NCBI GenBank assembly: GCA_937934745.1
Contig: CALGZC010000009.1
Location: 1-61,400, forward strand
From: an uncultured Blastocatellia bacterium
GTDB lineage: Bacteria; Acidobacteriota; Blastocatellia; Chloracidobacteriales; Chloracidobacteriaceae
Reading direction: 5' to 3'
DNA: 61,400 bases
A model generated the notes under the pieces. That model was given only the letters and a program-made list of their open reading frames with translations, was not told where the DNA came from and did no database searches. Shown here in pieces: positions 1 to 61,400 of this stretch (positions are counted from its first letter, which is position 1; every line of letters starts with the position of its first letter). The translations under genes were made by a program, and so were the position numbers.

Positions 1-192
1 GTACATCAAGCAACAGCAGACGCCACACTGAAAACGAGCCGCAGGGGGAGTTTCGGCGCAGCCAAACCGACAGCCAAGGACGGCTCTACGCCGTCCGCGC
101 TCGCCTTCCCTGCCCTGAACAGCGGCGGCTCAGCGCGCACCGGGTCAATGCGCTTTCGTCAATCTGCGCTTGAGCTTGAATCTACGCACTAG
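1..192 (+). CDS. possible C-terminal tail of a gene entering from the left
   Basis: Frame 1 is open from the first base to a TAG at 190-192 (63 codons). The residues are rich in Ser, Ala, Gly and Arg and match nothing I recognise. The stop overlaps the stop of the convergent helicase gene by four bases (CTAG), which resembles other convergent 3' overlaps in this window. A 63-codon open frame can arise by chance in GC-rich DNA, so this is a weak call. Confidence 0.3.
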   Translation, partial: VHQATADATLKTSRRGSFGAAKPTAKDGSTPSALAFPALNSGGSARTGSMRFRQSALELESTH

Positions 193-2699
193 CTTGTACG
201 CCGTGCGCCTTCATCTCCCACCACCGGGAAGGCATGCTTCGGATAACGGCGTGCAAGCTGTGGCCGCAACTCACGGTACGCTCGCTGCCAGAAACCTTCG
301 AGGTCGGTCGTGATCTGCACTGGACGACGATTCGGGGCAAGCAGGTGGAGCGTCAACGGAACGCGCCCCTCGGCAATGCGCGGCGTTGTGTTTAGGCCCC
401 AGAAGTCCTGGATCGGCGCCGCGACGTACGGTGGGCTGCCGTCGGTTGGATACTCAATGCGCACGTTCCGGCGGCCGAGCCGGAGTGTTTCCGGGGCCAG
501 TCGGTCGAGCCTGGCGCGCTGGGACGGGGTGAGTTGCGCGAGCAATGCTGCCGCTACATCGCAGCCGCGCACCGCACGCCGGACGTCCTCAAGCGTTGTG
601 CAGCCACGACAGAGCTGTTCAAGGGCGCGCCAGACGGCGTCATCACCAAGCGGCACCACCATTTCCGGCGCATACCGGGCGGCGAACGCCAACCGCGCGC
701 GTAGGCGCTCAACGGCATCAACATCGGCGTACGCCTGCCACCCTTCGGCCCGCAGGTGAGCCACCAAAACCTGTGCGGCGGCTTCCGCATCCACGACCGG
801 AAGCAGGTGCTCTTCAATCACCACGCCGTCGTAGAGGAGTCGCCGCTGCCGTACAACGCGACCATCGGCGCGCAGCTCATGTGTGTCGGTTTCCTCAAGG
901 TCGTCGAAAAACAGCTCCAACAACCAGTCCGGCGCAACGGCCATCGCCAGCCGCACCAACGTCACCCCATCGGCCTGGGTTTCGGCGTCCAGCGCAACCA
1001 CCAACCCTGCTGTGGCGACAACGCTGGTCGCGGCCAGTTCCGCCCGCCCGCCGCTCGACCGCACCACTTCCCACGTCCCCTGCGCACGCTGTCGCAGACG
1101 CCCAACACGGTCAGGAAAGGCGGCCAGCACTGCCTTGCCCAGGGCTACATCACGGTCCTCTGCACCGCTCCCCGGACTGTCGCTGGGTAGCTGCCGCGCC
1201 AGGTTCAGCAGCTGCTGTTCGACCCGTCGAAGGCGACCGAGTGTTGCCGCATCGTTGGCAGTTTCAAAGGTTTCCAGCAGCGCCAACACATCAGAATGCC
1301 CATAGGCAGCTTGCCGTGACGGAGCAGCGCGGACATCACGTTCGTCCAGCAGCGCGGCCACGCGGCACGCTTCACGCAGCACGCCCCGGCGGCGGCCCTC
1401 GACAATGAGCCGCGCCAACCGGGGCGACGTAGGAAACGCAAGCAGGGTGCGTCCCAGCGGCGTGACGCCTCTGGCATCCACGGCACCTAGCCGATGCAGC
1501 AGCCTGTCAGCGGCCGCCAATGCCTCCGGTGCCGGCGGCTCAAACCACGGGAACGTGTGCACGTCGGCGTAGCCTGCCGCCCGCAGCTCCAGAACCATCT
1601 CGGCCAGATCAGCGCGGTGGATTTCCGGCGTCTCAAACGCCGGCCGCAAGTTGAAATCTGCTTCGGTGTACAGCCGCAGACACTCACCCGGCCGCGTCCG
1701 TCCGGCGCGGCCGGCACGCTGCACAGCCGACGACTGCGCGATCCGCCCGACGGCTACCTGCGGCAGCCCCGTCCACGGTGAATACTCAATACGCCGGACA
1801 AGCCCCGAGTCAATGACTACGGCGACGTTCTCAATCGTGACGGATGACTCCGCAATGTTCGTTGCCAGGATGACCTTTCGCCGTTCACCAGGGCGGATGG
1901 CGGCCTCCTGTTCGGTAACCGGCAAGCTCGCGTGGAGGGCGTGGAAGGCAAGGTTGTAGCGGGTCGCCAGGGGCGCACAGGCGCGCAGACAGGCGCGAAT
2001 GTCGGCCATGCCCGGTAGAAACACGAGGATATCACCGGCAGGACCGGATCCGGCGTACTGTTCAACGGCGGCCGCAACACGCTGTGCTAAGGGAGCCGTT
2101 GGTTCCTGCGCTGCATACCGCACGGTCACTGCAAACTGTCGGCCCGGAACGGTCACCACCGGCGCGGCGTCCAGAAATTCGGCGACACGTGCGACGTCAA
2201 GTGTCGCCGACATCACCACCAGTTTGAGATCAGGTCGCAACCGGCGCTGTAGGTCGCGGATGCGGGCCAGGGCTATGTCGGTCGTCAGGCGGCGTTCATG
2301 AAACTCATCAATGACGACGCTGCCAACACCCCCCAAGCTCGGATCGGCGAGTAACCGGTGCGTGAGCACGCCGTCGGTGACAAACCGCAAGCGCGTTGCG
2401 CGGCTTGTCCGGTCGTCAAAGCGGACGGTATAACCGACATATCCACCGAGCGTCTCGCCCATTTCACGGGCGACGTGGCGGGCTGCCAGCCGGGCCGCCA
2501 GCCGCCGCGGCACAACCACGAGGACCTCTCCACCGGTAACGCCAGACGCCAGCAGCGCCGGCGGTACACGGGTGGTTTTCCCGGCACCGGGGTCGGCCTG
2601 AACGATCACGCGCCCGGTTCTCCGCACCGTCTCCGTGATGGTCGTCAAGTAGTCATCAATCGGTAGCGGCGGCGTGCTCGGCAAGCAGTTTGTTCTCAC
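189..2699 (-). CDS. hrpB: ATP-dependent RNA helicase HrpB
   Basis: DExH-box helicase of the HrpB family, 836 residues, close to the usual family length. Visible motifs are the Walker A GAGKTT near residue 40, the DEFH box (DEFHER) near 130, the TNIAESSVTI motif near 280 and QRAGRAGR near 330. The HrpB-specific C-terminal half follows and ends in a HAFP-type tail. In other bacteria HrpB is a DEAH-family helicase, usually non-essential, whose substrate is unclear. The gene stands alone, divergent from the S46 peptidase gene, with about 120 bases of shared upstream region. I chose the first ATG because the N-terminus (LPIDDYL) matches the family start. Confidence 0.93.
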   Translation of the reverse strand: MRTNCLPSTPPLPIDDYLTTITETVRRTGRVIVQADPGAGKTTRVPPALLASGVTGGEVLVVVPRRLAARLAARHVAREMGETLGGYVGYTVRFDDRTSRATRLRFVTDGVLTHRLLADPSLGGVGSVVIDEFHERRLTTDIALARIRDLQRRLRPDLKLVVMSATLDVARVAEFLDAAPVVTVPGRQFAVTVRYAAQEPTAPLAQRVAAAVEQYAGSGPAGDILVFLPGMADIRACLRACAPLATRYNLAFHALHASLPVTEQEAAIRPGERRKVILATNIAESSVTIENVAVVIDSGLVRRIEYSPWTGLPQVAVGRIAQSSAVQRAGRAGRTRPGECLRLYTEADFNLRPAFETPEIHRADLAEMVLELRAAGYADVHTFPWFEPPAPEALAAADRLLHRLGAVDARGVTPLGRTLLAFPTSPRLARLIVEGRRRGVLREACRVAALLDERDVRAAPSRQAAYGHSDVLALLETFETANDAATLGRLRRVEQQLLNLARQLPSDSPGSGAEDRDVALGKAVLAAFPDRVGRLRQRAQGTWEVVRSSGGRAELAATSVVATAGLVVALDAETQADGVTLVRLAMAVAPDWLLELFFDDLEETDTHELRADGRVVRQRRLLYDGVVIEEHLLPVVDAEAAAQVLVAHLRAEGWQAYADVDAVERLRARLAFAARYAPEMVVPLGDDAVWRALEQLCRGCTTLEDVRRAVRGCDVAAALLAQLTPSQRARLDRLAPETLRLGRRNVRIEYPTDGSPPYVAAPIQDFWGLNTTPRIAEGRVPLTLHLLAPNRRPVQITTDLEGFWQRAYRELRPQLARRYPKHAFPVVGDEGARRTS

Positions 2700-2738
2700 A
2701 ACCAGCTCTACTTTCCAGTCTTGACTCTTTCAGTCGGC

Positions 2739-2797
2739 AACGTTTCCGGCTATTGTCTAACGTTTCCAAACAATAGTTTCTGGCTGTGATCACAGCC
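2739..2797. promoter_or_regulatory. direct repeats and perfect palindrome in divergent promoter region
   Basis: AACGTTTCC occurs at 2739-2747 and again at 2759-2767, exactly 20 bases apart (two helical turns). CTATTGT (2750-2756) and ACAATAG (2770-2776) form an inverted repeat around the second copy. A perfect 16-base palindrome, GGCTGTGATCACAGCC, lies at 2782-2797, about 32 bases before the S46 peptidase ATG. Its TGTGA/TCACA core resembles a CRP-type half-site pair but lacks the usual 6-base spacer. A regulatory role is inferred. Confidence 0.4.
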
Positions 2798-2829
2798 TCA
2801 TTCCACACCTCGGAGAGTGTTTGTCTTCC

Positions 2830-5043
2830 ATGTCTTCTAAGAAACTCCTCGCCGGGAGTCTCGCCTTGGTGCTGACTTCCGGCTGGCTTTTTGTGCCGAT
2901 TATGCCGACGCGGGCAGAGGAGGGCATGTGGCTGCCTGATACGGTCAGCACGCTGCCCCTTGCTAAACTGCGCGCCAAAGGCTTCACGCTCAAGCCCGAA
3001 GACATTTACAACCCAAACGGCCCAAGTCTCAAGGACGCCATTGTGATCATTGACGGCGGCACAGGGGAATTCGTCTCACCAGAAGGTCTGTTGTTGACCA
3101 ACCACCATGTTGCTTTTGACGGCATCGCCAGCCTGAGCACACCCGAAAAGGACTACGTCATTAACGGTTTTGTGGCCAAAAGTCGCGCCGAAGAAATCCC
3201 AACGCCGGGCTACACGGTGCAAGTCCTCGACATTATGAAGGATGTCACCAAGGAGATGCTTGACGGCGTGACCCCAGAGATGTCCCCGACCGACCGCGAA
3301 AAGCGCCTGGCCGAAAATCGCAAGAAGTTGGTTGATGCCAACAGCGCACCGAACCGGCAGCCACAGGTCGTCGAGATGAGCAGTGGCTTGCAGTATTACC
3401 TCTACGTCTATGATGTCTTTCCCGACGTTCGCCTGGTCTATGCGCCGCCGAAAAGCATTGGCTACTACGGCGGCGACCCGGACAACTTCGAGTGGCCGCG
3501 CCACTGTGGGGATTTCACCTTTTTCCGGGTCTATGCCGACAAGGACAACCGTCCCGCCGCCTACGCCAAAGACAACGTGCCGTATCGCCCGAAAAAACAC
3601 CTGACGATTTCCCTGGCCGGCTACAAAGAAGGGGACTTCACCATGGTCATGGGCTACCCCGGACGGACCAACCGCTATCGCGAAGCGGCGGCGGTCGAAA
3701 CCAGCGAGCGCGTCCAGATTCCACTTCTGATCGATTTTTTTACCGGCCAGATTGCGGCGCTTGAAGAGGCGGCCAGGGCTGACCGCAAGACAGCGCTGGC
3801 GTTGGCGTCGCAGATTTTCAGTCTCAGTAACTCGCTCAAAGCCTACCAGGGCGCACAACGCACCCTGCGCCGCGTGCAGTTCCTGGAACGGCGACGCCGG
3901 CAAGAGGCCGCCCTGGCGCAGTTCATTGCGAGCACACCTGAAAACCAAGCTAAGTACGGCGATGTCATTCCAGAGCTGACCAAGCGCAACGAGGCGTACC
4001 GCCCGTTTGTTGCCACCGACTTCATCCTGCCCCGCCTGCCGGGTTTTGTCAGTCAGGTCGCCGGCCTTGCCAATCTGGCGGTGGCGCGTGCCATTGATGC
4101 CGACCAACCAGAAGCAGAACGCAACCCACAACTTGCCGCCCAGGTCGCGCGCGTCAAACCCACACTGCCGAACTTCTTCCGCAACCGAAATCCACAGCTC
4201 GAACAACAACGCTTGGTCGCGTTGTTTGAACTCGCCGACAAGCAGCCGGAAGGCGCACGGGTGGCCTTTCTCGACAAGCAGTTCGAGGGCAAAACCGGCG
4301 CTGCGCGCGCGGCGGCCCAGCGCGAACTCGCCCGCCAGATTGTGGAGTCACCTTACTACGACACACCGGGACGCTTACAGGTGCTGTTTGATCTTTCGTC
4401 GGCGCAGATCAAGGCGCTCGACGACCCGGGCTTAAACTTCCTGCTTGCCCTCGCCCCGGAAGCCGAGGCCGCACGGAAGCGGGCGGAGCGTTTCAATGCC
4501 GAAGTGAATCCGTTGCGAGCGCGCTACATCGCAGCGCTGGCGGCGAGTCGTGGCAATCAGCCCTTTTACCCGGATGCCAACCGGACGCTGCGCTTTACCT
4601 ACGGCGAGGTCAAAGGCTACACGCCGAAGGATGGCGCAACCTATCGCTACTACACAACCCTGTTCGGCGTTGTTGAAAAGGATCGCGGTGTCGAACCGTT
4701 TGATGCTCCTCTGGCGGTGATCGATCTCCACCGGCGCAGGGATCATGGGCGTTACTTTGAGCCGCGTTTCGGCGATGTGCCCGTGAATTTCCTCTCGACG
4801 AATGACATCATTGGGGGCAATTCGGGCAGCCCGATTCTCAACGGGCGGGGAGAAATCATCGGCGTTGTCTTTGACGGTAACTTTGAAGGTCTCGGCAACG
4901 ACTTCCTGTATGATGACGACGCGCAGCGCACCATCAGTGTCGATATTCGCTACGTCTTATTTCTGACCGAGAAGATGGCCGGTGCAGCATATCTCTTCAA
5001 AGAAATGACCTTTGCAGCAGCCGGCGCCGCACCGCGCCGGTAA
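2830..5043 (+). CDS. S46 family dipeptidyl-peptidase (DPP7/DPP11 type)
   Basis: Secreted serine exopeptidase expected to release dipeptides from peptide N-termini in the periplasm. A signal peptide is clear: KKLLAG, a hydrophobic run, then TRAEEG. The mature protein opens with the GMWLPD block typical of S46. The catalytic His lies in TNHHVAF near residue 92, and the Ser in GGNSGSPIL near residue 660. FDGN, just after the Ser motif, carries Gly at the position where, from memory, DPP11 enzymes have Arg, so a DPP7-like preference for hydrophobic P1 residues is inferred. About 740 residues is normal for the family. A TTG at 2821 has better spacing to GGAG (2812) than this ATG, so the start is uncertain by three codons. 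The S55 gene follows after 22 bases, probably as an operon. Confidence 0.9.
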   Translation: MSSKKLLAGSLALVLTSGWLFVPIMPTRAEEGMWLPDTVSTLPLAKLRAKGFTLKPEDIYNPNGPSLKDAIVIIDGGTGEFVSPEGLLLTNHHVAFDGIASLSTPEKDYVINGFVAKSRAEEIPTPGYTVQVLDIMKDVTKEMLDGVTPEMSPTDREKRLAENRKKLVDANSAPNRQPQVVEMSSGLQYYLYVYDVFPDVRLVYAPPKSIGYYGGDPDNFEWPRHCGDFTFFRVYADKDNRPAAYAKDNVPYRPKKHLTISLAGYKEGDFTMVMGYPGRTNRYREAAAVETSERVQIPLLIDFFTGQIAALEEAARADRKTALALASQIFSLSNSLKAYQGAQRTLRRVQFLERRRRQEAALAQFIASTPENQAKYGDVIPELTKRNEAYRPFVATDFILPRLPGFVSQVAGLANLAVARAIDADQPEAERNPQLAAQVARVKPTLPNFFRNRNPQLEQQRLVALFELADKQPEGARVAFLDKQFEGKTGAARAAAQRELARQIVESPYYDTPGRLQVLFDLSSAQIKALDDPGLNFLLALAPEAEAARKRAERFNAEVNPLRARYIAALAASRGNQPFYPDANRTLRFTYGEVKGYTPKDGATYRYYTTLFGVVEKDRGVEPFDAPLAVIDLHRRRDHGRYFEPRFGDVPVNFLSTNDIIGGNSGSPILNGRGEIIGVVFDGNFEGLGNDFLYDDDAQRTISVDIRYVLFLTEKMAGAAYLFKEMTFAAAGAAPRR

Positions 5044-5065
5044 ACGTCCACGGGAGGGAAGCCGC

Positions 5066-6931
5066 ATGAAACGTGTGGTACGGGAGAGCCTCTGGGTGTT
5101 GGTGCTGGTGGTGTTAGGCAGCGGGCGCGGGCTGGGCCACGGGCTAGAACGGACCGCCACCCCGCCGCGCGATGCGGCGCACGCGCCCTTGCGGATGACG
5201 GCCGACGATCCGCGCTTTTTCCCCTTGACGGCAATTCGGCCCGGGCTGGTCGGTGTTGGGCGAACGGTCTTCCAGGGAGACCGGGTTGAGGAGTTTGGTG
5301 TTGAGGTGCTGGGCGTTCTCCCCGGCACCCCAAACCCAAAGCAGTCGTTTGTTGTTGCGCGACTGACCGGCGCCAACATCGAACGGACGCTGGTTTTTGC
5401 CGGGATGAGCGGCAGCCCTGTCTTTATTGATGGCAAGCTGGTCGGTGCCGTGTCAGCCGCGTTTGCTTTTGCCAAGGAGCCGATTGCGCTCATCATGCCC
5501 ATCGCCCACATGATCGAAGTGTTCGCGGAAAATCCACCCCCGGCTCTGGCACGGCGCAGCGGAGCGCTCAGGCCCCTGCCTGTGGACGCCGCAGCGGCAG
5601 CGCAGATTCCGGCGCTGCGCGATGCCGTCCGGGACGGTGCGGTGTTGACACCGATTGCGACGCCACTGGCCGCTTCCGGCTTCCCGCCAGATGTCCTGTC
5701 GCCGTTTGCGCCCGCCTTCGAGGGCCTCGGCTTTCGTCTGGTGAGCGGCGGCAGCGCGCCGGCTCAGCCGGCTGCCCTGGGCAGCATTACGCCGGACACG
5801 CTTGCTCCAGGACGCACTGTATCGGTGGACCTCATGCGCGGCGACTTCGGCCTGAGCGCTTCCGGGACGGTCACCTGGCGCGACGGCGATGACATTCTCG
5901 CCTTTGGGCATCCGTTTTTCAGTCCGGGCGGCATTGGGGGCGTCCTGTTTCCGATGTCAGAAGGCGAGGTAGTCACGGTCATTCCAAACGTCGGTAACTC
6001 GTTCAAGCTGACGGTGCCTAAGGCACCGGTCGGGGCGATGACCCAGGATCGCTCAGCCGCCATCCGCGGCCGCCTGGGCGTAATGGCACCGATGATCCCG
6101 GTCACCGTCGAGGTCAACAGCGCACTCGGTCTGACCCGCCGCTACCGGTTTGAAATTGTCGAAGACGCGTTCCTATCGCCCATTTTGACCAACATCGGCG
6201 TCACGGCCAGCCTCACAGTGACCGAACGCAGCATTGGCGAAGCAACGCTGCGTACTGAAGGGCAGATTGAACTGGAGGGCGCACCGCCGGTACGCTTCGC
6301 CCAGGCGATTGCCTCCAACTTCAGTCCGGCAACCTCGGTTGGCAGCAGTGTGGCGCAGCCACTCGCCACACTGCTCAACAGCGGCTTGGCTAAGGGCAAG
6401 ATACGCGCCATCCACGTTACCGTGACGGCGCGCGATGCGCGCCTCAATGCCGTGCTGGAAGGTCTGTGGGCCGACCGGCTGCGCATTCAGCGTGGGGAGG
6501 ACCTGCACCTGACGCTCTTAGTACGCGATGCCGCCGGACAGGCCATCATTGAGCGCGTGACGGTGACCATTCCAGCCGATGCCCGCCCAGGACCGGTGAC
6601 ACTCCTGGTCGGTGATGGGCGCACAATGGATGCGCTCGACCCGGTGGTTGTGGGCACGGCGCAGACGCTCGGCCAACTCAGCGCTGCGCTGAACCGAACC
6701 CATCGCCCTGACCGACTCTACGTGCGGCTTTATCGAACCGAAGCCGGAGCCGTTGTCGGCGACGAGGCGCTGCCGGCGCTCCCACCGTCGTATTTGGCAA
6801 CGGTCGGCAGCGGACGGGTGAAGGCCAACGGGCGGCCGCTGTCCACGCTCACACTGGTCAAGCGCGAGCTTCCACCTGGCGCGTGCGACGTGACCGGCCG
6901 CCAGCAGCTCGACCTCGCAATCTTGCCGTGA
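5066..6931 (+). CDS. secreted SpoIVB-like (S55) peptidase domain protein
   Basis: A 621-residue exported protein with an N-terminal signal sequence. The ATG follows GGGAGGGAA by five bases, so I set the start there and not at the upstream in-frame codon. A GMSGSP motif places the probable catalytic Ser near residue 117. A GHPFFS motif with the probable His lies near residue 282. Both are S55 (SpoIVB peptidase) hallmarks, but in Bacillus SpoIVB the His comes before the Ser, so the order here is reversed. The C-terminal third resembles beta-sandwich segments and matches nothing specific. Non-spore-forming bacteria also carry S55 domains, so no link to sporulation is implied. Co-location with the S46 peptidase suggests a role in envelope proteolysis. 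Confidence 0.75.
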   Translation: MKRVVRESLWVLVLVVLGSGRGLGHGLERTATPPRDAAHAPLRMTADDPRFFPLTAIRPGLVGVGRTVFQGDRVEEFGVEVLGVLPGTPNPKQSFVVARLTGANIERTLVFAGMSGSPVFIDGKLVGAVSAAFAFAKEPIALIMPIAHMIEVFAENPPPALARRSGALRPLPVDAAAAAQIPALRDAVRDGAVLTPIATPLAASGFPPDVLSPFAPAFEGLGFRLVSGGSAPAQPAALGSITPDTLAPGRTVSVDLMRGDFGLSASGTVTWRDGDDILAFGHPFFSPGGIGGVLFPMSEGEVVTVIPNVGNSFKLTVPKAPVGAMTQDRSAAIRGRLGVMAPMIPVTVEVNSALGLTRRYRFEIVEDAFLSPILTNIGVTASLTVTERSIGEATLRTEGQIELEGAPPVRFAQAIASNFSPATSVGSSVAQPLATLLNSGLAKGKIRAIHVTVTARDARLNAVLEGLWADRLRIQRGEDLHLTLLVRDAAGQAIIERVTVTIPADARPGPVTLLVGDGRTMDALDPVVVGTAQTLGQLSAALNRTHRPDRLYVRLYRTEAGAVVGDEALPALPPSYLATVGSGRVKANGRPLSTLTLVKRELPPGACDVTGRQQLDLAILP

Positions 6932-6975
6932 CCACAACCTGATGGAAGACAGTGCAGTAAGGAGGAGTGACATCG

Positions 6976-9633
6976 GTGTCCACAGCGATGACCCCGATGC
7001 TGCGCCAGTACTTTGCCATTAAGGCGCAGCATCCTGGCACGCTGCTGTTTTTCCGGCTGGGTGACTTTTACGAAATGTTTTTCGATGACGCCCACGTGGC
7101 GTCACGCGAACTCAACTTGACACTGACGGCGCGTCACAAGGACACAGCCCAGCCTGTCCCGATGTGCGGCGTTCCCCACCATGCGGCGGCCGGCTACATT
7201 GCCAAGCTCGTCGAACGCGGCTACCGGGTCGCCATCTGTGAACAGACCGAGGAGCCGACCGCCAAGACAAAGTTGGTCGAGCGTGCCGTTGTCCGCATCG
7301 TCACGCCGGGGACGTCGGTCGAAGAACAACTCCTCGAAGGAACAGAAAACCGCTTTCTGGCAGCGCTGACCTACCATGCCCAGACGACGGGTGTGGCGCT
7401 GCTCGATGCGACGACGGGCGAATTCTTCGCGACGGAGCTGCACGACGATCCCGCCTTTGAGGCGGCACTCGCCCTGCTGGAACGGTTTAGCCCACGTGAA
7501 GTCCTGCTCCCGCAGGCGCTGGCACCAGTGCTGTCGCCGGCATTTCCCCGGCCACCGTCGCCGGAGGCCGGGCTTGAGGACAACAGCGCTTCGCGACCGC
7601 GCCTTTCTGCTACCCTGACGTTGCTCGAAGACCGGCAGTTTGCCCCTGATGTCGGCGAGACGTTCCTGCGCGAACATTTCGGCGTGCTGTCGCTGGCCGG
7701 GTTCGGCCTTGAAGGCAAGCCCGCCGGCGTCGGCGCAGCGGGAGCCGTTTTGCGTTATTTGCGCGACACGCAGATGACCGATGCGCGTCACGTAGCGAGT
7801 ATCAGTTGGTTTGAAATGTCAACAACGTTGGGGCTGGACTCACTGACGCTTCGGAATCTAGAAGTCGTCGAGGGGGCGGCCGGCGGTCGGCGGGACGCGC
7901 TGTTGGGGATTCTTGACGACACGCTGACGAGCATGGGCGCACGCCTGCTCAGGCAATGGTTGCTGCGTCCGTCCCTTGAACTACCGGTGATCAACGCACG
8001 GCTGGACGCCGTCGCCGAACTCTACGACAACGCGATCCAACGCGATAGCCTGCGTCAATTGCTGCGTCAGATTCAGGATATCGAGCGTCTGGTCGGACGG
8101 CTTTCCCTTAACCTGGCAACGCCGCGAGATATGGCGGCATTACGGGCCAGTTGCGCCCACTTGCCAACGCTTAAGGCGCAACTGATGGCCTGTACGTCAT
8201 CCCTCCTCCGCACACTTGGCGAGACGTTAGACCCGTGCGCCGACATCTGCCAGCAGATTGCGGCCACGCTGGTGGACCTGCCGCCTGCTAAGCTTGAGGA
8301 CGGGCAGGTGGTGCGTCCCGGTTTTAGTCCCGAACTGGATACACTGCGCGCCCTGCGTCAGGACACAAGCGGTGCCATTGCGGCCATCGAACAACGCGAA
8401 CGCGAACGAACCGGCATTGGTTCGCTCAAAGTGCGGTTCAACAACGTCTTCGGGTACTACATTGAAGTCACCAAAGCTAACCTCAAGCACGTTCCCAGCG
8501 ACTACGAACGCAAACAGACCATCGCGCACGGTGAGCGCTATACGACGTTGGAATTGAAGCAGTTGGAGACGCAGTTGCGGGAGGCCGAAACGCGGCTTAT
8601 CGCACTGGAAACCGAGATTATCCAGGCACTGCGCGCCTTTCTGGTCGGTCAGGCAGCGCGCTTGCAGGCAGCAGCGCGCATTGTGGCTACACTGGACAGT
8701 GTGGCTGCGCTGGCGGAGGTCGCCGCACGGCGGCGTTACGTCCGGCCAGAGCTGCACACCGGGGATGATCTCGTCATTGAGGAAGGCCGGCATCCGGTTG
8801 TCGAGGCGTACACAGCACGATTTGTACCCAACGACATCCACATGAACAATTCGACCGACCGTTTGCTCATCATCACCGGGCCGAACATGGGAGGCAAGAG
8901 CGTTTTTCTGCGGCAGGTGGGACTGATCGTTCTCATGGCGCATGCCGGCTCGTTTGTGCCTGCCCGGCGGGCGCGCATTCCACTCGTGGATCGGATCTTT
9001 ACCCGGATCGGCGCGTCGGACAATGTGGCCCACGGGCGTTCGACCTTCATGGTTGAGATGACCGAAACGGCCTATATCCTGAACACTACAACGCCGCGCA
9101 GTCTGGTCTTGCTGGATGAAATCGGACGCGGGACAGCAACCTTCGACGGGCTTTCGATTGCCTGGGCAGTCTGTGAGTACCTCCACGATAACGCGCGTCA
9201 CGCTGCGAAAACACTGTTTGCCACCCACTACCACGAACTCGTCGATCTGGCGCGCGTTCTGCCGGGTGTCCGCAACGTTCAGTTGGCAGTGTCCGAACAG
9301 GACGGGGACATTGTGTTCCTCCACCGGGTTATCGAGGGAAGCGCCAACAAATCATATGGCATCGAGGTCGGGCGGCTCGCCGGATTGCCGCCGGCAGTCG
9401 TGACGCGCGCCAGAGAGATTCTGGCCAATCTTGAAGCCAACGAACTGGACGTGCTCGGTAAACCGAAGCTGGCACGGCACCTGCCGGTGCGGCGCGGGCG
9501 GCGCGACCAACCGACCCTGTTTGACGCAGCCAATGAAGCCGTCGTGGATGAGTTGCGGGCGCTCGATGTCAACGCACTCACCCCAGAGATGGCGCTGACC
9601 GTCCTCCGTCGTCTTCAAGAACGACTGCTGTAG
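6976..9633 (+). CDS. mutS: DNA mismatch repair protein MutS
   Basis: Mismatch-recognition ATPase of about 885 residues, the usual MutS1 length. The N-terminus carries the Phe-x-Glu mismatch-wedge motif in GDFYEMF. The ATPase domain has Walker A GPNMGGKS and Walker B LLDEIGRGTATFDG, followed by the FATHYHEL motif. I start at the GTG at 6976 because GGAGGAG at 6961-6967 is eight bases upstream. The earlier in-frame GTG at 6967 overlaps that ribosome binding site. An ATG at 6988 is another possibility. The 3' end overlaps the convergent mpl gene by 56 bases. No mutL is visible in the window. Confidence 0.97.
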   Translation: MSTAMTPMLRQYFAIKAQHPGTLLFFRLGDFYEMFFDDAHVASRELNLTLTARHKDTAQPVPMCGVPHHAAAGYIAKLVERGYRVAICEQTEEPTAKTKLVERAVVRIVTPGTSVEEQLLEGTENRFLAALTYHAQTTGVALLDATTGEFFATELHDDPAFEAALALLERFSPREVLLPQALAPVLSPAFPRPPSPEAGLEDNSASRPRLSATLTLLEDRQFAPDVGETFLREHFGVLSLAGFGLEGKPAGVGAAGAVLRYLRDTQMTDARHVASISWFEMSTTLGLDSLTLRNLEVVEGAAGGRRDALLGILDDTLTSMGARLLRQWLLRPSLELPVINARLDAVAELYDNAIQRDSLRQLLRQIQDIERLVGRLSLNLATPRDMAALRASCAHLPTLKAQLMACTSSLLRTLGETLDPCADICQQIAATLVDLPPAKLEDGQVVRPGFSPELDTLRALRQDTSGAIAAIEQRERERTGIGSLKVRFNNVFGYYIEVTKANLKHVPSDYERKQTIAHGERYTTLELKQLETQLREAETRLIALETEIIQALRAFLVGQAARLQAAARIVATLDSVAALAEVAARRRYVRPELHTGDDLVIEEGRHPVVEAYTARFVPNDIHMNNSTDRLLIITGPNMGGKSVFLRQVGLIVLMAHAGSFVPARRARIPLVDRIFTRIGASDNVAHGRSTFMVEMTETAYILNTTTPRSLVLLDEIGRGTATFDGLSIAWAVCEYLHDNARHAAKTLFATHYHELVDLARVLPGVRNVQLAVSEQDGDIVFLHRVIEGSANKSYGIEVGRLAGLPPAVVTRAREILANLEANELDVLGKPKLARHLPVRRGRRDQPTLFDAANEAVVDELRALDVNALTPEMALTVLRRLQERLL

Positions 9634-11089
9634 AGCGTTCCTCGGCCGCCGTGCCCGACTTGCCCACCGGCTTGAGCACGGGATTTGTACCGGCGGCGTG
9701 TAGTGCGGCCAGCAGTCGGTCGTGCAGACCACCAAAGCTGCCGTTCGACAGCAGGACCACCACGTCATTCGCCGTCAGGCGCGGCAGCAAATAGCTCACA
9801 ATAGACTCTCCGCCAGAAACGGCCGCTGCCTCAACGCCGCGCGCCGTCAGGTCGGCAACCAACTGTTCCGGTGAAAAGCAGTCATCGGCCGGAACTTCCT
9901 CGCGGCCAAAAACCGGCGCCACCACTACCCGTTGGGCGACGCTGAGGGCTTCGGCATATACGTCCTGAAAGACTTTCTTGCGCGATGACCACGAACGTGG
10001 CTCAAACACTGCCGTCAACGGCCGCCCCGGAAAACGCTGCGTCAGCGCCTTCAGCGTTTCCCGCACCGCCGTCGGATGATGTGCAAAGTCGTCAATGACG
10101 GCAACGCCTCCGACTTCGCCCCGCAGTTGCATGCGCCGCTTGACGGCCCGAAACGTCGCCAACCCTTCGGCAATCCGCTCCGGCGCAACGCCCCAGCAGG
10201 TTGCTGCCGCCACAACGGCCAGGGCATTGCGCACGTTGAACGCGCCGAAGAGCGGCAACTCAAAAGTGCCGAACGGCTCGCCGTGTCGTATCACGCAAAA
10301 CCGCATACCGGTTTCGGTGTAGGTGACGTTTTCTGCCCGCCAGATGGCATCGGAGGCATCCAGCGCAAAGCTCTCCAGCGGGGCGAATGAGCGCGCCACT
10401 ACATCGCGGGCATGGGGCGAATCAAAACCCACGACACAGGTCCCGGTGCGCGGCAGCAGGTTGACGAAGCGCCGGAACGCCAGTTTGACTGCCTCCAAAT
10501 TGGGGTAAATGTCCGCATGGTCGTACTCGACGTTGTTGACAATCCCAATTTCCGGCAGGTAGTGCATAAACTTGGGGCCTTTGTCAAAATACGCCGTGTC
10601 GTATTCGTCGCCTTCGAGCACCACGTAGTCGCTGTCCGTGACGCGGAAGCTCGCTCCGAAGTTTTCCGCAACCCCACCGACGAAAAACGTTGGCTCAAGA
10701 CCACCCACGGTCAGCACATGGGCCGCCAAAGCCGTCGTGGTGGTCTTGCCATGCGTTCCGGTGACAACCAGCACCCGCTTGCCCCAGAGAAACTCCTGCT
10801 TGAGGACCTCCGGCAGTGACGCATAGCGCCAGCGCTGCTCCAGAACGAACTCGACTTCGGGGTTGCCACGGCGAATGGCATTGCCTACCACGACGACATC
10901 GGGCCGGCGCGCCAGATTGGCCGGATCGTACCCCAGGGCGACCGGCACCCCCAGGCGCGCCAGCTCCTCCGACATCGGTGGATAGACGTTGGCATCCGAA
11001 CCCGTCACTTCATGGCCGCGCGCCAACAGCATCCCGGCCAGCGAGGCCATTGCCGTTCCACAAATACCGATTAGGTGGTAGTGGGCCAT
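9578..11089 (-). CDS. mpl: UDP-N-acetylmuramate:L-Ala-gamma-D-Glu-meso-Dap ligase (Mpl)
   Basis: Mur-ligase family enzyme of 503 residues. It opens with GICGTAMASLAGML and a TGSDANVYPPMS block, which is characteristic of Mpl and differs from MurC. The ATP-binding motif is GTHGKTTTT near residue 112, with DDFAHHP further on. Mpl reattaches the recovered murein tripeptide to UDP-MurNAc, so it implies peptidoglycan recycling in a diderm. The long in-frame region before MAHYHL has no family resemblance, so I start at this ATG. The C-terminal 30 or so residues run beyond the usual family end and overlap mutS. The gene lies one base after the stop of the small membrane protein gene, so it is coupled to the dacB group. 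Confidence 0.92.
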   Translation of the reverse strand: MAHYHLIGICGTAMASLAGMLLARGHEVTGSDANVYPPMSEELARLGVPVALGYDPANLARRPDVVVVGNAIRRGNPEVEFVLEQRWRYASLPEVLKQEFLWGKRVLVVTGTHGKTTTTALAAHVLTVGGLEPTFFVGGVAENFGASFRVTDSDYVVLEGDEYDTAYFDKGPKFMHYLPEIGIVNNVEYDHADIYPNLEAVKLAFRRFVNLLPRTGTCVVGFDSPHARDVVARSFAPLESFALDASDAIWRAENVTYTETGMRFCVIRHGEPFGTFELPLFGAFNVRNALAVVAAATCWGVAPERIAEGLATFRAVKRRMQLRGEVGGVAVIDDFAHHPTAVRETLKALTQRFPGRPLTAVFEPRSWSSRKKVFQDVYAEALSVAQRVVVAPVFGREEVPADDCFSPEQLVADLTARGVEAAAVSGGESIVSYLLPRLTANDVVVLLSNGSFGGLHDRLLAALHAAGTNPVLKPVGKSGTAAEERSTAVVLEDDGGRSAPSLG

Positions 11090-11090
11090 A

Positions 11091-11432
11091 TTAGTCGGTT
11101 GGGGTTTCGGCAAGGACGGCGCTGAGGGCTTCCAGCTTCCGCCAATCGCGGTCACCCAGACGGACTTCCGTCGCCTGCCACCCCTGCGCCGTTCGGGTGA
11201 ACTTGAACGTCGCCTCAATCTGGGCCTCAACGATGGCGTCGCTCGGTGAGAAACCGGGCAGGATGCGCCGGATGTGAATCTGACGCCGGTCATAGCGTCC
11301 GCCAAGCGCCTGTTGCAGAGCCTGCTGCGCTGTCCGCGCCGACAGCGACTGCCCGGCCGCCACACCGAGAGTAAAGGCGGTCAGACCGCAACCGAAACCG
11401 ACGACGATGAACCAGGCCATCCTCCTGGGCAT
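11091..11432 (-). CDS. small membrane-anchored protein of unknown function
   Basis: A 113-residue protein with one N-terminal membrane segment (WFIVVGFGCGLTAFTLGV). A soluble domain then contains a Lys/Arg-poor beta-like stretch ending in WRKLEALS. I recognise no family. It sits between dacB (7-base gap) and mpl (1-base gap), all leftward, so it is probably co-transcribed with peptidoglycan genes. That suggests, but does not show, an envelope role. The start chosen is the ATG of MPRRMAWF, directly before the membrane segment; an upstream extension would be Arg/Pro-rich and unlikely. Confidence 0.6.
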   Translation of the reverse strand: MPRRMAWFIVVGFGCGLTAFTLGVAAGQSLSARTAQQALQQALGGRYDRRQIHIRRILPGFSPSDAIVEAQIEATFKFTRTAQGWQATEVRLGDRDWRKLEALSAVLAETPTD

Positions 11433-11439
11433 GGGAGGG

Positions 11440-13107
11440 TCATTTCCTTTCGAAGGTTTTGTTACGCGGCGGCACGCCGGGGTTCTTACCGGGGTTCTCA
11501 CCGGCTGGCGCATCGCTGTACGCCGCCAGCATCTTGCCGAGATCGTCGCCGGCAGTGACCCCGGCCGTCCGCGCCGTGTTGAGGTAGTTTGCGACGAAAC
11601 TGAACACCAGTACGCGGCCGTCGGCAGCGACTACATACCCGGCCAGGGCGCTAACATCGTCGAGCGTCCCGGTTTTGGCGCGCAGGTTATTGGCAGCGCG
11701 GGTCTCCTTCATGCGGTTGCGCAGTGTGCCGTCTGTGCCGGCAATCGGCAACGAGTCGTAGAAGATTTCCCAGGCCGGATGCTTCCGCATGGAACGCAGC
11801 AGGGTCGTCAGCGCCACCGGCGTCACGTTGTCCAGACGTGACAGGCCCGAACCATCACGGATTTTGAGTTCGGCTGCCGGCACGCCGATCCGCTGCATAA
11901 AGTCGGCGATGACCTCGCAGCCGGCCGCGTCGGCGTCTTTGTCGGCCGGGCCGCGCGCCTTGCCCAAATGCCGCAGGAGCAACTCGGCGAACAGGTTGGA
12001 GCTGACTTTGTTGGTTGTCCGTACCCAGACCGAGAGCGGTGAAGACTCGATGAAGGCGATTTCTTTGAGCTGTTCTAGGGCAAGTGGCTGGCGCTGCCGC
12101 AGATTGGCGTCGGCGCGCCGTGTCTTGCCCCGGACAGTAATCCCGCGTTGTATCAGCATTTCCCGGAACAGATGTGCGGCAAACCGCGCCGGATCGTGAA
12201 TCGCAACGCCTAGCTCACGTCTGCCGTTGGGCGGCAGTTGCCCATACAGTTCGATGTCATTGTCGGCCAAACCACGGTGCAGTCCAAAGGTGTCGGTGTC
12301 TTTGCTGGCCGCCGTGATCGCACCGTTGCGCAACGTGACGTAGCTGGTTGCCGGCGTGAACGTGACCTCGACGGGTTCGCCGGCGCGTGTCGGCTTCACG
12401 GTCAAGGTCACGTGGTTGTCGGCAACCGACAGGGCGCTGACTTCCGCACCGTAGTACCACTGCAGGTCATCCCACCCCCAGCCGTCACCCAGTGGCGCAG
12501 CGCGGAAATAGCTTTCATCCCCGACAATATCGCCCGTGATCTCTCGGACCCCTGCGGCGACAACCTGGTCGGCCAACCGTTCCAATGGCGTCAGACGCAG
12601 GTCCTGGGGATCGGGATTGAAGCGGGCAGAAAGTGTTGGGTCGCCGCGTCCGACCAACGTCAAATCCCCGGCCACAACGCCCTTTGCATCCGGCGCCGGA
12701 ACATACACCGATGTCCGAACGCGAAAATCCGGCCCCAACACATCCAGCGCCGCCGCCGTCGTCAGCAACTTCATATTCGAGGCCGGCAGAAAGCGCTTGT
12801 CACCGCTGACATCGGCCAGCACGGCGCCGGTCTCCGCATCTTCGATTCGGATGCCGATCCGCGCCCCCTGCAGGGCCGGACGCGCCGCCAACTGTTCCGC
12901 AAAGCTCTGGAGCGCCGACTTAGATGTCGTTGGCGGCGCGTTTGTGGCGGCTCCGGTCGGCGGTGCAGCTGCTTGACTGGCGGCAGCCGGATGTTGGGCC
13001 CCACCCGGTGCAGCCACACTCGGCCAGGCGCTGCCCAGTGCTGCCAGCAGTACGCCCACGACGCCTATGCTCGGCCAAACTGTTGATACCCCCCGGCGCT
13101 GTTGCAT
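11440..13107 (-). CDS. dacB: D-alanyl-D-alanine carboxypeptidase/endopeptidase (PBP4, S13)
   Basis: Penicillin-binding protein of the S13 family, about 555 residues. A signal peptide (VVGVLLAALGSAWPSVAAP) is followed by a linker rich in Ala, Pro and Thr. The active-site SxxK is in PASNMKLLT near residue 135. The SxN motif is in NKVSSNLFAE and the KTG motif in RAKTGTLDD. The enzyme trims or cleaves peptidoglycan stem peptides in the periplasm. The start is uncertain, because near-identical ATG contexts (TTGCATGG repeated) lie within 30 bases upstream and none has a good ribosome binding site. It heads the leftward group with the small membrane protein and mpl. Confidence 0.92.
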   Translation of the reverse strand: MQQRRGVSTVWPSIGVVGVLLAALGSAWPSVAAPGGAQHPAAASQAAAPPTGAATNAPPTTSKSALQSFAEQLAARPALQGARIGIRIEDAETGAVLADVSGDKRFLPASNMKLLTTAAALDVLGPDFRVRTSVYVPAPDAKGVVAGDLTLVGRGDPTLSARFNPDPQDLRLTPLERLADQVVAAGVREITGDIVGDESYFRAAPLGDGWGWDDLQWYYGAEVSALSVADNHVTLTVKPTRAGEPVEVTFTPATSYVTLRNGAITAASKDTDTFGLHRGLADNDIELYGQLPPNGRRELGVAIHDPARFAAHLFREMLIQRGITVRGKTRRADANLRQRQPLALEQLKEIAFIESSPLSVWVRTTNKVSSNLFAELLLRHLGKARGPADKDADAAGCEVIADFMQRIGVPAAELKIRDGSGLSRLDNVTPVALTTLLRSMRKHPAWEIFYDSLPIAGTDGTLRNRMKETRAANNLRAKTGTLDDVSALAGYVVAADGRVLVFSFVANYLNTARTAGVTAGDDLGKMLAAYSDAPAGENPGKNPGVPPRNKTFERK

Positions 13108-13365
13108 GGCTACTGTTGCATGGTTTGTTACATGGTTTCGGTGGTCCGGTTCACCAGCGGTGACGGCCAAGCGCTGCCGGTGCGGCCAGCCGGCCGCAGC
13201 CCGGCAACCAAGGTTACCATGCCGAACGAAAGCCTTTCGACGGCAAAAGTTTCCATTGCGCCGAACCGTGCTATGAGCGAAGTTGGAAGGGAAACGTCCC
13301 GCTGACGACACCATTTGCCTGGATGACCGACCTTGCGTCAGTCAACAAACCGGCCGCCAACGCTC

Positions 13366-14280
13366 ATGGCCAACCAATACGCACCGCAGATTTATCCCGT
13401 ACCGCTGGCACCGTCGCGAGCCGACTTCTGGCGTGCCGTCCTCGAGCTGATGAAACCGCTCACGTGGTTTGCCCCGATGTGGGCGTTTTTGTGTGGGGCG
13501 GTGAGTAGCGGGGCTGCACCGACGGGCGACTTCCTCTGGAAGCTGTTTTTAGGGGCTCTGTTGGCCGGACCGCTCATGTGCTCGATGTCGCAGGTGATGA
13601 ACGATTACTGTGATCGGGAGGTGGACCGGCTCAACGAGCCCCAGCGGCCCTTCCCGTCGGGACGCATTACGGAGGCACAGGGCCTGTGGTTATGCACGTT
13701 CCTCACCGTGGCCTCGTTTGGCATGGCCTGGGTGGTCGGTGAGTGGCCGGTGCTGGCTATTACTGTCGCGGCGTTTGTGATGTCACTGCTGTACAGCGCG
13801 CCACCTGTGCGCGGCAAGCGCAATGGGTGGTTTGGCAACGGGCTGGTGAGCTTTGCGTATGAAGGTGTGGCTTGGGCGACGGGCTGCCTGGCGGTTTCCG
13901 GGGCGTTGCCACCGGCGAGCATTGCCGGGGCGGTGCTCTACAGCATCGGCGCACACGGTATTATGACGCTCAATGACTTCAAGAGTGTGCCTGGTGACAC
14001 AGCACTGGGCATCCGGTCGGTTCCGGTGCAGTTGGGCATCCCACGGGCCGCGCGCGTGGCGTGCTACGTGATGAACCTGCCACAACTGGCCTGCGTCGGT
14101 CTGCTGGCTTGGTACGGCACCTGGGTTTGGGCAGTCGTGCTCTTTGGGTTACTCATCGCTCAACTGCCATTGCAGGCCAAGTTGGTGCGTGACCCAGAAG
14201 CACGCGCACCGTGGTACAACGCAACCGGAACAACACTGTATGTGCTGGGGATGATGGCCTACGCCATTGCCATTCGCTGA
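13366..14280 (+). CDS. (bacterio)chlorophyll synthase, BchG/BchK type
   Basis: A UbiA-superfamily membrane prenyltransferase of 304 residues that esterifies (bacterio)chlorophyllide with an isoprenoid tail. The first Asp-rich motif is in NDYCDREVDRLNEPQRPFPS and the second in LNDFKSVPGD; both match the ChlG/BchG/BchK branch. At least seven hydrophobic segments can be seen. The location in the same run as csmA favours BchK (bacteriochlorophyll c, the chlorosome pigment), but sequence alone does not let me separate BchK from BchG, so I leave the symbol blank. The ATG at 13366 starts MANQYAP. The next gene follows after 55 bases, so it is probably the first gene of the chlorosome cassette. Confidence 0.88.
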   Translation: MANQYAPQIYPVPLAPSRADFWRAVLELMKPLTWFAPMWAFLCGAVSSGAAPTGDFLWKLFLGALLAGPLMCSMSQVMNDYCDREVDRLNEPQRPFPSGRITEAQGLWLCTFLTVASFGMAWVVGEWPVLAITVAAFVMSLLYSAPPVRGKRNGWFGNGLVSFAYEGVAWATGCLAVSGALPPASIAGAVLYSIGAHGIMTLNDFKSVPGDTALGIRSVPVQLGIPRAARVACYVMNLPQLACVGLLAWYGTWVWAVVLFGLLIAQLPLQAKLVRDPEARAPWYNATGTTLYVLGMMAYAIAIR

Positions 14281-14335
14281 CAACCCCCCGATAACTGCTT
14301 CAGATGGATTTGTCCGAGACGGAACGACGGAGCGT

Positions 14336-15523
14336 ATGAGAATCATCATCTACACCGGCAAGGGTGGGGTTGGAAAAACCAGTGTCGCCGCAGCGACGGC
14401 CCTGCTGGCCGCCGAGCGCGGTTTACGGACGTTGGTGATGAGCACCGACCCGGCCCACAGCCTTTCAGACTCGCTGGATGTACCGTTAGGGCCGGAGCCG
14501 GTGCGGGTCGCCGACCGGCTCGACGCCCTTGAAACCAACGTCTATCAAGACCTCGAGGAGAACTGGGGTCTTGTGCGGACGCACTTTGCTGAAATCCTTG
14601 CCAGCCAAGGCGTAGACGGTGTTCTGGCGGACGAATCCGCCATCCTGCCCGGCATGGAGGAGTTGTTCAGCCTGACACGAATTCGCAAGTACCGTGAAAG
14701 CGGCGAGTATGACTTGCTGGTGGTGGATGCCGCGCCGACCGGCGAGACGCTGCGGTTGCTCTCCATGCCCCAGACCCTCAACTGGCTGATCCGACTCGTG
14801 CGTGGGCTGGAGGCATCGCTGGTCCGGCCAATTGTCCGCCCCCTAGCTAATGCAACGCCGGGGCTGCGCAAGTACATGGCGTCGGAAAAGGTTTTCTCGG
14901 AAGTTGACCGCATGTTCCGCAACCTGGAGGTCATGCACGACATTCTGTGTGACGGCACGACAACTACCGTCCGCTTAGTCATGAATGCCGAGAAAATGGC
15001 CATCAAAGAGTCCAAGCGAGCGCTGACGTATCTCAACCTCTACGGGTTGTTGTCAGACGCAATTGTGGTCAACCGCCTACTCCCGGTGCATGAACACAGC
15101 GGCTTTTTGGAAGGCTGGAAGGCAGTGCAGCAGCGGTATCTGGCCGAAATTGAGGACTCATTTCAGCCGTTGCCAATTTTACGCGCCCCGATGTACGGTT
15201 CAGAAGTCGTCGGCATGGAACGACTCCGACTGCTGGCGCGCGACCTGTTCGGCGACAGCGACCCGGCGGCGCGGCTCTATGGTGAACGTCCCTTTGAGAT
15301 GTGTAAGTCCGACCACGACTGCCGCATTCGCATTCGGTTGCCGTTTTTAGAGCCGGACCGGCTCGAAACCTGGATTGCCGGTGATGAACTGGTCATTCAA
15401 ATCGGCAATCAACGGCGCATGGTTGGACTTCCGACCTCGATGATCGGTTTGGAGCCAACGCATGCCGAGTACCAGAACGAGTGGTTGAGTATTTGCTTTG
15501 AAACCCCGGTCGGCGTTGGCTGA
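14336..15523 (+). CDS. ArsA/Get3-like ATPase with C-terminal Hsp20-like domain
   Basis: A 395-residue P-loop ATPase of the ArsA/Get3 (deviant Walker A) group. The nucleotide site is GKGGVGKTS near residue 10, switch I is STDPAHSLSD near 40, and switch II is VVDAAPTGETLRLL near 130. The C-terminal 80 or so residues (PFLEPDRLETW to LSICFE) look like the alpha-crystallin-type domain of bacterial ArsA-like proteins. No arsenic genes are nearby. It sits between the chlorophyll synthase and csmA, so a role in targeting, folding or assembling chlorosome components is inferred. It has a single ATPase domain, so it would act as a dimer. The start is the ATG with GGAG a few bases upstream; an earlier in-frame codon overlaps the preceding gene and is unlikely. 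Confidence 0.85.
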   Translation: MRIIIYTGKGGVGKTSVAAATALLAAERGLRTLVMSTDPAHSLSDSLDVPLGPEPVRVADRLDALETNVYQDLEENWGLVRTHFAEILASQGVDGVLADESAILPGMEELFSLTRIRKYRESGEYDLLVVDAAPTGETLRLLSMPQTLNWLIRLVRGLEASLVRPIVRPLANATPGLRKYMASEKVFSEVDRMFRNLEVMHDILCDGTTTTVRLVMNAEKMAIKESKRALTYLNLYGLLSDAIVVNRLLPVHEHSGFLEGWKAVQQRYLAEIEDSFQPLPILRAPMYGSEVVGMERLRLLARDLFGDSDPAARLYGERPFEMCKSDHDCRIRIRLPFLEPDRLETWIAGDELVIQIGNQRRMVGLPTSMIGLEPTHAEYQNEWLSICFETPVGVG

Positions 15524-15582
15524 AGCGCCGCCCAGGATTGTCGCGCTACTCCCCGTACCGGTGGATAGAGGCCAAACAACCG

Positions 15583-15603
15583 GTGTGGGTATGCGCCCCA
15601 CAC
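15583..15603 (+). promoter_or_regulatory. hairpin in the arsA-csmA intergenic leader
   Basis: GTGTGGG (15583-15589) pairs with CCCACAC (15597-15603) across a 7-base loop. Flanking C/G bases extend the stem with one bulge. It lies 85 bases before the csmA start, in a 164-base gap. No U-run follows, so it is not a simple terminator. It may be an mRNA processing or stability element (inference). Confidence 0.4.
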
Positions 15604-15687
15604 GGTATGGCTGCCGACAGCATCTGCTTGCGTCCCCAAAGTTCAGCTCACTTTCCTTTCCATCCGAACTTCGGAGGACTTGTCACT

Positions 15688-15915
15688 ATGGGTCAGTTCA
15701 AAAAAGTCGTGGACTCGATCGTCGAAATCGGCGAGATCAACCTTGAGGGCCACATCAACCTCGTGGGCGACATTTACCGCGCCATTGCCTACAACTTCGA
15801 CCGTATTCAGGGACGCATGTTCGACAACCTGTATGACGGCGGCGGCGCACGGCGCAGCATGGGCGCGGTGCCGGCGGGGAAGACTACTGCTTCTCGTTTC
15901 ACGGCGGAAGGTTAG
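15688..15915 (+). CDS. csmA: chlorosome baseplate/envelope protein CsmA
   Basis: A 75-residue protein. An amphipathic N-terminal half contains GEINLEGHINLVG, which lines up with the EGHWETVG segment of green sulphur bacterial CsmA. His22 corresponds to the His that binds bacteriochlorophyll a in that family. The hydrophilic tail (RRSMGAVPAGKTTASRF) resembles the C-terminal part that is cleaved off in Chlorobium. The protein lines the chlorosome envelope and forms the pigment baseplate contacting the reaction-centre side. A strong GGAGGA lies nine bases before the ATG, suiting high expression. RNA hairpins lie on both sides of the gene. CsmA is the decisive marker that the host makes chlorosomes. 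Confidence 0.9.
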   Translation: MGQFKKVVDSIVEIGEINLEGHINLVGDIYRAIAYNFDRIQGRMFDNLYDGGGARRSMGAVPAGKTTASRFTAEG

Positions 15916-15923
15916 CGGTAGCC

Positions 15924-15976
15924 GGGAAGTTCGATGTCAGACGCCCGGCGTAAGCCGTGTGTCGGTCGAACTTCCC
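15924..15976 (+). promoter_or_regulatory. long structured RNA element just after csmA
   Basis: GGGAAGTTCGA (15924-15934) pairs perfectly with TCGAACTTCCC (15966-15976), an 11-base stem. The 31-base apical part contains a second hairpin, CGGC-GTAA-GCCG, which has a GNRA-type tetraloop. The element starts nine bases after the csmA stop. It is followed by C-rich sequence and no U-run, so read-through to the next gene is likely. Such 3' hairpins often protect upstream mRNA, which could raise CsmA relative to its neighbours (inference). Confidence 0.5.
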
Positions 15977-16029
15977 CCCTCAGTGGACACATTGACGCCT
16001 CCTGGCGGGCGGCTCGAGGAGAGACGGCG

Positions 16030-17301
16030 ATGGTCAACATCGTATGGGATTTGCCTGTCCCTTACATCGGCAAAAACGTCGAACGCAAGCACGTCGAGGA
16101 ATTCTTTCGATACCACCGTGAACCCGACGAGGTGGTGATTGCGCTCTTTGACGGCATTATTTTTGACGGTGACGGCAAGCGGGTCGGCGGACTCACGCTG
16201 CATGACTACGTTATTTTGACCGACCGGCATTTCATTCTCTGGGCGCGAGGTTTGCAGTCCGATGTACTCGACCGCCTGGATTATCGCGGCGTGTGCTTCA
16301 GCGCCAAGCAGGCCGACACCCTGCACGGAGAGTTGGCGCTTGAATTTACCCCGCCGGCAGTTCCTAAGCCGCTGACGGCACGGGTGGACTTGTTGCCGAT
16401 TATGGACCTGCCGGCACTCGAGGAATTGTTTACCCTGACAAAGGCGCTGGTCGTCGGCCGCTCCGACCAAGCTACCGGCCAAGCTACCGCCCAGGCGGGG
16501 CCGGCCCTGGATGCTCCCGCGACGGCAGGCGACCTGCCGCCCGGCGACGTGATGGCCAACGTCGAACGGATTCGGGCGATTGTGCAGGAGTCGCTGGTCA
16601 AACGCGGCATCACCTTCAGAGCGCCCGCGCCGGCCCCGCCGGCGCGCAACGGGAGTGGTGTGCGCGAGCCGATCATCCGTGAGACATCGCCAGAATCCCC
16701 ATTTGGGACAGGGCGGCCGGTCTCCAACGCGAGCTATGCCGTTTATCGCGTCGCACAGGCGGCTAAGGATGCCGTTGGAAGCCTACCGACAGACATCGGC
16801 AAGACCATCGGCCTGGACGAAACCCTCTCCAAGCTGGTTGACCGCATCCCCAAAATCGAGGACCTTGGTCAGATTACCGCCCTGATTGAGGCGCTCAACA
16901 AGCTCCTTGTCACGGTCAGTGAAAACCCGGCCGCGCGGGCGTTTCTGCTCCAGGCGATTGATCGCATGGTGGAACAGGGGAGTCCGCTCAGACAGCTTCT
17001 GGCCTTTATTCAGAACGCCGGGAAGCCGACGGCGAAGCCGGCCGATCAACCGACACCGCCCACCCCTGAAGCGCCGCGCACCGCTGCCGGCTCAAACGGC
17101 GCCGCCACAACCGGCGCGGTTCCACGCCGGACGGCCGTCAAAGTCAGTTTTGCCCAGGAAGGTGTCCCACCGGCGCACAAAGCCAGCACACCGAAGCCGT
17201 CGCTGTCCATCGCATACGGGCAGCCAAAGCCGGCGGCAACGGCACCAGAAGCAGCCCCAGAGCCCGCCAATGCCCCAGAACTGGCCAACGCATCGTCTTA
17301 G
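16030..17301 (+). CDS. PH-like domain protein of the chlorosome cassette, function unknown
   Basis: A 423-residue soluble protein. Residues 1 to about 120 (DEVVIALFDG, YVILTDRHFILWARG, LDYRGVCFSA) look like a bacterial PH-type beta domain. A flexible linker follows near residue 150, then a helical segment near 200 (NVERIRAIVQESLVKRGI), another helical stretch (residues 235-330), and a Pro/Ala/Lys-rich tail. There is no signal peptide or membrane helix. GAGGAGAG precedes the ATG. The gene lies 114 bases after csmA and before a shared terminator, so it is co-transcribed. It is a candidate chlorosome envelope or attachment protein. Chloracidobacterium chlorosomes are reported to hold several envelope proteins of their own, but I cannot assign this one to any of them. 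Confidence 0.75.
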   Translation: MVNIVWDLPVPYIGKNVERKHVEEFFRYHREPDEVVIALFDGIIFDGDGKRVGGLTLHDYVILTDRHFILWARGLQSDVLDRLDYRGVCFSAKQADTLHGELALEFTPPAVPKPLTARVDLLPIMDLPALEELFTLTKALVVGRSDQATGQATAQAGPALDAPATAGDLPPGDVMANVERIRAIVQESLVKRGITFRAPAPAPPARNGSGVREPIIRETSPESPFGTGRPVSNASYAVYRVAQAAKDAVGSLPTDIGKTIGLDETLSKLVDRIPKIEDLGQITALIEALNKLLVTVSENPAARAFLLQAIDRMVEQGSPLRQLLAFIQNAGKPTAKPADQPTPPTPEAPRTAAGSNGAATTGAVPRRTAVKVSFAQEGVPPAHKASTPKPSLSIAYGQPKPAATAPEAAPEPANAPELANASS

Positions 17302-17328
17302 GCAGCTTTAGCCTGTGAATACCACAGG

Positions 17329-17375
17329 CTTGCAGAAAACTTGCAGCAGAAAACTTGTAGAAAACTTACAGAAAA
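17329..17375 (+). repeat. four imperfect tandem copies of CTTGCAGAAAA
   Basis: CTTGCAGAAAA (17329-17339), CTTGCAGCAGAAAA (17340-17353), CTTGTAGAAAA (17354-17364) and CTTACAGAAAA (17365-17375) run head to tail. They sit between the last gene of the chlorosome cassette and its terminator. They are A-rich on the sense strand, so they would leave an unstructured stretch before the terminator hairpin. Confidence 0.75.
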
Positions 17376-17415
17376 CGGGTGGCTTCGCAGAGTGCGGATG
17401 CCACCCGTCATTTTT
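17375..17415 (+). terminator. intrinsic terminator of the chlorosome cassette
   Basis: ACGGGTGGC (17375-17383) pairs perfectly with GCCACCCGT (17400-17408). An inner stem (TTCGCA with TGCGGA) continues inside, and CATTTTT follows. It lies 74 bases after the stop of the PH-like gene and is a textbook Rho-independent terminator. Confidence 0.85.
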
Positions 17416-17527
17416 GCTTGGTGATTGTTGAAGCAGACCTTTAGATTTTCAAATCACGTCGTGACCGCCAGGCGCGTTCGCGTCGGTCTTGCCCCCAAGC
17501 CATCTCGCAGGGCGAGGATGTTCGGTA

Positions 17528-18775
17528 ATGGCAAGTCAAGTTGCGGTCACACCGCCTGAAAATGCTCCTGCGCGGGCGCGCCTGCCCGTTCAAGCGCGGA
17601 CGCGCGCGATGGTGGCGCGCGATTTTGGCAGTCCTATCATTGAGGCTTTGCGCCGGCAGGGTTATCGGTACCGCGTTGGACGGCTCACGTTTCGCTTGGC
17701 ACGTGAGTTCGGTTTTTGCTACGGCGTAGACGATGCTCTGGAACTGGCCTATGAAGCACGTCTTCGGTTTCAGGACCGAGTCATTTATCTGACCGGTGAG
17801 ATCATTCACAACCCGGTGGTCAACCAGCGACTGGCAGCGCTGGACATTCTTCCGTTGGAAGATCAGTCGCAGGTGATGCCGCAGGATGTGGTGATCGTGC
17901 CGGCGTTTGGTTTACCGGTGCCGGAGTTGGCCCGACTGCGCGCCATCGGCTGTACAGTGATTGACACAACCTGTGGTTCGGTCGTCCATGTTTGGAAGCG
18001 TGTAGAACGCTACGCCCGTGACGGGTTCACCACCGTTATTCACGGGAAGTATGACCACGAAGAAACGATGGCGACCTGTTCGCAGGTCCTGGCCGTTCCA
18101 GGTGGACGCTACGTCGTCGTGCGGGACCTCACAGAGGCCGCCCAGGTGGCGGAAGTCATCACCGGCACCCGTCCGGCGGCAGACTTGGACGCCTTCTTTG
18201 CCCGGGCGGCGTCACCAGGCTTCGATGCGACGCGGGACCTTGAAAAAATCGGTCTCGCCAATCAAACGACAATGCTGGCGAATGAGTCCCTAGCGATTGC
18301 AGCACACCTGCGCGCGGCCATCACTGTGCGATACGGCGAAGACGAAGCGCCCTTTCGTTTTCGGTCATTTGACACCATCTGCAGCGCCACCCAAGTCCGG
18401 CAGGATGCGATTGCCGAGTTACTGGACAATCCACCTGATCTGATGGTGGTGGTCGGTGGGTACAACAGCAGCAACACCGGTCATTTGTGCGAGTTGGCTT
18501 CGGCCGTGTGTCCGACCTACCACATTGCAGGGCCGGAATGCATTGTCTCAGCTGAGGTCATTCGCCACAAACCGGCTTGGCAGGCCAGGGAAATTGAATC
18601 ACACGACTGGCTTCCTCACGGGACGCTAACCATCGGGTTGACCTCCGGCGCGTCCACGCCTGATCGCTCACTCGGTGAAGTTGTCCTGCGGCTGATTGCC
18701 GTTGCCTGCGAAGCCGTGCCTTCCGACTGGGTGTTCGAGCGGCACCCAGTCGGATTGGCCGGGACGGCGGCTTAG
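17528..18775 (+). CDS. ispH: 4-hydroxy-3-methylbut-2-enyl diphosphate reductase IspH
   Basis: The last enzyme of the MEP isoprenoid pathway, a [4Fe-4S] protein making IPP and DMAPP. Three cluster Cys are visible: GFCYGVD near residue 65, DTTCGS near 150, and the Cys of TICSATQVRQDA near 290. The acid-base motif is HGKYDHEE and not the HPEV seen in E. coli. The length is 415 residues. Both traits match the longer plant/cyanobacterial type. A strong GAGGA lies about nine bases before the ATG. It follows the chlorosome cassette terminator, and isoprenoids supply the pigment tails esterified by the synthase upstream. The 3' end overlaps the convergent oxidoreductase gene by four bases. Confidence 0.92.
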   Translation: MASQVAVTPPENAPARARLPVQARTRAMVARDFGSPIIEALRRQGYRYRVGRLTFRLAREFGFCYGVDDALELAYEARLRFQDRVIYLTGEIIHNPVVNQRLAALDILPLEDQSQVMPQDVVIVPAFGLPVPELARLRAIGCTVIDTTCGSVVHVWKRVERYARDGFTTVIHGKYDHEETMATCSQVLAVPGGRYVVVRDLTEAAQVAEVITGTRPAADLDAFFARAASPGFDATRDLEKIGLANQTTMLANESLAIAAHLRAAITVRYGEDEAPFRFRSFDTICSATQVRQDAIAELLDNPPDLMVVVGGYNSSNTGHLCELASAVCPTYHIAGPECIVSAEVIRHKPAWQAREIESHDWLPHGTLTIGLTSGASTPDRSLGEVVLRLIAVACEAVPSDWVFERHPVGLAGTAA

Positions 18776-20835
18776 GTGTGTCGGGTGCCGTCTGTTGCCT
18801 GATCAAGCAACTCGGCAATGTCAAGCACCTTTACACGTTCTTCATTGTGTGTCTTGAGACCGTCGGTCAGCATCGTCATGCAAAACGGGCACGCGGCAGC
18901 AACAATGTCCGGCTTGGTTTGAAGCGCCTGCCGCGCCCGCTCAACATTGACCCGCTCGCCGGATTCCTCCATCCACATGCGCGCACCACCGGCACCGCAG
19001 CACATCCCTCTGTCGCGGGAACGCTCCATTTCCGTGAGCTTAGCGCCAATTTGCACCAACACTTGCCGCGGCTCCTCGTACACATTGTTGGAGCGCCCTA
19101 AGTAACACGAATCGTGATAGACGGCCGTTGCGGTAATTTTCTGTGTCGGCGTAATCCGGCCTTCAGCAACCAGCTTTGACAGATACTGGCTGTGGTGCAT
19201 GACCTCGAACGTCCCGCCGAACTGTGACCACTCATTCTTGATGGCGTTGAAGCAATGCGGACACGAGGTGAGGACGGTCTTGAAGCGGGACTTGTAGTTG
19301 TTGAGCGTCTCAACGTTCTCCTGAATGAGCATCTGTGCCAAATACTCGTTACCGGCCCGCCGCGCTGGGTCGCCGGTACATTTCTCCTGCTTGCCCAAGA
19401 TTGCAAATGAAATACCGGCTTTCTTGAGCAGGCGTGCCACAGCCTGCACCACCTTGCGATAACGGTCGTCGTATGAGCCGGCGCAGCCGACCCAAAAGAG
19501 AACTTCTACATGCTTCTGCTCGGCTTCAATCATGGACATCAACGGAATATCCAGCCCTTCGGCCCAATCGGCCCGCCCGTCGTGACTGAATGCCCAGGGT
19601 GAGTACTTGTTTTCAAGGTTCGTAAACAGGGTATTTAACTCACTTGGGAACTCCGCTTCCTGCAACACGAGGTAGCGCCGCATATCCACAATCGTCGGCA
19701 CATGCTCAATGCTGACCGGACACTCCTGCATACACGCCTGACAGGTTGTACAGGCCCAGAGTTCTTCCGGTGTGATGAAGCCCTCCCCAACGATCTTCCG
19801 CGCCAACACTGCCTGGACGTTGTCCGGGAGTTCGCCGTGGCCGTTGCCGTTCGTCGCGATGCCTTTTGTCAAGGTTCCCAGCTTACCAACCGTCAGTTCG
19901 CCCTTTTCCTCAATGCGGCGACGCAGGTCCATCATAATTTTGCGCGGTGACAGGGGCTTGCCGGTGTTGTTGGCGGGGCACACCGCCGTACAGCGCCCAC
20001 ACTCGGTACACGTGTAACTGTCAAACAACTGCTTCCACGTGAAATGCTCGACATCTGAGGCGCCGAATGTCTCCACGTCCTCGGCCTCAAGGTCCATTTT
20101 GGGCAGGACGCCGGAGGACTGGTGGGACGCCAAAAATACGTTCGGCAGCGAGGCAATCACGTGTAGGTGCTTCGAGAACGGCAGGTAGTTGAGAAAGGCA
20201 AACAACACGACCGCGTGCGTCCACCAGGCCGCTTCGAAGAGCAGTTCGTTCTGATTGCCCCCAAGGTAAAAACCAACGACATCCGAGATAGGGCGGTAAC
20301 CGAAATAAACGCTGTTGGTCGCCGGATGCGTCCCATTGGCGACAAACATCGTCACCATCAGCGCAATGATCATGACCAGAATCACGGTGGCGTCTAGCCG
20401 GCTGGCCGGCTTCATCTCCGCCCCAGAGAACCGTTTCGGCTTGGTCACATAGCGGCGGAACAGAAACGCGAGGGAGGCCGTCAGCACCAGGACACCGAAG
20501 ATGTCCTGGAGCAATGTCAACGCCCCGTAGCCCGGCAGGAAGTACAGTGAAGCACGGGGATGGAAGCCTTCCAGCACCACTTCCAGGGAGGCAAGGGTTA
20601 GAATGCAAAACCCCCAGAACACGGTGACGTGGAGCGCACCGGCCCACCACTGCCGCATGATCTTTTTCTGGGCAAATCCAATAACGAGTAAGTCCCAAAA
20701 GCGACGTGGCAAGTTATCCAAGCGGTTGTCTGGCTTACCGACGCGGATGTACGCGATCAGCCGCCAGGCGTTGAACAAGAAGTAGCCGGTAGAGGCTACA
20801 AACAACACGATGAAGATGAGGTTTTTGACAGTCAT
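18772..20835 (-). CDS. membrane iron-sulphur oxidoreductase, FadF/EtfD-like
   Basis: A 687-residue protein. The N-terminal 240 or so residues hold five or six membrane helices of NarI-like type. A ferredoxin-like module follows with CTECGRCTAVCP and CTTCQACMQECP. Two CCG domains come next (VGCAGSYDDR, SCPHCFNAIKNEW, then DSCYLGRSN, GMCCGAGGARMW, ACPFCMTML). This layout matches B. subtilis FadF (YwjF) and mycobacterial EtfD, which are thought to pass electrons from acyl-CoA dehydrogenases via ETF to menaquinone. Heterodisulphide-reductase-like subunits are the main alternative. No etfAB is in the window. The palindrome 26 bases before its ATG matches the FadR operator pattern and supports a fatty-acid oxidation role. 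Confidence 0.83.
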   Translation of the reverse strand: MTVKNLIFIVLFVASTGYFLFNAWRLIAYIRVGKPDNRLDNLPRRFWDLLVIGFAQKKIMRQWWAGALHVTVFWGFCILTLASLEVVLEGFHPRASLYFLPGYGALTLLQDIFGVLVLTASLAFLFRRYVTKPKRFSGAEMKPASRLDATVILVMIIALMVTMFVANGTHPATNSVYFGYRPISDVVGFYLGGNQNELLFEAAWWTHAVVLFAFLNYLPFSKHLHVIASLPNVFLASHQSSGVLPKMDLEAEDVETFGASDVEHFTWKQLFDSYTCTECGRCTAVCPANNTGKPLSPRKIMMDLRRRIEEKGELTVGKLGTLTKGIATNGNGHGELPDNVQAVLARKIVGEGFITPEELWACTTCQACMQECPVSIEHVPTIVDMRRYLVLQEAEFPSELNTLFTNLENKYSPWAFSHDGRADWAEGLDIPLMSMIEAEQKHVEVLFWVGCAGSYDDRYRKVVQAVARLLKKAGISFAILGKQEKCTGDPARRAGNEYLAQMLIQENVETLNNYKSRFKTVLTSCPHCFNAIKNEWSQFGGTFEVMHHSQYLSKLVAEGRITPTQKITATAVYHDSCYLGRSNNVYEEPRQVLVQIGAKLTEMERSRDRGMCCGAGGARMWMEESGERVNVERARQALQTKPDIVAAACPFCMTMLTDGLKTHNEERVKVLDIAELLDQATDGTRHT

Positions 20836-20858
20836 GGCGTCAACACGCAACCCTCGAT

Positions 20859-20880
20859 ACTGAATGACGGCTCATTCAGT
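20859..20880. promoter_or_regulatory. FadR-like operator palindrome
   Basis: ACTGAATGA and TCATTCAGT form a perfect inverted repeat around CGGC. The core TGAATGACGGCTCATTCA fits the pattern TGAATGA-N4-TCATTCA, which I recall as the binding site of the TetR-family regulator FadR of Bacillus subtilis. It ends 24 bases upstream of the FadF-like start codon, where a repressor could block transcription. No TetR gene is in the window. Confidence 0.65.
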
Positions 20881-21092
20881 TAGACCGCCGTACCAGGGGT
20901 AAAAGATACATAGTGAACAGGGACCGTCTGGTCGAGTATCGTCGTTCGGGGGTAGCCTTTGGCCGGCAGAACCTGACATCGGCCGTTAGAATGTCTCAAG
21001 CCTAACACTTTACCGAGGCATTGTCTTGTCGAACTTCTGAACAACGACCGAAACCTACCGACTGCTGCCGTCACGTGTGAGCCGGCAACGGG
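20881..21092. other. intergenic region, no gene seen
   Basis: About 210 bases between the FadR-like palindrome and the end of the LptFG gene. Neither strand offers a convincing reading frame, and I see no strong hairpin with a U-run. Confidence 0.5.
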
Positions 21093-23474
21093 TCACGTCT
21101 TAGCTGACAACAACAGGTACAACCCACCGCTACCGAAGAGGAAGTTCGGGCCCCAGGCCGCCCAAAATGCTGGCAACAGGCGGTAATAGCCGAGTTGTTC
21201 AAACAACCCCACGGTTCCCCAGAACAGTATCGCCAGGCTGATGCCCACGGCGATGCCGACCATCGTGCCACGCCTACCAACTGTCAGCGCAAACGGCACG
21301 CCGACCAACACCATGATCACACAGGCTAGCTGGGCGGCAATTTTGGTCTGGATGGCACGTTCGAGGTTTTCCACATCCATCCCCTGCGCCGCCAGTTCGG
21401 CCACCTGTTGTTGGAGCTGCCCAACGCTCATTTTGGTGATGTCGGTCGTACTTTGTTTGAAGTAATCCGGTGTCTCACTCAGCTTCACGCGAAGTTCCTG
21501 AATCGGCCGGCGCGTGGTTTCTAAACCGTCGGCAGAGAACGTCCGCCGCCACCCATTGGTGAGCACCCATTCTTCGGTCAAGGCATCCCAGCGCGCTTTG
21601 GCAGCGTAGGTGCGTGACAGCAACATCGCTGTCGTGGGGTGGAGTTCGTAGATGCTGAAACTGGTCAACTCGTTCCGGTCGGTGTCAAAAACGGCAAAGT
21701 TGAAGATTCGGTGGTCGCGCCCACGAAACCATTTACGGTTTTTTTGGTGAAAGGTCTGGGGCGGCAATGTGCCGCCGCGAATCTGGTAGCGCAAGTAATC
21801 TTGCCGCTGATTAGATGCCGGGAGGATCAGTTCCTGCGTCGCGGCCATCGTTGTTGCCGCAAGGATGGACCCAAACACCAACGGCACGGATAAGCGATAG
21901 AGGCTTTGCCCACTCGCGTACAGCACAATGAGTTGCGAAGACCGCACCAACAACCCAAACGTGACCAGCGTCGCCACCAGGACGGCAAAGGGCATCATGT
22001 AGTTCACAATCTGGGGTGTCAGAAACAGTAAGTAGCCCGCGACGATACCGATCCCAATTCGGTTTTGCACAATCGAGCCGATCAGCTCAAACACCGTGAA
22101 AACGTGGAAAACGCCGACCAGTCCAAACAACACAAGCAAGAAGTAGTGTAGAGCGTCACGGAAAATCAGGCTGTCAATAATGCGTGGAAACCCAAGGCGC
22201 GGGCGGAGTCCACCGTGCCTGGTGGCGGGTTTTCTGGCCAACCGCGCCGGCTCAGACGCCGGGAGTAAACGGCGCAGATCCATCCGGCCGCACAAGCGCT
22301 CCCACGTGCGCCACCACCATCTCCAGGCCAACTGCCGCCCTGCCCACCTACCAACACCACCAAGCAAACTGACGGACAGTCCCAAAAAGAGGAGATTCGG
22401 AAACCACATCCCAAGTGCGACCGGCACTGCGCCGCTCCGGGCAGAACGCTCTCCCAAAAGTAACAACAGATAGAATGACATCGCACACAGCAGGCCTACA
22501 AAGAAGCCGCCCGACCGCCCGCTGCGCAGCTTCGTCACGCCCAGCGCAACTCCGAGCAGCGCAAAAATCAAACAGGCGACCGGCAACGCTATCCGTTTGT
22601 GCATTTCTGTGGCGGCAGCACGCGCCTGCGCGGCGTCAGTCGGCCAGAAAGCCCACAGCGCGGGGAATGTCAACAACTCCGGCCCAGGCGGACGCACCGA
22701 CACGTCAGGGCCAGACTCATCACCTTTGCCCAGCGAGAAGACGGCCGTGAGCTTCCCGGAGGCGTTCATAAAGTAGCTTTGTTCCCCGTCTATCTGCCGC
22801 GCTTCCTGGCTGTAAATCCGTGCCTTCTCAAGCCGTAGCTCGCTGTCGTGCAGGGTTTTGCCCACAACCAGCCGGCCGAACTCCGCCGAGTAGATTTTCG
22901 GTTCCTGGTCGGGCCGCTCGACCATTTCGGCAATAAAGATGCGTCGCCACCCACCTTCACCGTCACTGCGGTCAACGTAGAGAATCTTGCCGGGGAGGTC
23001 TTCGGTAAAAGCGCCGGGCTTGATGTAGGTTTCAATGCTTCGCAGCAACAGTTCCGAGCGCGTTTTCTTGAGCTGGTTGAGCGAGTTGACTGCAACCGGC
23101 AGGAGGTAAAATGTGTTGTAGCCGGTCATGGCCATGACGACGACGCCCACCAGCAGCGTCGGTCGCAACAACATCGCCTGGCCGCCGCCGCTGGCTTGCA
23201 ACGCCACGATCTCGCTGTCCCCGGAGAGCCGGCCCATCGCCACCGTGACGCCGATCAAAAACGCAATCGGCAGCGTGAAGATGACAATGCCCGGCAATAG
23301 GGAAAGAACCAGCTTGATTAACGGCGCACTCGGCAACCCCCGCCGGCCAAACACCACAAAGAGTTCCGAGAAAGGTCCGGCCTCGTGGATAAAAATGACT
23401 GCTGTCAGCAGCAAGAATGCCGTGGCGGTGTAGGGGAGAATTTCCCGAATCAGGTAGCGATCAAACAGTCGCAT
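21093..23474 (-). CDS. fused LptF-LptG lipopolysaccharide export permease
   Basis: A 793-residue protein holding two YjgP/YjgQ permease units in tandem. The first (residues 1 to about 390) begins FDRYLIREILPYTATAF, has paired N- and C-terminal helices and a periplasmic beta-jellyroll between. The second (about 420-793) begins IDSLIFRDALHYFLLVL and has the same plan. In E. coli LptF and LptG are separate 360-residue subunits that, with LptB2, pull LPS from the inner membrane. Here one chain would supply both. The joining segment (about 390-420) is Arg-rich. The partner LptB is not in the window. Together with LpxC at 31.7 kb it supports an LPS-type outer membrane. Confidence 0.9.
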   Translation of the reverse strand: MRLFDRYLIREILPYTATAFLLLTAVIFIHEAGPFSELFVVFGRRGLPSAPLIKLVLSLLPGIVIFTLPIAFLIGVTVAMGRLSGDSEIVALQASGGGQAMLLRPTLLVGVVVMAMTGYNTFYLLPVAVNSLNQLKKTRSELLLRSIETYIKPGAFTEDLPGKILYVDRSDGEGGWRRIFIAEMVERPDQEPKIYSAEFGRLVVGKTLHDSELRLEKARIYSQEARQIDGEQSYFMNASGKLTAVFSLGKGDESGPDVSVRPPGPELLTFPALWAFWPTDAAQARAAATEMHKRIALPVACLIFALLGVALGVTKLRSGRSGGFFVGLLCAMSFYLLLLLGERSARSGAVPVALGMWFPNLLFLGLSVSLLGGVGRWAGRQLAWRWWWRTWERLCGRMDLRRLLPASEPARLARKPATRHGGLRPRLGFPRIIDSLIFRDALHYFLLVLFGLVGVFHVFTVFELIGSIVQNRIGIGIVAGYLLFLTPQIVNYMMPFAVLVATLVTFGLLVRSSQLIVLYASGQSLYRLSVPLVFGSILAATTMAATQELILPASNQRQDYLRYQIRGGTLPPQTFHQKNRKWFRGRDHRIFNFAVFDTDRNELTSFSIYELHPTTAMLLSRTYAAKARWDALTEEWVLTNGWRRTFSADGLETTRRPIQELRVKLSETPDYFKQSTTDITKMSVGQLQQQVAELAAQGMDVENLERAIQTKIAAQLACVIMVLVGVPFALTVGRRGTMVGIAVGISLAILFWGTVGLFEQLGYYRLLPAFWAAWGPNFLFGSGGLYLLLSAKT

Positions 23475-23633
23475 GCGAGAGGATGAAATCGGTGCCTCGG
23501 TGGGCGATAGGGTTGTGCCGGCAGCGCGCCGGGGGCAGCGGCATCTTGGATCACCGGTCGTATTGCCCTCAGCAGTTTACCGGCAAAGTGTTTCGGCAAC
23601 CCGGCTGCTTGCCCACGGCTGCTTCACCGCAGC

Positions 23634-24158
23634 TTAGTTGTCATCGGCCAAGGCCTGGCTTGCGCCGTCAAGGAGCAGGCGTGCCATCTGCAACGCCATT
23701 CGGCGTGCTACCAAATCTTCATCCCTCACGTCCAGACGTTCAAGACGCACAATGTGCGATGCTAAGTTGTGGCGCACCCGGGCCAACGCCTTGCGGAGTT
23801 TTGGGTCTTGTGTATTTCCGGCCTCTGCGGCTGCGTCCAGTTTGTCGGCCAGTTCTTCGAGAATCCGCGTGTAGGCATCCAGCAGTTGGCGCGGGACACC
23901 ACGCGGCGGATCGCCCCAGTCTTCGCGTTTGCGCTGCTGGTCAGGAAGTCCCTCCAGGGCATCTAAGCGGCGCGCCGCCAGCTTGAGGAAAACCTCTGCC
24001 CGACGGTCGATTGCCTGCGCCTCGCGAATGCGCTCGATTTCCTGTTCGTTGAGAACTTCCTCACGCCGTTGTCCGGCAACCGGATTGCCGCTGAGCGCTG
24101 CGAACAAAGGCAATATCGCCAGCCAGTACCAAACACGATGACGACCAGTGCCAACCAT
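23634..24158 (-). CDS. secreted helical protein, paralogue of its neighbour
   Basis: A 174-residue protein. A short N-terminal hydrophobic segment (YWLAILPLFAALSG) looks like a signal peptide or anchor. The rest is charged and helical, with AEVFLKLAARRLDAL, then LLDAYTRILEELADKL, then DPKLRKALARVRHNL. These align by eye with the same positions in the gene just upstream. I recognise no named family. It follows that gene after 17 bases and is the last member of a leftward group (methyltransferase, TPR protein, paralogue). The start codon has no strong ribosome binding site. Confidence 0.6.
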   Translation of the reverse strand: MVGTGRHRVWYWLAILPLFAALSGNPVAGQRREEVLNEQEIERIREAQAIDRRAEVFLKLAARRLDALEGLPDQQRKREDWGDPPRGVPRQLLDAYTRILEELADKLDAAAEAGNTQDPKLRKALARVRHNLASHIVRLERLDVRDEDLVARRMALQMARLLLDGASQALADDN

Positions 24159-24175
24159 GGTTTCTGTTGCCCCGC

Positions 24176-24727
24176 TTACTCTGTAGTTGCCTCGCTGCCG
24201 GCTTTGAGGAACTCACTGCCGAAAAAAGCGTTGAGCGCGTCACGGCGAATGGTTTTGGCGCACTGTAGCGCCTGCCGCGCACACCCTTCGTGACACTCCG
24301 GCAGTCCGTTGACCATCCATTCGAGCAACGGCAGATGCTGGCGCAATGTGGTTTCGAGTTTGCGCAGCATCTGCCGGCGAAGCTTTTCATTGACGATCTG
24401 CTGTGTGTAGTGGTGCGTGTACTCGATGATGCCCGTGTACACCCGCAGCGCTTGGGCGGCGGTGTCAAACCGTTCACGTTTGAGCGCTTCGGCAGCCGTC
24501 GTCAGGTGGGCGACGCCGATTTTGAGGCAGGTGTCAACGTAGCCCTTTGGGTTTGTCTCTTGTCGGAGGCTCTGCTGCTCAGCAGCAGACAACCCACCGG
24601 GAAGCGCCTGGGGTGTCCGCACCGTTTCATCTGCCCAGGCACCGCAACCCAACGCCGCCGTCCAGAGCCACAGGCTCAGCAGGTGGCGCACGAGATGCCC
24701 ATCCGACTGCAACATGGCGTACTGCAT
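24176..24727 (-). CDS. secreted helical protein of unknown function
   Basis: A 183-residue protein. GGAGGTGAC stands just before the ATG of MQYAML, so I start there although the frame is open further upstream. A signal peptide (LLSLWLWTAALGCGAWADE) is followed by a helical domain: CLKIGVAHLTTAAEAL, AAQALRVYTGIIEYTHHY, then KLRRQMLRKLETTLRQHL. A C-terminal part has PECHEGCARQ. The plan repeats that of the next gene downstream, so the two look like tandem paralogues. The protein is probably periplasmic. The function is unknown. Confidence 0.65.
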   Translation of the reverse strand: MQYAMLQSDGHLVRHLLSLWLWTAALGCGAWADETVRTPQALPGGLSAAEQQSLRQETNPKGYVDTCLKIGVAHLTTAAEALKRERFDTAAQALRVYTGIIEYTHHYTQQIVNEKLRRQMLRKLETTLRQHLPLLEWMVNGLPECHEGCARQALQCAKTIRRDALNAFFGSEFLKAGSEATTE

Positions 24728-24773
24728 CGTCGTCACCTCCGTCGCCGAGGAAAGCCACGGCGACACCGTCTGC

Positions 24774-26066
24774 CTATGGCTTCCGTGGTTTCGATTGTTC
24801 GGCTTGCCGTCGCAGACGAGGCAACCGAAGTTGGATTTTTTCAATTTCGAGTCGGTGGTAAACGCCATCGGCGCGGGCAAGAAACGCTTCGTAAGCGGCC
24901 AACGCCCCCGTATGGTTGCCTATTTTGTCATAACAGATACCGAGAAAAAAGTACGTTGCCGCCACATCTGGCTGGCGGCGGGCGAGCAGATCAAAGTGTC
25001 GGGCGGCTTCCTCAAAACGCCCCAATTTGAACAGCGCCGTCGCCAGGCCGGCCCGCGGCGCCGTTGCCTCAGGAGCGCGTGCGACCAGCAGCGCATACGC
25101 CTCTGCTGCCGCGGCAAATTGGCCTGTCCGAAGCAGTTGCGCCGCCTGTCCCAGCGCAGCATCTCCGTCGAGTTCCGCTTCCAGGGCGGCCAAACGTGCG
25201 TCGGAGGGAAACGTGCTGCGCGCCGCCTTCAAAAATGACCGGGCCGGCTCAAGGCGGCGGAGGTGGAGTAACGCGCCGGCAATCTCTGCCGCCAGCTCGC
25301 CGTCTGGGGTTACGGCATAAACCGCCTGCCAATCCGCCAGCGCCGCTTCCACATCGCCCTGCGCCGCATAAGCGTCACCGCGTCGCCGCCGCACCACCGG
25401 ATGATTGGGCGCCTTGGTAAGTCCCTCGGAGAGTGTCGCCACGGCATCGGCAAACCGTCCCATTTGAAACAGCGCCATCCCCCGGAGCAAGTCGGCCTCG
25501 CCACTTGGGTCGTCGAGTGGCTTGAGTCGGTCGAGGGCTTCGGCAGGAGCGTCGCGCGCCAGCGCCAGGCGCGCCAGTTGTAGGCGGGTCGGCACATCCG
25601 CCGGGTCGCGGTCAAGGGCCTCGATCAGGGCTTGCTCGGCTTTGGCGGTGTCGCCGGTGGCTAAAGCGGCGGCCCCGAGCCGTGGCCAAACGCGTGGAAA
25701 ATCCGGCGCCAGAGCGGCACATTGCTCAAAAGCAGCGACGGCTTCGGCTGCCCGCCGGAGCGCCAGGAGCACTATGCCCCGTTGAAAGTGCAGGGGTGCC
25801 AGGGTAGCGTCCAGCGCCAGCGCCTGATCGTACAGTGCGAGAGCTTCGGTTAGCTTACCGGCCTGGTGGGCGTCTTGTCCGGCTTCAAAGAGCGCCACGA
25901 TACGCGCCGGCGGCTCAGATGGCGTTTGGGCTGGCGTGTTGGCGCCTCCAAGGCCCAGCCATAGCCACCCGCATGCCAGCGCGTGCCCGATGCGCCGGCG
26001 GGTGACGTTTTTCTGGCGTAGACGCCTTTTGGCACAGTCTTTAGAAGGCCAATCCTTCTGCGTCAT
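24774..26066 (-). CDS. TPR-repeat protein, probably exported
   Basis: About 430 residues. A basic N-terminus and hydrophobic run (ALACGWLWLGLGGANTPAQ) form a likely signal peptide. A long series of tetratricopeptide repeats follows: LYDQALALDATLAPLHFQRG, AFEQCAALAPDFPRVWPRLG, and others to a final one near residue 400. The last residues are Arg/Lys-rich. TPR arrays mediate protein contacts, and the partner is unknown. The ATG at 26066 overlaps the methyltransferase end by 26 bases, which implies coupled translation. It is followed after 46 bases by the secreted paralogue pair. Confidence 0.8.
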   Translation of the reverse strand: MTQKDWPSKDCAKRRLRQKNVTRRRIGHALACGWLWLGLGGANTPAQTPSEPPARIVALFEAGQDAHQAGKLTEALALYDQALALDATLAPLHFQRGIVLLALRRAAEAVAAFEQCAALAPDFPRVWPRLGAAALATGDTAKAEQALIEALDRDPADVPTRLQLARLALARDAPAEALDRLKPLDDPSGEADLLRGMALFQMGRFADAVATLSEGLTKAPNHPVVRRRRGDAYAAQGDVEAALADWQAVYAVTPDGELAAEIAGALLHLRRLEPARSFLKAARSTFPSDARLAALEAELDGDAALGQAAQLLRTGQFAAAAEAYALLVARAPEATAPRAGLATALFKLGRFEEAARHFDLLARRQPDVAATYFFLGICYDKIGNHTGALAAYEAFLARADGVYHRLEIEKIQLRLPRLRRQAEQSKPRKP

Positions 26067-26940
26067 CGTCGCTTTCCGGCACTTCGTCTTCGGCGTCAGC
26101 CGCATGTGTCAGTCCACCCGACGCTGTTGTCCGCCCGGTCAGCAGCGCCGCTTTGATACTCACCTCAAAAGGGCAGGTGCCATACTCCTCGTCAATAATG
26201 CTGCACACGGCGGTTTTGACGGCTGCCCTGTGCTCCGGCGGCACTATGGCCAACCAACGATCCAGCCAGTAACCTGCAATCAGTGGCGACTCAAGAAAAT
26301 CCTGTCCGTTCTGAAACGTGAAGGTCTCTTTTTCGATGATGATGTTGACGCTGTGTAGCCCGGCGGCAGTAGCCTGGGTTCGCAGAGCAGCCTTGGTGGG
26401 GTACGTGTGCAGCAGTGCCTCGAGCGGTTCGGCCAACGTTTCGGCCAGGTTGCATTCGTACAGCGCCTGCCAGAGAATTGAGAAAAACTCATCAAAGCTC
26501 CCGCGTGAAACAGCGTAGGCGACAATCTGTCCATCCTCTCCAGCACGTTCGCGCAACAGCGCCAACATCGGTGTCAGGGCATCTGTGGGTAACAGCGAGG
26601 CGTCGCCGACGGCCAGATCGTAGCCGTCGGCGACCGGGTCCTGCGCCAACTCCCCTGCATTGAGCAGGCGCAAGTTATCGAGTTTGGCCAGGTCGCGTTT
26701 GTCACGGGCAACCTGAAGCCGTGCCGGGTCGCTGTCTGTCGCGGTCACCGTCCCGGTCTCACGCAACCGATGTGCCAGTTCAACAGCCAGGCCGCCGGTG
26801 CCGCACTCAACCAGCAGCACCCGTCCACTGTCCGGCAACGGGACGGTTTCGATCAGCAACCGGTGAAAACACTCATTCCACAGCGGGGCTACCGTCAGGT
26901 CGTGAAGAAAGGCGCGGGTGCGGTTGTCCGAAGCGGACAT
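26041..26940 (-). CDS. SAM-dependent methyltransferase-like protein
   Basis: A 299-residue protein. The glycine-rich SAM motif is in LLVECGTGGLAVELA near residue 43, and an acidic residue ends the next strand (TATDSDPARL). The C-terminal half (from about 170) is not typical of small methyltransferases and ends in an acidic tail (EDEVPESDDDAEG). The substrate is unknown. GGAGGAG precedes the ATG. It is the first gene of the leftward group that includes the TPR protein and the two secreted paralogues. Confidence 0.7.
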   Translation of the reverse strand: MSASDNRTRAFLHDLTVAPLWNECFHRLLIETVPLPDSGRVLLVECGTGGLAVELAHRLRETGTVTATDSDPARLQVARDKRDLAKLDNLRLLNAGELAQDPVADGYDLAVGDASLLPTDALTPMLALLRERAGEDGQIVAYAVSRGSFDEFFSILWQALYECNLAETLAEPLEALLHTYPTKAALRTQATAAGLHSVNIIIEKETFTFQNGQDFLESPLIAGYWLDRWLAIVPPEHRAAVKTAVCSIIDEEYGTCPFEVSIKAALLTGRTTASGGLTHAADAEDEVPESDDDAEGLAF

Positions 26941-27212
26941 ACAGAAGCTCCTCCAAACAGCAGATGCACCGTCCTACTGTGGCGCCCACACTGTGACGCC
27001 GACGGGGAGGCCGGTCAGGAGCGCAGACGCGGTTGTCCGTGCATGGTATCGCAATCCGTTTGACCGTCCAGCCCATCCAGCGTAAAATCTTCGCCGGTCT
27101 TGTTTTATGTTTTTTCGGGGCAGCGTTTTCGCCATAACGCTTCCACGCCTAGTGCCCCATACCGCGTCGTTTTGTGCGCGCGGCTTGTTTCGTCACTGAG
27201 GAGGTCATTACT

Positions 27213-27752
27213 GTGGGATTCAAAGTAGGTGACAAAGTGATATATCCCAATCACGGCATCGGCGTCATTGAAGTAATCAAGCGGATGGAATTCGATGGCG
27301 TCGAAATGGAATTTTACCAGTTACGCCTCAGCGGAAATAACACGACGGTCAATGTCCCGGTTGATAAGGTGCAGTCAATTGGCATCCGAACACCAATCAA
27401 AACGGTAGACGGTGAAAAGCTACTCAAGCTGTTGGCGACCAACTTCGTAGCACCGCCGTCCGATTGGAAGGATCGGTTCAAAGAGTTCTCAGAAAAGATG
27501 CGCACCGGCGACATTTTTAGCGTTGCTGAAATCCTCAAGCATCTGACCTATTTGAGTAGTCTCAAACCACTGTCGTTTCGTGAGAAGCGGCTTCTAGAGC
27601 GTGCTCGCTACCTTGTCATTAGTGAACTCACCATGGCTTCTGGAAAACCACAAGTGAAGGTGGAGGAAGCTGTTGAGCAGGCGCTACAGAAAGCCTTCGC
27701 CAAGTTTGAAAAGAAGAATGGCAAGGCGGCGGCAGCTTCTGCGGCTGTCTAG
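27213..27752 (+). CDS. CarD-family transcriptional regulator
   Basis: A 179-residue protein starting at GTG. A GAGGAG lies about nine bases before it, so I prefer this start to an upstream ATG that has none. The N-terminal 60 or so residues (GFKVGDKVIYPNHGIGVIEVI) are the CarD RNA-polymerase-interacting domain. The C-terminal helical domain (LLKLLATNF to ISELTMAS) is typical. The tail is Lys/Ala-rich. CarD binds the RNA polymerase beta subunit and stabilises promoter complexes in many bacteria. It is monocistronic, with 272 bases of upstream sequence. Confidence 0.92.
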   Translation: MGFKVGDKVIYPNHGIGVIEVIKRMEFDGVEMEFYQLRLSGNNTTVNVPVDKVQSIGIRTPIKTVDGEKLLKLLATNFVAPPSDWKDRFKEFSEKMRTGDIFSVAEILKHLTYLSSLKPLSFREKRLLERARYLVISELTMASGKPQVKVEEAVEQALQKAFAKFEKKNGKAAAASAAV

Positions 27753-27834
27753 CGTGGTCAGCTTTGATGCGACGGCAACGCCGCTCGACGGCGTCACTTG
27801 CCTCGGTTAGGTTGCAGGGCCAGGCTTGTCAGGG

Positions 27835-29208
27835 ATGGACGGTTCAGCTCCCCTCGTCGTCCTCAAAATCGTCGTCGTCGGGTTGCTGGTGGCTGCCAAC
27901 GCCTTCTTTGTTGCGGCCGAATTTGCCTTGGTTGCCGTCCGACGAACACGGCTGCTGCCCTTGGCGGACGGCGGCAGTCGCAGCGCCGTCACGGCGCTGC
28001 GACTGATGGATGCCCTTGACGGCACAATCTCCGCCACACAGTTTGGCATCACGCTCGCCAGCTTGGCACTAGGCTGGATCGGCGAACTGACCCTGGCGCA
28101 GCTCTTTGAGGGTTGGTTGGCAGCCTATCTTCCCACCGGGCTGTGGACGCTCGTTTCGGCACATGCCATCGCCGTTGCCTGTGCTTTTGCCCTGATTACC
28201 GCGCTGCACATCGTTTTCGGCGAACTGGCACCGAAATCCTTGGCGCTGGCACGCGCCGAGCGGGTTGCCTTGGCCGTGGCGCTCCCGCTAGATGTCTTCT
28301 GTCGGGTTTTCCGCCCGTTTATCTGGCTACTTGACCGGGCCGGCGCGTGTGCCGTACGCCTGTTTGGCGTCACGCCGGCCCCGGGTAGTCACCACACGGC
28401 GGCCTACACCCAGGAAGACATCCAGCAACTGGTCGCCTTGTCCCACCAAAGTGGGCACCTCAATGCCGACGAACAGGCACTCATCCACAACGTCTTCCAT
28501 TTCAGAGATACGGTCGTTCGGGAAGTGATGGTGCCGCGCCCGGAGATGATCGGCTTGTCGCTGACGGCCACTTCGGACGAGATTCTCAAAACGCTGTGCG
28601 AGTCCGGTTATTCTCGACTTCCGGTTCACGACGCCTCACCTGACAACATCGTTGGCTTTATTCACGTCAAGGACGTTCTGCCGCGTTTGGCACGCCAGGA
28701 GACTCTCTCGGTGCCGGCTCTACTCCGGCGGCCGGTTTTCATTCCTGACACCGCCCACTTGGAAGAAGCACTACGACAGTTGCGCGCGGCCCAATCACCA
28801 TTGGGTGTTGTCGTGGACGAACACGGTACCGTCGAAGGTATCGTAACCTTAGAGGACATCCTCGAACAGCTTGTCGGTGACATCCGGGATGAACACGATG
28901 TCACCGATGAAGAAACCATGGTCTGGCAAGCGCCGGACGGGGCCCTCATCTTTGATGGCAGCATTAGTGTCCGTGAAATCAACCGCAAACATGGCTTGCA
29001 ACTGCCCGAATCAGACGACTACGCCACATTAGCCGGCTTTTTGATGACCCAGGCAGGACGGCTCCTGGTGTCGGGTGACGTAGTTCGATACGAGAACTAC
29101 GAGTTCTGTGTCGAGCAGGTTGAGCGGCGGCGCGTGGCACGGGTGCGGGTCACGCCCCGTTCCCAGAACATCTCGCACGCACCGGTGTTGGCCCGCCAAC
29201 CATTGTAA
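27835..29208 (+). CDS. CNNM/CBS-domain membrane protein (HlyC/CorC family)
   Basis: About 457 residues. The N-terminal 190 or so form a CNNM (DUF21) membrane domain with four hydrophobic segments (IVVVGLLVAANAFFVAAEFA at the start). A CBS pair follows (MVPRPEMIGL, IVGFIHVKDVLPRL, TVEGIVTLEDILEQLVGDI). A CorC/HlyC transporter-associated domain (GSISVREINRKHG) closes it. Proteins of this family are thought to move or sense Mg2+ or Co2+, and haemolysin naming is historical. A TTG at 27826 is another possible start. The upstream gene is carD, 82 bases away. Confidence 0.88.
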   Translation: MDGSAPLVVLKIVVVGLLVAANAFFVAAEFALVAVRRTRLLPLADGGSRSAVTALRLMDALDGTISATQFGITLASLALGWIGELTLAQLFEGWLAAYLPTGLWTLVSAHAIAVACAFALITALHIVFGELAPKSLALARAERVALAVALPLDVFCRVFRPFIWLLDRAGACAVRLFGVTPAPGSHHTAAYTQEDIQQLVALSHQSGHLNADEQALIHNVFHFRDTVVREVMVPRPEMIGLSLTATSDEILKTLCESGYSRLPVHDASPDNIVGFIHVKDVLPRLARQETLSVPALLRRPVFIPDTAHLEEALRQLRAAQSPLGVVVDEHGTVEGIVTLEDILEQLVGDIRDEHDVTDEETMVWQAPDGALIFDGSISVREINRKHGLQLPESDDYATLAGFLMTQAGRLLVSGDVVRYENYEFCVEQVERRRVARVRVTPRSQNISHAPVLARQPL

Positions 29209-29863
29209 GTTGCGTAGGATGCCCGGATTTGACAACCGGTCGGGGATGGACTAAGAACGGCTGCCGCAGGCAGCCGGGATGCGCCTGAGTCGCCCAACCT
29301 GTTGCGTAAGTCCTGTCGGTTGGTAAGACGCAACGCTCGGCTTGCAGGTCCCTGCTTTACCAACAACAGATACCATTTGCTGGCGCGCCGCCCATCTGCG
29401 TATCCTTCCGAAGGGGAGCATCCTTGCCGGACTCCTTACCGTGCGGTGGGCGGGTTGCCGATGATATTCCACAAAATGTGCGCGCCATCCGTCATGTTGA
29501 CCTGGCCTGTTGATCTGGGTTCGCACAGTAACGCCGGCCAGTGGGCATCCCGCCCTGAGCTGCCAGCGGCGGCGACTGCGTGTTTCCAGGATGGACAGGG
29601 CTTCCGGAAGTCCTCGGTGCGCACCGGATTGCCAACTGCCGACCGCGTTTGGCACAGGGCTGCGCTGCAACCACAACCGGCGCGCTTGCCGGCAGCGCCG
29701 ACAACCTCCCACGAACAATCTTTGTCCTCTCTGAAGCGCTGTCGTTGCATTGCCAATGACAGCAGACCTCTGGAAGTCCACAACGTGTTGACTCAACTGC
29801 GCCGCTGCCCCCCAAGCGGTGCGCACACTCCTTACGAACTCCTTGACATCGAAAGGTCTCCAC
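29209..29863. other. 655-base non-coding region with stacked hairpins
   Basis: No reading frame on either strand resembles a protein; the long frames seen here look like noise in GC-rich DNA. Hairpins are packed near the left end: CGGCTGCC/GGCAGCCG at 29258-29276 and GTTGCGT/ACGCAAC at 29301-29334. They may be the 3' UTR of the CNNM gene or part of an RNA. The right part is the glnA upstream region. No clear -35/-10 pair was found. Confidence 0.45.
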
Positions 29864-31264
29864 ATGGATCCCAAGTCCGTCTTGAACTTCGCCAACGATG
29901 AAGGAGTGAAGTTCGTTGACCTGCGTTTTACCGACCTGCCTGGTTCCTGGCAACATATCTCCTTCCCCATTTCCCAGCTTACCGAAGAAAGCTTTATGGA
30001 AGGCTTCGGCTTTGATGCTGCCGGCATTCGTGGCTGGGCGAGCAGCGGCGAAAGCGACCTGCTGGTGATACCCGACCCGTCACGGTTCTGGATCGACCCT
30101 TTCTTTGAAGAGCCAACGCTGTGCCTGTTTGCCAACGTGGTTGATCCCGTTACCCGTCTGGGCTACCACTACGACCCCCGGTCGGTTGCCGGGCGCGCCG
30201 AAGCCTATCTGCGTTCCACCGGTATTGCCGAGGTAGCCTATTTCGGCCCGGAAGCCGAGTTTTTCATCTTCGACCACGTCAGCTTTCGCAATGAGCCGCA
30301 CCATGCGTTCTTTCGCTTTGACAGTGGAGAGGGGAACTGGACAAGTGGCAACCCAAACGAGAACCTAGGCTTTCATCTTCGGACGAAGGAAGGCTACGTT
30401 CCGGTTCCTCCCTTTGATTCGTTGCAGGATTTGCGGTCAGAAATTGCCCTCAATCTTGAGGCGGTCGGTATTTCGCCGGAATGCCATCACCACGAAGTCG
30501 CCTCTGGTGGACAGTGCGAAATCAACTTTCGTTTTGCTTCAATGTTGACGACTGCCGACAACCTGATGTTGTTCAAGTACATCGTGCGCAACACAGCGCT
30601 TCAGTACGGCAAGTCGGCGACGTTCATGCCCAAGCCGCTGTACGGGGACAACGGCTCCGGCATGCACTGCCATCAGTCGCTGTGGAAGAATGGACAGTCA
30701 CTGTTTGGCGGCGACCAGTACGCCGACCTCTCTGAAACGGCGCTCTACTACATCGGTGGATTGCTCAAACATGCCCCGGCCGTAGTTGCCTTTGCCGCGC
30801 CGACAACGAACAGCTACAAGCGGCTTGTTCCGGGCGATGAAGCGCCGGTCAGCCTGGCCTATTCGGCCCGCAACCGCTCGGCGGCGATTCGCGTCCCGAT
30901 GCTTCCCAAGAATCCTAAGACAAAACGGATTGAGTTCCGCCCCCCCGATCCGAGCTGTAACCCATACCTCGCCCTGTCGGCAATGTTGATGGCAGGGCTT
31001 GACGGCATTGTGAACAAAATTCATCCAGGTGAACCGCTCGAAAGGAACCTAGAGGCAGCACAACAACGGCACATCCGGCAGTTACCGGCCTCGCTTGAGG
31101 AGGCGCTTGTGGCACTGGAAGCCGACCATGAGTTTCTGCTTCAAGGTGGTGTTTTTACGCAAGAAATCATCACGCGCTACATCGCGTACAAGCGGGAACG
31201 CGAAGTCCATGCACTCCGCCTGCGTCCGCATCCCATCGAGTTTCAACTGTACTTTGACGTATAG
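29864..31264 (+). CDS. glnA: type I glutamine synthetase
   Basis: Makes glutamine from glutamate, ammonia and ATP. 466 residues, the usual GSI length. Visible motifs are the Asp-50 loop region (GIRGWASSGESDL), GPEAEFFIFD, the His-containing GDNGSGMHCHQS, the flap PTTNSYKRLVPG and RIEFRPPDPSCNPY. The segment that normally reads NLYDLP and carries the adenylylated Tyr397 is NLEAAQQ here. Residue 397 by my count from this start is Glu. So regulation by adenylylation is unlikely. The start is the ATG preceded by GAAAGG. A strong terminator follows. Confidence 0.95.
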   Translation: MDPKSVLNFANDEGVKFVDLRFTDLPGSWQHISFPISQLTEESFMEGFGFDAAGIRGWASSGESDLLVIPDPSRFWIDPFFEEPTLCLFANVVDPVTRLGYHYDPRSVAGRAEAYLRSTGIAEVAYFGPEAEFFIFDHVSFRNEPHHAFFRFDSGEGNWTSGNPNENLGFHLRTKEGYVPVPPFDSLQDLRSEIALNLEAVGISPECHHHEVASGGQCEINFRFASMLTTADNLMLFKYIVRNTALQYGKSATFMPKPLYGDNGSGMHCHQSLWKNGQSLFGGDQYADLSETALYYIGGLLKHAPAVVAFAAPTTNSYKRLVPGDEAPVSLAYSARNRSAAIRVPMLPKNPKTKRIEFRPPDPSCNPYLALSAMLMAGLDGIVNKIHPGEPLERNLEAAQQRHIRQLPASLEEALVALEADHEFLLQGGVFTQEIITRYIAYKREREVHALRLRPHPIEFQLYFDV

Positions 31265-31281
31265 CCGTCCGGTTGTCTGCA

Positions 31282-31328
31282 GGTCTTCGGCGCAGCAGGT
31301 AGGCGCCCCCCTGCGCCGAGTCCTTTTT
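31282..31328 (+). terminator. intrinsic terminator of glnA
   Basis: TCGGCGCAG (31287-31295) pairs perfectly with CTGCGCCGA (31311-31319). TTTTT follows at 31324-31328. It begins about 20 bases after the glnA stop. Confidence 0.85.
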
Positions 31329-31706
31329 CTGAAAGCCGGCAGCCCTGTTTGGGCAGACGTGCGGTTGGGGTTTTGGACACTTCACAAGAGACCCTGCCAC
31401 AAGCGAGCTCCCTGTCACAAAGCTGAGGAAACCGGCCGATCAGTCAGCTGCCGGGCGGGCAGTGACCCGGCGTGCGCATCCGTGGACAACTGTCCACAAC
31501 CTGGCGGCAAACTGTGAACAACTTGCCACAGGCAGCATCTGGAAAGCGCCGCCGGGCAACTGGACTGCCGCCTACACAATCCTTGATTTGAAGAATCGGT
31601 TGGCGTTTTTCCTTTCTGCCTCAACCGTGGCACGGAAACTGCTTCTGAAAAAACCGGCCGCGCATCGGCGACGGCTACACCTCGATCATGATCAGCAGTT
31701 GCGACG
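31329..31706. other. lpxC upstream region with a perfect dyad
   Basis: About 378 bases between the glnA terminator and lpxC. The main feature is GTGGACA-AC-TGTCCAC at 31482-31497, a perfect 7-base dyad with a 2-base spacer, about 210 bases before lpxC. Nearby lie CTGTGAACAA and CTTGCCACA, which loosely echo its half-site. The region could hold the lpxC promoter and an operator. I found no clear sigma-70 promoter. Confidence 0.4.
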
Positions 31707-32618
31707 ATGGTTTACCAAACAACCTTACGCCGTGCTGTGTCTGTGCACGGCATTGGACTACATACAGGACAGGAAGCCGAACTGACCCTCTGCCCTGCTC
31801 CACCGGACACCGGCTATGTGTTTCGGCGGGTGGACTTGAACGGATTTGAAGTGGCTGCCACTCCTCACCACGTGGCGCATGTCAGCTATGCGACGACGCT
31901 GATGCGCGCCGGGGTGATGGTTTCGACAGTTGAGCACGTACTTTCAGCTCTGTATGGGTGCGGTATTGACAATGCCATTCTTGATCTGACGCACTGTGAA
32001 GTGCCGATTCTGGATGGGAGCGCCCGTCCGTTTGTAGCGGCCATTATGGCGGCAGGGATGCTGACACTGGACCGCCCGCGCCGCACGCTCCGCGTAGAAC
32101 GCCGCCTCGAAGTTGTTGATGGCAACCGACGCATCGCCGTTGAGCCAAGCGATACTTTCGTCGTGGAAAGCACGATTGAGTTTGCTCATCCCTGTATCGG
32201 ACGGCAAAGCTTTACCGGCGTCATCACCCCGGACGCTTATTGCCGCGACATTGCGCCGGCCCGTACCTTTGGTTTTCTGGTGGAAGCCGAGAGGCTTCGC
32301 AAACATGGACTCGTGCGCGGTGCAACACTGGAAAACGCCATTGTGCTGGACGACCAGACCATTCTCAGCCCAGAACCGCTACGCTTCCCGGATGAGTTTG
32401 CCCGTCACAAGGCGCTCGACATCATCGGTGACTTTGCCTTGCTGGGGAGGAGGCTTCAGGGGCGCATTGTTGCCGAACGTTCCGGCCACGGCCTGCATGC
32501 GGCCCTGCTGCGACAACTCCTCCGGGAAGCCACTGCCTGGACGAGTGAGGCGGCTACAGCTTCGGCGACAACAAGGGCAGGGCAACCACGAGCCGCTGCG
32601 CTTGCCGTTCACGGATAA
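31707..32618 (+). CDS. lpxC: UDP-3-O-acyl-N-acetylglucosamine deacetylase LpxC
   Basis: Zinc amidase that commits to lipid A synthesis. 303 residues, near the usual 300. Starts VYQTTLRRAVSVHGIGLHTG, as in the family. Zinc ligands appear in TVEHVLSAL (His near 79) and in RHKALDIIGD (His and Asp near 235-240). SGH near 265 carries the catalytic His. So the active site is complete. The C-terminal 25 residues are Ala/Thr-rich, atypical, and overlap the convergent PDZ gene by 65 bases. With LptFG it shows an LPS-bearing outer membrane. Confidence 0.94.
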   Translation: MVYQTTLRRAVSVHGIGLHTGQEAELTLCPAPPDTGYVFRRVDLNGFEVAATPHHVAHVSYATTLMRAGVMVSTVEHVLSALYGCGIDNAILDLTHCEVPILDGSARPFVAAIMAAGMLTLDRPRRTLRVERRLEVVDGNRRIAVEPSDTFVVESTIEFAHPCIGRQSFTGVITPDAYCRDIAPARTFGFLVEAERLRKHGLVRGATLENAIVLDDQTILSPEPLRFPDEFARHKALDIIGDFALLGRRLQGRIVAERSGHGLHAALLRQLLREATAWTSEAATASATTRAGQPRAAALAVHG

Positions 32619-34026
32619 TGTCCAGTGTGACGGCTGTCGCGTCGCCGCCCTGGCCCACCACCCGTATTAGCGCAATAGACAAATCCTCACCCTGCCGGAT
32701 GGGTTGTCCGTCCACGCCCACGATGATGTCACCGGGGTGAAGGTCGGCCGCGGCGGCCGGGCTGTTGGGTAGGACCTGGGTCACAAGCAAACCGCCGGGC
32801 ACGCCAAAAAAGGTAGCCAGCTGCGCCGTGAGATCGGACGTGACCAGTCCAAGAGCCAGGTGTTCGGCCGGAGGTGGCTTGAGCATCGGCGCGTCATCCG
32901 CCGAACCAAGTATCACGCGGCAGGTTTGCGTCTTTCCACCGCGCTCGACCAACAGTTCAAGGGTATCGCCGGCCGGATGGCTGACGACGACTTCATTCAG
33001 CTCGCGACGAGCCTCCAGTGGGCGGTTGTCGACTTTCAGGATCACATCCCCTGGCATGAGGCCGGCTTCTTCAGCCGGCCCGCCCGGAACAACGCCGGTG
33101 ATAACGACACCGTAGTTGGCCTGTGTGCCGAAGCGCGCACGTTCTTCCGGGGGAAGGGTCGTCAACGTTTTGCCCTCAATGCCTAACCATCCGTGGGGAA
33201 CACTGCACCCAGCAGCAAGGATGCGCTGTGTAATCCGCTTCACATCCTCGATGGGTAAGACACGCAAGCGGCGGTTTCGCGGCTGGACAATCGCCACCAG
33301 GTGATTGCGGTGGTCAACAGCGACCCCGCAGTTTGCCCCCACCGGTAGCGTCAGCAACGGCTCCGTCTCCCAGTTGGCGACAATTTCATCCCAGACCAGA
33401 TATGGTGGCTCTTCCGGGCGACCGGGCGGCACCGCCACATTCGCCGGCTGAAACATCGGCAGCACAATGCGCATCTGCGGGGACTTGCCCGGTGTGCGGG
33501 CACTTGGCAATGCTGCTCTAGGTTTCGGCGGCGTGAGAGATGACATCGGCGGCGGAGAGACCGGCAGGCCAGGCACGTGCAGGAGGCAGAGACCTGTCGC
33601 GGCGTCCCTCCCGACGAACTTAGCCCGGAACACCTGTCGGTCGTACGTTTGGACGACAACGGTTGGGCTTTTATGACGTGGTGGTAAGTTTGCCAGTTGC
33701 GTCAGAACGTGACCGTCGGCATCTACCACAATACCTGTGGTGACGTTCGTCAACACAATGTCGGTCGGTGCACAAGCCCCGTCTAGTACGGCTGCTGTGG
33801 CAGCCTCTTCCATGACGGCCATCAGTTCGCCCAGGGTGACATGGTGCGTCACCGTCACCAGCCACCGTCCGACGTGACTTGTATTAGCCCGGCGTGCCGG
33901 CGGCGGTTCGCTGTGCGATGGCGCCATCACCTGCGCCTGCCCGAGGTCATAGAGCAACAGGGTACTACTAACCAAACAACTTGTGACCAACACGCCTGCG
34001 CGGTACGACATGGTGGGGTCGAACAC
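32554..34026 (-). CDS. degenerate HtrA-like protein with two PDZ domains
   Basis: About 490 residues. A signal or anchor segment (AGVLVTSCLVSSTLLLYDLG) precedes a trypsin-like fold and two PDZ domains (GVVITGVVPGGPAEEAGLMP near 300; GLLVTQVLPNSPAAAADLHP near 425). The protease triad appears lost. The usual TNxHVV is VLTQLANL, and the usual GNSGGPL is GANCGVAV, with Cys233 at the Ser position. The Asp region (RDAATGLCLLHV) is also atypical. It follows the anti-sigma gene by 12 bases in an ECF sigma operon, so a sensing or scaffolding role is inferred. The start may be the GTG at 34026 or the ATG at 34011. The 3' end overlaps lpxC. Confidence 0.8.
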   Translation of the reverse strand: MFDPTMSYRAGVLVTSCLVSSTLLLYDLGQAQVMAPSHSEPPPARRANTSHVGRWLVTVTHHVTLGELMAVMEEAATAAVLDGACAPTDIVLTNVTTGIVVDADGHVLTQLANLPPRHKSPTVVVQTYDRQVFRAKFVGRDAATGLCLLHVPGLPVSPPPMSSLTPPKPRAALPSARTPGKSPQMRIVLPMFQPANVAVPPGRPEEPPYLVWDEIVANWETEPLLTLPVGANCGVAVDHRNHLVAIVQPRNRRLRVLPIEDVKRITQRILAAGCSVPHGWLGIEGKTLTTLPPEERARFGTQANYGVVITGVVPGGPAEEAGLMPGDVILKVDNRPLEARRELNEVVVSHPAGDTLELLVERGGKTQTCRVILGSADDAPMLKPPPAEHLALGLVTSDLTAQLATFFGVPGGLLVTQVLPNSPAAAADLHPGDIIVGVDGQPIRQGEDLSIALIRVVGQGGDATAVTLDIIRERQAQRLVVALPLLSPKL

Positions 34027-34038
34027 ACTAAAACCACA

Positions 34039-34719
34039 CTAGAACACGGAGTCGTCAGACGATTCGTTACCGACCCCAGCACGACGCTCCACAATAGGTT
34101 GCACTCCGTAGATCACCTTTGGGAGGCGCATAACGCGTTCTCCTGACCGTCCACGCCACAGCACAACAACGCCACTGTTTTCGTTCACCGGCGCTGTTGT
34201 TGAACGGCTCACCGCCAGAACGGGAGTGCGTCCCACCCGTGTGGGAACCGCAGTCGGACGCGGCAGCAGCGCCGGGCGTGTCGTCGCCGCCGCACCAAGC
34301 TGGGTACTCAGCGTCGTCGCCAGGGTTTGTTCGGGAAGCGTCGGTTTGGTCAACGCCTCGGTGATTGTTGGGGCCGGCGACTCCAGTGCCAGTTGCACCG
34401 ACGAACGAACGGCAAGGGCACTGACGACCACAACGGCAGCCGCCAGAGAGGCCAGAACCGGTGTTGGAACCCACGCCAACCATGCCTCCCGGAAGCGGTG
34501 TGCCTCACGCCCCAAACGCAACCGAATCTGGGCATCGAAGTTTGCCGGTGGGACAATGCGCGGCTGCTCTGCCAGCAGCAAGCGCAGGTTTTGCATTTGT
34601 GCAGCAAAGGTGCGACACGCTGCACACTGCGCTAAGTGCGCAGTGGCAGACGGCGGCAGAGCATCTGGGTCAAATTCGCCGGCTTCCAACTGACGACGAA
34701 CCACATGACAGCTTGCCAT
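34039..34719 (-). CDS. zinc-finger anti-sigma factor
   Basis: A 226-residue membrane protein. The N-terminus holds an anti-sigma zinc motif, HLAQCAACR near residue 33 (HxxxCxxC), preceded by a Cys-His pair. A membrane segment (LASLAAAVVVVSALAVRSSV) lies near residue 110. The periplasmic part is rich in Ala/Thr/Pro. It is expected to hold the co-encoded ECF sigma factor inactive until a signal releases it. AGGAGAGA stands before the ATG, which decides the start. It lies 40 bases after the sigma gene and 12 before the degenerate HtrA gene. Confidence 0.85.
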   Translation of the reverse strand: MASCHVVRRQLEAGEFDPDALPPSATAHLAQCAACRTFAAQMQNLRLLLAEQPRIVPPANFDAQIRLRLGREAHRFREAWLAWVPTPVLASLAAAVVVVSALAVRSSVQLALESPAPTITEALTKPTLPEQTLATTLSTQLGAAATTRPALLPRPTAVPTRVGRTPVLAVSRSTTAPVNENSGVVVLWRGRSGERVMRLPKVIYGVQPIVERRAGVGNESSDDSVF

Positions 34720-34759
34720 ATCACTCTCTCTCCTACGGACAGCGCGCGTCACAAACGCG

Positions 34760-35404
34760 TTACAAATAAGCGCGCAGCTTGTCGCGTAACAACCCACGGG
34801 CGCGATTGATGCGTGATTTCACCGTGCCTTCGGAAATCTTCAGCACGTTGGCAATGTCTTCATAGCTCAGGCCCTCAACATCACGCAGCACCAGTGCTAC
34901 GCGGTATTTCTCCGGCAACGTCTGAATGGCCCGTGCCACGGCAGCCCGCCGTTCGCGCTCGATGAGTTCAGCGTCTTGTAACGGTCGCTTATCAGGAATA
35001 TCCAGTGCAGTTTCTTCTTCATCCTCATGGCGCGACCAAGGCAGGAACAACGACACGAGTTTGCGTCGGCGGCGCTGCCGCAGCTCACTAATCGCCAGGT
35101 TGGTCGCAATCCGATAGATATATGTGGAAAAGTGAAATGTCGCGCGATAACGCGCCGCATTAGTATAGACGCGCAAAAATGTCTCCTGCGCCAGCTCAAC
35201 GGCACGGTCGTAGTCGTCGAGCATCCGAAACAGAAAGTTGGTGATGGGGTTGCGGTAGCGCCGAACAATTTCCTGAAATGCCTGCTCATCGCCAGACTGA
35301 ACCGCAGCCATGAGCTCGTGGTCGCCGGCGGCGTCAACCGTCACGACTCGCTGCACCTCAGTTCGGAGTGGGTAAGGTAAGGCGCTGCTCATCAGATGGG
35401 ACAT
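34760..35404 (-). CDS. ECF RNA polymerase sigma factor (RpoE-like)
   Basis: A 214-residue ECF sigma factor. Region 2 runs from AFQEIVRRYRNPITNFL through ELAQETFLRVYTNAARY to STYIYRIATNLAISELRQ. Region 4 is near residues 160-205 (IQTLPEKYRVALVLRDVEGLSYEDIANVLKISEGTVKSRINRA). It should direct polymerase to an envelope-stress-type regulon. The operon (sigma, anti-sigma, HtrA-like) echoes rpoE/algU systems of proteobacteria. A likely self-recognised promoter lies 70-100 bases upstream. A second ATG at 35392 is also possible. Confidence 0.93.
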   Translation of the reverse strand: MSHLMSSALPYPLRTEVQRVVTVDAAGDHELMAAVQSGDEQAFQEIVRRYRNPITNFLFRMLDDYDRAVELAQETFLRVYTNAARYRATFHFSTYIYRIATNLAISELRQRRRRKLVSLFLPWSRHEDEEETALDIPDKRPLQDAELIERERRAAVARAIQTLPEKYRVALVLRDVEGLSYEDIANVLKISEGTVKSRINRARGLLRDKLRAYL

Positions 35405-35475
35405 CGGGCGTTCATTCCTCGCTGACTAAATCCCCACTTGCATGGGGCAACGCGCAACAAGCACATTTTTTAGCA

Positions 35476-35504
35476 TTACCACGCACAGCAGTGCCGAAAG
35501 TTCC
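35476..35504 (-). promoter_or_regulatory. candidate ECF-type promoter of the sigma operon
   Basis: On the minus strand GGAACTT (35504-35498) is followed after exactly 15 bases by GTGGTAA (35482-35476). This resembles the E. coli sigma-E type GGAACTT-N15-GTCNAA. It would start transcription about 65 bases before the sigma ATG. This suggests autoregulation (inference). Confidence 0.5.
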
Positions 35505-35632
35505 AAAATCCACGTGCCGCCGAGCGCGCCGGGTGGTGTGGTTCTGCCGGCGACCATGGTCACGGTGCGCCCACAGTGCTACAGTGGGCGGCACCCACCA
35601 ACCGGCAATCATGTTACGCCGTTTCCGAGGAT

Positions 35633-36907
35633 ATGCCTATGTCTCGTTTGCCCGACCGACCGTGTGTGCGTCCACTCCAGCTTGTTGTTGACAGGGAAGC
35701 CGGGGTTCTTCTTCTGCATGATCCACAGGGTTTCACCGACAGTTGTGCACTGGATCTCCGGTTGGCGCCGATCCTGTTTGCCTGTGACGGCACAACCCCC
35801 CTTGCAGAGCTGCCGAAGGTTTTGGAAGCAAACTTCGGTCAGCAGTGGTCGGTTGCCGCAGTCGAGGCCGTTCTTGAAAAACTGGACCAATGGCTCCTGC
35901 TCGACAGTCCGCGCTTTACAACGGTCGCCGCCGAGCGTTTAGCCGCCTTTCGAGCAGCGCCTGTGCGCCCGGCCGTACACGCTGGCGTCAGTTACGCCTC
36001 CGAACCGGACGTTCTGCGCAAACAACTGGATGCAATTCTGGCACAGGCGTCGCCGCCACCGCACCCTGCTGACCGGCTCGTCGGCGTTGTTGCCCCCCAC
36101 ATTGATCTGCGGGTTGGGCAGCGTGCCTACGCTCCGGCTTACCGCCTCGTTCAGCAGTTGGCAGAAACCCTCCCGGCCGACGAGCCGCTCACCTTTGTCG
36201 TGTTTGGAACATCCCATTACGGCGGTGACGGTTTGTTCCTCGCATCACGGAAGGATTATGCCACCCCACTGGGGACAATTGGCTGCGACCGCGACTTTCT
36301 CGACCGGCTGGAGGCGCAGTTGGGGTTTTCTATCAGCGCCGACGACACATCTCACCGGCAGGAACACTCCATTGAGTTTCAGGCAATTTTTCTGCGGCAT
36401 CTGTTTGATGCCCGTGCTGCCGGCCCGTATCCGGTGCAGATCGTCCCCATTCTGTGCACATCACTCCACGCCCTGTACGCCGATGACCCAGCCGAACGCG
36501 AACGGACGCGCACCGAGTACGAAACGATTATCCAAGCCCTTCGCACAACGCTGGCGAAGACGCCGTACCGAACCGTATTGCTTGTCGGCGGCGACTTGGC
36601 GCACGTCGGACCTAAGTTCGGGGATGACTTTGACGCGCAGACGCGAGCCAAGGCGCTCGAGCGCGCCGATAGCGAGCTGCTGGCGTATGTTGCCGCCGGT
36701 GATAGCCGCGCCGTCCTGGAACACATTGCCCAGGATGCCGACGCGCGGCGGGTTTGTGGTTTTCCACCGCTGATGGCCTACCTGGATACATTGTCGGCGT
36801 TTGGCCCGACAGAAGGGCAAGTGTTGTACTACGAGCAGTGGCAGGAGCAACCCACCCGCTCCGCCGTCACCTACGGGGTGGCGGCGACCTGGCGCACAGA
36901 AGCTTAG
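35633..36907 (+). CDS. MEMO-family protein (AmmeMemoRadiSam B type) with N-terminal PqqD-like domain
   Basis: About 424 residues. Residues 1 to about 90 (LRLAPILFACDGTTPLAELP, AVEAVLEKLDQWLLLDSP) look like a PqqD/RRE-type winged helix. The rest is the MEMO domain: GVSYASEPDVLRKQL, VVAPHIDLRVGQRAY, FGTSHYGG, HRQEHSIEFQAIF, LLVGGDLAHVGPKFGDDF. The His residues of these motifs match the metal-binding set of the family. The biochemical function of MEMO proteins in bacteria is unclear. The partner AMMECR1 and radical SAM genes are absent nearby. A GAGGA lies two or eight bases before two in-frame ATGs (35633 and 35639). It is unlinked to its neighbours. Confidence 0.85.
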   Translation: MPMSRLPDRPCVRPLQLVVDREAGVLLLHDPQGFTDSCALDLRLAPILFACDGTTPLAELPKVLEANFGQQWSVAAVEAVLEKLDQWLLLDSPRFTTVAAERLAAFRAAPVRPAVHAGVSYASEPDVLRKQLDAILAQASPPPHPADRLVGVVAPHIDLRVGQRAYAPAYRLVQQLAETLPADEPLTFVVFGTSHYGGDGLFLASRKDYATPLGTIGCDRDFLDRLEAQLGFSISADDTSHRQEHSIEFQAIFLRHLFDARAAGPYPVQIVPILCTSLHALYADDPAERERTRTEYETIIQALRTTLAKTPYRTVLLVGGDLAHVGPKFGDDFDAQTRAKALERADSELLAYVAAGDSRAVLEHIAQDADARRVCGFPPLMAYLDTLSAFGPTEGQVLYYEQWQEQPTRSAVTYGVAATWRTEA

Positions 36908-36929
36908 GCAGGGCCAGGAGGGTTTCTAA

Positions 36930-37006
<77 letters not shown>

Positions 37007-37103
37007 ATGGAGCAGACAACGCTAGAGCGGCAAACGTAGCAAACTTGCGCAATCAACGTCAATTCGCAGTCCTAACCAAGGTCCCGAAAAGGCGCATCAT
37101 CCC

Positions 37104-38162
37104 ATGGCAACACGAACCATTCGCTGCATCCTGACCGGATTAGGCAATATCGGTCGCACGTTGTTAGAGATTCTCCCGGCGCGCGCTGCACGGCTGCGTG
37201 ACCGCTACGGTGTGACGCTCGAGTTTGTCGCCGTCGCCGACTCATCTGGTTGTATCACCTGCCCAGCCGGACTGGACACGGCAGCCGTTGTTGCTTGCAA
37301 ACGCCAGCGGCGCGGCGTCGTCGAACTTGCCGGCGGCGACATACAAACGGCGTCGGCAATGACGGTTGTCGAACAAGGGGCGGCCGACATCCTCCTTGAA
37401 GCGACGCCGACCGATATTCGCACCGGACAACCCGGACTCAGCCTGGTGCGAACGGCGCTGCAACGTGGTCTGCACGTCGTCATGGCCAGCAAGGGCGCGC
37501 TGGTGGTGGACTTTGATGCGCTGGCACAGTTAAGCGATTGGTCCGGTAACCTACAGCGGCCGCGACTGCGTTTCAGTGGCGCCGTTGCCGGTGCACTGCC
37601 CAGTGTCAACCTTGGGTGGCGGGATTTGGCCGGCGGTGAGATTTACGCCATTGAAGCCGTCCTCAACGGCACGACGCAAGTGATGCTGACCCTGATGGGC
37701 GAAGGCAAAACATACGCTGAGGCGCTGGCAGAAGCCCAGCGCATTGGCATTGCCGAACCAGACCCAACCCTGGACGTAGAGGGCTGGGATACCGCCAACA
37801 AATTGCTCATTTTGGCGAACGCTGTCCTCCGCCAACCAACGCGCTTGGACGATATTGTTGTCGAAGGCATTACCAAGGTGACGCCGGATGACATTCACCA
37901 GGCTCGGCGCAACGGCGGCCGGCTGGTCTTACTGGCCAAAGCAGAACGTGGTGCAGATGGACGCTATGCCCTCAGCGTCCGCCCGACGGCGGTCCCGGCC
38001 GGGCATCCACTGGCGCAGCTCGGCCAACAAGAAGCCGGTATTGTCTATCAAAGTGACATTTTTGGGCGGACGACGGCCTTGAGCCTAGAAGATGGCCCTG
38101 TCGGGACGGCGGCTGCTATGCTGCGTGACATTTTGTCCATTGCCCCTGACATCCACCGTTAG
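37104..38162 (+). CDS. homoserine dehydrogenase
   Basis: Reduces aspartate semialdehyde to homoserine on the route to Thr and Met. 352 residues, a short form without the C-terminal ACT domain. The NAD(P) fold begins ILTGLGNIGRTLLEIL. The substrate domain has NGTTQVMLTLMGEGKTYAEAL, and AEPDPTLDVEGWDTANK carries the family Glu/Asp and Lys residues. Lack of ACT suggests no allosteric Thr control. It starts 98 bases after the oppositely directed tRNA-Val and is convergent with hutH (42 bases apart). No other threonine-pathway genes are adjacent. Confidence 0.9.
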   Translation: MATRTIRCILTGLGNIGRTLLEILPARAARLRDRYGVTLEFVAVADSSGCITCPAGLDTAAVVACKRQRRGVVELAGGDIQTASAMTVVEQGAADILLEATPTDIRTGQPGLSLVRTALQRGLHVVMASKGALVVDFDALAQLSDWSGNLQRPRLRFSGAVAGALPSVNLGWRDLAGGEIYAIEAVLNGTTQVMLTLMGEGKTYAEALAEAQRIGIAEPDPTLDVEGWDTANKLLILANAVLRQPTRLDDIVVEGITKVTPDDIHQARRNGGRLVLLAKAERGADGRYALSVRPTAVPAGHPLAQLGQQEAGIVYQSDIFGRTTALSLEDGPVGTAAAMLRDILSIAPDIHR

Positions 38163-38204
38163 CCTGCCGCATCCCCCAGCCTGCGGCTCAGGACAACCCG
38201 CAGC

Positions 38205-39716
38205 TCACAACGCCGCAGTGTTGTTTGCTACGGCGAGCACTTCGCTCAGCCGTTCTTGAATGCGCGCAATATACGGCGTAAGCACCGTGTCACCTTTGAG
38301 CGGCGGGACGATGGTATGCACAAAATCTTCCACCTGCCGCAGCCGTGGACTGGTGCGCCGTGGCCGCAAAAACGGCAGTGCTTGCGTTGCTGCCAGCAGC
38401 TCGATGGCCAGGATGGCGGCAAGATTGTCGGCAATCGAACGCAGCTTGAGCGCCGCCGTCATGCCCATTGAAACAAAATCCTCTTTGGCGGCACCCGTCG
38501 GCAGCGAGCCAACCGAAGCCGGATGCGCCAGCCCCATGTTTTCATTGCATAGCGCGGCTGCCGTTACCTGCGCCATCATCAATCCCGATTGGATCCCTGG
38601 TTGCTGCGCCAGAAAGGCCGGCAGTTCGGACAGATCGGGATTGAGCAGGCGCTCAATGCGCCGCTCGGCAATGCCGCCGAGGGTTGCAGCGGCCATAGCG
38701 CACGCGTCCAGTGCCAGCGCAACGGGCGCGCCGTGGAAATTTCCACCCGAGAGCACATCGCCGGTCTCCGCAAACACCAACGGATTGTCGGTGGCGCTAT
38801 TGAACTCCGTTTCGAGTTGCTGCCGTGCAAACTCGAAGATGTCACGGGCAGCGCCGTGAACCTGCGGCATGCACCGCAGGCTGTAGGCATCCTGAACGCG
38901 CAGGCAGTCCCGGTGCGAGTCCAGAATGTCGCTGCCGGCAAGTAAGTCGCGCAGGTGTGCCGCAACCGTTACCTGTCCCGCGTGCGGTCGTGCAGCATGG
39001 ATGCGCGCATCAAAGGCCGCCACTGTCCCGTGTAGGGCGTCAAGCGAAAGCGCCCCGGAGATGTCGGCCAGTTCAGCCAGTTCGAGCAACCGTGCGAGCG
39101 CCAGCCCACCGACAGCGCACATTGCCTGTGTTCCGTTGAGCAACGCCAGCCCTTCTTTGGCTTCCAGGACAAGCGGCCCGAGCCCGGCGCGCGCCAGCGC
39201 CACGGCACCGGGTAACCGTTCGCCCCGAAAGTAGGCCTCGCCTTCGCCAATTAGCACCAGGGCCAAATGCGCCAGTGGTGCCAGGTCGCCACTCGCACCG
39301 ACCGAGCCTTTCTCCGGCACCACCGGATGCACACCCGCATTGAGCAAAGCCAGCAACTGCTCCACCACAAGCGGACGCACGCCGGACATCCCCTGCGCCA
39401 GAACATTTGCCCGCAGCAACATCATGGCGCGTGTTTCAGCTTCGGAAAGGGGCCGGCCCACACCACACGCGTGCGACCGCACCAAATTGACCTGAAGCTC
39501 AGCCAACGCCGGCGGTGGAATGGTCACGGAAGACAGTTTGCCGAAACCCGTGGTGACACCGTATACCGTCCGCCCCTGCGCCAAAATGTGCGTGACAACC
39601 GCACGAGCTTCCGCCAGGCGGGGATACACACCCGGTGCCAGCTCAACCCGCACGACCGGATTTCGAGCTACCTCGGTGACATTTGAGAGGGTCAAGTCGA
39701 ATCCACTGATTTGCAT
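38205..39716 (-). CDS. hutH: histidine ammonia-lyase
   Basis: Deaminates histidine to urocanate, the first step of histidine breakdown. About 503 residues, typical for the family. The Ala-Ser-Gly that forms the MIO prosthetic group is in GSVGASGDLAPLAHLAL near residue 145. The YGVTTGFGKL and LLNGTQ motifs are also typical, and the C-terminal SMGMTAALKLR block is present. The ATG of MQISGFDL is chosen because the upstream frame has no family resemblance. No other hut genes lie beside it, so either the rest of the pathway is elsewhere or the protein is a related aromatic lyase. The sequence favours HutH. Confidence 0.9.
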   Translation of the reverse strand: MQISGFDLTLSNVTEVARNPVVRVELAPGVYPRLAEARAVVTHILAQGRTVYGVTTGFGKLSSVTIPPPALAELQVNLVRSHACGVGRPLSEAETRAMMLLRANVLAQGMSGVRPLVVEQLLALLNAGVHPVVPEKGSVGASGDLAPLAHLALVLIGEGEAYFRGERLPGAVALARAGLGPLVLEAKEGLALLNGTQAMCAVGGLALARLLELAELADISGALSLDALHGTVAAFDARIHAARPHAGQVTVAAHLRDLLAGSDILDSHRDCLRVQDAYSLRCMPQVHGAARDIFEFARQQLETEFNSATDNPLVFAETGDVLSGGNFHGAPVALALDACAMAAATLGGIAERRIERLLNPDLSELPAFLAQQPGIQSGLMMAQVTAAALCNENMGLAHPASVGSLPTGAAKEDFVSMGMTAALKLRSIADNLAAILAIELLAATQALPFLRPRRTSPRLRQVEDFVHTIVPPLKGDTVLTPYIARIQERLSEVLAVANNTAAL

Positions 39717-39857
39717 AAGGGAGTGTCTCCATCCAACCGCTGCCTGACCTGCCGGTTGGAGTCGGTCACCCGTGCTGCCCAAGTTGACGTCGGACTTGAG
39801 AACTCGTTACCGTCTTACGACCATCTGTGATACCAAACCGTTCCCAAGGCAGCTACG

Positions 39858-41309
39858 GTGAACCTTCTCGATTTTGATATTGACCGTCTGCATACCGCTT
39901 TGCAGGCACGCCACTGTTCGGCAGCCGAAGTGTGCCGGGCGGCACTGGCAACCATCGAACAACGGAACCCCGCTCTGAATGCGCTCCTGTCCATCCTGCC
40001 TGACCGGGCACTGAAGCAGGCCGCAGACACCGACGCGCGCTTGGCAGCTGGTGCGCCACTCCGGCCCTTGGAAGGCGTCCCGATTGTCATCAAGGACAAT
40101 CAGTGCCTTGCCGGAACACGCACAACCTGTGCCTCCCAGATGCTGGCCAACTATATGGCAACCTACACGGCGACAGCCGTGGCGCGTCTGGAGGCGGCCG
40201 GGGCGGTCATCGTCGGCAAAGCCAACTTGGATGAATTTGCCATGGGGTCGTCGAATGAAAACTCCGCGTTCGGCCCAGTGCGCCACCCACTCGACCCGAA
40301 TCGCGTGCCGGGCGGATCCAGCGGTGGGAGTGCGGCAGCGGTTGCCGCCGGAATGTGCCTGGCCGCAACCGGCAGCGACACAGGGGGTTCGATCCGGCAA
40401 CCGGCGGCTTTTTGCGGCGTGGTCGGCGTCAAGCCGACCTACGGCCGCGTGTCGCGCTATGGGTTGGTTGCGTTCGGCTCGTCGCTGGATCAAATCGGCC
40501 CGCTGACGCGCACCGTCCGTGATGCGGCGCGGATGCTCAGGGTGATGGCGGGCTACGACGAGCATGACGCAACCAGCTCACTTCATGCCGTTCCAGATTA
40601 CCTAGCGGAGCTTTCCGGGGACGCTGACACTGACCTGCGCGGCTGGCGGATCGGCGTCGCGCAGGAAGCCTTTGGTGCCGGACTTGACCCGGCTGTCGAG
40701 CTCGCCGTCCGGCAGGCTCTCAAGACCTTTGAGGCGCTTGGAGCGACTCTGGTCGAGGTGTCATTGCCACGCCTTGGCTATGCGATTGCGGACTACTACA
40801 TTATCGCTACAGCCGAAGCAAGCGCCAATCTTGCCCGTTTTGACGGGGTGCGTTATGGCTACCGCGCACCGGATGTTACCACCGTTCATGACCTGTATGC
40901 TCTGAGCCGCGAGCAAGGGTTTGGGCCGGAGGTCAAGCGGCGCATTTTGTTGGGCACGTACGCACTGTCGTCAGGCTACTATGACGCCTACTACCTGAAA
41001 GCCCAGAAGGTACGCACGCTGTTGCGCCGGGACTTTGACCGCGCGTTTGAGCAGTGCGATGTCCTCGTCACGCCGACCGCACCGACGCCGGCGTTCAAGC
41101 TGGGTGAAAAGACCGACGATCCATTGCAGATGTACCTATCGGACATCTACACGGTAACGCTGAACCTGGCCGGCGTGCCCGGCATGAGTTTGCCCTGCGG
41201 CAAAAGCGGCGAGGGACTCCCGATTGGTCTTCAGATCGTCGCACCGGCTTTTGAAGAAAGTCGGATGTTCCGTGCCGGGTGGGCCCTGGAGCACGCACTG
41301 TTACAGTAA
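39858..41309 (+). CDS. gatA: Asp-tRNA(Asn)/Glu-tRNA(Gln) amidotransferase subunit A
   Basis: Amidase subunit that frees ammonia from glutamine to amidate misacylated Asp-/Glu-tRNA. 483 residues, the usual length, starting at GTG after AAGG. The Ser-cisSer-Lys triad sits in the GVPIVIKDN lysine motif, the [15 protein letters not shown] block and the [14 protein letters not shown] block. [16 protein letters not shown] is GatA-typical. GatB and GatC are not next to it. It may be co-transcribed with the HEAT-repeat gene 25 bases downstream. Confidence 0.93.
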
Positions 41310-41334
41310 GCACACGACATACAGGGGTAAGGAC

Positions 41335-42318
41335 ATGGAAAACCGGTACAGACGCCGGAAAGGGCGGTTGGGCAGTGTTCTCCTCGTGAGCAGCTGCTTG
41401 CTGATCACGACCCAGGCACTGTCTATGGGAAACGTTGTCGAACCCGACATCGGCGGCATCGTCAGGAAAGAGCACCCTGAAGAGCGGCAAGCCAATCTGG
41501 AAGCCGCCCGGCTGATCCTAGAGCAAGGACTTACCGAACGTAATGCCGACTGGCGCACCGAAGTTGCCATTGCGCTGAGCCTGACCCGTGTTGAGAACAA
41601 CCCCTTCCAACTTCTGGAAATCGCCCTCATGGACAAGGACATGTACGTTCAGGTTGCGGCCTGCGCCACCCTTGCTGGGCTGCCCGACCAGCGCTCGGTG
41701 TCGTTGCTCAAAAAGGCACTTGACAGTGAAACGCCGGAAGTAGCCTTTGCCGCCGCCAAGGCGCTGTATTTGCAGGGTGTCCCGGACGGCCGGCAGGCGT
41801 TGCTGGATGTGGCGACCGGTGAGCGACGGGCCAGGTCGGGGTACTTCTCGGCGCAGCGCCGGGCCTTACTTCGTTCGCTCAAAACGCCCGGTGGCTTTTT
41901 CCGACTCGCCTTCCGATATGGGATGGTCTTTGCGCCTGTACCGGGGTTAGGGATAGGCCTGTCTTCGCTCGCCGGGCTGCTCGCAGACGCCAACCTTTCG
42001 GGCCGGGCACAGGCTATTGCCATCCTGCCGCCGGTTCAGGATGGCGAAACTGTCGCCATGCTGCGTGAGGCACTCACCGATGAGGACTGGTCCGTGCGTG
42101 CAGCCGCTGTCCACGCGCTGGCCCTCAGCGACCAAACGGTCGTCCTGCGCGACCTCGTGCCACTGCTACAGGACAAAAAAGAGGCGGTGCGCTACCGGGC
42201 GGCCGCCGCTTACTTGCGCTTGGCGACAACACCGGCGACACCGGCCCCAGATGCCGCTAAACCGAAGCCGACGCAACGCCCGGCTACCAAGCGCGGACGA
42301 CTGCGGAAAACGGCTTAG
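41335..42318 (+). CDS. exported HEAT-repeat-like protein
   Basis: A 327-residue protein. A basic start and hydrophobic run (LGSVLLVSSCLLITTQALSM) form a signal peptide. Helical repeats follow, e.g. WRTEVAIALSLTRVENNP, YVQVAACATLAGLPDQRSV and WSVRAAAVHALALSDQ, in the HEAT/Armadillo style. A hydrophobic GMVFAPVPGLGIGLSSLAGLL lies near residue 210. The tail is Pro/Ala/Lys-rich. The partner is unknown. I start at this ATG because the earlier in-frame codons lie inside gatA. Confidence 0.75.
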   Translation: MENRYRRRKGRLGSVLLVSSCLLITTQALSMGNVVEPDIGGIVRKEHPEERQANLEAARLILEQGLTERNADWRTEVAIALSLTRVENNPFQLLEIALMDKDMYVQVAACATLAGLPDQRSVSLLKKALDSETPEVAFAAAKALYLQGVPDGRQALLDVATGERRARSGYFSAQRRALLRSLKTPGGFFRLAFRYGMVFAPVPGLGIGLSSLAGLLADANLSGRAQAIAILPPVQDGETVAMLREALTDEDWSVRAAAVHALALSDQTVVLRDLVPLLQDKKEAVRYRAAAAYLRLATTPATPAPDAAKPKPTQRPATKRGRLRKTA

Positions 42319-42703
42319 GTTGTGTGCAACGGCCCTAGCCAGGGCCCCAGGCGCCCGACCAAGGTGCGTGGGCAGGGAAAATCTGCTCTATACAATCTGC
42401 TCTGTAAGAGTCCCCCCTCCCTTATCTGCTCCGTGCTTGGCTCTGCTCGGAGCAGGTTGCTTACCCTTGGGAGGCGCGGTCAACGCGCCTGGGCGGCCCC
42501 TGCCTGTAGCGCATAGGTGCCGGAAGCCCAGTGCCGCCAGCTGCTGAAGGTCCAATCCAAGTTTGCCACCTACGCGCAGCCGGAGTATAAGTTGCTCTCA
42601 GTAGCTCCTAGCCTATTTTCTGCAGAGGGCAAAGGACCTGCCTTCCGTATGCCGTACCTTCTGCCATACTCTTCCCGCACGACCTATACCCGGCAATAGA
42701 CTC
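42319..42703. other. non-coding region with TCTGCTC repeats
   Basis: No convincing gene. A hairpin GGCCCT-AGCC-AGGGCC lies at 42331-42346, just after the HEAT gene; it has no U-run. The heptamer TCTGCTC occurs four times (42382, 42396, 42425 and 42442), the first two in AATCTGCTCT copies 14 bases apart. The last is part of a palindrome CTGCTC-G-GAGCAG. A regulatory array is possible. Confidence 0.4.
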
Positions 42704-42865
42704 GTGTTTGCGGGCGTCCTTGGGTTGGAATCCAGTCGGGGGATTGCTGCGGGAACGTTTCGTCGTGAAACCGTACTCATCCACAGCGAATCGCTTGAAT
42801 GGCAGGCCACCGCACGGCAGGTGACAACCTGGATGCGCCGGCTGTGCCGTGTGTTGCAGGAGTGA
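42704..42865 (+). CDS. possible small ORF before the HtrA gene
   Basis: A 53-codon frame from GTG to TGA, ending six bases before the ATG of the HtrA protease gene. The product (VFAGVLGLESSRGIAAGTF at its start) has no recognised family. I see no clear ribosome binding site. The close spacing to the next gene is the main argument; it might be a translated leader, or chance. Confidence 0.22.
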   Translation: MFAGVLGLESSRGIAAGTFRRETVLIHSESLEWQATARQVTTWMRRLCRVLQE

Positions 42866-42871
42866 CAGCCT

Positions 42872-44338
42872 ATGACGAGCAAACCAGAGCGTGTTCGGTG
42901 GTCCCGGTTGGGTGTGGCGCTGACGAGCGCCGTCGGGTTTGGCATCTTGGTCGGACAGCATCTACCTGTGCGGATGGTGTCGTATGCGACGCCAAGTCCG
43001 GCTACCGATGCTTTGAGCTTGGCTTTTAGTCAGGTTGCACAAACGGCGCGACCAGCAGTGGTCAACATCCGTGCGGCAGGCCCCAGTCTGGCGCGTGGGA
43101 CAGGGGGTGCAACTGGCTCTGGCTTTATCATTGACCGCGAAGGTCACATTGTGACGAATCTCCACGTTGTTCAGAATGCTGCCCGGCTCACAGTTCGTCT
43201 TGCCGACGGGACGCAACTTCCGGCCCGGTTTGTTGCCGGGGATGCCGAAACCGATCTGGCGGTGCTCAAGCTCATCGGACGGATGGATGTCCGGCCCCTG
43301 ACGTTTGGTGACTCCGATGCCCTGCGGGTCGGGGAATGGGTCATCGCCATTGGGAGTCCTTTCGGCTTGGATCAAACGGTGACAACCGGGGTCATCAGCG
43401 CCAAGGAGCGGATCACCGACCGGCGCAACAACCTTCAGCAGTTCCTTCAAACCGACGCGGCGATCAACTTTGGCAACTCCGGTGGGCCGCTGCTCAACCT
43501 GGACGGTGAAGTTATTGGTGTCAACACCCAAATCGCCTCGCGGGACGGCAGCTACAGCGGCATCGGGTTTGCCATTCCCTCATCTACTGTGCGCGATGTG
43601 ACCCGGCAGCTTATTGAGCGGGGGCAGGTTTCACGGAGTTTGTTGGGCGTTCACGTCGATCGTGTGACACCGCAGTACGCGCGGGTATACGGCTTGCCGA
43701 ATGAGCAGGGGGCCCTCATCCAGCATGTTGAGGAAGGCGGAGCGGCTTATGCCGCCGGGTTACGCAGCGGCGACGTTGTGGTTGCGTATGCCGGACGGCG
43801 GGTTACCAGCGATTGCGATCTCGTTCGCGAACTGGCCGCCACCCCAGGTGACACAACTGTTGAGGTGCGTTACATCCGTAACGGCAAGCCTGCAACTGTT
43901 ACCTTGCGCACCGAGGAACGGGTTTCATCTCCGGTGCGGACACTACGCCCACGCTTTGAGCGGCGTGGCGGACCGTCTGGTGATACCTCACCTGAGGAAC
44001 CGGAGACCATACTCCGCCGCCTCGGTCTGAATGTCGCCGATGTCTCACCGCTGAAACTGACGCAGCTTGGGGTCAAAGACCTCTACGGTGGGCAATCCGG
44101 CGCACTGATTACAGAAGTTAGTCCGGCAAGTCTTGCCGCTGAAAACGGCCTCCAGGAAGGCATGCTCATCACGGCCGTCAACCGCCGCCCCGTTCGGACG
44201 GCAGACGATTTTTTGGCTGCATTGGCCAGCTTACAAACCGGCGACGACCTCGTTTTAGCTGTAAGCCGCCCACTAGGGCGCACACCACAGGGCGAGCGCC
44301 GCGCCGTCACCAACTTCTTTTCGTTTACGCTGCCGTGA
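42872..44338 (+). CDS. HtrA/DegP-family serine protease
   Basis: A 488-residue envelope protease. An N-terminal hydrophobic segment (LGVALTSAVGFGILVGQHL) serves as a signal or anchor. The trypsin domain has all three catalytic residues: His in TNLHVV near 95, Asp in ETDLAVLK near 125, Ser in FGNSGGPLL near 203. Two PDZ domains follow, with GALIQHVEEGGAAYAAGLRS near 280 and GALITEVSPASLAAENGLQE near 410. It degrades misfolded periplasmic proteins. It contrasts with the degenerate homologue in the sigma operon at 32.6-34.0 kb. The 3' end overlaps the convergent phosphodiesterase gene by 14 bases. Confidence 0.93.
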   Translation: MTSKPERVRWSRLGVALTSAVGFGILVGQHLPVRMVSYATPSPATDALSLAFSQVAQTARPAVVNIRAAGPSLARGTGGATGSGFIIDREGHIVTNLHVVQNAARLTVRLADGTQLPARFVAGDAETDLAVLKLIGRMDVRPLTFGDSDALRVGEWVIAIGSPFGLDQTVTTGVISAKERITDRRNNLQQFLQTDAAINFGNSGGPLLNLDGEVIGVNTQIASRDGSYSGIGFAIPSSTVRDVTRQLIERGQVSRSLLGVHVDRVTPQYARVYGLPNEQGALIQHVEEGGAAYAAGLRSGDVVVAYAGRRVTSDCDLVRELAATPGDTTVEVRYIRNGKPATVTLRTEERVSSPVRTLRPRFERRGGPSGDTSPEEPETILRRLGLNVADVSPLKLTQLGVKDLYGGQSGALITEVSPASLAAENGLQEGMLITAVNRRPVRTADDFLAALASLQTGDDLVLAVSRPLGRTPQGERRAVTNFFSFTLP

Positions 44339-45083
44339 CCTGCAGTTGCCGGGTCTCCAACCAAGCACGCAGGCGCTCCGGGTAGTCCGTCACAATGCCA
44401 TCTACCCCACAGGCCAAGACGCGCTCAAAGTCGCTTCGCTCGTTTACCGTCCAGGTGTTCACCTGCATCCCCCGCCGATGCGCAGCGGCGACACCAGCCG
44501 CCGTGACTAACGTGTGGTGTGGGTGTAGGGCGCTGAGACGCAGCAGGCGGGAAACAGGTAGCCGACGTACAGACCACCATGAGTGCCGCCGGTACAGGTA
44601 GGCCAGGGCAACCTGCGGATCAGCCTGCTGCATGCGCCACAGTGTTAGCGGATTGAATGACGAAACCAGGCAACGGTCACGCAACCTAAACTCGGCGATA
44701 AGGCGTGCCACCATGCACTCTATGTTGTTGTTGTCAAAGGCTTCGCGCTTGATTTCGACGTTGATAGACAGGCCTGCCGGGAGGCACTCGAACACCTCCT
44801 GCAGCGTGGGGATGGTTTCACCGACAAATTCCTGAGCGTACCACCTACCGAAGTCAAAGGTGCGCAATATGGTCAGCGAAAGTTCATTGACACGTCCGGC
44901 GCCGTTCGAGGTGCGTTCAACGGTGGCGTCGTGAATGACGACAACCTCGCCTGACGCACAGCACCGAACGTCCAACTCAATCCCGTCGGCACCGAGGGCA
45001 AAAGCCCGCGTAAACGCCGCGTGCGTGTTTTCAGGCGACGTACCTGCCGCGCCTCGATGTCCATAAATCCTGGGGCGCTTCAT
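44325..45083 (-). CDS. glycerophosphodiester phosphodiesterase
   Basis: Cleaves glycerophosphodiesters from phospholipid turnover to glycerol-3-phosphate and alcohol. 252 residues. The GDPD signature is intact: GHRGAAGTSPENTHAAF near residue 6, GIELDVR with its metal-binding Glu and Asp near 35, VIHDATVERTSNG near 50, and the NVEIK motif near 110. The ending LACGVDGIVTDYPERLRAWL is typical. There is no signal peptide, so it is a cytosolic UgpQ-like form. I start at MKRPRIYGHRG; an ATG six codons earlier is possible. Confidence 0.9.
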   Translation of the reverse strand: MKRPRIYGHRGAAGTSPENTHAAFTRAFALGADGIELDVRCCASGEVVVIHDATVERTSNGAGRVNELSLTILRTFDFGRWYAQEFVGETIPTLQEVFECLPAGLSINVEIKREAFDNNNIECMVARLIAEFRLRDRCLVSSFNPLTLWRMQQADPQVALAYLYRRHSWWSVRRLPVSRLLRLSALHPHHTLVTAAGVAAAHRRGMQVNTWTVNERSDFERVLACGVDGIVTDYPERLRAWLETRQLQVTAA

Positions 45084-45265
45084 AGGAACGCACCGGCGCA
45101 AAAAAGCGAAAACCCTGTTGCCAGTCAGAACTAATCGGTGTATAACTCCAGCAGATCACATGCCCTGTGACGGCAGGGCTTGGGCGCTTGAGCGACCTAA
45201 AAATTTCGTCTTTCCCATAAAGCGAAATCCGTCAACCCGCCTCGATCACAACGCGCTGTGAGTCG

Positions 45266-45297
45266 GAAGCCCTCCTCCCAATCGGGAGGGGGGCTTC
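45266..45297 (-). terminator. hairpin ending the SufR-Mrp operon
   Basis: GAAGCCCTCCTCCC (45266-45279) pairs with GGGAGGGGGGCTTC (45284-45297), 14 base pairs with one G-U, across a 4-base loop. It lies 20 bases beyond the stop of the small leftward gene. It has no real U-run, so it may end or protect the mRNA without being a classical terminator. Confidence 0.6.
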
Positions 45298-45316
45298 TTC
45301 CCCATGGTGGATAACG

Positions 45317-45535
45317 TTAAGCAGCGGCCCGCGCCGGGCTATCGTCATGGATGTCCACTTGAATCAACCCATTACGATAGAGGGCGTAGCCGCTCGGCGT
45401 ACTGGCAATGATGGATGGAATCCCGCGTTCGGCAAACCACCGCTGCCACCGCTCCAGATCACGATAGCCTTCAGACTTCTTACTTTTGACGAAGGTGGAA
45501 AAACGGTTTTCCTCACAAATGACAACCTGTCCCAT
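45317..45535 (-). CDS. small conserved-looking protein after mrp
   Basis: A 72-residue cytosolic protein (GQVVICEENRFSTFVKSKK at the start, with a GYRDLERWQRWFAERGIPS helix and a GYALYRNGLIQVDIHDD strand). I recognise no family. GGAGGTGA stands five or six bases before the ATG, a strong ribosome binding site that decides the start over an upstream in-frame codon. It is 19 bases after the mrp stop and ends just before a hairpin, so it is part of the SufR-Mrp operon. Confidence 0.7.
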   Translation of the reverse strand: MGQVVICEENRFSTFVKSKKSEGYRDLERWQRWFAERGIPSIIASTPSGYALYRNGLIQVDIHDDSPARAAA

Positions 45536-45554
45536 GGTTTTCACCTCCACTGTG

Positions 45555-46634
45555 TTACCCTCCAAGGTTCAGTTCAGGAAGTTCAGGTGCTGCCATTGCC
45601 GCTACCGAGACCTGGGCGGCGAGTCGTTCGGCAATGGACTGAAAGGCTCTGGCTTGCGTGCTCTGGGGGGATCCGACGACGACCGGCACGCCGTTGTCGC
45701 CGCCCTCCCGGATTTCGATGCTTAGGGGAATTTCGCCGAGAAAAGCCGTTCCGAACTTTTCAGCCATCGCTGCCCCCCCACCTTTGCCAAAAATGTAAAT
45801 CGGTTCGGGGATGTTCGGATGTGTGAAGTAACTCATATTTTCAACAATGCCGAAAATCGGCACGCCAACTTGCTTGAACATGTTGAACGCCTTACGCACA
45901 TCGGCGAGCGCGACTTCCTGCGGGGTCGTCACCAGCACGGCCCCTGAAACCGGGACGAGCTGCGCCAACGAAAGTTGGACATCACCCGTGCCGGGTGGCA
46001 TATCCACAATGAGGTAATCGAGTTCCCCCCACTCAACATCGCGGAGAAACTGTTGGACAACGCCATGCAACATCGGACCCCGCATGATCACCGGCTTATC
46101 GCCCCGGTTGATGAGGCCGATGGACATAAACTTTACGCCGTGTGCTTCGCGCGGGAGTATCTTGTTGCCACGCACCCGCGGTTCTTCGATGACCCCCATC
46201 ATGATGGGAACATTCGGCCCATACACGTCTGTATCAAGCAAGCCAACGCGCGCACCGGTCCGCCCCAGAGCCACTGCCAAGTTGACGGCAACAGTTGACT
46301 TCCCGACGCCACCCTTGCCTGAGCTGACAGCGATGATGTTTTTGACACCGGGGATGCCCACTTTTTCCGGCACGCCGCGTCCGTGTGGCACCTGGGCTTC
46401 CATCTTGACCGTCACCTGCTTGACACCCGGAATCGCCGCGACGACTTCCCGCGCCTGATGCTCCAGTTGCTCTTTGACCGGGCAGGCCGGCGTTGTCAGG
46501 ACAAAGCGAAATGCCACATGGCCGTCGTCAATCTTGATGTCCTGAATCATGCCGAGCGAAACAACGTCCCGGCGCAGGTCTGGGTCTTCAACGGTGCGCA
46601 GGGCATCAAGCACTTGCTGTTCTAAAATGCGCAT
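45555..46634 (-). CDS. Mrp/ApbC-family iron-sulphur cluster carrier ATPase
   Basis: A 359-residue P-loop protein. An N-terminal MIP18/DUF59 domain (ALRTVEDPDLRRDVVSLGMI) is followed by the ATPase with SSGKGGVGKSTVAVNLA near residue 105, LLDTDVYGPNVP and DMPPGTGDVQLSLAQ. It should carry or assemble Fe-S clusters. The usual CxxC after ENMSYF is missing: it reads ENMSYFTHPNIPEPIYIFG. From memory, cyanobacterial homologues also lack it. The ATG overlaps the preceding regulator's TGA by one base (TGATG), so translation is coupled. Confidence 0.9.
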   Translation of the reverse strand: MRILEQQVLDALRTVEDPDLRRDVVSLGMIQDIKIDDGHVAFRFVLTTPACPVKEQLEHQAREVVAAIPGVKQVTVKMEAQVPHGRGVPEKVGIPGVKNIIAVSSGKGGVGKSTVAVNLAVALGRTGARVGLLDTDVYGPNVPIMMGVIEEPRVRGNKILPREAHGVKFMSIGLINRGDKPVIMRGPMLHGVVQQFLRDVEWGELDYLIVDMPPGTGDVQLSLAQLVPVSGAVLVTTPQEVALADVRKAFNMFKQVGVPIFGIVENMSYFTHPNIPEPIYIFGKGGGAAMAEKFGTAFLGEIPLSIEIREGGDNGVPVVVGSPQSTQARAFQSIAERLAAQVSVAAMAAPELPELNLGG

Positions 46635-47299
46635 CACGCTGTCTCTCCCGATGAAGCAGCCGCAGACGGCGGAAAAATACGGTAGCCACAGGCTCCATCA
46701 CCATTAGCCATCCATTGCTCACGCACGACCTGACCGCCTAGCAACGCTTCATAGAGCTGTCGTTCCTGGGCGCATAGCTCTGAAAACGTCTTGGCGACAT
46801 TGATGGTGGGACAGTTGCGCTCGATAAGCCGGAACGAGCCGTCGGGGAGAGCTTCATATTCGGCAAGATACCCCCGCTCGATGAGAAACTCTGCGAGTTT
46901 TGCTACACGTGCCGGAAAATCAAGCCCTGCCAGGTGGGGGGCCAAATGCCGCAGCACCTGGGCAGCCCGGGCGCTGATAACCCGGAGAACGGCTTCCTCG
47001 CCAAAACACTGGCGTGTCATCTGTAAGAGTTCACAGGCCAGCACGTCATAGCTGCGTGGAAAGAGCTCGGCTGCCCGCGCCGTCAGCGAGTAGTAGTGAC
47101 ACGGCCGGCCACGCCCCTGCGCCACCGTACGATAGGTGACGTACCCCTGACGCTCTAAAATTTCTAGATGACGCCGTGTACTCACCCGGGTCAGACCGAG
47201 CGCCGCTGCCAAGGCCTCACTCGTCAGCTCACCGTGCTGCTTGAGGAGGCGAATGATGTCGCTGCGATGTTCTTTGAGAAGACCGGTCAGGGCTGTCAT
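46634..47299 (-). CDS. SufR-like Fe-S-responsive transcriptional repressor
   Basis: About 221 residues. A winged helix covers residues 5-65 (LLKEHRSDIIRLLKQHGELT, LGLTRVSTRRHLEILERQG). C-terminal Cys in RNCPTIN, ELCAQE and GACGYRI match the spacing of the cluster-binding Cys of cyanobacterial SufR. SufR represses Fe-S assembly genes when holding a cluster. Linkage to mrp, with coupled translation, supports that role. An ATG five codons earlier is possible. The promoter must lie in the 60-base AT-rich gap to hisA, which holds a palindrome. Confidence 0.78.
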   Translation of the reverse strand: MTALTGLLKEHRSDIIRLLKQHGELTSEALAAALGLTRVSTRRHLEILERQGYVTYRTVAQGRGRPCHYYSLTARAAELFPRSYDVLACELLQMTRQCFGEEAVLRVISARAAQVLRHLAPHLAGLDFPARVAKLAEFLIERGYLAEYEALPDGSFRLIERNCPTINVAKTFSELCAQERQLYEALLGGQVVREQWMANGDGACGYRIFPPSAAASSGETA

Positions 47300-47337
47300 G
47301 GCAGCCCAAAGCATGCCACTGGGGATAGATTTTTGTC

Positions 47338-47356
47338 AATAAAAATGTTTTTTATT
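47338..47356. promoter_or_regulatory. AT-rich palindrome between hisA and sufR-like gene
   Basis: AATAAAAA (47338-47345) and TTTTTATT (47349-47356) form a perfect 8-base inverted repeat around TGT. On the minus strand TTGACA lies just after it, at 47332-47337. In this GC-rich DNA it stands out, and it sits in the gap that must hold the promoter of the SufR-like operon. It may be an operator, an UP-like element, or a weak hisA terminator. Confidence 0.45.
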
Positions 47357-47359
47357 TTT

Positions 47360-48094
47360 CTAAATCCTGCAACCAACAGCCTGGAAGGCAGCGCGGAGCG
47401 TCAACCGTCCCTCGTAAAGGGCTTTGCCGACGATACAGCCCTCGATTACGCCTGTCGCGGCCAGGGCTTGGAGGTCTGCCAGATCGGCGACGCCGCCGGA
47501 GGCAATGACCTTTAGTCCGGTTGCCTGCGCGAGTTCCGTCGTGGCAGCGACATTGACGCCACTGAGCATGCCATCACGGGCGATGTCGGTGTAGATGATG
47601 CGGGTCACACCCTGGGCTTGCACCTGCTGAGCCAGGCTCAGCGGCGTGCAGTTCCCAGCCGTTTGCCAGCCATGGGTGACAACCTGCCCCCACTTGGCAT
47701 CAATCCCGACGGCGATAGCTTCCGTTCCAAAGCGGGCAACAAGTTCGGCAACCAGTGCCGGCTGCTCAATGGCGACAGTGCCGAGAATGAGACGGCGGAC
47801 TCCCAGATCAAACAACCGTTCGGCCGCCGCTAGACTGCGGACACCACCGCCAAATTGGACCGGTACGGCTATTGCCCGCACGATGCGTACCGTCGCACGC
47901 AGGTTTTCGGCGTCGGCATCGTCAAAAGCGCCGTCAAGATTGACAATGTGCAGCCAACGTGCGCCTTCGTCACACCACCGCCGGGCAACCTGGAGTGGGT
48001 CGGCGGCATAGACTGTGGCGCTGTTTTTTTCCCCCTGTCGCAGCCGCACACAGCGCCCCTGCTGCAGATCAATGGCCGGAATGATCTCAAACAT
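47360..48094 (-). CDS. hisA: phosphoribosyl-ProFAR isomerase HisA
   Basis: Histidine biosynthesis enzyme, a TIM barrel of 244 residues. The first catalytic Asp is in IPAIDLQQGRCVRL near residue 8, the second in IYTDIARDGML near 170. Phosphate-binding motifs FGGGVRS and IASGGVAD match HisA. HisF has a different start (IIPCLD), so HisA is favoured. It starts eight bases after the E1 gene stop, so the two are co-transcribed, although other his genes are absent. Confidence 0.93.
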   Translation of the reverse strand: MFEIIPAIDLQQGRCVRLRQGEKNSATVYAADPLQVARRWCDEGARWLHIVNLDGAFDDADAENLRATVRIVRAIAVPVQFGGGVRSLAAAERLFDLGVRRLILGTVAIEQPALVAELVARFGTEAIAVGIDAKWGQVVTHGWQTAGNCTPLSLAQQVQAQGVTRIIYTDIARDGMLSGVNVAATTELAQATGLKVIASGGVADLADLQALAATGVIEGCIVGKALYEGRLTLRAAFQAVGCRI

Positions 48095-48102
48095 CGTCGG
48101 GT

Positions 48103-50226
48103 TCAGTACTCAGCCAGCGCCACAATTGCCCCGACGAGGTCAGCAACTTGCGGTAGGATGTAGTCCTCGACTTGCGGGGCATAGGCGACAAACGTATCAA
48201 GAGCGCCAATGCGGCGCACGGGCGCGTCAAGATTGTCGAAGAGCTCCTCGCTAATGCGGGCTGCGATTTCCGCACCGTAGCCCCACGACAGGGACTCTTC
48301 ATGCGCTACGATCACACGGTTGGTTTTCTTGACCGATGCAACAATAGCCCCCCAGTCATAGGGAGACAGCGTTCGCAAATCAATCACTTCAACCGATATG
48401 TCATACTCCTGCTCCACTTCCCGAGCGGCGACAAGTGCCTGCTGGACCAAGGCGCCATAGGTAATCACCGTCAGGTCGTCTCCCGCCCGGACGGTCCTGG
48501 CCTTTCCAAACGGGATCATGTAGTCAGGTCCTGGGTAAACGCCCTTGTTGTAGGCCTGGCGGTACAGGTGCTTGTGCTCCAGAAAGATCACCGGGTCATC
48601 GGCACGAATCGCCGTCCGCAGCAAGCCGTTGGCATCTTCCGCCGTAGACGGAAACACCACCCGCAGACCAGGAATGTGTGTAAACAGCGTTTCCCCCGAT
48701 TGACTGTGATAAATCGCGCCGCCTTTGAGATACCCTCCAATCGGGACTCGGACGACAACCGGACACTTGAAGGCGCCGTTTGAGCGCCACCGTAATAAAG
48801 CCATCTCGTTGCGAAGCTGCATGTAGGCCGGCCAGATGTAGTCAAAAAACTGAATTTCAACCACCGGCTTGAAGCCGGCCGTTGCTAAACCGATGGCGCG
48901 GCCAATGATGTTGGCCTCTGCAAGCGGCGAGTTGTAGACACGGTCACTGCCGTAGAGCCGTTGTAGGTTGTGCGTGACCTTGAACACGCCTCCCTTACCC
49001 TTGACTTCGGTGAGGTTCTTTTCACGGCTGGCATCGGCAACATCTTCGCCGAAGACCAAAATTCGTGGGTCGCGAGCCATTTCGTCACGCAGGCAGGCGT
49101 TGAGCAAATCCACCATCGTGGTCGGCGTACCTTCATGGTGCGTCCGTGGGCTGTCAAAAACAGGCGAGGTGGGGTCAACATCCGGTGAGTAAACGTAGAG
49201 GGTGGCCGTCTCTGGGGCAGGCTGTGAACTGGCAAGCGCTTCGGCGGTGGCGGCGTTGACTTCGCGTTCAACGTCGGCGCGTAACGCGGCTAAGTCATCT
49301 TCCGTCGCGATGCCTTCGCGGAGTAGAAAATTGGCGAATGTCACCAGCGGGTCGCGCCGCGCGTCACTTTCTCGTTCGTCCGGGGTGCGGTAGAGCCGTT
49401 CGTCATCAGAAAGCGAATGGGAGTAAGGACGGATAACATGGGCGTGTACCAGCGCTGGGCCACGCCGTTCGCGGGCATAGGATACCCCCTGCTGCATGGC
49501 CTGGTAGCTGGCGAGCAAGTCGGTGCCATCAACTTCCACCACCAGCAGGTCGGGGTAGCCGCGTACGAGCCGTGAGATGCTGCCGCCGGCCGTTTGTACC
49601 TCAACCGGCACGGAAATCGCATAACCGTTGTCTTCGATCAGGTACACCACAGGAAGTTTAAGGTTGCAGGCCGTATTGAGTGACTCAAAAAATTCCCCTT
49701 CGCTTGTCGTCCCCTCGCCTGCCGAGCAATACACGACGGCGTCCGGTGGAAACTGTTGTCCCAGAACGGCCGGATCGAGCTTCAACCGTGCCTGCCGGTA
49801 CATCGCCTCGGCAAACCCAACTGCCTGGAGAAATTGCGTGCCGGTACAACTGGATTTGGAAACGATGTTGAGCGACTTGTGTCCCCAGTGTGATGGCATC
49901 TGACGCCCCCCAGAGTTCGGATCGGCCGCCGCCCCAACGGCTGCTAATAGCATTTCCAGCGGCGTCATGCCGAGTTCCAAGCACAGGGCGCGGTCGCGGT
50001 AGTAGGCATAAAACCAGTCATAAGCGGGACGGAGGGCGCGTCCGGCAGCGACGAGAATCGCTTCGTGACCGGCACCGCTGATCTGAAAGAAGACCTTGTT
50101 TTGGCCCTTGAGCTGGATTTCTTTGTCATCAAGACGGCGTGACAAGACCATCGTGCGGTACATCGCCATCAAGTCTCCCGGCTCGAGGCCGGCATACGTC
50201 TGGTGCAGAACAGGCTGAGGCTGCAA
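48103..50226 (-). CDS. fused alpha-beta E1 2-oxoacid dehydrogenase (branched-chain type)
   Basis: A 707-residue thiamine-diphosphate enzyme with the E1 alpha part at the N-terminus ([20 protein letters not shown], then the TPP motif [10 protein letters not shown] to EDNGYA) and the beta part at the C-terminus ([34 protein letters not shown]). It decarboxylates a 2-oxoacid and loads the acyl group on E2. Fused forms of this layout are usually annotated as branched-chain or pyruvate E1. The start is a TTG behind GGAGGAG; the long upstream open frame shows no homology. E2 and E3 are elsewhere. hisA follows after eight bases. Confidence 0.88.
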
Positions 50227-50405
50227 GAACTGATCTCCTCCGAAGCAAGCTAGACACACGGGGACAGGTTCCGTAACCCGAATGACGGGGCCGGCAGTCC
50301 CTTTGTGATCTGTCACACGTCGTTTTTCAAGTGAAAAATAACCCTGCTGCTCAACTCGACTGCCCCGACCACGGGCAGGCTTGTTGGGCGAAGGCGCGCC
50401 AACGG

Positions 50406-50834
50406 TTAGTGCCGACAGACGGTGCGAGCGTGTACCAACCGGTGGTTGACCAGGTTGGCGCCGGCGACGAACAACGCTCCGATGACCATCCCCAAGGTTT
50501 CCAGTGCCGAGCCTTCGGTGATGAACAACTTGGTGACAAGTATCAGGCCGAACCCCAAGGTAAACAGGCCCAGCGGCTGAAGCTGGCGGTGGTCCCGGCA
50601 GTAGCTCGGCGGCAATGTCACGATGCCCATCAACCCCGCTAGGCCAATGAGTGACCATTCCAACCACGGCGTCGTCAACAGGCCCAGCCCGATCAGCGGG
50701 AGAACGCCGATGAGCAGTGGCATTGCCAGGCAGTGAATGGCGCACAGAAAAGAAGCAGCAGCGCCAAACCGGTTGAGTTGGTCAAGCCAAATGGCCTGAT
50801 TGGGTCTGGATGACGGCGTGTCGCTCTCGACCAT
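50406..50834 (-). CDS. MerC-domain membrane protein
   Basis: A 142-residue protein with about four membrane helices. [15 protein letters not shown] near residue 28 has the Cys-x3-Cys pair expected in MerC-type proteins. Other Cys lie in PSYCRDH and TVCRH. MerC of mercury operons imports Hg(II); chromosomal relatives have no fixed role. No merA or merR is nearby, so mercury resistance should not be assumed. It is separated from the E1 gene by about 180 bases with no clear gene. Confidence 0.75.
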
Positions 50835-50950
50835 ATCCCTGCCCTGAGTCAGGAAGTTATCAGTTATTTGATTTTAGGAGATTTCCTGAATGGCAGCAAG
50901 CATCCCTTGGATGGCTACCGTGCAGCCAGTTGCACGTGCTGAGGTCGGCA

Positions 50951-50979
50951 TTGACGAAAAGTATCTTGAATCTTATCCT
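50951..50979 (+). promoter_or_regulatory. candidate sigma-70 promoter of rpsT
   Basis: TTGACG (50951-50956) and TATCCT (50974-50979) are separated by 17 bases. They lie about 50 bases before the S20 start codon, with AAGGAGA between as ribosome binding site. This is the best vegetative-type promoter I see in the window. Confidence 0.6.
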
Positions 50980-51029
50980 AGCCGACTGGCTTTAAACCGA
51001 AGCTTTACCAAGGAGACGAACCAAGCTGC

Positions 51030-51395
51030 ATGCCGAATAAGGCTTCCGCCATCAAACGTGTCCGCCAAACCGAGCGGCGCAATCGGTTCAACCGGCGCAA
51101 CCGAAGCCGCTTACGAACCTTTATCAAGAAGTTTCGGGCAGCACTCAGAAAACCAGCGCCTGAGGACCTGGCGTTGCTTGAGCCGCAGAAGTTATCCGGC
51201 GTCAACAAGAAGACGGCGACGGGACTTCAGAAGGTGTACCTTGAGGCCGTCTCGATTATTGATAAGTCTGTTCAGAAAGGCATCATTCACCGCAACACGG
51301 CAGCCCGCTATAAATCGCGGCTCTGGCGCCGGATTGCCACGACTCTCGGGCAGTCCAAAGTGCAGCCGGAGGTGCCTCCCCCAACCCTGACCTGA
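51030..51395 (+). CDS. rpsT: 30S ribosomal protein S20
   Basis: Binds 16S rRNA in the small subunit. The start MPNKASAIKRVRQTERRN and the GIIHRNTAARYKSRLWRRI end are typical. At 121 residues it is longer than the usual 85-90: a mid-protein insertion (about residues 40-60, PAPEDLALLEPQKLSG) and a Pro-rich tail account for this. AAGGAGA precedes the ATG. It is single, with its own promoter. Confidence 0.94.
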   Translation: MPNKASAIKRVRQTERRNRFNRRNRSRLRTFIKKFRAALRKPAPEDLALLEPQKLSGVNKKTATGLQKVYLEAVSIIDKSVQKGIIHRNTAARYKSRLWRRIATTLGQSKVQPEVPPPTLT

Positions 51396-51404
51396 GCCCG
51401 ACCC

Positions 51405-52607
51405 GTGCAGTCGGCTGCTTTTTGCCAATGTTTCCCGGTTAGCTCTGTCGGGCGGTGGGGTGCTGTTTGTCTGCTGACCTGGGTGCTATGCCTGTCACAA
51501 ACAACCGGTGGGCTTGATGCTGCGTTGCCCCCACCTTCGCCTGCTGGCCGCGTGCCGGCCTACAGGGCGGACCACGCGGCCCTTGCAGCGCGCTACGCCC
51601 CGATTTTCTACCAGGGACTGGGACAGTTGCTGCGCTTTGATTACATCACGAACTTTGACTTCGACAACGACTGGCGCGGGGATAACAACTGGCAAAACGC
51701 CGAAGACACCCGGTTTCCGTTGGCGGCGTGGGTGTATTTTTCCGTGTGCGAGACAACGACGCACTACTTCATTCACTATGCCGTCTTTCATCCGCGCGAC
51801 TGGAAAGGCGGAAGCCGGCGCGGCGTCGTCATGAGCGATCTGTTGCGCCTCGGCGCACGGTATGGGCGACGGTACGATCCGACCAGGGTCGTGGACGACC
51901 TTGTTCTGGCGCATGAAAACGACCTGGAAGGCTGCCTTGTGGTGGTTGCCAAGCGTAATCCACGCTCAAAAAACACCGAACGGGTCGTGTTTGTGGAATC
52001 GCTTGCCCACAACAAGTTTCTCCGCTACAGGCCGGGCACGAGTCGGTCTCAACACACGGTTCAACTTGAAGACGGTCGTCCGGTGCTGTTCATTGAGCCG
52101 CGCGGCCATGGGATCGAGGCCTATCGGGGCAGCCAACGCCAGCTCCGGAGTGCAGTCAAAGGCGTTGTGCGCTATGAGTATACCGGTCGCCCCGACGTTC
52201 CCCAGGAAGGTGAACCACCACGGCGCTTGGGCTATGCCTTGGTGCCGATTGAATCAACGCTCTGGGCGCGGGCCCAATCCGGGCGGAATGAGACCTATGG
52301 CGAGCAGTTTAACTACGGGACGCGGCACCTGACAGTCGCCGGCAAACGGCGTGCGTTTTGGCTTAGCACGCTGGGATCCGCCTTTTTGGGCGTGAACGGT
52401 GGTCGGAACATGGCACGACCACCCTGGGGTTGGTTCGACCGCAACGAACGCCACCGCCCGCTCGGCGAGTGGTATTTCGACCCGGCAGCGACCATTAAGC
52501 GACATTTTCACCTGGACGATTCGTTCTCGATCAGTTACACCGCCCACTTGCTGCTCCAGACGACGTCAACCGGACGGCGCGCGACCGGCGCTCGTTCCGG
52601 CCCATGA
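51405..52607 (+). CDS. secreted protein of unknown function
   Basis: A 400-residue protein starting at GTG. A signal peptide (VCLLTWVLCLSQTTGGLDA) is followed by one globular domain rich in aromatic residues. Notable motifs are RYAPIFYQG, FDFDNDWRGDN, HYAVFHPRDWKGG, LAHENDLEGCLVVV, EPRGHGIEAY and PPWGWFD. The HENDxEG segment near residue 165 recalls the metal-binding motif of NPP1-like secreted proteins, but I do not trust that resemblance enough to name it. It starts nine bases after rpsT, perhaps by read-through, and is convergent with ftsI. Confidence 0.65.
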   Translation: MQSAAFCQCFPVSSVGRWGAVCLLTWVLCLSQTTGGLDAALPPPSPAGRVPAYRADHAALAARYAPIFYQGLGQLLRFDYITNFDFDNDWRGDNNWQNAEDTRFPLAAWVYFSVCETTTHYFIHYAVFHPRDWKGGSRRGVVMSDLLRLGARYGRRYDPTRVVDDLVLAHENDLEGCLVVVAKRNPRSKNTERVVFVESLAHNKFLRYRPGTSRSQHTVQLEDGRPVLFIEPRGHGIEAYRGSQRQLRSAVKGVVRYEYTGRPDVPQEGEPPRRLGYALVPIESTLWARAQSGRNETYGEQFNYGTRHLTVAGKRRAFWLSTLGSAFLGVNGGRNMARPPWGWFDRNERHRPLGEWYFDPAATIKRHFHLDDSFSISYTAHLLLQTTSTGRRATGARSGP

Positions 52608-52631
52608 AGTCGGCCGCCCATCAAGTGGCAC

Positions 52632-54758
52632 TCAGTGACTCAGGGTTACCCGACAAAGCATGCCGTCGGCGACCGGCGCACCCGGCGGAATAGATTGTGT
52701 CTGAACAACGCCGAAACCATTTGCCTCAAGCCGGACTCCGACCTTGGCGCAAGTGATCAGTGCCGACCGCAGGCCCAACCCGTGCAGGTCTGGCATGCGC
52801 CGGCCGGCGCTGACCGTGATCATCACGGACACCTCTCCGGCATTTGGCTGTCCCAGGCGAGCCGTCGCACGGCTGGGCAACCGCGCCGACATGGGCCAGG
52901 CATCGTCGCGTCCATCTGGCGGCGCTTCAAGCGGAAGCGGGGCGCCGCCGGCCCAGGCCGGCTCAATGTCCAGCGATTTGTCCGGCGGTATCTTCAACAG
53001 CGGGAGGAGGGTTTCCACCACCTGCGCAAACACCGGCGCCGCAGCATCGCCGCCGTGATGCCGACCGTAGGGAGGTTCGTCAATCATCACAGCAACGGCC
53101 AATGCCGGGCGCGTCGCCGGCGCAAAACCGACAAACGAAGCGACATAGCGCGTTTCGGAGTAGCGCCCGCGCTCGACCTTCTTTGCCGTGCCGGTTTTAC
53201 CGGCCGTCGTGTACCCTCGTACAGAGGCCCGTTTGCCTGTTCCGCGTTCGACCACTGCCCGCATTAGGAGCGTCATGTCCTGCGCCGTCTCCCGACTGAC
53301 AACCCGCCGGGTGCGGGGCTTGACTTCCAGTAACACGTCGCCGGTCGTCGAGATAATACGTTGCGCAATATGTGGCTGAACCCAGACACCGCCGTTGGCA
53401 ATCGTGGCCGCTGCCGCACAGAGTTGGAGCAGGGTCACGTTGACGCTGTAGCCCATTGGTAGCGCCCCGAGCAAAGCGTCACTGAGGTAACCGACGCCGC
53501 CGGCCGTTTCACCGGCTAAACCGACATCGGTGGGTTGCCCAAAACCAAATCGCTCAACGTAGCGCAGGAGTCGGTCGCGCCCGAGCCGTATGCCGGTCTT
53601 AATTGCGGCCACATTAGACGATTTGGCGAAGGCTTCCTCAGTCGTCAATGCACCATACCGGCCGCCGTCCAAAATCGTGTGGCCGTTCATCTGAATGGCG
53701 CCGCCCTGACAGTCAATTTTTTGCTGGCGTGTCAGGAGCTTTTCCTCTAGGGCACCGGCATAGGTGACGATTTTGAAGACCGAGCCGGGTTCATAATGAT
53801 CCAGAACAGCACGGTTGCGGTAGCGGCGCAGCAGCGCCTCGGTATCCCTGGGCGGTTCGTGCAGTGGATCGCCAAACGACGACGCCAGTGCCAATACCTC
53901 ACCGGTGTTCGGATTGAGGACGGCAACTGCCCCTCCCTTCGCTCCTTGCTCGCGCAGGGTATCACCGAGGATCCGCTCCACCTCAAACTGCATCTGTGTG
54001 TCCAGCGTCAGAACCAGGCTTTGCCCTACCTCAGGCGATTCCTCCAAAACGTTAAACACTTTCCGTCGGGCATCGCGCTCCACAATGATGCGCCCAGGCC
54101 TACCCACCAAATGTGTCTCAAACGCCCGCTCGACGCCGGCTTGCCCGTGCTCTTCCACTTCATCGCCGTTGACACCGACAAAACCGACCACTGAGGCACC
54201 GACCAGCCCCTGTGGGTAGTGGCGTTGCATTTCCGTCACCAGTTCAATGCCCTGGATGTCCAGACTCTGCACAGCCTTGGCTTCTTCTGGCGTTACCTTC
54301 CGCTTCAGTGCCACAAAAACACTGGTACTGGTCAGTTTCCTTACAACGGTATCCTGGTCAAGACCGAGGATCGCGGCGAGTCGGCCGGCCTTGTGGAGGT
54401 CTTCCGGACGCACATTTTTAGGCGCGACATAAACCGATGCCGCCTTGAGACTGATGGCTAACTCGCGTCCCTGCCGATCGAGAATCCGCCCGCGACAGGG
54501 TGGTGTCTTGAGCACCTTGTGCTGCTGTTGCTCGGCTTTTTCACGGAGGCTGTCAGACTGATAGACCTGTAGTTGAACAAGCCGCCCGACAACCACCAGC
54601 AGCCACAGACCGAGTATCCCCCCGACGACCACCAGGCGCCGCAGCCCTGTTGCATCCGTATCCACCACGGCCGATACCCGCCGCCGATGGGGCACAGTCA
54701 GGACGGCATTGCGCACTGGGGCGGCGATACGCGTGGTCAGTGTTCGCGTTGTCGGCAT
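52632..54758 (-). CDS. ftsI: septal transpeptidase FtsI/PBP2-type with PASTA domain
   Basis: Class B penicillin-binding protein, 708 residues. One N-terminal membrane helix (LVVVGGILGLWLLVVVGRLV) anchors it. The pedestal has RGRILDRQGRELA. Active-site motifs are PGSVFKI (SxxK) near residue 325, KSSN near 380 and KTGTAKK near 515. A PASTA domain (MPDLHGLGLRSALITCAKVG) closes the protein. It cross-links septal peptidoglycan. It lies directly after ftsL with stop and start overlapping (TAATG). Confidence 0.93.
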   Translation of the reverse strand: MPTTRTLTTRIAAPVRNAVLTVPHRRRVSAVVDTDATGLRRLVVVGGILGLWLLVVVGRLVQLQVYQSDSLREKAEQQQHKVLKTPPCRGRILDRQGRELAISLKAASVYVAPKNVRPEDLHKAGRLAAILGLDQDTVVRKLTSTSVFVALKRKVTPEEAKAVQSLDIQGIELVTEMQRHYPQGLVGASVVGFVGVNGDEVEEHGQAGVERAFETHLVGRPGRIIVERDARRKVFNVLEESPEVGQSLVLTLDTQMQFEVERILGDTLREQGAKGGAVAVLNPNTGEVLALASSFGDPLHEPPRDTEALLRRYRNRAVLDHYEPGSVFKIVTYAGALEEKLLTRQQKIDCQGGAIQMNGHTILDGGRYGALTTEEAFAKSSNVAAIKTGIRLGRDRLLRYVERFGFGQPTDVGLAGETAGGVGYLSDALLGALPMGYSVNVTLLQLCAAAATIANGGVWVQPHIAQRIISTTGDVLLEVKPRTRRVVSRETAQDMTLLMRAVVERGTGKRASVRGYTTAGKTGTAKKVERGRYSETRYVASFVGFAPATRPALAVAVMIDEPPYGRHHGGDAAAPVFAQVVETLLPLLKIPPDKSLDIEPAWAGGAPLPLEAPPDGRDDAWPMSARLPSRATARLGQPNAGEVSVMITVSAGRRMPDLHGLGLRSALITCAKVGVRLEANGFGVVQTQSIPPGAPVADGMLCRVTLSH

Positions 54759-55096
54759 TAGGGACGCGCCTCCAGGACAATGGTCTGTCCGGCCTGCGGT
54801 CGTACAAAGCGGTACGGACGCCCCAACCTCTCAATGTGCATAGGCGATAACTTTTGCTGCCGTTCGGTTTCGAGTTGCTGCCGCTCGCGGATTAGTTCCT
54901 CCAGCTCTCCGCGGAGCCGGTGCGCTTCATAGCTCATGCGCAGTGCTTCCAACTGTTGCCACGCAGCAAGACCAAACCCCATGGCCAGGACGACACCTCC
55001 CAGGCAGACAAGCGTCCATTGCAGGAGTGACTGCCGGTCAAGGGGCCGCCGGCAGCGCTGGTTGCTGAGCGGGGTGAGCCACCGATAGCGGGACAT
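54758..55096 (-). CDS. ftsL: FtsL-like cell division protein
   Basis: A 112-residue bitopic protein. Basic cytoplasmic end, one membrane helix (LVCLGGVVLAMGFGLAAWQ) and a coiled coil (ALRMSYEAHRLRGELEELI). The identity rests on this plan and on the position between rsmH and ftsI, because FtsL sequences are poorly conserved. The ATG at 55096 is six bases after GGGAGG; a GTG two codons earlier touches that site. It recruits the FtsI-FtsW synthase to the septum. Confidence 0.8.
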   Translation of the reverse strand: MSRYRWLTPLSNQRCRRPLDRQSLLQWTLVCLGGVVLAMGFGLAAWQQLEALRMSYEAHRLRGELEELIRERQQLETERQQKLSPMHIERLGRPYRFVRPQAGQTIVLEARP

Positions 55097-55153
55097 ACCC
55101 ACCTCCCCACTGGTAGTTCTGTCTCCCCCCCTAGGCTCGATCTTTTTTCCGGG

Positions 55154-56110
55154 TCAGGCCGGTGGTAAACGCTCCGCACTGCGCAGCTTGGCGCTGCGGG
55201 CACGTGGATTGGCCGTCACTTCGGCTGCCATTGGGACAACCGGGCGCCGATGCAACAGCCGCAGACGCGGTTTGGGCACCAGGCGTTGCCCTTTCTCGTT
55301 GACCGGGGTATCCCCATCGGGGATGCCGGCTTCCCGCCGCAGAGCGTGTTTGATAATGCGGTCCTCAAGTGAGTGAAAAGTCAGCGCCACAAATCGCCCA
55401 CCCGGCGCAAGGACATCGGTTGCCTCTGACACGAAGGTTTCCAGGCCCTCAAGTTCCCGGTTGACTGCAATGCGCAGCGCCTGGAAGGTCCGTGTCGCCG
55501 GATCACGGCGGTGCGGGCCGCACGTCGGCACCACCTGCCGCACAAGCTCTGCCAACCGTCCGGTGGTGAGAATGGGCGCTTGCCGGCGCGCCGTCACGAT
55601 GGCGCGCGCCACACGCCCTGCATAACGTTCTTCCCCCCACTGCCGGATCAGCGTGGCAAGCTCAGCTTCACCCCAGGTATTGACAATGTCTGCGGCCGTG
55701 AGCGTTTGACAGACGTCCATCCGCATATCCAGCGGGCCATCTTGGCGGAAACTGAAACCGCGCGCCGGATGGTCGAGTTGCCACGACGAAACCCCAAGGT
55801 CCACCAGAATGCCGGCGACCTGCCCCCAGCCCAACCGGGACAGAATCTTTTTCAAGGAGCGAAAATCATCATGCACAAACTGTACCCGGTCAGCATACTT
55901 GGCAAGGCGCACCGCAGCGTAATGGAGCGCCTCGGCATCCCGGTCAATCGCCAATACCCGGGCTCCAGCCGCCAGCAGCGCCTCGCTGTGGCCGCCCAAC
56001 CCTACCGTACCATCCACAAACCATCCCCCACGCCTTGGCTCAAGTGCCGCCAGCACTTCGGTCAGCAGGACCGGGACATGGCACGGAAGCGTGTCACACA
56101 CCATAGGCAA
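55154..56110 (-). CDS. rsmH: 16S rRNA (cytosine-1402-N4)-methyltransferase RsmH
   Basis: About 318 residues. The start HVPVLLTEVLAAL and the SAM site FVDGTVGLGGHSEALL are family hallmarks. ILVDLGVSSWQLD, RGFSFRQDGPLDMRMD and LTFHSLEDRIIKHALR follow. It begins the division cluster (rsmH-ftsL-ftsI), but no mraZ lies upstream. An ATG two codons later is also possible. Confidence 0.95.
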   Translation of the reverse strand: MPMVCDTLPCHVPVLLTEVLAALEPRRGGWFVDGTVGLGGHSEALLAAGARVLAIDRDAEALHYAAVRLAKYADRVQFVHDDFRSLKKILSRLGWGQVAGILVDLGVSSWQLDHPARGFSFRQDGPLDMRMDVCQTLTAADIVNTWGEAELATLIRQWGEERYAGRVARAIVTARRQAPILTTGRLAELVRQVVPTCGPHRRDPATRTFQALRIAVNRELEGLETFVSEATDVLAPGGRFVALTFHSLEDRIIKHALRREAGIPDGDTPVNEKGQRLVPKPRLRLLHRRPVVPMAAEVTANPRARSAKLRSAERLPPA

Positions 56111-56229
56111 CGCTTACACCACGGGCGTTATGGTAGGGAGTGCCGCCGCCGCACGTCAAGCGCGAGACGACCTGGCTCAGCAAAATGAACCTTTTAGCCA
56201 GAAAGGTTTAGTAGAGCTGAGAAAAGATT

Positions 56230-57432
56230 TCAGTTGATGTTTTTTTGCTGCGCCGCCCGTACCAACTGGGCGACGACTTCGACGTGGGCTGTTTGCGGGA
56301 ACAGATCAAGCCCGACCAATCCGGTCAGCTGATAACCGTGCGCCAGCAAAAACTTCAGGTCGCGGGCCAGGGCGGCCGGATGACAGGAAACATACGTCAC
56401 GTGTTGCGGACCAATTGCCGCCAGAGTCCGCCGAACGGCATTCTCGAGGCCGGCACGCGGCGGGTCGGCAACCAGCCAATCTACCCGGCCGACCAGAGCC
56501 GCAACCTGCGCCTGAAGCCAGCGTCCGCAGTCCTCGGCGATAACCTGCACGTTGTCAACCTGGTTTTGCCGGACGTTCTCACGGGCGAAAGTCACCGCGT
56601 GGGGCGCTGCTTCGACGGCAATGACACGCCGAAACCGCCGGGACAACGGCAGCGTAAACAGCCCGACACCGGCGTATAGATCCAGCGCCAAACCGTCCCC
56701 CGGCGGACACGGTTCAGGAACGACCTCGGCAATGAGCGCCGCCACGAGTTCCCAGTTAACCTGGAAAAAACACCGCGCGTCGTAAGTGTAAACAAAATCG
56801 CCGATCCGGCGGCAAATCGGCTGCGTCGGGAGCGCAGCCAGCGGGGCCGAAGCCGACAGCGTTGCACCGTCGCCGACGGTCACTTCCAGAGATCTGGCCG
56901 GCAGCGTCGGACGCTCCCGACGCAAGCTCCGCGGCAGGTCGGCCAACGGCGGGCAGAGGAGCGGGCATGTCTCAATTTCACAGAGTTCGGTAGTACCGGT
57001 GGCGTAAAACCCGACCTGCCAACGCTCCCCGTGCGCAGACAACTTGAATTGGACACGGCTGCGGTAGCCCCATTCTGTCCCCGTCCGCATCGGAATGGGC
57101 GACTCCCAGGCAATGTGTCCCAACCGCAGCAGCGCCTCGCGGATGACAGCACGCTTGACCTCAACTTGAGCCGCGTAATCCAGGTGCTGCAACTGGCAGC
57201 CACCGCAAACGCCATAGTGGGGGCAGGGTGCGGCCCGCCGGGCAGGTGACGCCCGCAGCACTTCCAGTAACCGACCGCGCGCAAAGGTCGGTTTTTCCTC
57301 GACCAGTTGAACACGGACGCGTTCGCCCGGCGCCACGTACGGCACAAACACTGCCCGCCCATCTGGAAGATGAGCGAGGCCGTCGCCGCCGGCAACGAGA
57401 CGTTCGATCCAAAGCTCGAGGGACTCGACCAT
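56230..57432 (-). CDS. 23S rRNA (uracil-5-)-methyltransferase, RlmD/RumA type
   Basis: A 400-residue protein. An N-terminal TRAM domain (IERLVAGGDGLAHLPDGRAV) is followed by the [4Fe-4S] Cys set CPHYGVCGGCQLQH near residue 70 and TCPLL near 155. The methyltransferase domain has LDLYAGVGLFTLPL near 250, VADPPRAGLENAV and the catalytic Cys in YVSCHPAALARDL near 355. It methylates a uridine of 23S rRNA; the exact position (U747 or U1939) cannot be told. It is probably co-directed with pepA, 46 bases upstream. Confidence 0.9.
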   Translation of the reverse strand: MVESLELWIERLVAGGDGLAHLPDGRAVFVPYVAPGERVRVQLVEEKPTFARGRLLEVLRASPARRAAPCPHYGVCGGCQLQHLDYAAQVEVKRAVIREALLRLGHIAWESPIPMRTGTEWGYRSRVQFKLSAHGERWQVGFYATGTTELCEIETCPLLCPPLADLPRSLRRERPTLPARSLEVTVGDGATLSASAPLAALPTQPICRRIGDFVYTYDARCFFQVNWELVAALIAEVVPEPCPPGDGLALDLYAGVGLFTLPLSRRFRRVIAVEAAPHAVTFARENVRQNQVDNVQVIAEDCGRWLQAQVAALVGRVDWLVADPPRAGLENAVRRTLAAIGPQHVTYVSCHPAALARDLKFLLAHGYQLTGLVGLDLFPQTAHVEVVAQLVRAAQQKNIN

Positions 57433-57478
57433 AATGCGCCCACCCTGAAACTCGGGCTTGAGGTCGTTTCCCAGGGTT

Positions 57479-58981
57479 TTATTTCACCGGTCCAGCAGAC
57501 ATCTGTTCGACAAGTTGCACAAGTGTTCGCACTCCGAAGCCGGTAGGACCTTTCGCCAGATCGGGCTTGTCGGCATCAAGCCAGGCGACCCCGGCAATGT
57601 CAAGGTGAACCCAGGGCGTATCCTCTACAAATTCCCGCAAAAACCAGGCGGCCGTAATCGAGCCAGCGTAGCGATTGCCCAGGTTCTTGATATCGGCAAT
57701 GTCGCTTTTCATCAGTTCGCCATACTCTTCGTCTAACGGCAACTGCCAGACCTTCTCACCGGCTGCAGCAGCGGCAGCCTTGACACTTTCGATCCACGCC
57801 GTGTCGGTACCCATCAAGCCTGCCCGCTCTTGCCCAAGGGCCACCATAACCGCGCCGGTCAGGGTGGCCAGGTCAACGATGTGCGTTGCGCCGCCGTCTT
57901 TCCGGGCATAAGCCAGCGCGTCGCACAACACCAGGCGACCTTCGGCATCCGTATCAATGACTTCAATCGTCTTACCGTTGTACGCATGCAAAACATCTCC
58001 CGGCTTGTAGGAGGCCGCCGAAGGCATGTTTTCCGCTGCCGCCACGTAACCATCTACGGCGATGGGCGGCTTAAGCCGCGCAATCGCTTGCATGGCGCCG
58101 ATAACGGCTGCGCCGCCGGACATGTCGTACTTCATCTCCCACATCGCATCGCGTGGCTTGAGACAAATCCCACCCGTATCAAACGTAATCCCCTTACCCA
58201 CAAGGGCAAGCCGCATATGACCGTCAGCGGTGCTTCCCGCCGGACGGTAGCTGAGCCGGATTAGTTGCGGTTCCTGGGCGCTGCCCTGCCCGACGGCCAG
58301 TAAGGCCCCCATGCCCAGCTCCATCATCGCCGCACGACCCAACACCAGACACGTCAGCCCTTCCTGCTCGGCCATGGCTTGCGCCCGCCGTGCCATTTCA
58401 ACAGGCGTCAGCTTGTTGCTTGGCTCCTGGGCTAGGGTGCGCGCAAAATTGACCGCCTCGGCCAGGGTAACGCCACGGTTGATCCCTGCCTGAACCACCT
58501 CGGCAAGCTGTGGTTCGACACACAGCGTCACACTGTCGATGTGTTTTGTGTCTTCTTTTGGTTTCCGGTAGAGCGCCGGGTCGTAAACGCCGGTCAGTAC
58601 GCCGTCGGCCACGGCCGCTGCGTGGGCCAGTTCAAACGGGCTGCGCGGCACGATTCCGAGCGTTGTCACACCTTTCTTTGTAGCCACACGCGCCGCCTGC
58701 GCACTGCACCGGCGCAGCGCGCGTAGGTCAAAGTCTGCCGCCGGCCCAGCGCCGACCAACAACAGTCGCTTTGCCTCCACCCCACCGGCAAGGTGCAACG
58801 TCACGGTTTCACCCATTTTGCCGCGCATTTCCCTCCCCATCACGTTCGGCAGCAACCCCGGCAGGGCCTCATTGAAACCATCTAAAGGAGGGGTGTTCAG
58901 GGTGTCTTCTTCAAATACAAACAGGACTAGCGCATCGGCAGCCAGAGTACGCGCGTCACGCGTCCAAACGTCAAACTTCAT
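57479..58981 (-). CDS. pepA: cytosol leucyl aminopeptidase PepA
   Basis: Two-metal aminopeptidase of the M17 family, 500 residues, as expected. Metal and catalytic residues are visible in VGKGITFDTGGICLKP near residue 265, MKYDMSGGAAVIG near 285 and IDTDAEGRLVLCDAL near 350. The N-terminal domain is more variable. It releases N-terminal residues from peptides in the cytosol. It starts with ATG at 58981. Confidence 0.95.
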   Translation of the reverse strand: MKFDVWTRDARTLAADALVLFVFEEDTLNTPPLDGFNEALPGLLPNVMGREMRGKMGETVTLHLAGGVEAKRLLLVGAGPAADFDLRALRRCSAQAARVATKKGVTTLGIVPRSPFELAHAAAVADGVLTGVYDPALYRKPKEDTKHIDSVTLCVEPQLAEVVQAGINRGVTLAEAVNFARTLAQEPSNKLTPVEMARRAQAMAEQEGLTCLVLGRAAMMELGMGALLAVGQGSAQEPQLIRLSYRPAGSTADGHMRLALVGKGITFDTGGICLKPRDAMWEMKYDMSGGAAVIGAMQAIARLKPPIAVDGYVAAAENMPSAASYKPGDVLHAYNGKTIEVIDTDAEGRLVLCDALAYARKDGGATHIVDLATLTGAVMVALGQERAGLMGTDTAWIESVKAAAAAAGEKVWQLPLDEEYGELMKSDIADIKNLGNRYAGSITAAWFLREFVEDTPWVHLDIAGVAWLDADKPDLAKGPTGFGVRTLVQLVEQMSAGPVK

Positions 58982-59125
58982 GCTGTGTCAGAGACTCCTT
59001 GGCGTGTTAAGTTCGTCAAATGACCGTGCCCGCCACGGATACTACCTAGCCGGACAGCAGAAACAAGTCTCTTCCCTGGCCCCGGACACCGACGATCACC
59101 CAGAGGCACTACCCATAGCGGCCAC

Positions 59126-59163
59126 AAAAAAAAACGAGATGGAGACATAGCATCTCCATCTCG
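59126..59163 (-). terminator. intrinsic terminator of the small secreted protein gene
   Basis: CGAGATGGAGA (59135-59145) pairs perfectly with TCTCCATCTCG (59153-59163) over a 7-base loop. On the minus strand the stem is followed by nine T. It sits 80 bases beyond the leftward gene stop. It is a very strong Rho-independent terminator. Confidence 0.9.
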
Positions 59164-59242
59164 ACAATTCATCGTGTCAGCGTTTATTGTAGTTGGCGCA
59201 ATCTTTTAGCGCAGTCTGAGTGCAATCACTTGAAACTGACCC

Positions 59243-59443
59243 CTAAAACTGGTTCGTAGACATCACAGCACCGCTCGGCGCTGAAGCAGCTTTCTTCTTG
59301 CGCCGACGGCGTTTCTTTTTCGTTTTCGTTCCTGAAGCGCTATCGGCGGCCGGCTGCTCCTGGGCATAGGCGTTCTCAATGACGCCAAACGTGGTCACTC
59401 CCATCGCAAGCGCGACCAAAAGCGCGAGAGCCATTTTTTTCAT
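59243..59443 (-). CDS. small secreted basic protein
   Basis: A 66-residue protein. A classic signal peptide (KKMALALLVALAMGVTTFG, then NAYAQEQ with an AYA-Q cleavage site) leaves a mature peptide of about 35 residues. Its core is TKTKKKRRRRKKKAA, followed by a Ser/Ala-rich tail. AAAGGAAA precedes the ATG. The basic core could bind nucleic acid, LPS or peptidoglycan; the sequence gives no more. It has its own strong terminator, and another lies 200 bases upstream. Confidence 0.7.
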   Translation of the reverse strand: MKKMALALLVALAMGVTTFGVIENAYAQEQPAADSASGTKTKKKRRRRKKKAASAPSGAVMSTNQF

Positions 59444-59642
59444 AGTGTCGCCATTTCCTTTCGGTAAAGTGTGTGCCTTGCAGTCAGTTCGTCCCCGCTG
59501 TCGCGGGTTGTCATTAATGCTTTTATGCAAGCCCTGTACCAGACCTTTCACAATCCCCGTGGCAGCGTCCAAAGCTTCTGGAATCAACTTTTTGCGGACT
59601 AGCCGATCCATTCCGGCAGCCACTGCCCGCCGGATATGAGGC

Positions 59643-59687
59643 AAAAAGGTGGGGCAGTTTGGCCGCCGGCAGCCAAACTGCCCCACC
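59643..59687 (-). terminator. orphan strong intrinsic terminator
   Basis: A 16-base-pair perfect stem (59648-59663 with 59672-59687) has an 8-base loop and is followed on the minus strand by five T. It lies 200 bases upstream of the small secreted protein start codon. The gene or RNA it terminates is not obvious. Confidence 0.8.
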
Positions 59688-59784
59688 GAAAACTCCACGT
59701 CGCCTCACCCAGGCGAAAAAATCCGACTTTGTTGCCACAACTGGCCTCCTATATCGCGCGTTTGAGAAAACGTGCGCCGATACA

Positions 59785-59809
59785 AACTCACCGGTACGAA
59801 CTCACCGGT
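59785..59809. repeat. direct repeat AACTCACCGGT upstream of the sigma gene
   Basis: AACTCACCGGT occurs at 59785-59795 and again at 59799-59809, 14 bases apart, shortly before the sigma factor start at 59832. It may be an operator or part of a promoter (inference). Confidence 0.5.
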
Positions 59810-59831
59810 CGGTAGGGGGCAAAGGCAACTG

Positions 59832-60416
59832 ATGGTGGAAGTGTCCGATCCAGAATCTGACCTGGAGTTAGTCAGGCGTGCGCTGGGCGGTGAACACCAG
59901 GCGTTTGAAACCCTAGTACGGCGCTGGGAACGGCCGGTGTTCAGCCTCGCCTACCGTCTGACCGGGTCGGATGAAGAGGCGCAGGATGTGTGCCAGGAAA
60001 CGTTTTTGGCCGCATTTCGCAACCTGAGCTCCTTTCGTGGTGAAGCCAAATTTTCATCGTGGCTTTACCGCATTGCCCTCAATGCGTGTCATTCACGACA
60101 ACGCCGGCGGACGGCCGACCATGTCTCACTTGAAGAGCAAACGGAAGCAAACGGCTTTGACCCACCGGCGCCAACGAATGCAGTGGATGAGGACTTGCTC
60201 CGCCACGAACAAGCACAACTGGTACGCCGGGCACTTGCGGCGCTGCCGGCCGAGATGCGGCAGGTTATTGTGATGAAGGAATACGAGGGACTGAAGTTAC
60301 ACGAGATTGCCGATGTGCTGGGCATTCCGGTCAGCACGGTGAAGACGCGGCTTTACACTGGACTCAACCTGTTGCGCCGCCGGCTGGAAGGCCTTGGGCT
60401 GCTACGCCCATTTTAG
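59832..60416 (+). CDS. ECF RNA polymerase sigma factor
   Basis: A 194-residue ECF sigma factor. Region 2 is AFETLVRRWERPVFSLAYRL to FSSWLYRIALNACHSRQRRR. Region 4 is near residues 130-180 (LAALPAEMRQVIVMKEYEGL, IADVLGIPVSTVKTRLYTGL). AAAGG lies a few bases before the ATG at 59832; a longer frame begins upstream but has no family resemblance. The next gene, 18 bases on, is an anti-sigma factor, so its activity should depend on signal-driven release. Confidence 0.92.
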   Translation: MVEVSDPESDLELVRRALGGEHQAFETLVRRWERPVFSLAYRLTGSDEEAQDVCQETFLAAFRNLSSFRGEAKFSSWLYRIALNACHSRQRRRTADHVSLEEQTEANGFDPPAPTNAVDEDLLRHEQAQLVRRALAALPAEMRQVIVMKEYEGLKLHEIADVLGIPVSTVKTRLYTGLNLLRRRLEGLGLLRPF

Positions 60417-60434
60417 AGAGGAAGGAAGGTTGTT

Positions 60435-61151
60435 ATGCCTGCACAGCATTCGTCATCCTCCGCCTGCCAACGTGGGCCGGACTTGGTCACGTACCTGTAC
60501 GGAGAAGCAACGCCGGCCCAAGTGGCCGACATTGAGCGTCACTTGCAGGACTGTGCTGCGTGCCGCGCCGAGTTGGATGGTTTTCAAGCCGTCCGGGCGA
60601 CACTACAAACCTGGACTCTAGACGCCGTTACGCCACGGATACAACTTGTTCTCAAGCCGACATTGTGGCAGTCCTTGCGCGAGTTCTTTGCCGTACTCCC
60701 GTGGTGGGGAAAACTGGCAACCGGCTGCGCTGCCGCCGTCGTTGTCCTGGCTCTAGTCAATTTCCGGGTGACGGTTGGGCCGCAGGGCGTTTCTCTGGCT
60801 TTCGGCCGGGCGGTGCAGCCGGCAGCCCCGGCTCCTCCGGCAGCCGGTTCGGTGGCGGCACTTGATCCGGCAGTAGATGCCACCGCCCTGCGCCATGTGC
60901 TCTCTCAAACGTTGACGGAAATGCTGACCGAACAAACACTCCGGCGTGAGGCCGAGCGCGACGCACGTCTGCAGGCGCAACTCACTGCCCAGCTCAAGCA
61001 GCAACGCACTGAACTCCTTCGCCTCATCGAACGTCTCAACCGTGAGCAGCGCCTGCAAATTGCCGTCTGGCTTCAGGAAAATGAACGGCGCGTCGGCCCA
61101 GATTGGCTTGACCTGGTTGGAGTTTCCCCGGCGGCAGAAGGTGATCAATGA
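60435..61151 (+). CDS. zinc-finger anti-sigma factor
   Basis: A 238-residue protein. The N-terminus has the anti-sigma zinc motif HLQDCAACRAEL near residue 35. A membrane segment (LATGCAAAVVVLALVNFRV) lies near residue 105. The C-terminal part from about 150 is a charged coiled coil (LTAQLKQQRTELLRLIERL), which is unusual and may be periplasmic. It should sequester the sigma factor encoded just before. Its stop overlaps the next start by four bases (ATGA). Confidence 0.86.
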   Translation: MPAQHSSSSACQRGPDLVTYLYGEATPAQVADIERHLQDCAACRAELDGFQAVRATLQTWTLDAVTPRIQLVLKPTLWQSLREFFAVLPWWGKLATGCAAAVVVLALVNFRVTVGPQGVSLAFGRAVQPAAPAPPAAGSVAALDPAVDATALRHVLSQTLTEMLTEQTLRREAERDARLQAQLTAQLKQQRTELLRLIERLNREQRLQIAVWLQENERRVGPDWLDLVGVSPAAEGDQ

Positions 61152-61400
61152 AGCCTCAGAAGCAGCCCCAAGGGAGTCCTTCGACAGGGCTACACATTGC
61201 CCGGTACCATCTCTCACGCTCCGCTCTCCCACACGCCGTTGATGCCGTCGTGCAGGGTTGCCATCCTTCCCGGGTGCCTGAAGGCCGGGGATTCCTCCGG
61301 CGCTCAGACGCGGCATTGCACCACCCCGGAGTCGCTGTGGCGCGGGCGCTGCTCCCCACTGCGGTTCGCTCCACAGGCCATCCGCTCAACGAGCGCCCAT
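61148..61400 (+). CDS. third gene of the sigma operon, cut by the window end
   Basis: An ATG at 61148 overlaps the anti-sigma stop (ATGA) and the frame stays open to the window end (at least 84 codons). The start MKPQKQPQGSPSTG and a basic, Ala/Arg-rich run follow; no family is recognised. Coupled translation is the main support. Confidence 0.5.
   Translation, partial: MKPQKQPQGSPSTGLHIARYHLSRSALPHAVDAVVQGCHPSRVPEGRGFLRRSDAALHHPGVAVARALLPTAVRSTGHPLNERP

Follow-up and report, generated by a model that had tools for sequence, protein, structure and literature searches.

Conserved gene order around csmA in two distant bacterial groups points to a putative, previously undescribed chlorosome-building machinery

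The csmA locus and its predicted products

The window analyzed here is the whole 61,400-nt stretch of DNA from an uncultured Blastocatellia bacterium, part of a Chloracidobacterium genome. Four open reading frames follow each other on its forward strand: a bchG-type (bacterio)chlorophyll synthase gene (13366-14280, 304 aa), a gene for a Get3d-type ATPase (14336-15523, 395 aa), csmA for the chlorosome baseplate protein (15688-15915, 75 aa) and a gene for a PH-like protein (16030-17301, 423 aa). The intergenic gaps are 55, 164 and 114 nt, respectively, and the gene preceding the cassette runs in the opposite direction. Downstream of the last gene, at 17375-17413 of the forward strand, a terminator-like hairpin leads into a stretch of T residues; its arms (17375-17386 and 17397-17408) are 92% complementary, and CATTTTT comes next. 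The common strand, the three gaps and this hairpin make the four genes a candidate operon. The region 17300-17430 folds at -49.1 kcal/mol, as compared to -34.8 (sd 3.6) in 200 shuffles (z -3.9). ORF calls and folding therefore agree with an earlier note on this DNA, which had described four rightward genes closed by a terminator. A simple terminator scanner (loops of 3-8 allowed) missed this hairpin; it gave five terminator-like sites vs. 4.6 in shuffles, and with three promoter-like sites vs. 0.9 the scan was close to chance.

The first and the third gene products had been called members of recognised families, and both indeed score over the model cut-offs. The synthase does so with UbiA as well as with (bacterio)chlorophyll synthase models; two further synthases are present in the same genome. 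In the synthase tree a branch (95/95) has on one side the window's enzyme, the enzymes of two purple bacteria, and one of the types found in genomes having csmA and csmC. The purple-bacterial enzymes in the tree (NCBI label chlG) presumably make BChl a. The window's synthase is classed, by sequence, as BchG-type, with putative BChl a specificity. CsmA matches Bac_chlorC (PF02043) with 29.9 bits (cut-off 25), and the Gly-His pair (G21-H22) of the BChl a site is invariant in all eight aligned rows; in Chlorobaculum tepidum CsmA, H25 is reported as the BChl a ligand (PMC4992139). A simple hydropathy scan of CsmA gave no transmembrane stretch. This contradicts transmembrane anchoring of the protein, and classical tail-anchor targeting is therefore inapplicable to it.

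The ATPase has a Get3/ArsA core (Pfam ArsA_ATPase) with the P-loop GKGGVGKT and the switch I Asp, and its residues 329-388 form an HSP20-like (alpha-crystallin) C-terminal domain (ArsA_HSP20, PF17886; 60.4 bits, cut-off 22.5). The CXXC zinc motif is absent between positions 151 and 330 in all 75 trimmed Get3 rows, the window's included. The tail and the missing CXXC confirm a Get3 protein and not an arsenite pump; with arsenite-pump ATPase models the scores are 91.4 bits (cut-off 650) and 118.6 bits (cut-off 800), and the ArsA pump assignment was rejected. The NCBIfam NosAFP model NF050088 gives 145.6 bits, under its cut-off of 325. We use the name Get3d-type and not NosAFP, since that model describes the Nostoc-type protein and the score falls below its cut-off. 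Plant and cyanobacterial Get3d are reported to bind tail-anchored clients and to hydrolyze ATP, and Get3d of green bacteria to lack CXXC and to keep the P-loop lysine and the switch I Asp (PMC10248533).

The PH-like protein comprises an N-terminal beta domain (approximately residues 1-150), a helical middle (approximately 230-330) and a low-complexity tail; like CsmA, it lacks a transmembrane stretch. The family has no Pfam entry: the window's protein matched no Pfam family at E 1, the best Pfam match of 13 members was at chance level (E 0.27), and the best NCBIfam match (E 0.097) scored 11.6 bits where the cut-off is 630. A PDB profile search was empty, so that neither Pfam nor PDB gave a match with E < 0.2. 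AlphaFold models are poor, with a mean pLDDT of 39.8 for the whole protein and 44.3 for residues 1-150. When the low-confidence model of residues 1-150 was used in Foldseek, the top match was a PH domain (E 9e-3, probability 0.97, TM 0.32), and the best 50 of the 490 matches were, by title, nearly all PH-superfold or FERM proteins; none of the 490 reached E 0.001. An hhalign comparison with bacterial PH proteins (four of the five found) gave a weak match, scoring 18.8 vs. 9.3-13.9 in 10 column shuffles. A PH fold, as suggested by the earlier label, is thus hinted at by the structural titles and the weak Foldseek and hhalign signals, with no PH-family sequence match and low model confidence on the other side.

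Conservation of the locus in two groups

All eight genomes of the order that carry csmA have the gene order synthase, get3, csmA, PH-like gene. The eight include G007, which belongs to another genus; it keeps the cassette order with different flanking genes, and approximately 640 nt with a possible opposite-strand ORF separate its csmA and PH-like gene. Among six other genomes of the genus, the cassette Get3d is 93-97% identical to that of the window, the two genes adjoining the cassette only 73-83%, and a farther gene (18772-20850) 88-93%. Transfer of the cassette could preserve its order without functional ties. Another get3 lies directly 3' of fmoA in 8/8 genomes of the Chloracidobacterium group, and two of the three Get3 paralogs adjoin csmA or fmoA.

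The core get3, csmA, PH-like gene is also the csmA locus of a second group, the genomes with csmA and csmC (PF11098), which we take as green sulfur bacteria. The genes get3, csmC, csmA and PH-like lie on one strand in 83 of the 89 loci of this group, the remaining six being interrupted by contig ends. An additional get3 is found 3' of the PH-like gene in 80 of the 83 (79 plain cases and L188, which has a split PH match), and in the other three a contig edge lies there. Identity between Chloracidobacterium and the second group is 24-28% for CsmA, 23-26% for the PH-like protein and 50-51% for Get3, when the get3 preceding csmC-csmA is compared. No bchG-type synthase was matched in the 89 locus stretches (most 10-15 kb, some shorter), and the synthase was rejected as part of the shared core. 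The four-gene cassette claimed earlier thus holds within the Chloracidobacterium group, and the order search that the earlier note had proposed, run in two chlorosome groups, gave the three genes other than the synthase as their common core. The conserved gene order is far more than expected by chance, since it is kept in 8/8 genomes and its core is kept in the second group.

Of the 96 genomes that have a PF02043 match, 89 also carry the PH-like family, as against none of the 299 without; among 396 Acidobacteriota it occurs in four, all of them Chloracidobacterium. Seven genomes have the PF02043 match and no PH-like match (G072, G083, G205, G323, G339, G358 and G390). In six of these, all except G205, the PF02043 place scores 40-61 on the CsmA profile, which resembles non-cassette CsmA copies (43-57) and is also near the cassette copies of distant genomes (55-75). 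Neither csmC nor a PH-like gene lies beside that place (one was read per genome, G083 and G390 having further copies), and the PH-like gene may have been lost.

Get3 is more widespread. Proteins with the same C-terminal domain are present in four of the six csmA-lacking genomes of the order, and the type occurs in Paenibacillus and others with up to 46% identity; exclusiveness to phototrophs was therefore rejected, as non-phototrophs carry the same type. Get3d was not found in G008 and G009, two genomes of the same family without csmA. For the Get3 tree, identical rows and those shorter than 330 aa were removed, leaving 75 rows, of which 16 fast ones (CABg, GSBb, L082) were then dropped and 59 kept. 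The csmA-linked Chloracidobacterium copy groups with non-phototrophic acidobacterial copies (98/94), and the alternative, in which both csmA-linked Get3 proteins are grouped first, is not rejected (p-AU 0.116). Given this placement, transfer of get3, csmA and the PH-like gene between the groups as one block is unsupported.

Function of the locus and rival readings

We propose to read the csmA locus as the version, in Chloracidobacterium, of a chlorosome baseplate module that green sulfur bacteria have as well, and assign this reading a probability of roughly one half. Get3d would bind small envelope proteins of hydrophobic or amphipathic character just after their synthesis, in a putative hydrophobic chamber, CsmA first and CsmC where present, prevent their aggregation and release them in an ATP-dependent manner where the chlorosome grows. 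At the growth site Get3d would meet its partner, the PH-like protein, whose N-terminal domain would bind the membrane, the envelope or Get3; the long tail of this protein would act as a tether or spacer. In Chloracidobacterium the BchG-type synthase is added, and the CsmA ligand could therefore be made next to the protein. A tie of the cassette to chlorosome or baseplate biogenesis is likely. Handling of CsmA by Get3d is plausible, with the odds slightly against it, and docking of Get3d by the PH-like protein is a more tentative suggestion. A wider shared, ancient antenna-assembly system is speculative: here a Get3d encoded by each BChl a antenna gene (csmA in both groups, fmoA in Chloracidobacterium) would deliver protein or pigment and the PH-like protein would dock it. 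The earlier note's proposal that both accessory proteins, ATPase and PH-like, serve the chlorosome is strongly favored by their flanking csmA in two groups and by the PH-like family tracking CsmA; the assembly mechanism, including the insertion of CsmA or pigment suggested in that note, is what we infer.

The same genes can be read otherwise. The PH-like protein might be a structural chlorosome envelope protein, perhaps one of CsmR, S, T and U, which together with CsmV are the named envelope proteins of Chloracidobacterium thermophilum (PMC9316378), and Get3d would then serve general membrane-protein traffic. The long low-complexity tail and the lack of a transmembrane stretch would suit such a role. 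However, that source names CsmA as the only chlorosome protein similar in sequence across the three phyla, whereas the PH-like family is common to two groups. This counterpoint is not decisive, as the family may exist and yet go unseen in isolated chlorosomes, and we regard the structural role as rather unlikely.

Get3d could also be a general cell chaperone placed near csmA by co-transfer or expression convenience, as its presence in non-phototrophic relatives and its position in the tree would suggest. Against this, the csmA-less G008 and G009 of the same family do without it, the neighborhood is kept despite large divergence and changed flanks, and two of three paralogs adjoin an antenna gene; we consider this explanation unlikely. 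An arsenite resistance gene unconnected to the adjoining csmA is brought to mind by the Pfam name ArsA_ATPase and by a review assigning six green sulfur bacterium ArsA homologs to arsenite export (PMC11269200), but scores of 91 bits against 650 and 119 against 800, the HSP20-like tail and a place beside csmA fixed in two groups make it highly improbable.

Chlorosome assembly is described by budding and aggregation models, and the question is open (PMC9316378). If the speculative wider antenna-assembly reading is true, no chlorosome assembly machinery would have been known before this one, and no bacterial Get3d pathway with both a client and a partner. The conserved neighborhood names the candidates, CsmA and CsmC as Get3d clients and the PH-like protein as partner. 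The latter is the second csmA-linked family in two of the three chlorosome groups, earlier only CsmA having been noted as common. C. tepidum is naturally transformable (PMC12214013).

Comparison with known systems

The pair csmC-csmA is the known center of the Chlorobium/Chlorobaculum locus, and mono- and dicistronic mRNAs have been reported for Chlorobium csm genes (PMC12214013). No description of the flanking get3 and PH-like genes, or of their presence in Chloracidobacterium, was found in the literature searched. Bacterial PH domains (e.g., bPH_3) resemble the PH-like protein in strand order and final helix, as far as the weak model tells, but differ in that their profile match to the family reaches only E 0.022 with 2% probability. 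Similarly to the GET pathway, the Get3d and PH-like pair would combine an ATPase carrier with a possible membrane-side partner; unlike in that pathway, the partner candidate has no database relative at the threshold given above and CsmA is not tail-anchored. A further likeness is to Get3d of Arabidopsis and Nostoc, which share with the window's protein the Get3 fold, the alpha-crystallin-like C-terminus and the lack of CXXC (PMC10248533). The word chlorosome is absent from that paper, and its passages on Get3d consulted here mention no physiological client or partner in bacteria, whereas at the csmA locus the neighboring genes provide candidates for both.

The four genes and their products

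The genome of the window is assembled into 73 contigs, one of which carries the window. The four rightward genes and the terminator described in the earlier note were borne out by the plus-strand open reading frames (ORFs), the gene families and a closing hairpin (arms 17375-17386 and 17397-17408) with a T run after it. Family models identify a (bacterio)chlorophyll synthase gene (13366-14280), a gene for an ArsA_ATPase with C-terminal ArsA_HSP20 (14336-15523) and csmA (Bac_chlorC; 15688-15915), all on the plus strand, as is the fourth gene, an ORF lacking a meaningful family match (16030-17301). The gaps inside the cassette are 55, 164 and 114 nt, and the gene 5' of it has the opposite orientation. 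For Chlorobium, csm mRNAs are described as mono- and dicistronic (excerpt of PMC12214013). Between the terminator and the following IspH-like gene, a block at 17440-17501 (TTAGATT ... ACGTCGTGACCGC ... GCGTCGGTCTTGCCCCCAAGCC) is near-invariant in 7/7 aligned Chloracidobacterium sequences; no Rfam family exceeded its gathering score there, and the block is possibly the promoter or leader of the IspH-like gene.

Seven UbiA-family matches were found in the genome, and the three of these proteins that were scanned all passed the (bacterio)chlorophyll synthase model TIGR01476. In the tree, a branch (95/95) separates the cassette synthase, two purple-bacterial synthases and one synthase type of a second group (the csmA/csmC-bearing genomes taken for green sulfur bacteria) from the other two synthase types of that group. 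Purple bacteria make BChl a, and the purple-bacterial synthases used carry the NCBI label chlG. The cassette synthase matches a solved chlorophyll a synthase with fewer bits (176) than an orthologue of its paralog (202). We read it as a predicted BChl a synthase (BchG). In C. tepidum CsmA, BChl a is bound at H25 (PMC4992139, in part), and the window CsmA keeps the Gly-His pair in the alignment.

In the cassette ATPase, a P-loop, the Asp of switch I and an alpha-crystallin-like tail are present and CXXC is missing, as PMC10248533 describes for Get3d. Since it also scores far below the cut-offs of the arsenite-pump models and below that of the NosAFP model, it is called Get3d-type.

The fourth protein has no relatives in Pfam or PDB and only a chance-level match in NCBIfam (E 0.097). 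In the alignment of its family the N-terminal domain is conserved, the middle is helical and the tail, in which RRKK-type motifs recur in second-group members, is variable. AlphaFold models, for which the input was four sequences, were poor. The best Foldseek match of the poor N-terminal model was a PH domain (E 9e-3, probability 0.97, TM 0.32). By title, almost all of the best 50 of 490 matches were PH-superfold or FERM proteins, and none of the 490 reached E 0.001. Comparison of the family profile with four bacterial PH proteins gave E 0.022 at a probability of 2%, above 10 column shuffles. The label PH-like is likely but unproven.

Conservation of the cassette in two groups

Within the Chloracidobacterium order csmA is present in 8/14 genomes, and all eight, the window included, have the complete four-gene order. 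Five flanking genes, by our reading Mpl-, DacB-, IspH-, FeS-protein- and LptF/G-like, are retained in 6/6 other genomes of the genus, and a MutS-like flanking gene has a match in three of the six stretches. CsmA of these six genomes is 95-100% identical to its counterpart in the window, Get3d 93-97%, BchG 88-92% and the PH-like protein 67-73%; across the longest aligned segments of the flanking genes, identity is 88-93% (FeS-like), 72-88% (Mpl-like), 73-83% (DacB-like), 74-82% (LptF/G-like) and 73-82% (IspH-like). The cassette is also retained in a genome of another genus of the same family (G007; locus L030, identical with L041), where the six flanking-gene queries gave no match on the 11.8-kb contig and the neighbours are, by our reading of the ORFs, serpin-like and VWA-type genes. 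There csmA and the PH-like gene are separated by about 640 nt (660 nt between aligned ends) with a possible opposite-strand ORF. This small ORF (L041, 7921-8262) has a double CxxC zinc-ribbon-like end and no Pfam match.

For the second group, 395 genomes were drawn from the phylum to which a Kryptonium record belongs; their csmA and csmC genes, together with taxonomy, lead us to infer that the csmA-bearing ones are Chlorobia (green sulfur bacteria). The CsmA family (PF02043) was matched in 96 of the 395 genomes and the profile of the PH-like family (A2) in 89, all of them among the 96 and none among the other 299. In 396 Acidobacteriota the same profile had four matches, all in the genus of the window (g1), presumably Chloracidobacterium. 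One PH-like stretch was taken from each of the 89 genomes, and get3, csmC, csmA and the PH-like gene follow one another on one strand in 83; the remaining six loci (L197, L209, L216, L338, L353, L366) end at a contig edge. A further get3 lies 3' of the PH-like gene in 80 of the 83 (79 plain cases plus L188, whose PH match is split), and the three without it (L183, L187, L190) also end at a contig edge. The identity of csmC was checked in one locus (PF11098, 232.6 bits). The genomes counted are mutually related, so that the counts are not independent events. Between the groups, identity is 23-26% for the PH-like protein, 24-28% for CsmA and 51% for Get3, and the weight of the sequence evidence is that the same core occurs in both despite this low identity. 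Some csmA/csmC-bearing genomes have a second CsmA-family gene with an extra, divergent Get3 at a distance of 3-4 kb and in the opposite orientation (L155, L157, L159, L165, L169, L173); in L162, L167 and L374 a chlorophyll-synthase-like gene is about 1.5 kb away from such a second gene.

Get3 paralogs and their spread

The genome of the window has three full-length ArsA_ATPase matches, and six second-group genomes have five or six each above 130 bits. One Chloracidobacterium paralog lies directly 3' of fmoA in 8/8 genomes of the group; in the window's genome a pscA-like gene, a small ORF, fmoA and this get3 are consecutive (contig 40, L031, 4628-10717). In the tree it shares a branch with one second-group paralog (100/100), beside which neither fmoA nor pscA was found in the five larger stretches read. 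The csmA-linked Chloracidobacterium Get3 clusters (98/94) with the Get3 proteins from four genomes of the order that lack csmA; a topology in which it joins the second-group Get3 encoded beside csmA was not rejected (p-AU 0.116). Two csmA-lacking genomes of the window's family have only short and weak Get3 matches.

A pattern search of named genomes for Get3d relatives kept 80 of 102, three from the Chloracidobacterium group and 77 taken for non-phototrophs by title; the patterns were derived from the window protein, so this is no census. Because relatives occur in csmA-lacking and presumed non-phototrophic genomes, the Get3 type of the cassette is not confined to phototrophs. In the genomes sampled, the PH-like family goes with CsmA. 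Full-length matches including the tail region were seen in Paenibacillus, Lachnospiraceae, Methanomassiliicoccales and others (L043-L118), most spanning query residues 1 to about 388; the tail was confirmed by PF17886 in three genomes. Such full-length Get3 in these organisms speaks against Get3d as a photosynthesis protein.

A possible role and known systems

What is shown is that get3, csmA and the PH-like gene are neighbours and that the PH-like family co-occurs with CsmA. Get3d would have CsmA as a client, and also CsmC in genomes that encode it; the PH-like protein may act as a partner on the membrane or envelope side, and in Chloracidobacterium the ligand would be supplied by BchG. CsmA has no transmembrane stretch, and the role of Get3d would therefore be that of a chaperone or delivery factor, not tail-anchor insertion. 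The proposal of the earlier note that the ATPase and the PH-like protein serve chlorosome building is kept here in this form. A search of largely open-access literature found no published link of csmA to Get3/ArsA or to a PH-like gene, and the word 'chlorosome' is absent from the Get3d paper (PMC10248533).

CsmA is described as the sole chlorosome protein similar across three phyla (PMC9316378, in part). PMC11269200 repeats a count of six ArsA homologs for a green sulfur bacterium and interprets them as serving arsenite export. For plant and cyanobacterial Get3d, ATP hydrolysis, binding of tail-anchored proteins and a hydrophobic chamber are reported (PMC10248533, in part). Judged by sequence, what we call the cassette is a putative system of the Get3d type whose candidate partner family is new and linked to the chlorosome.
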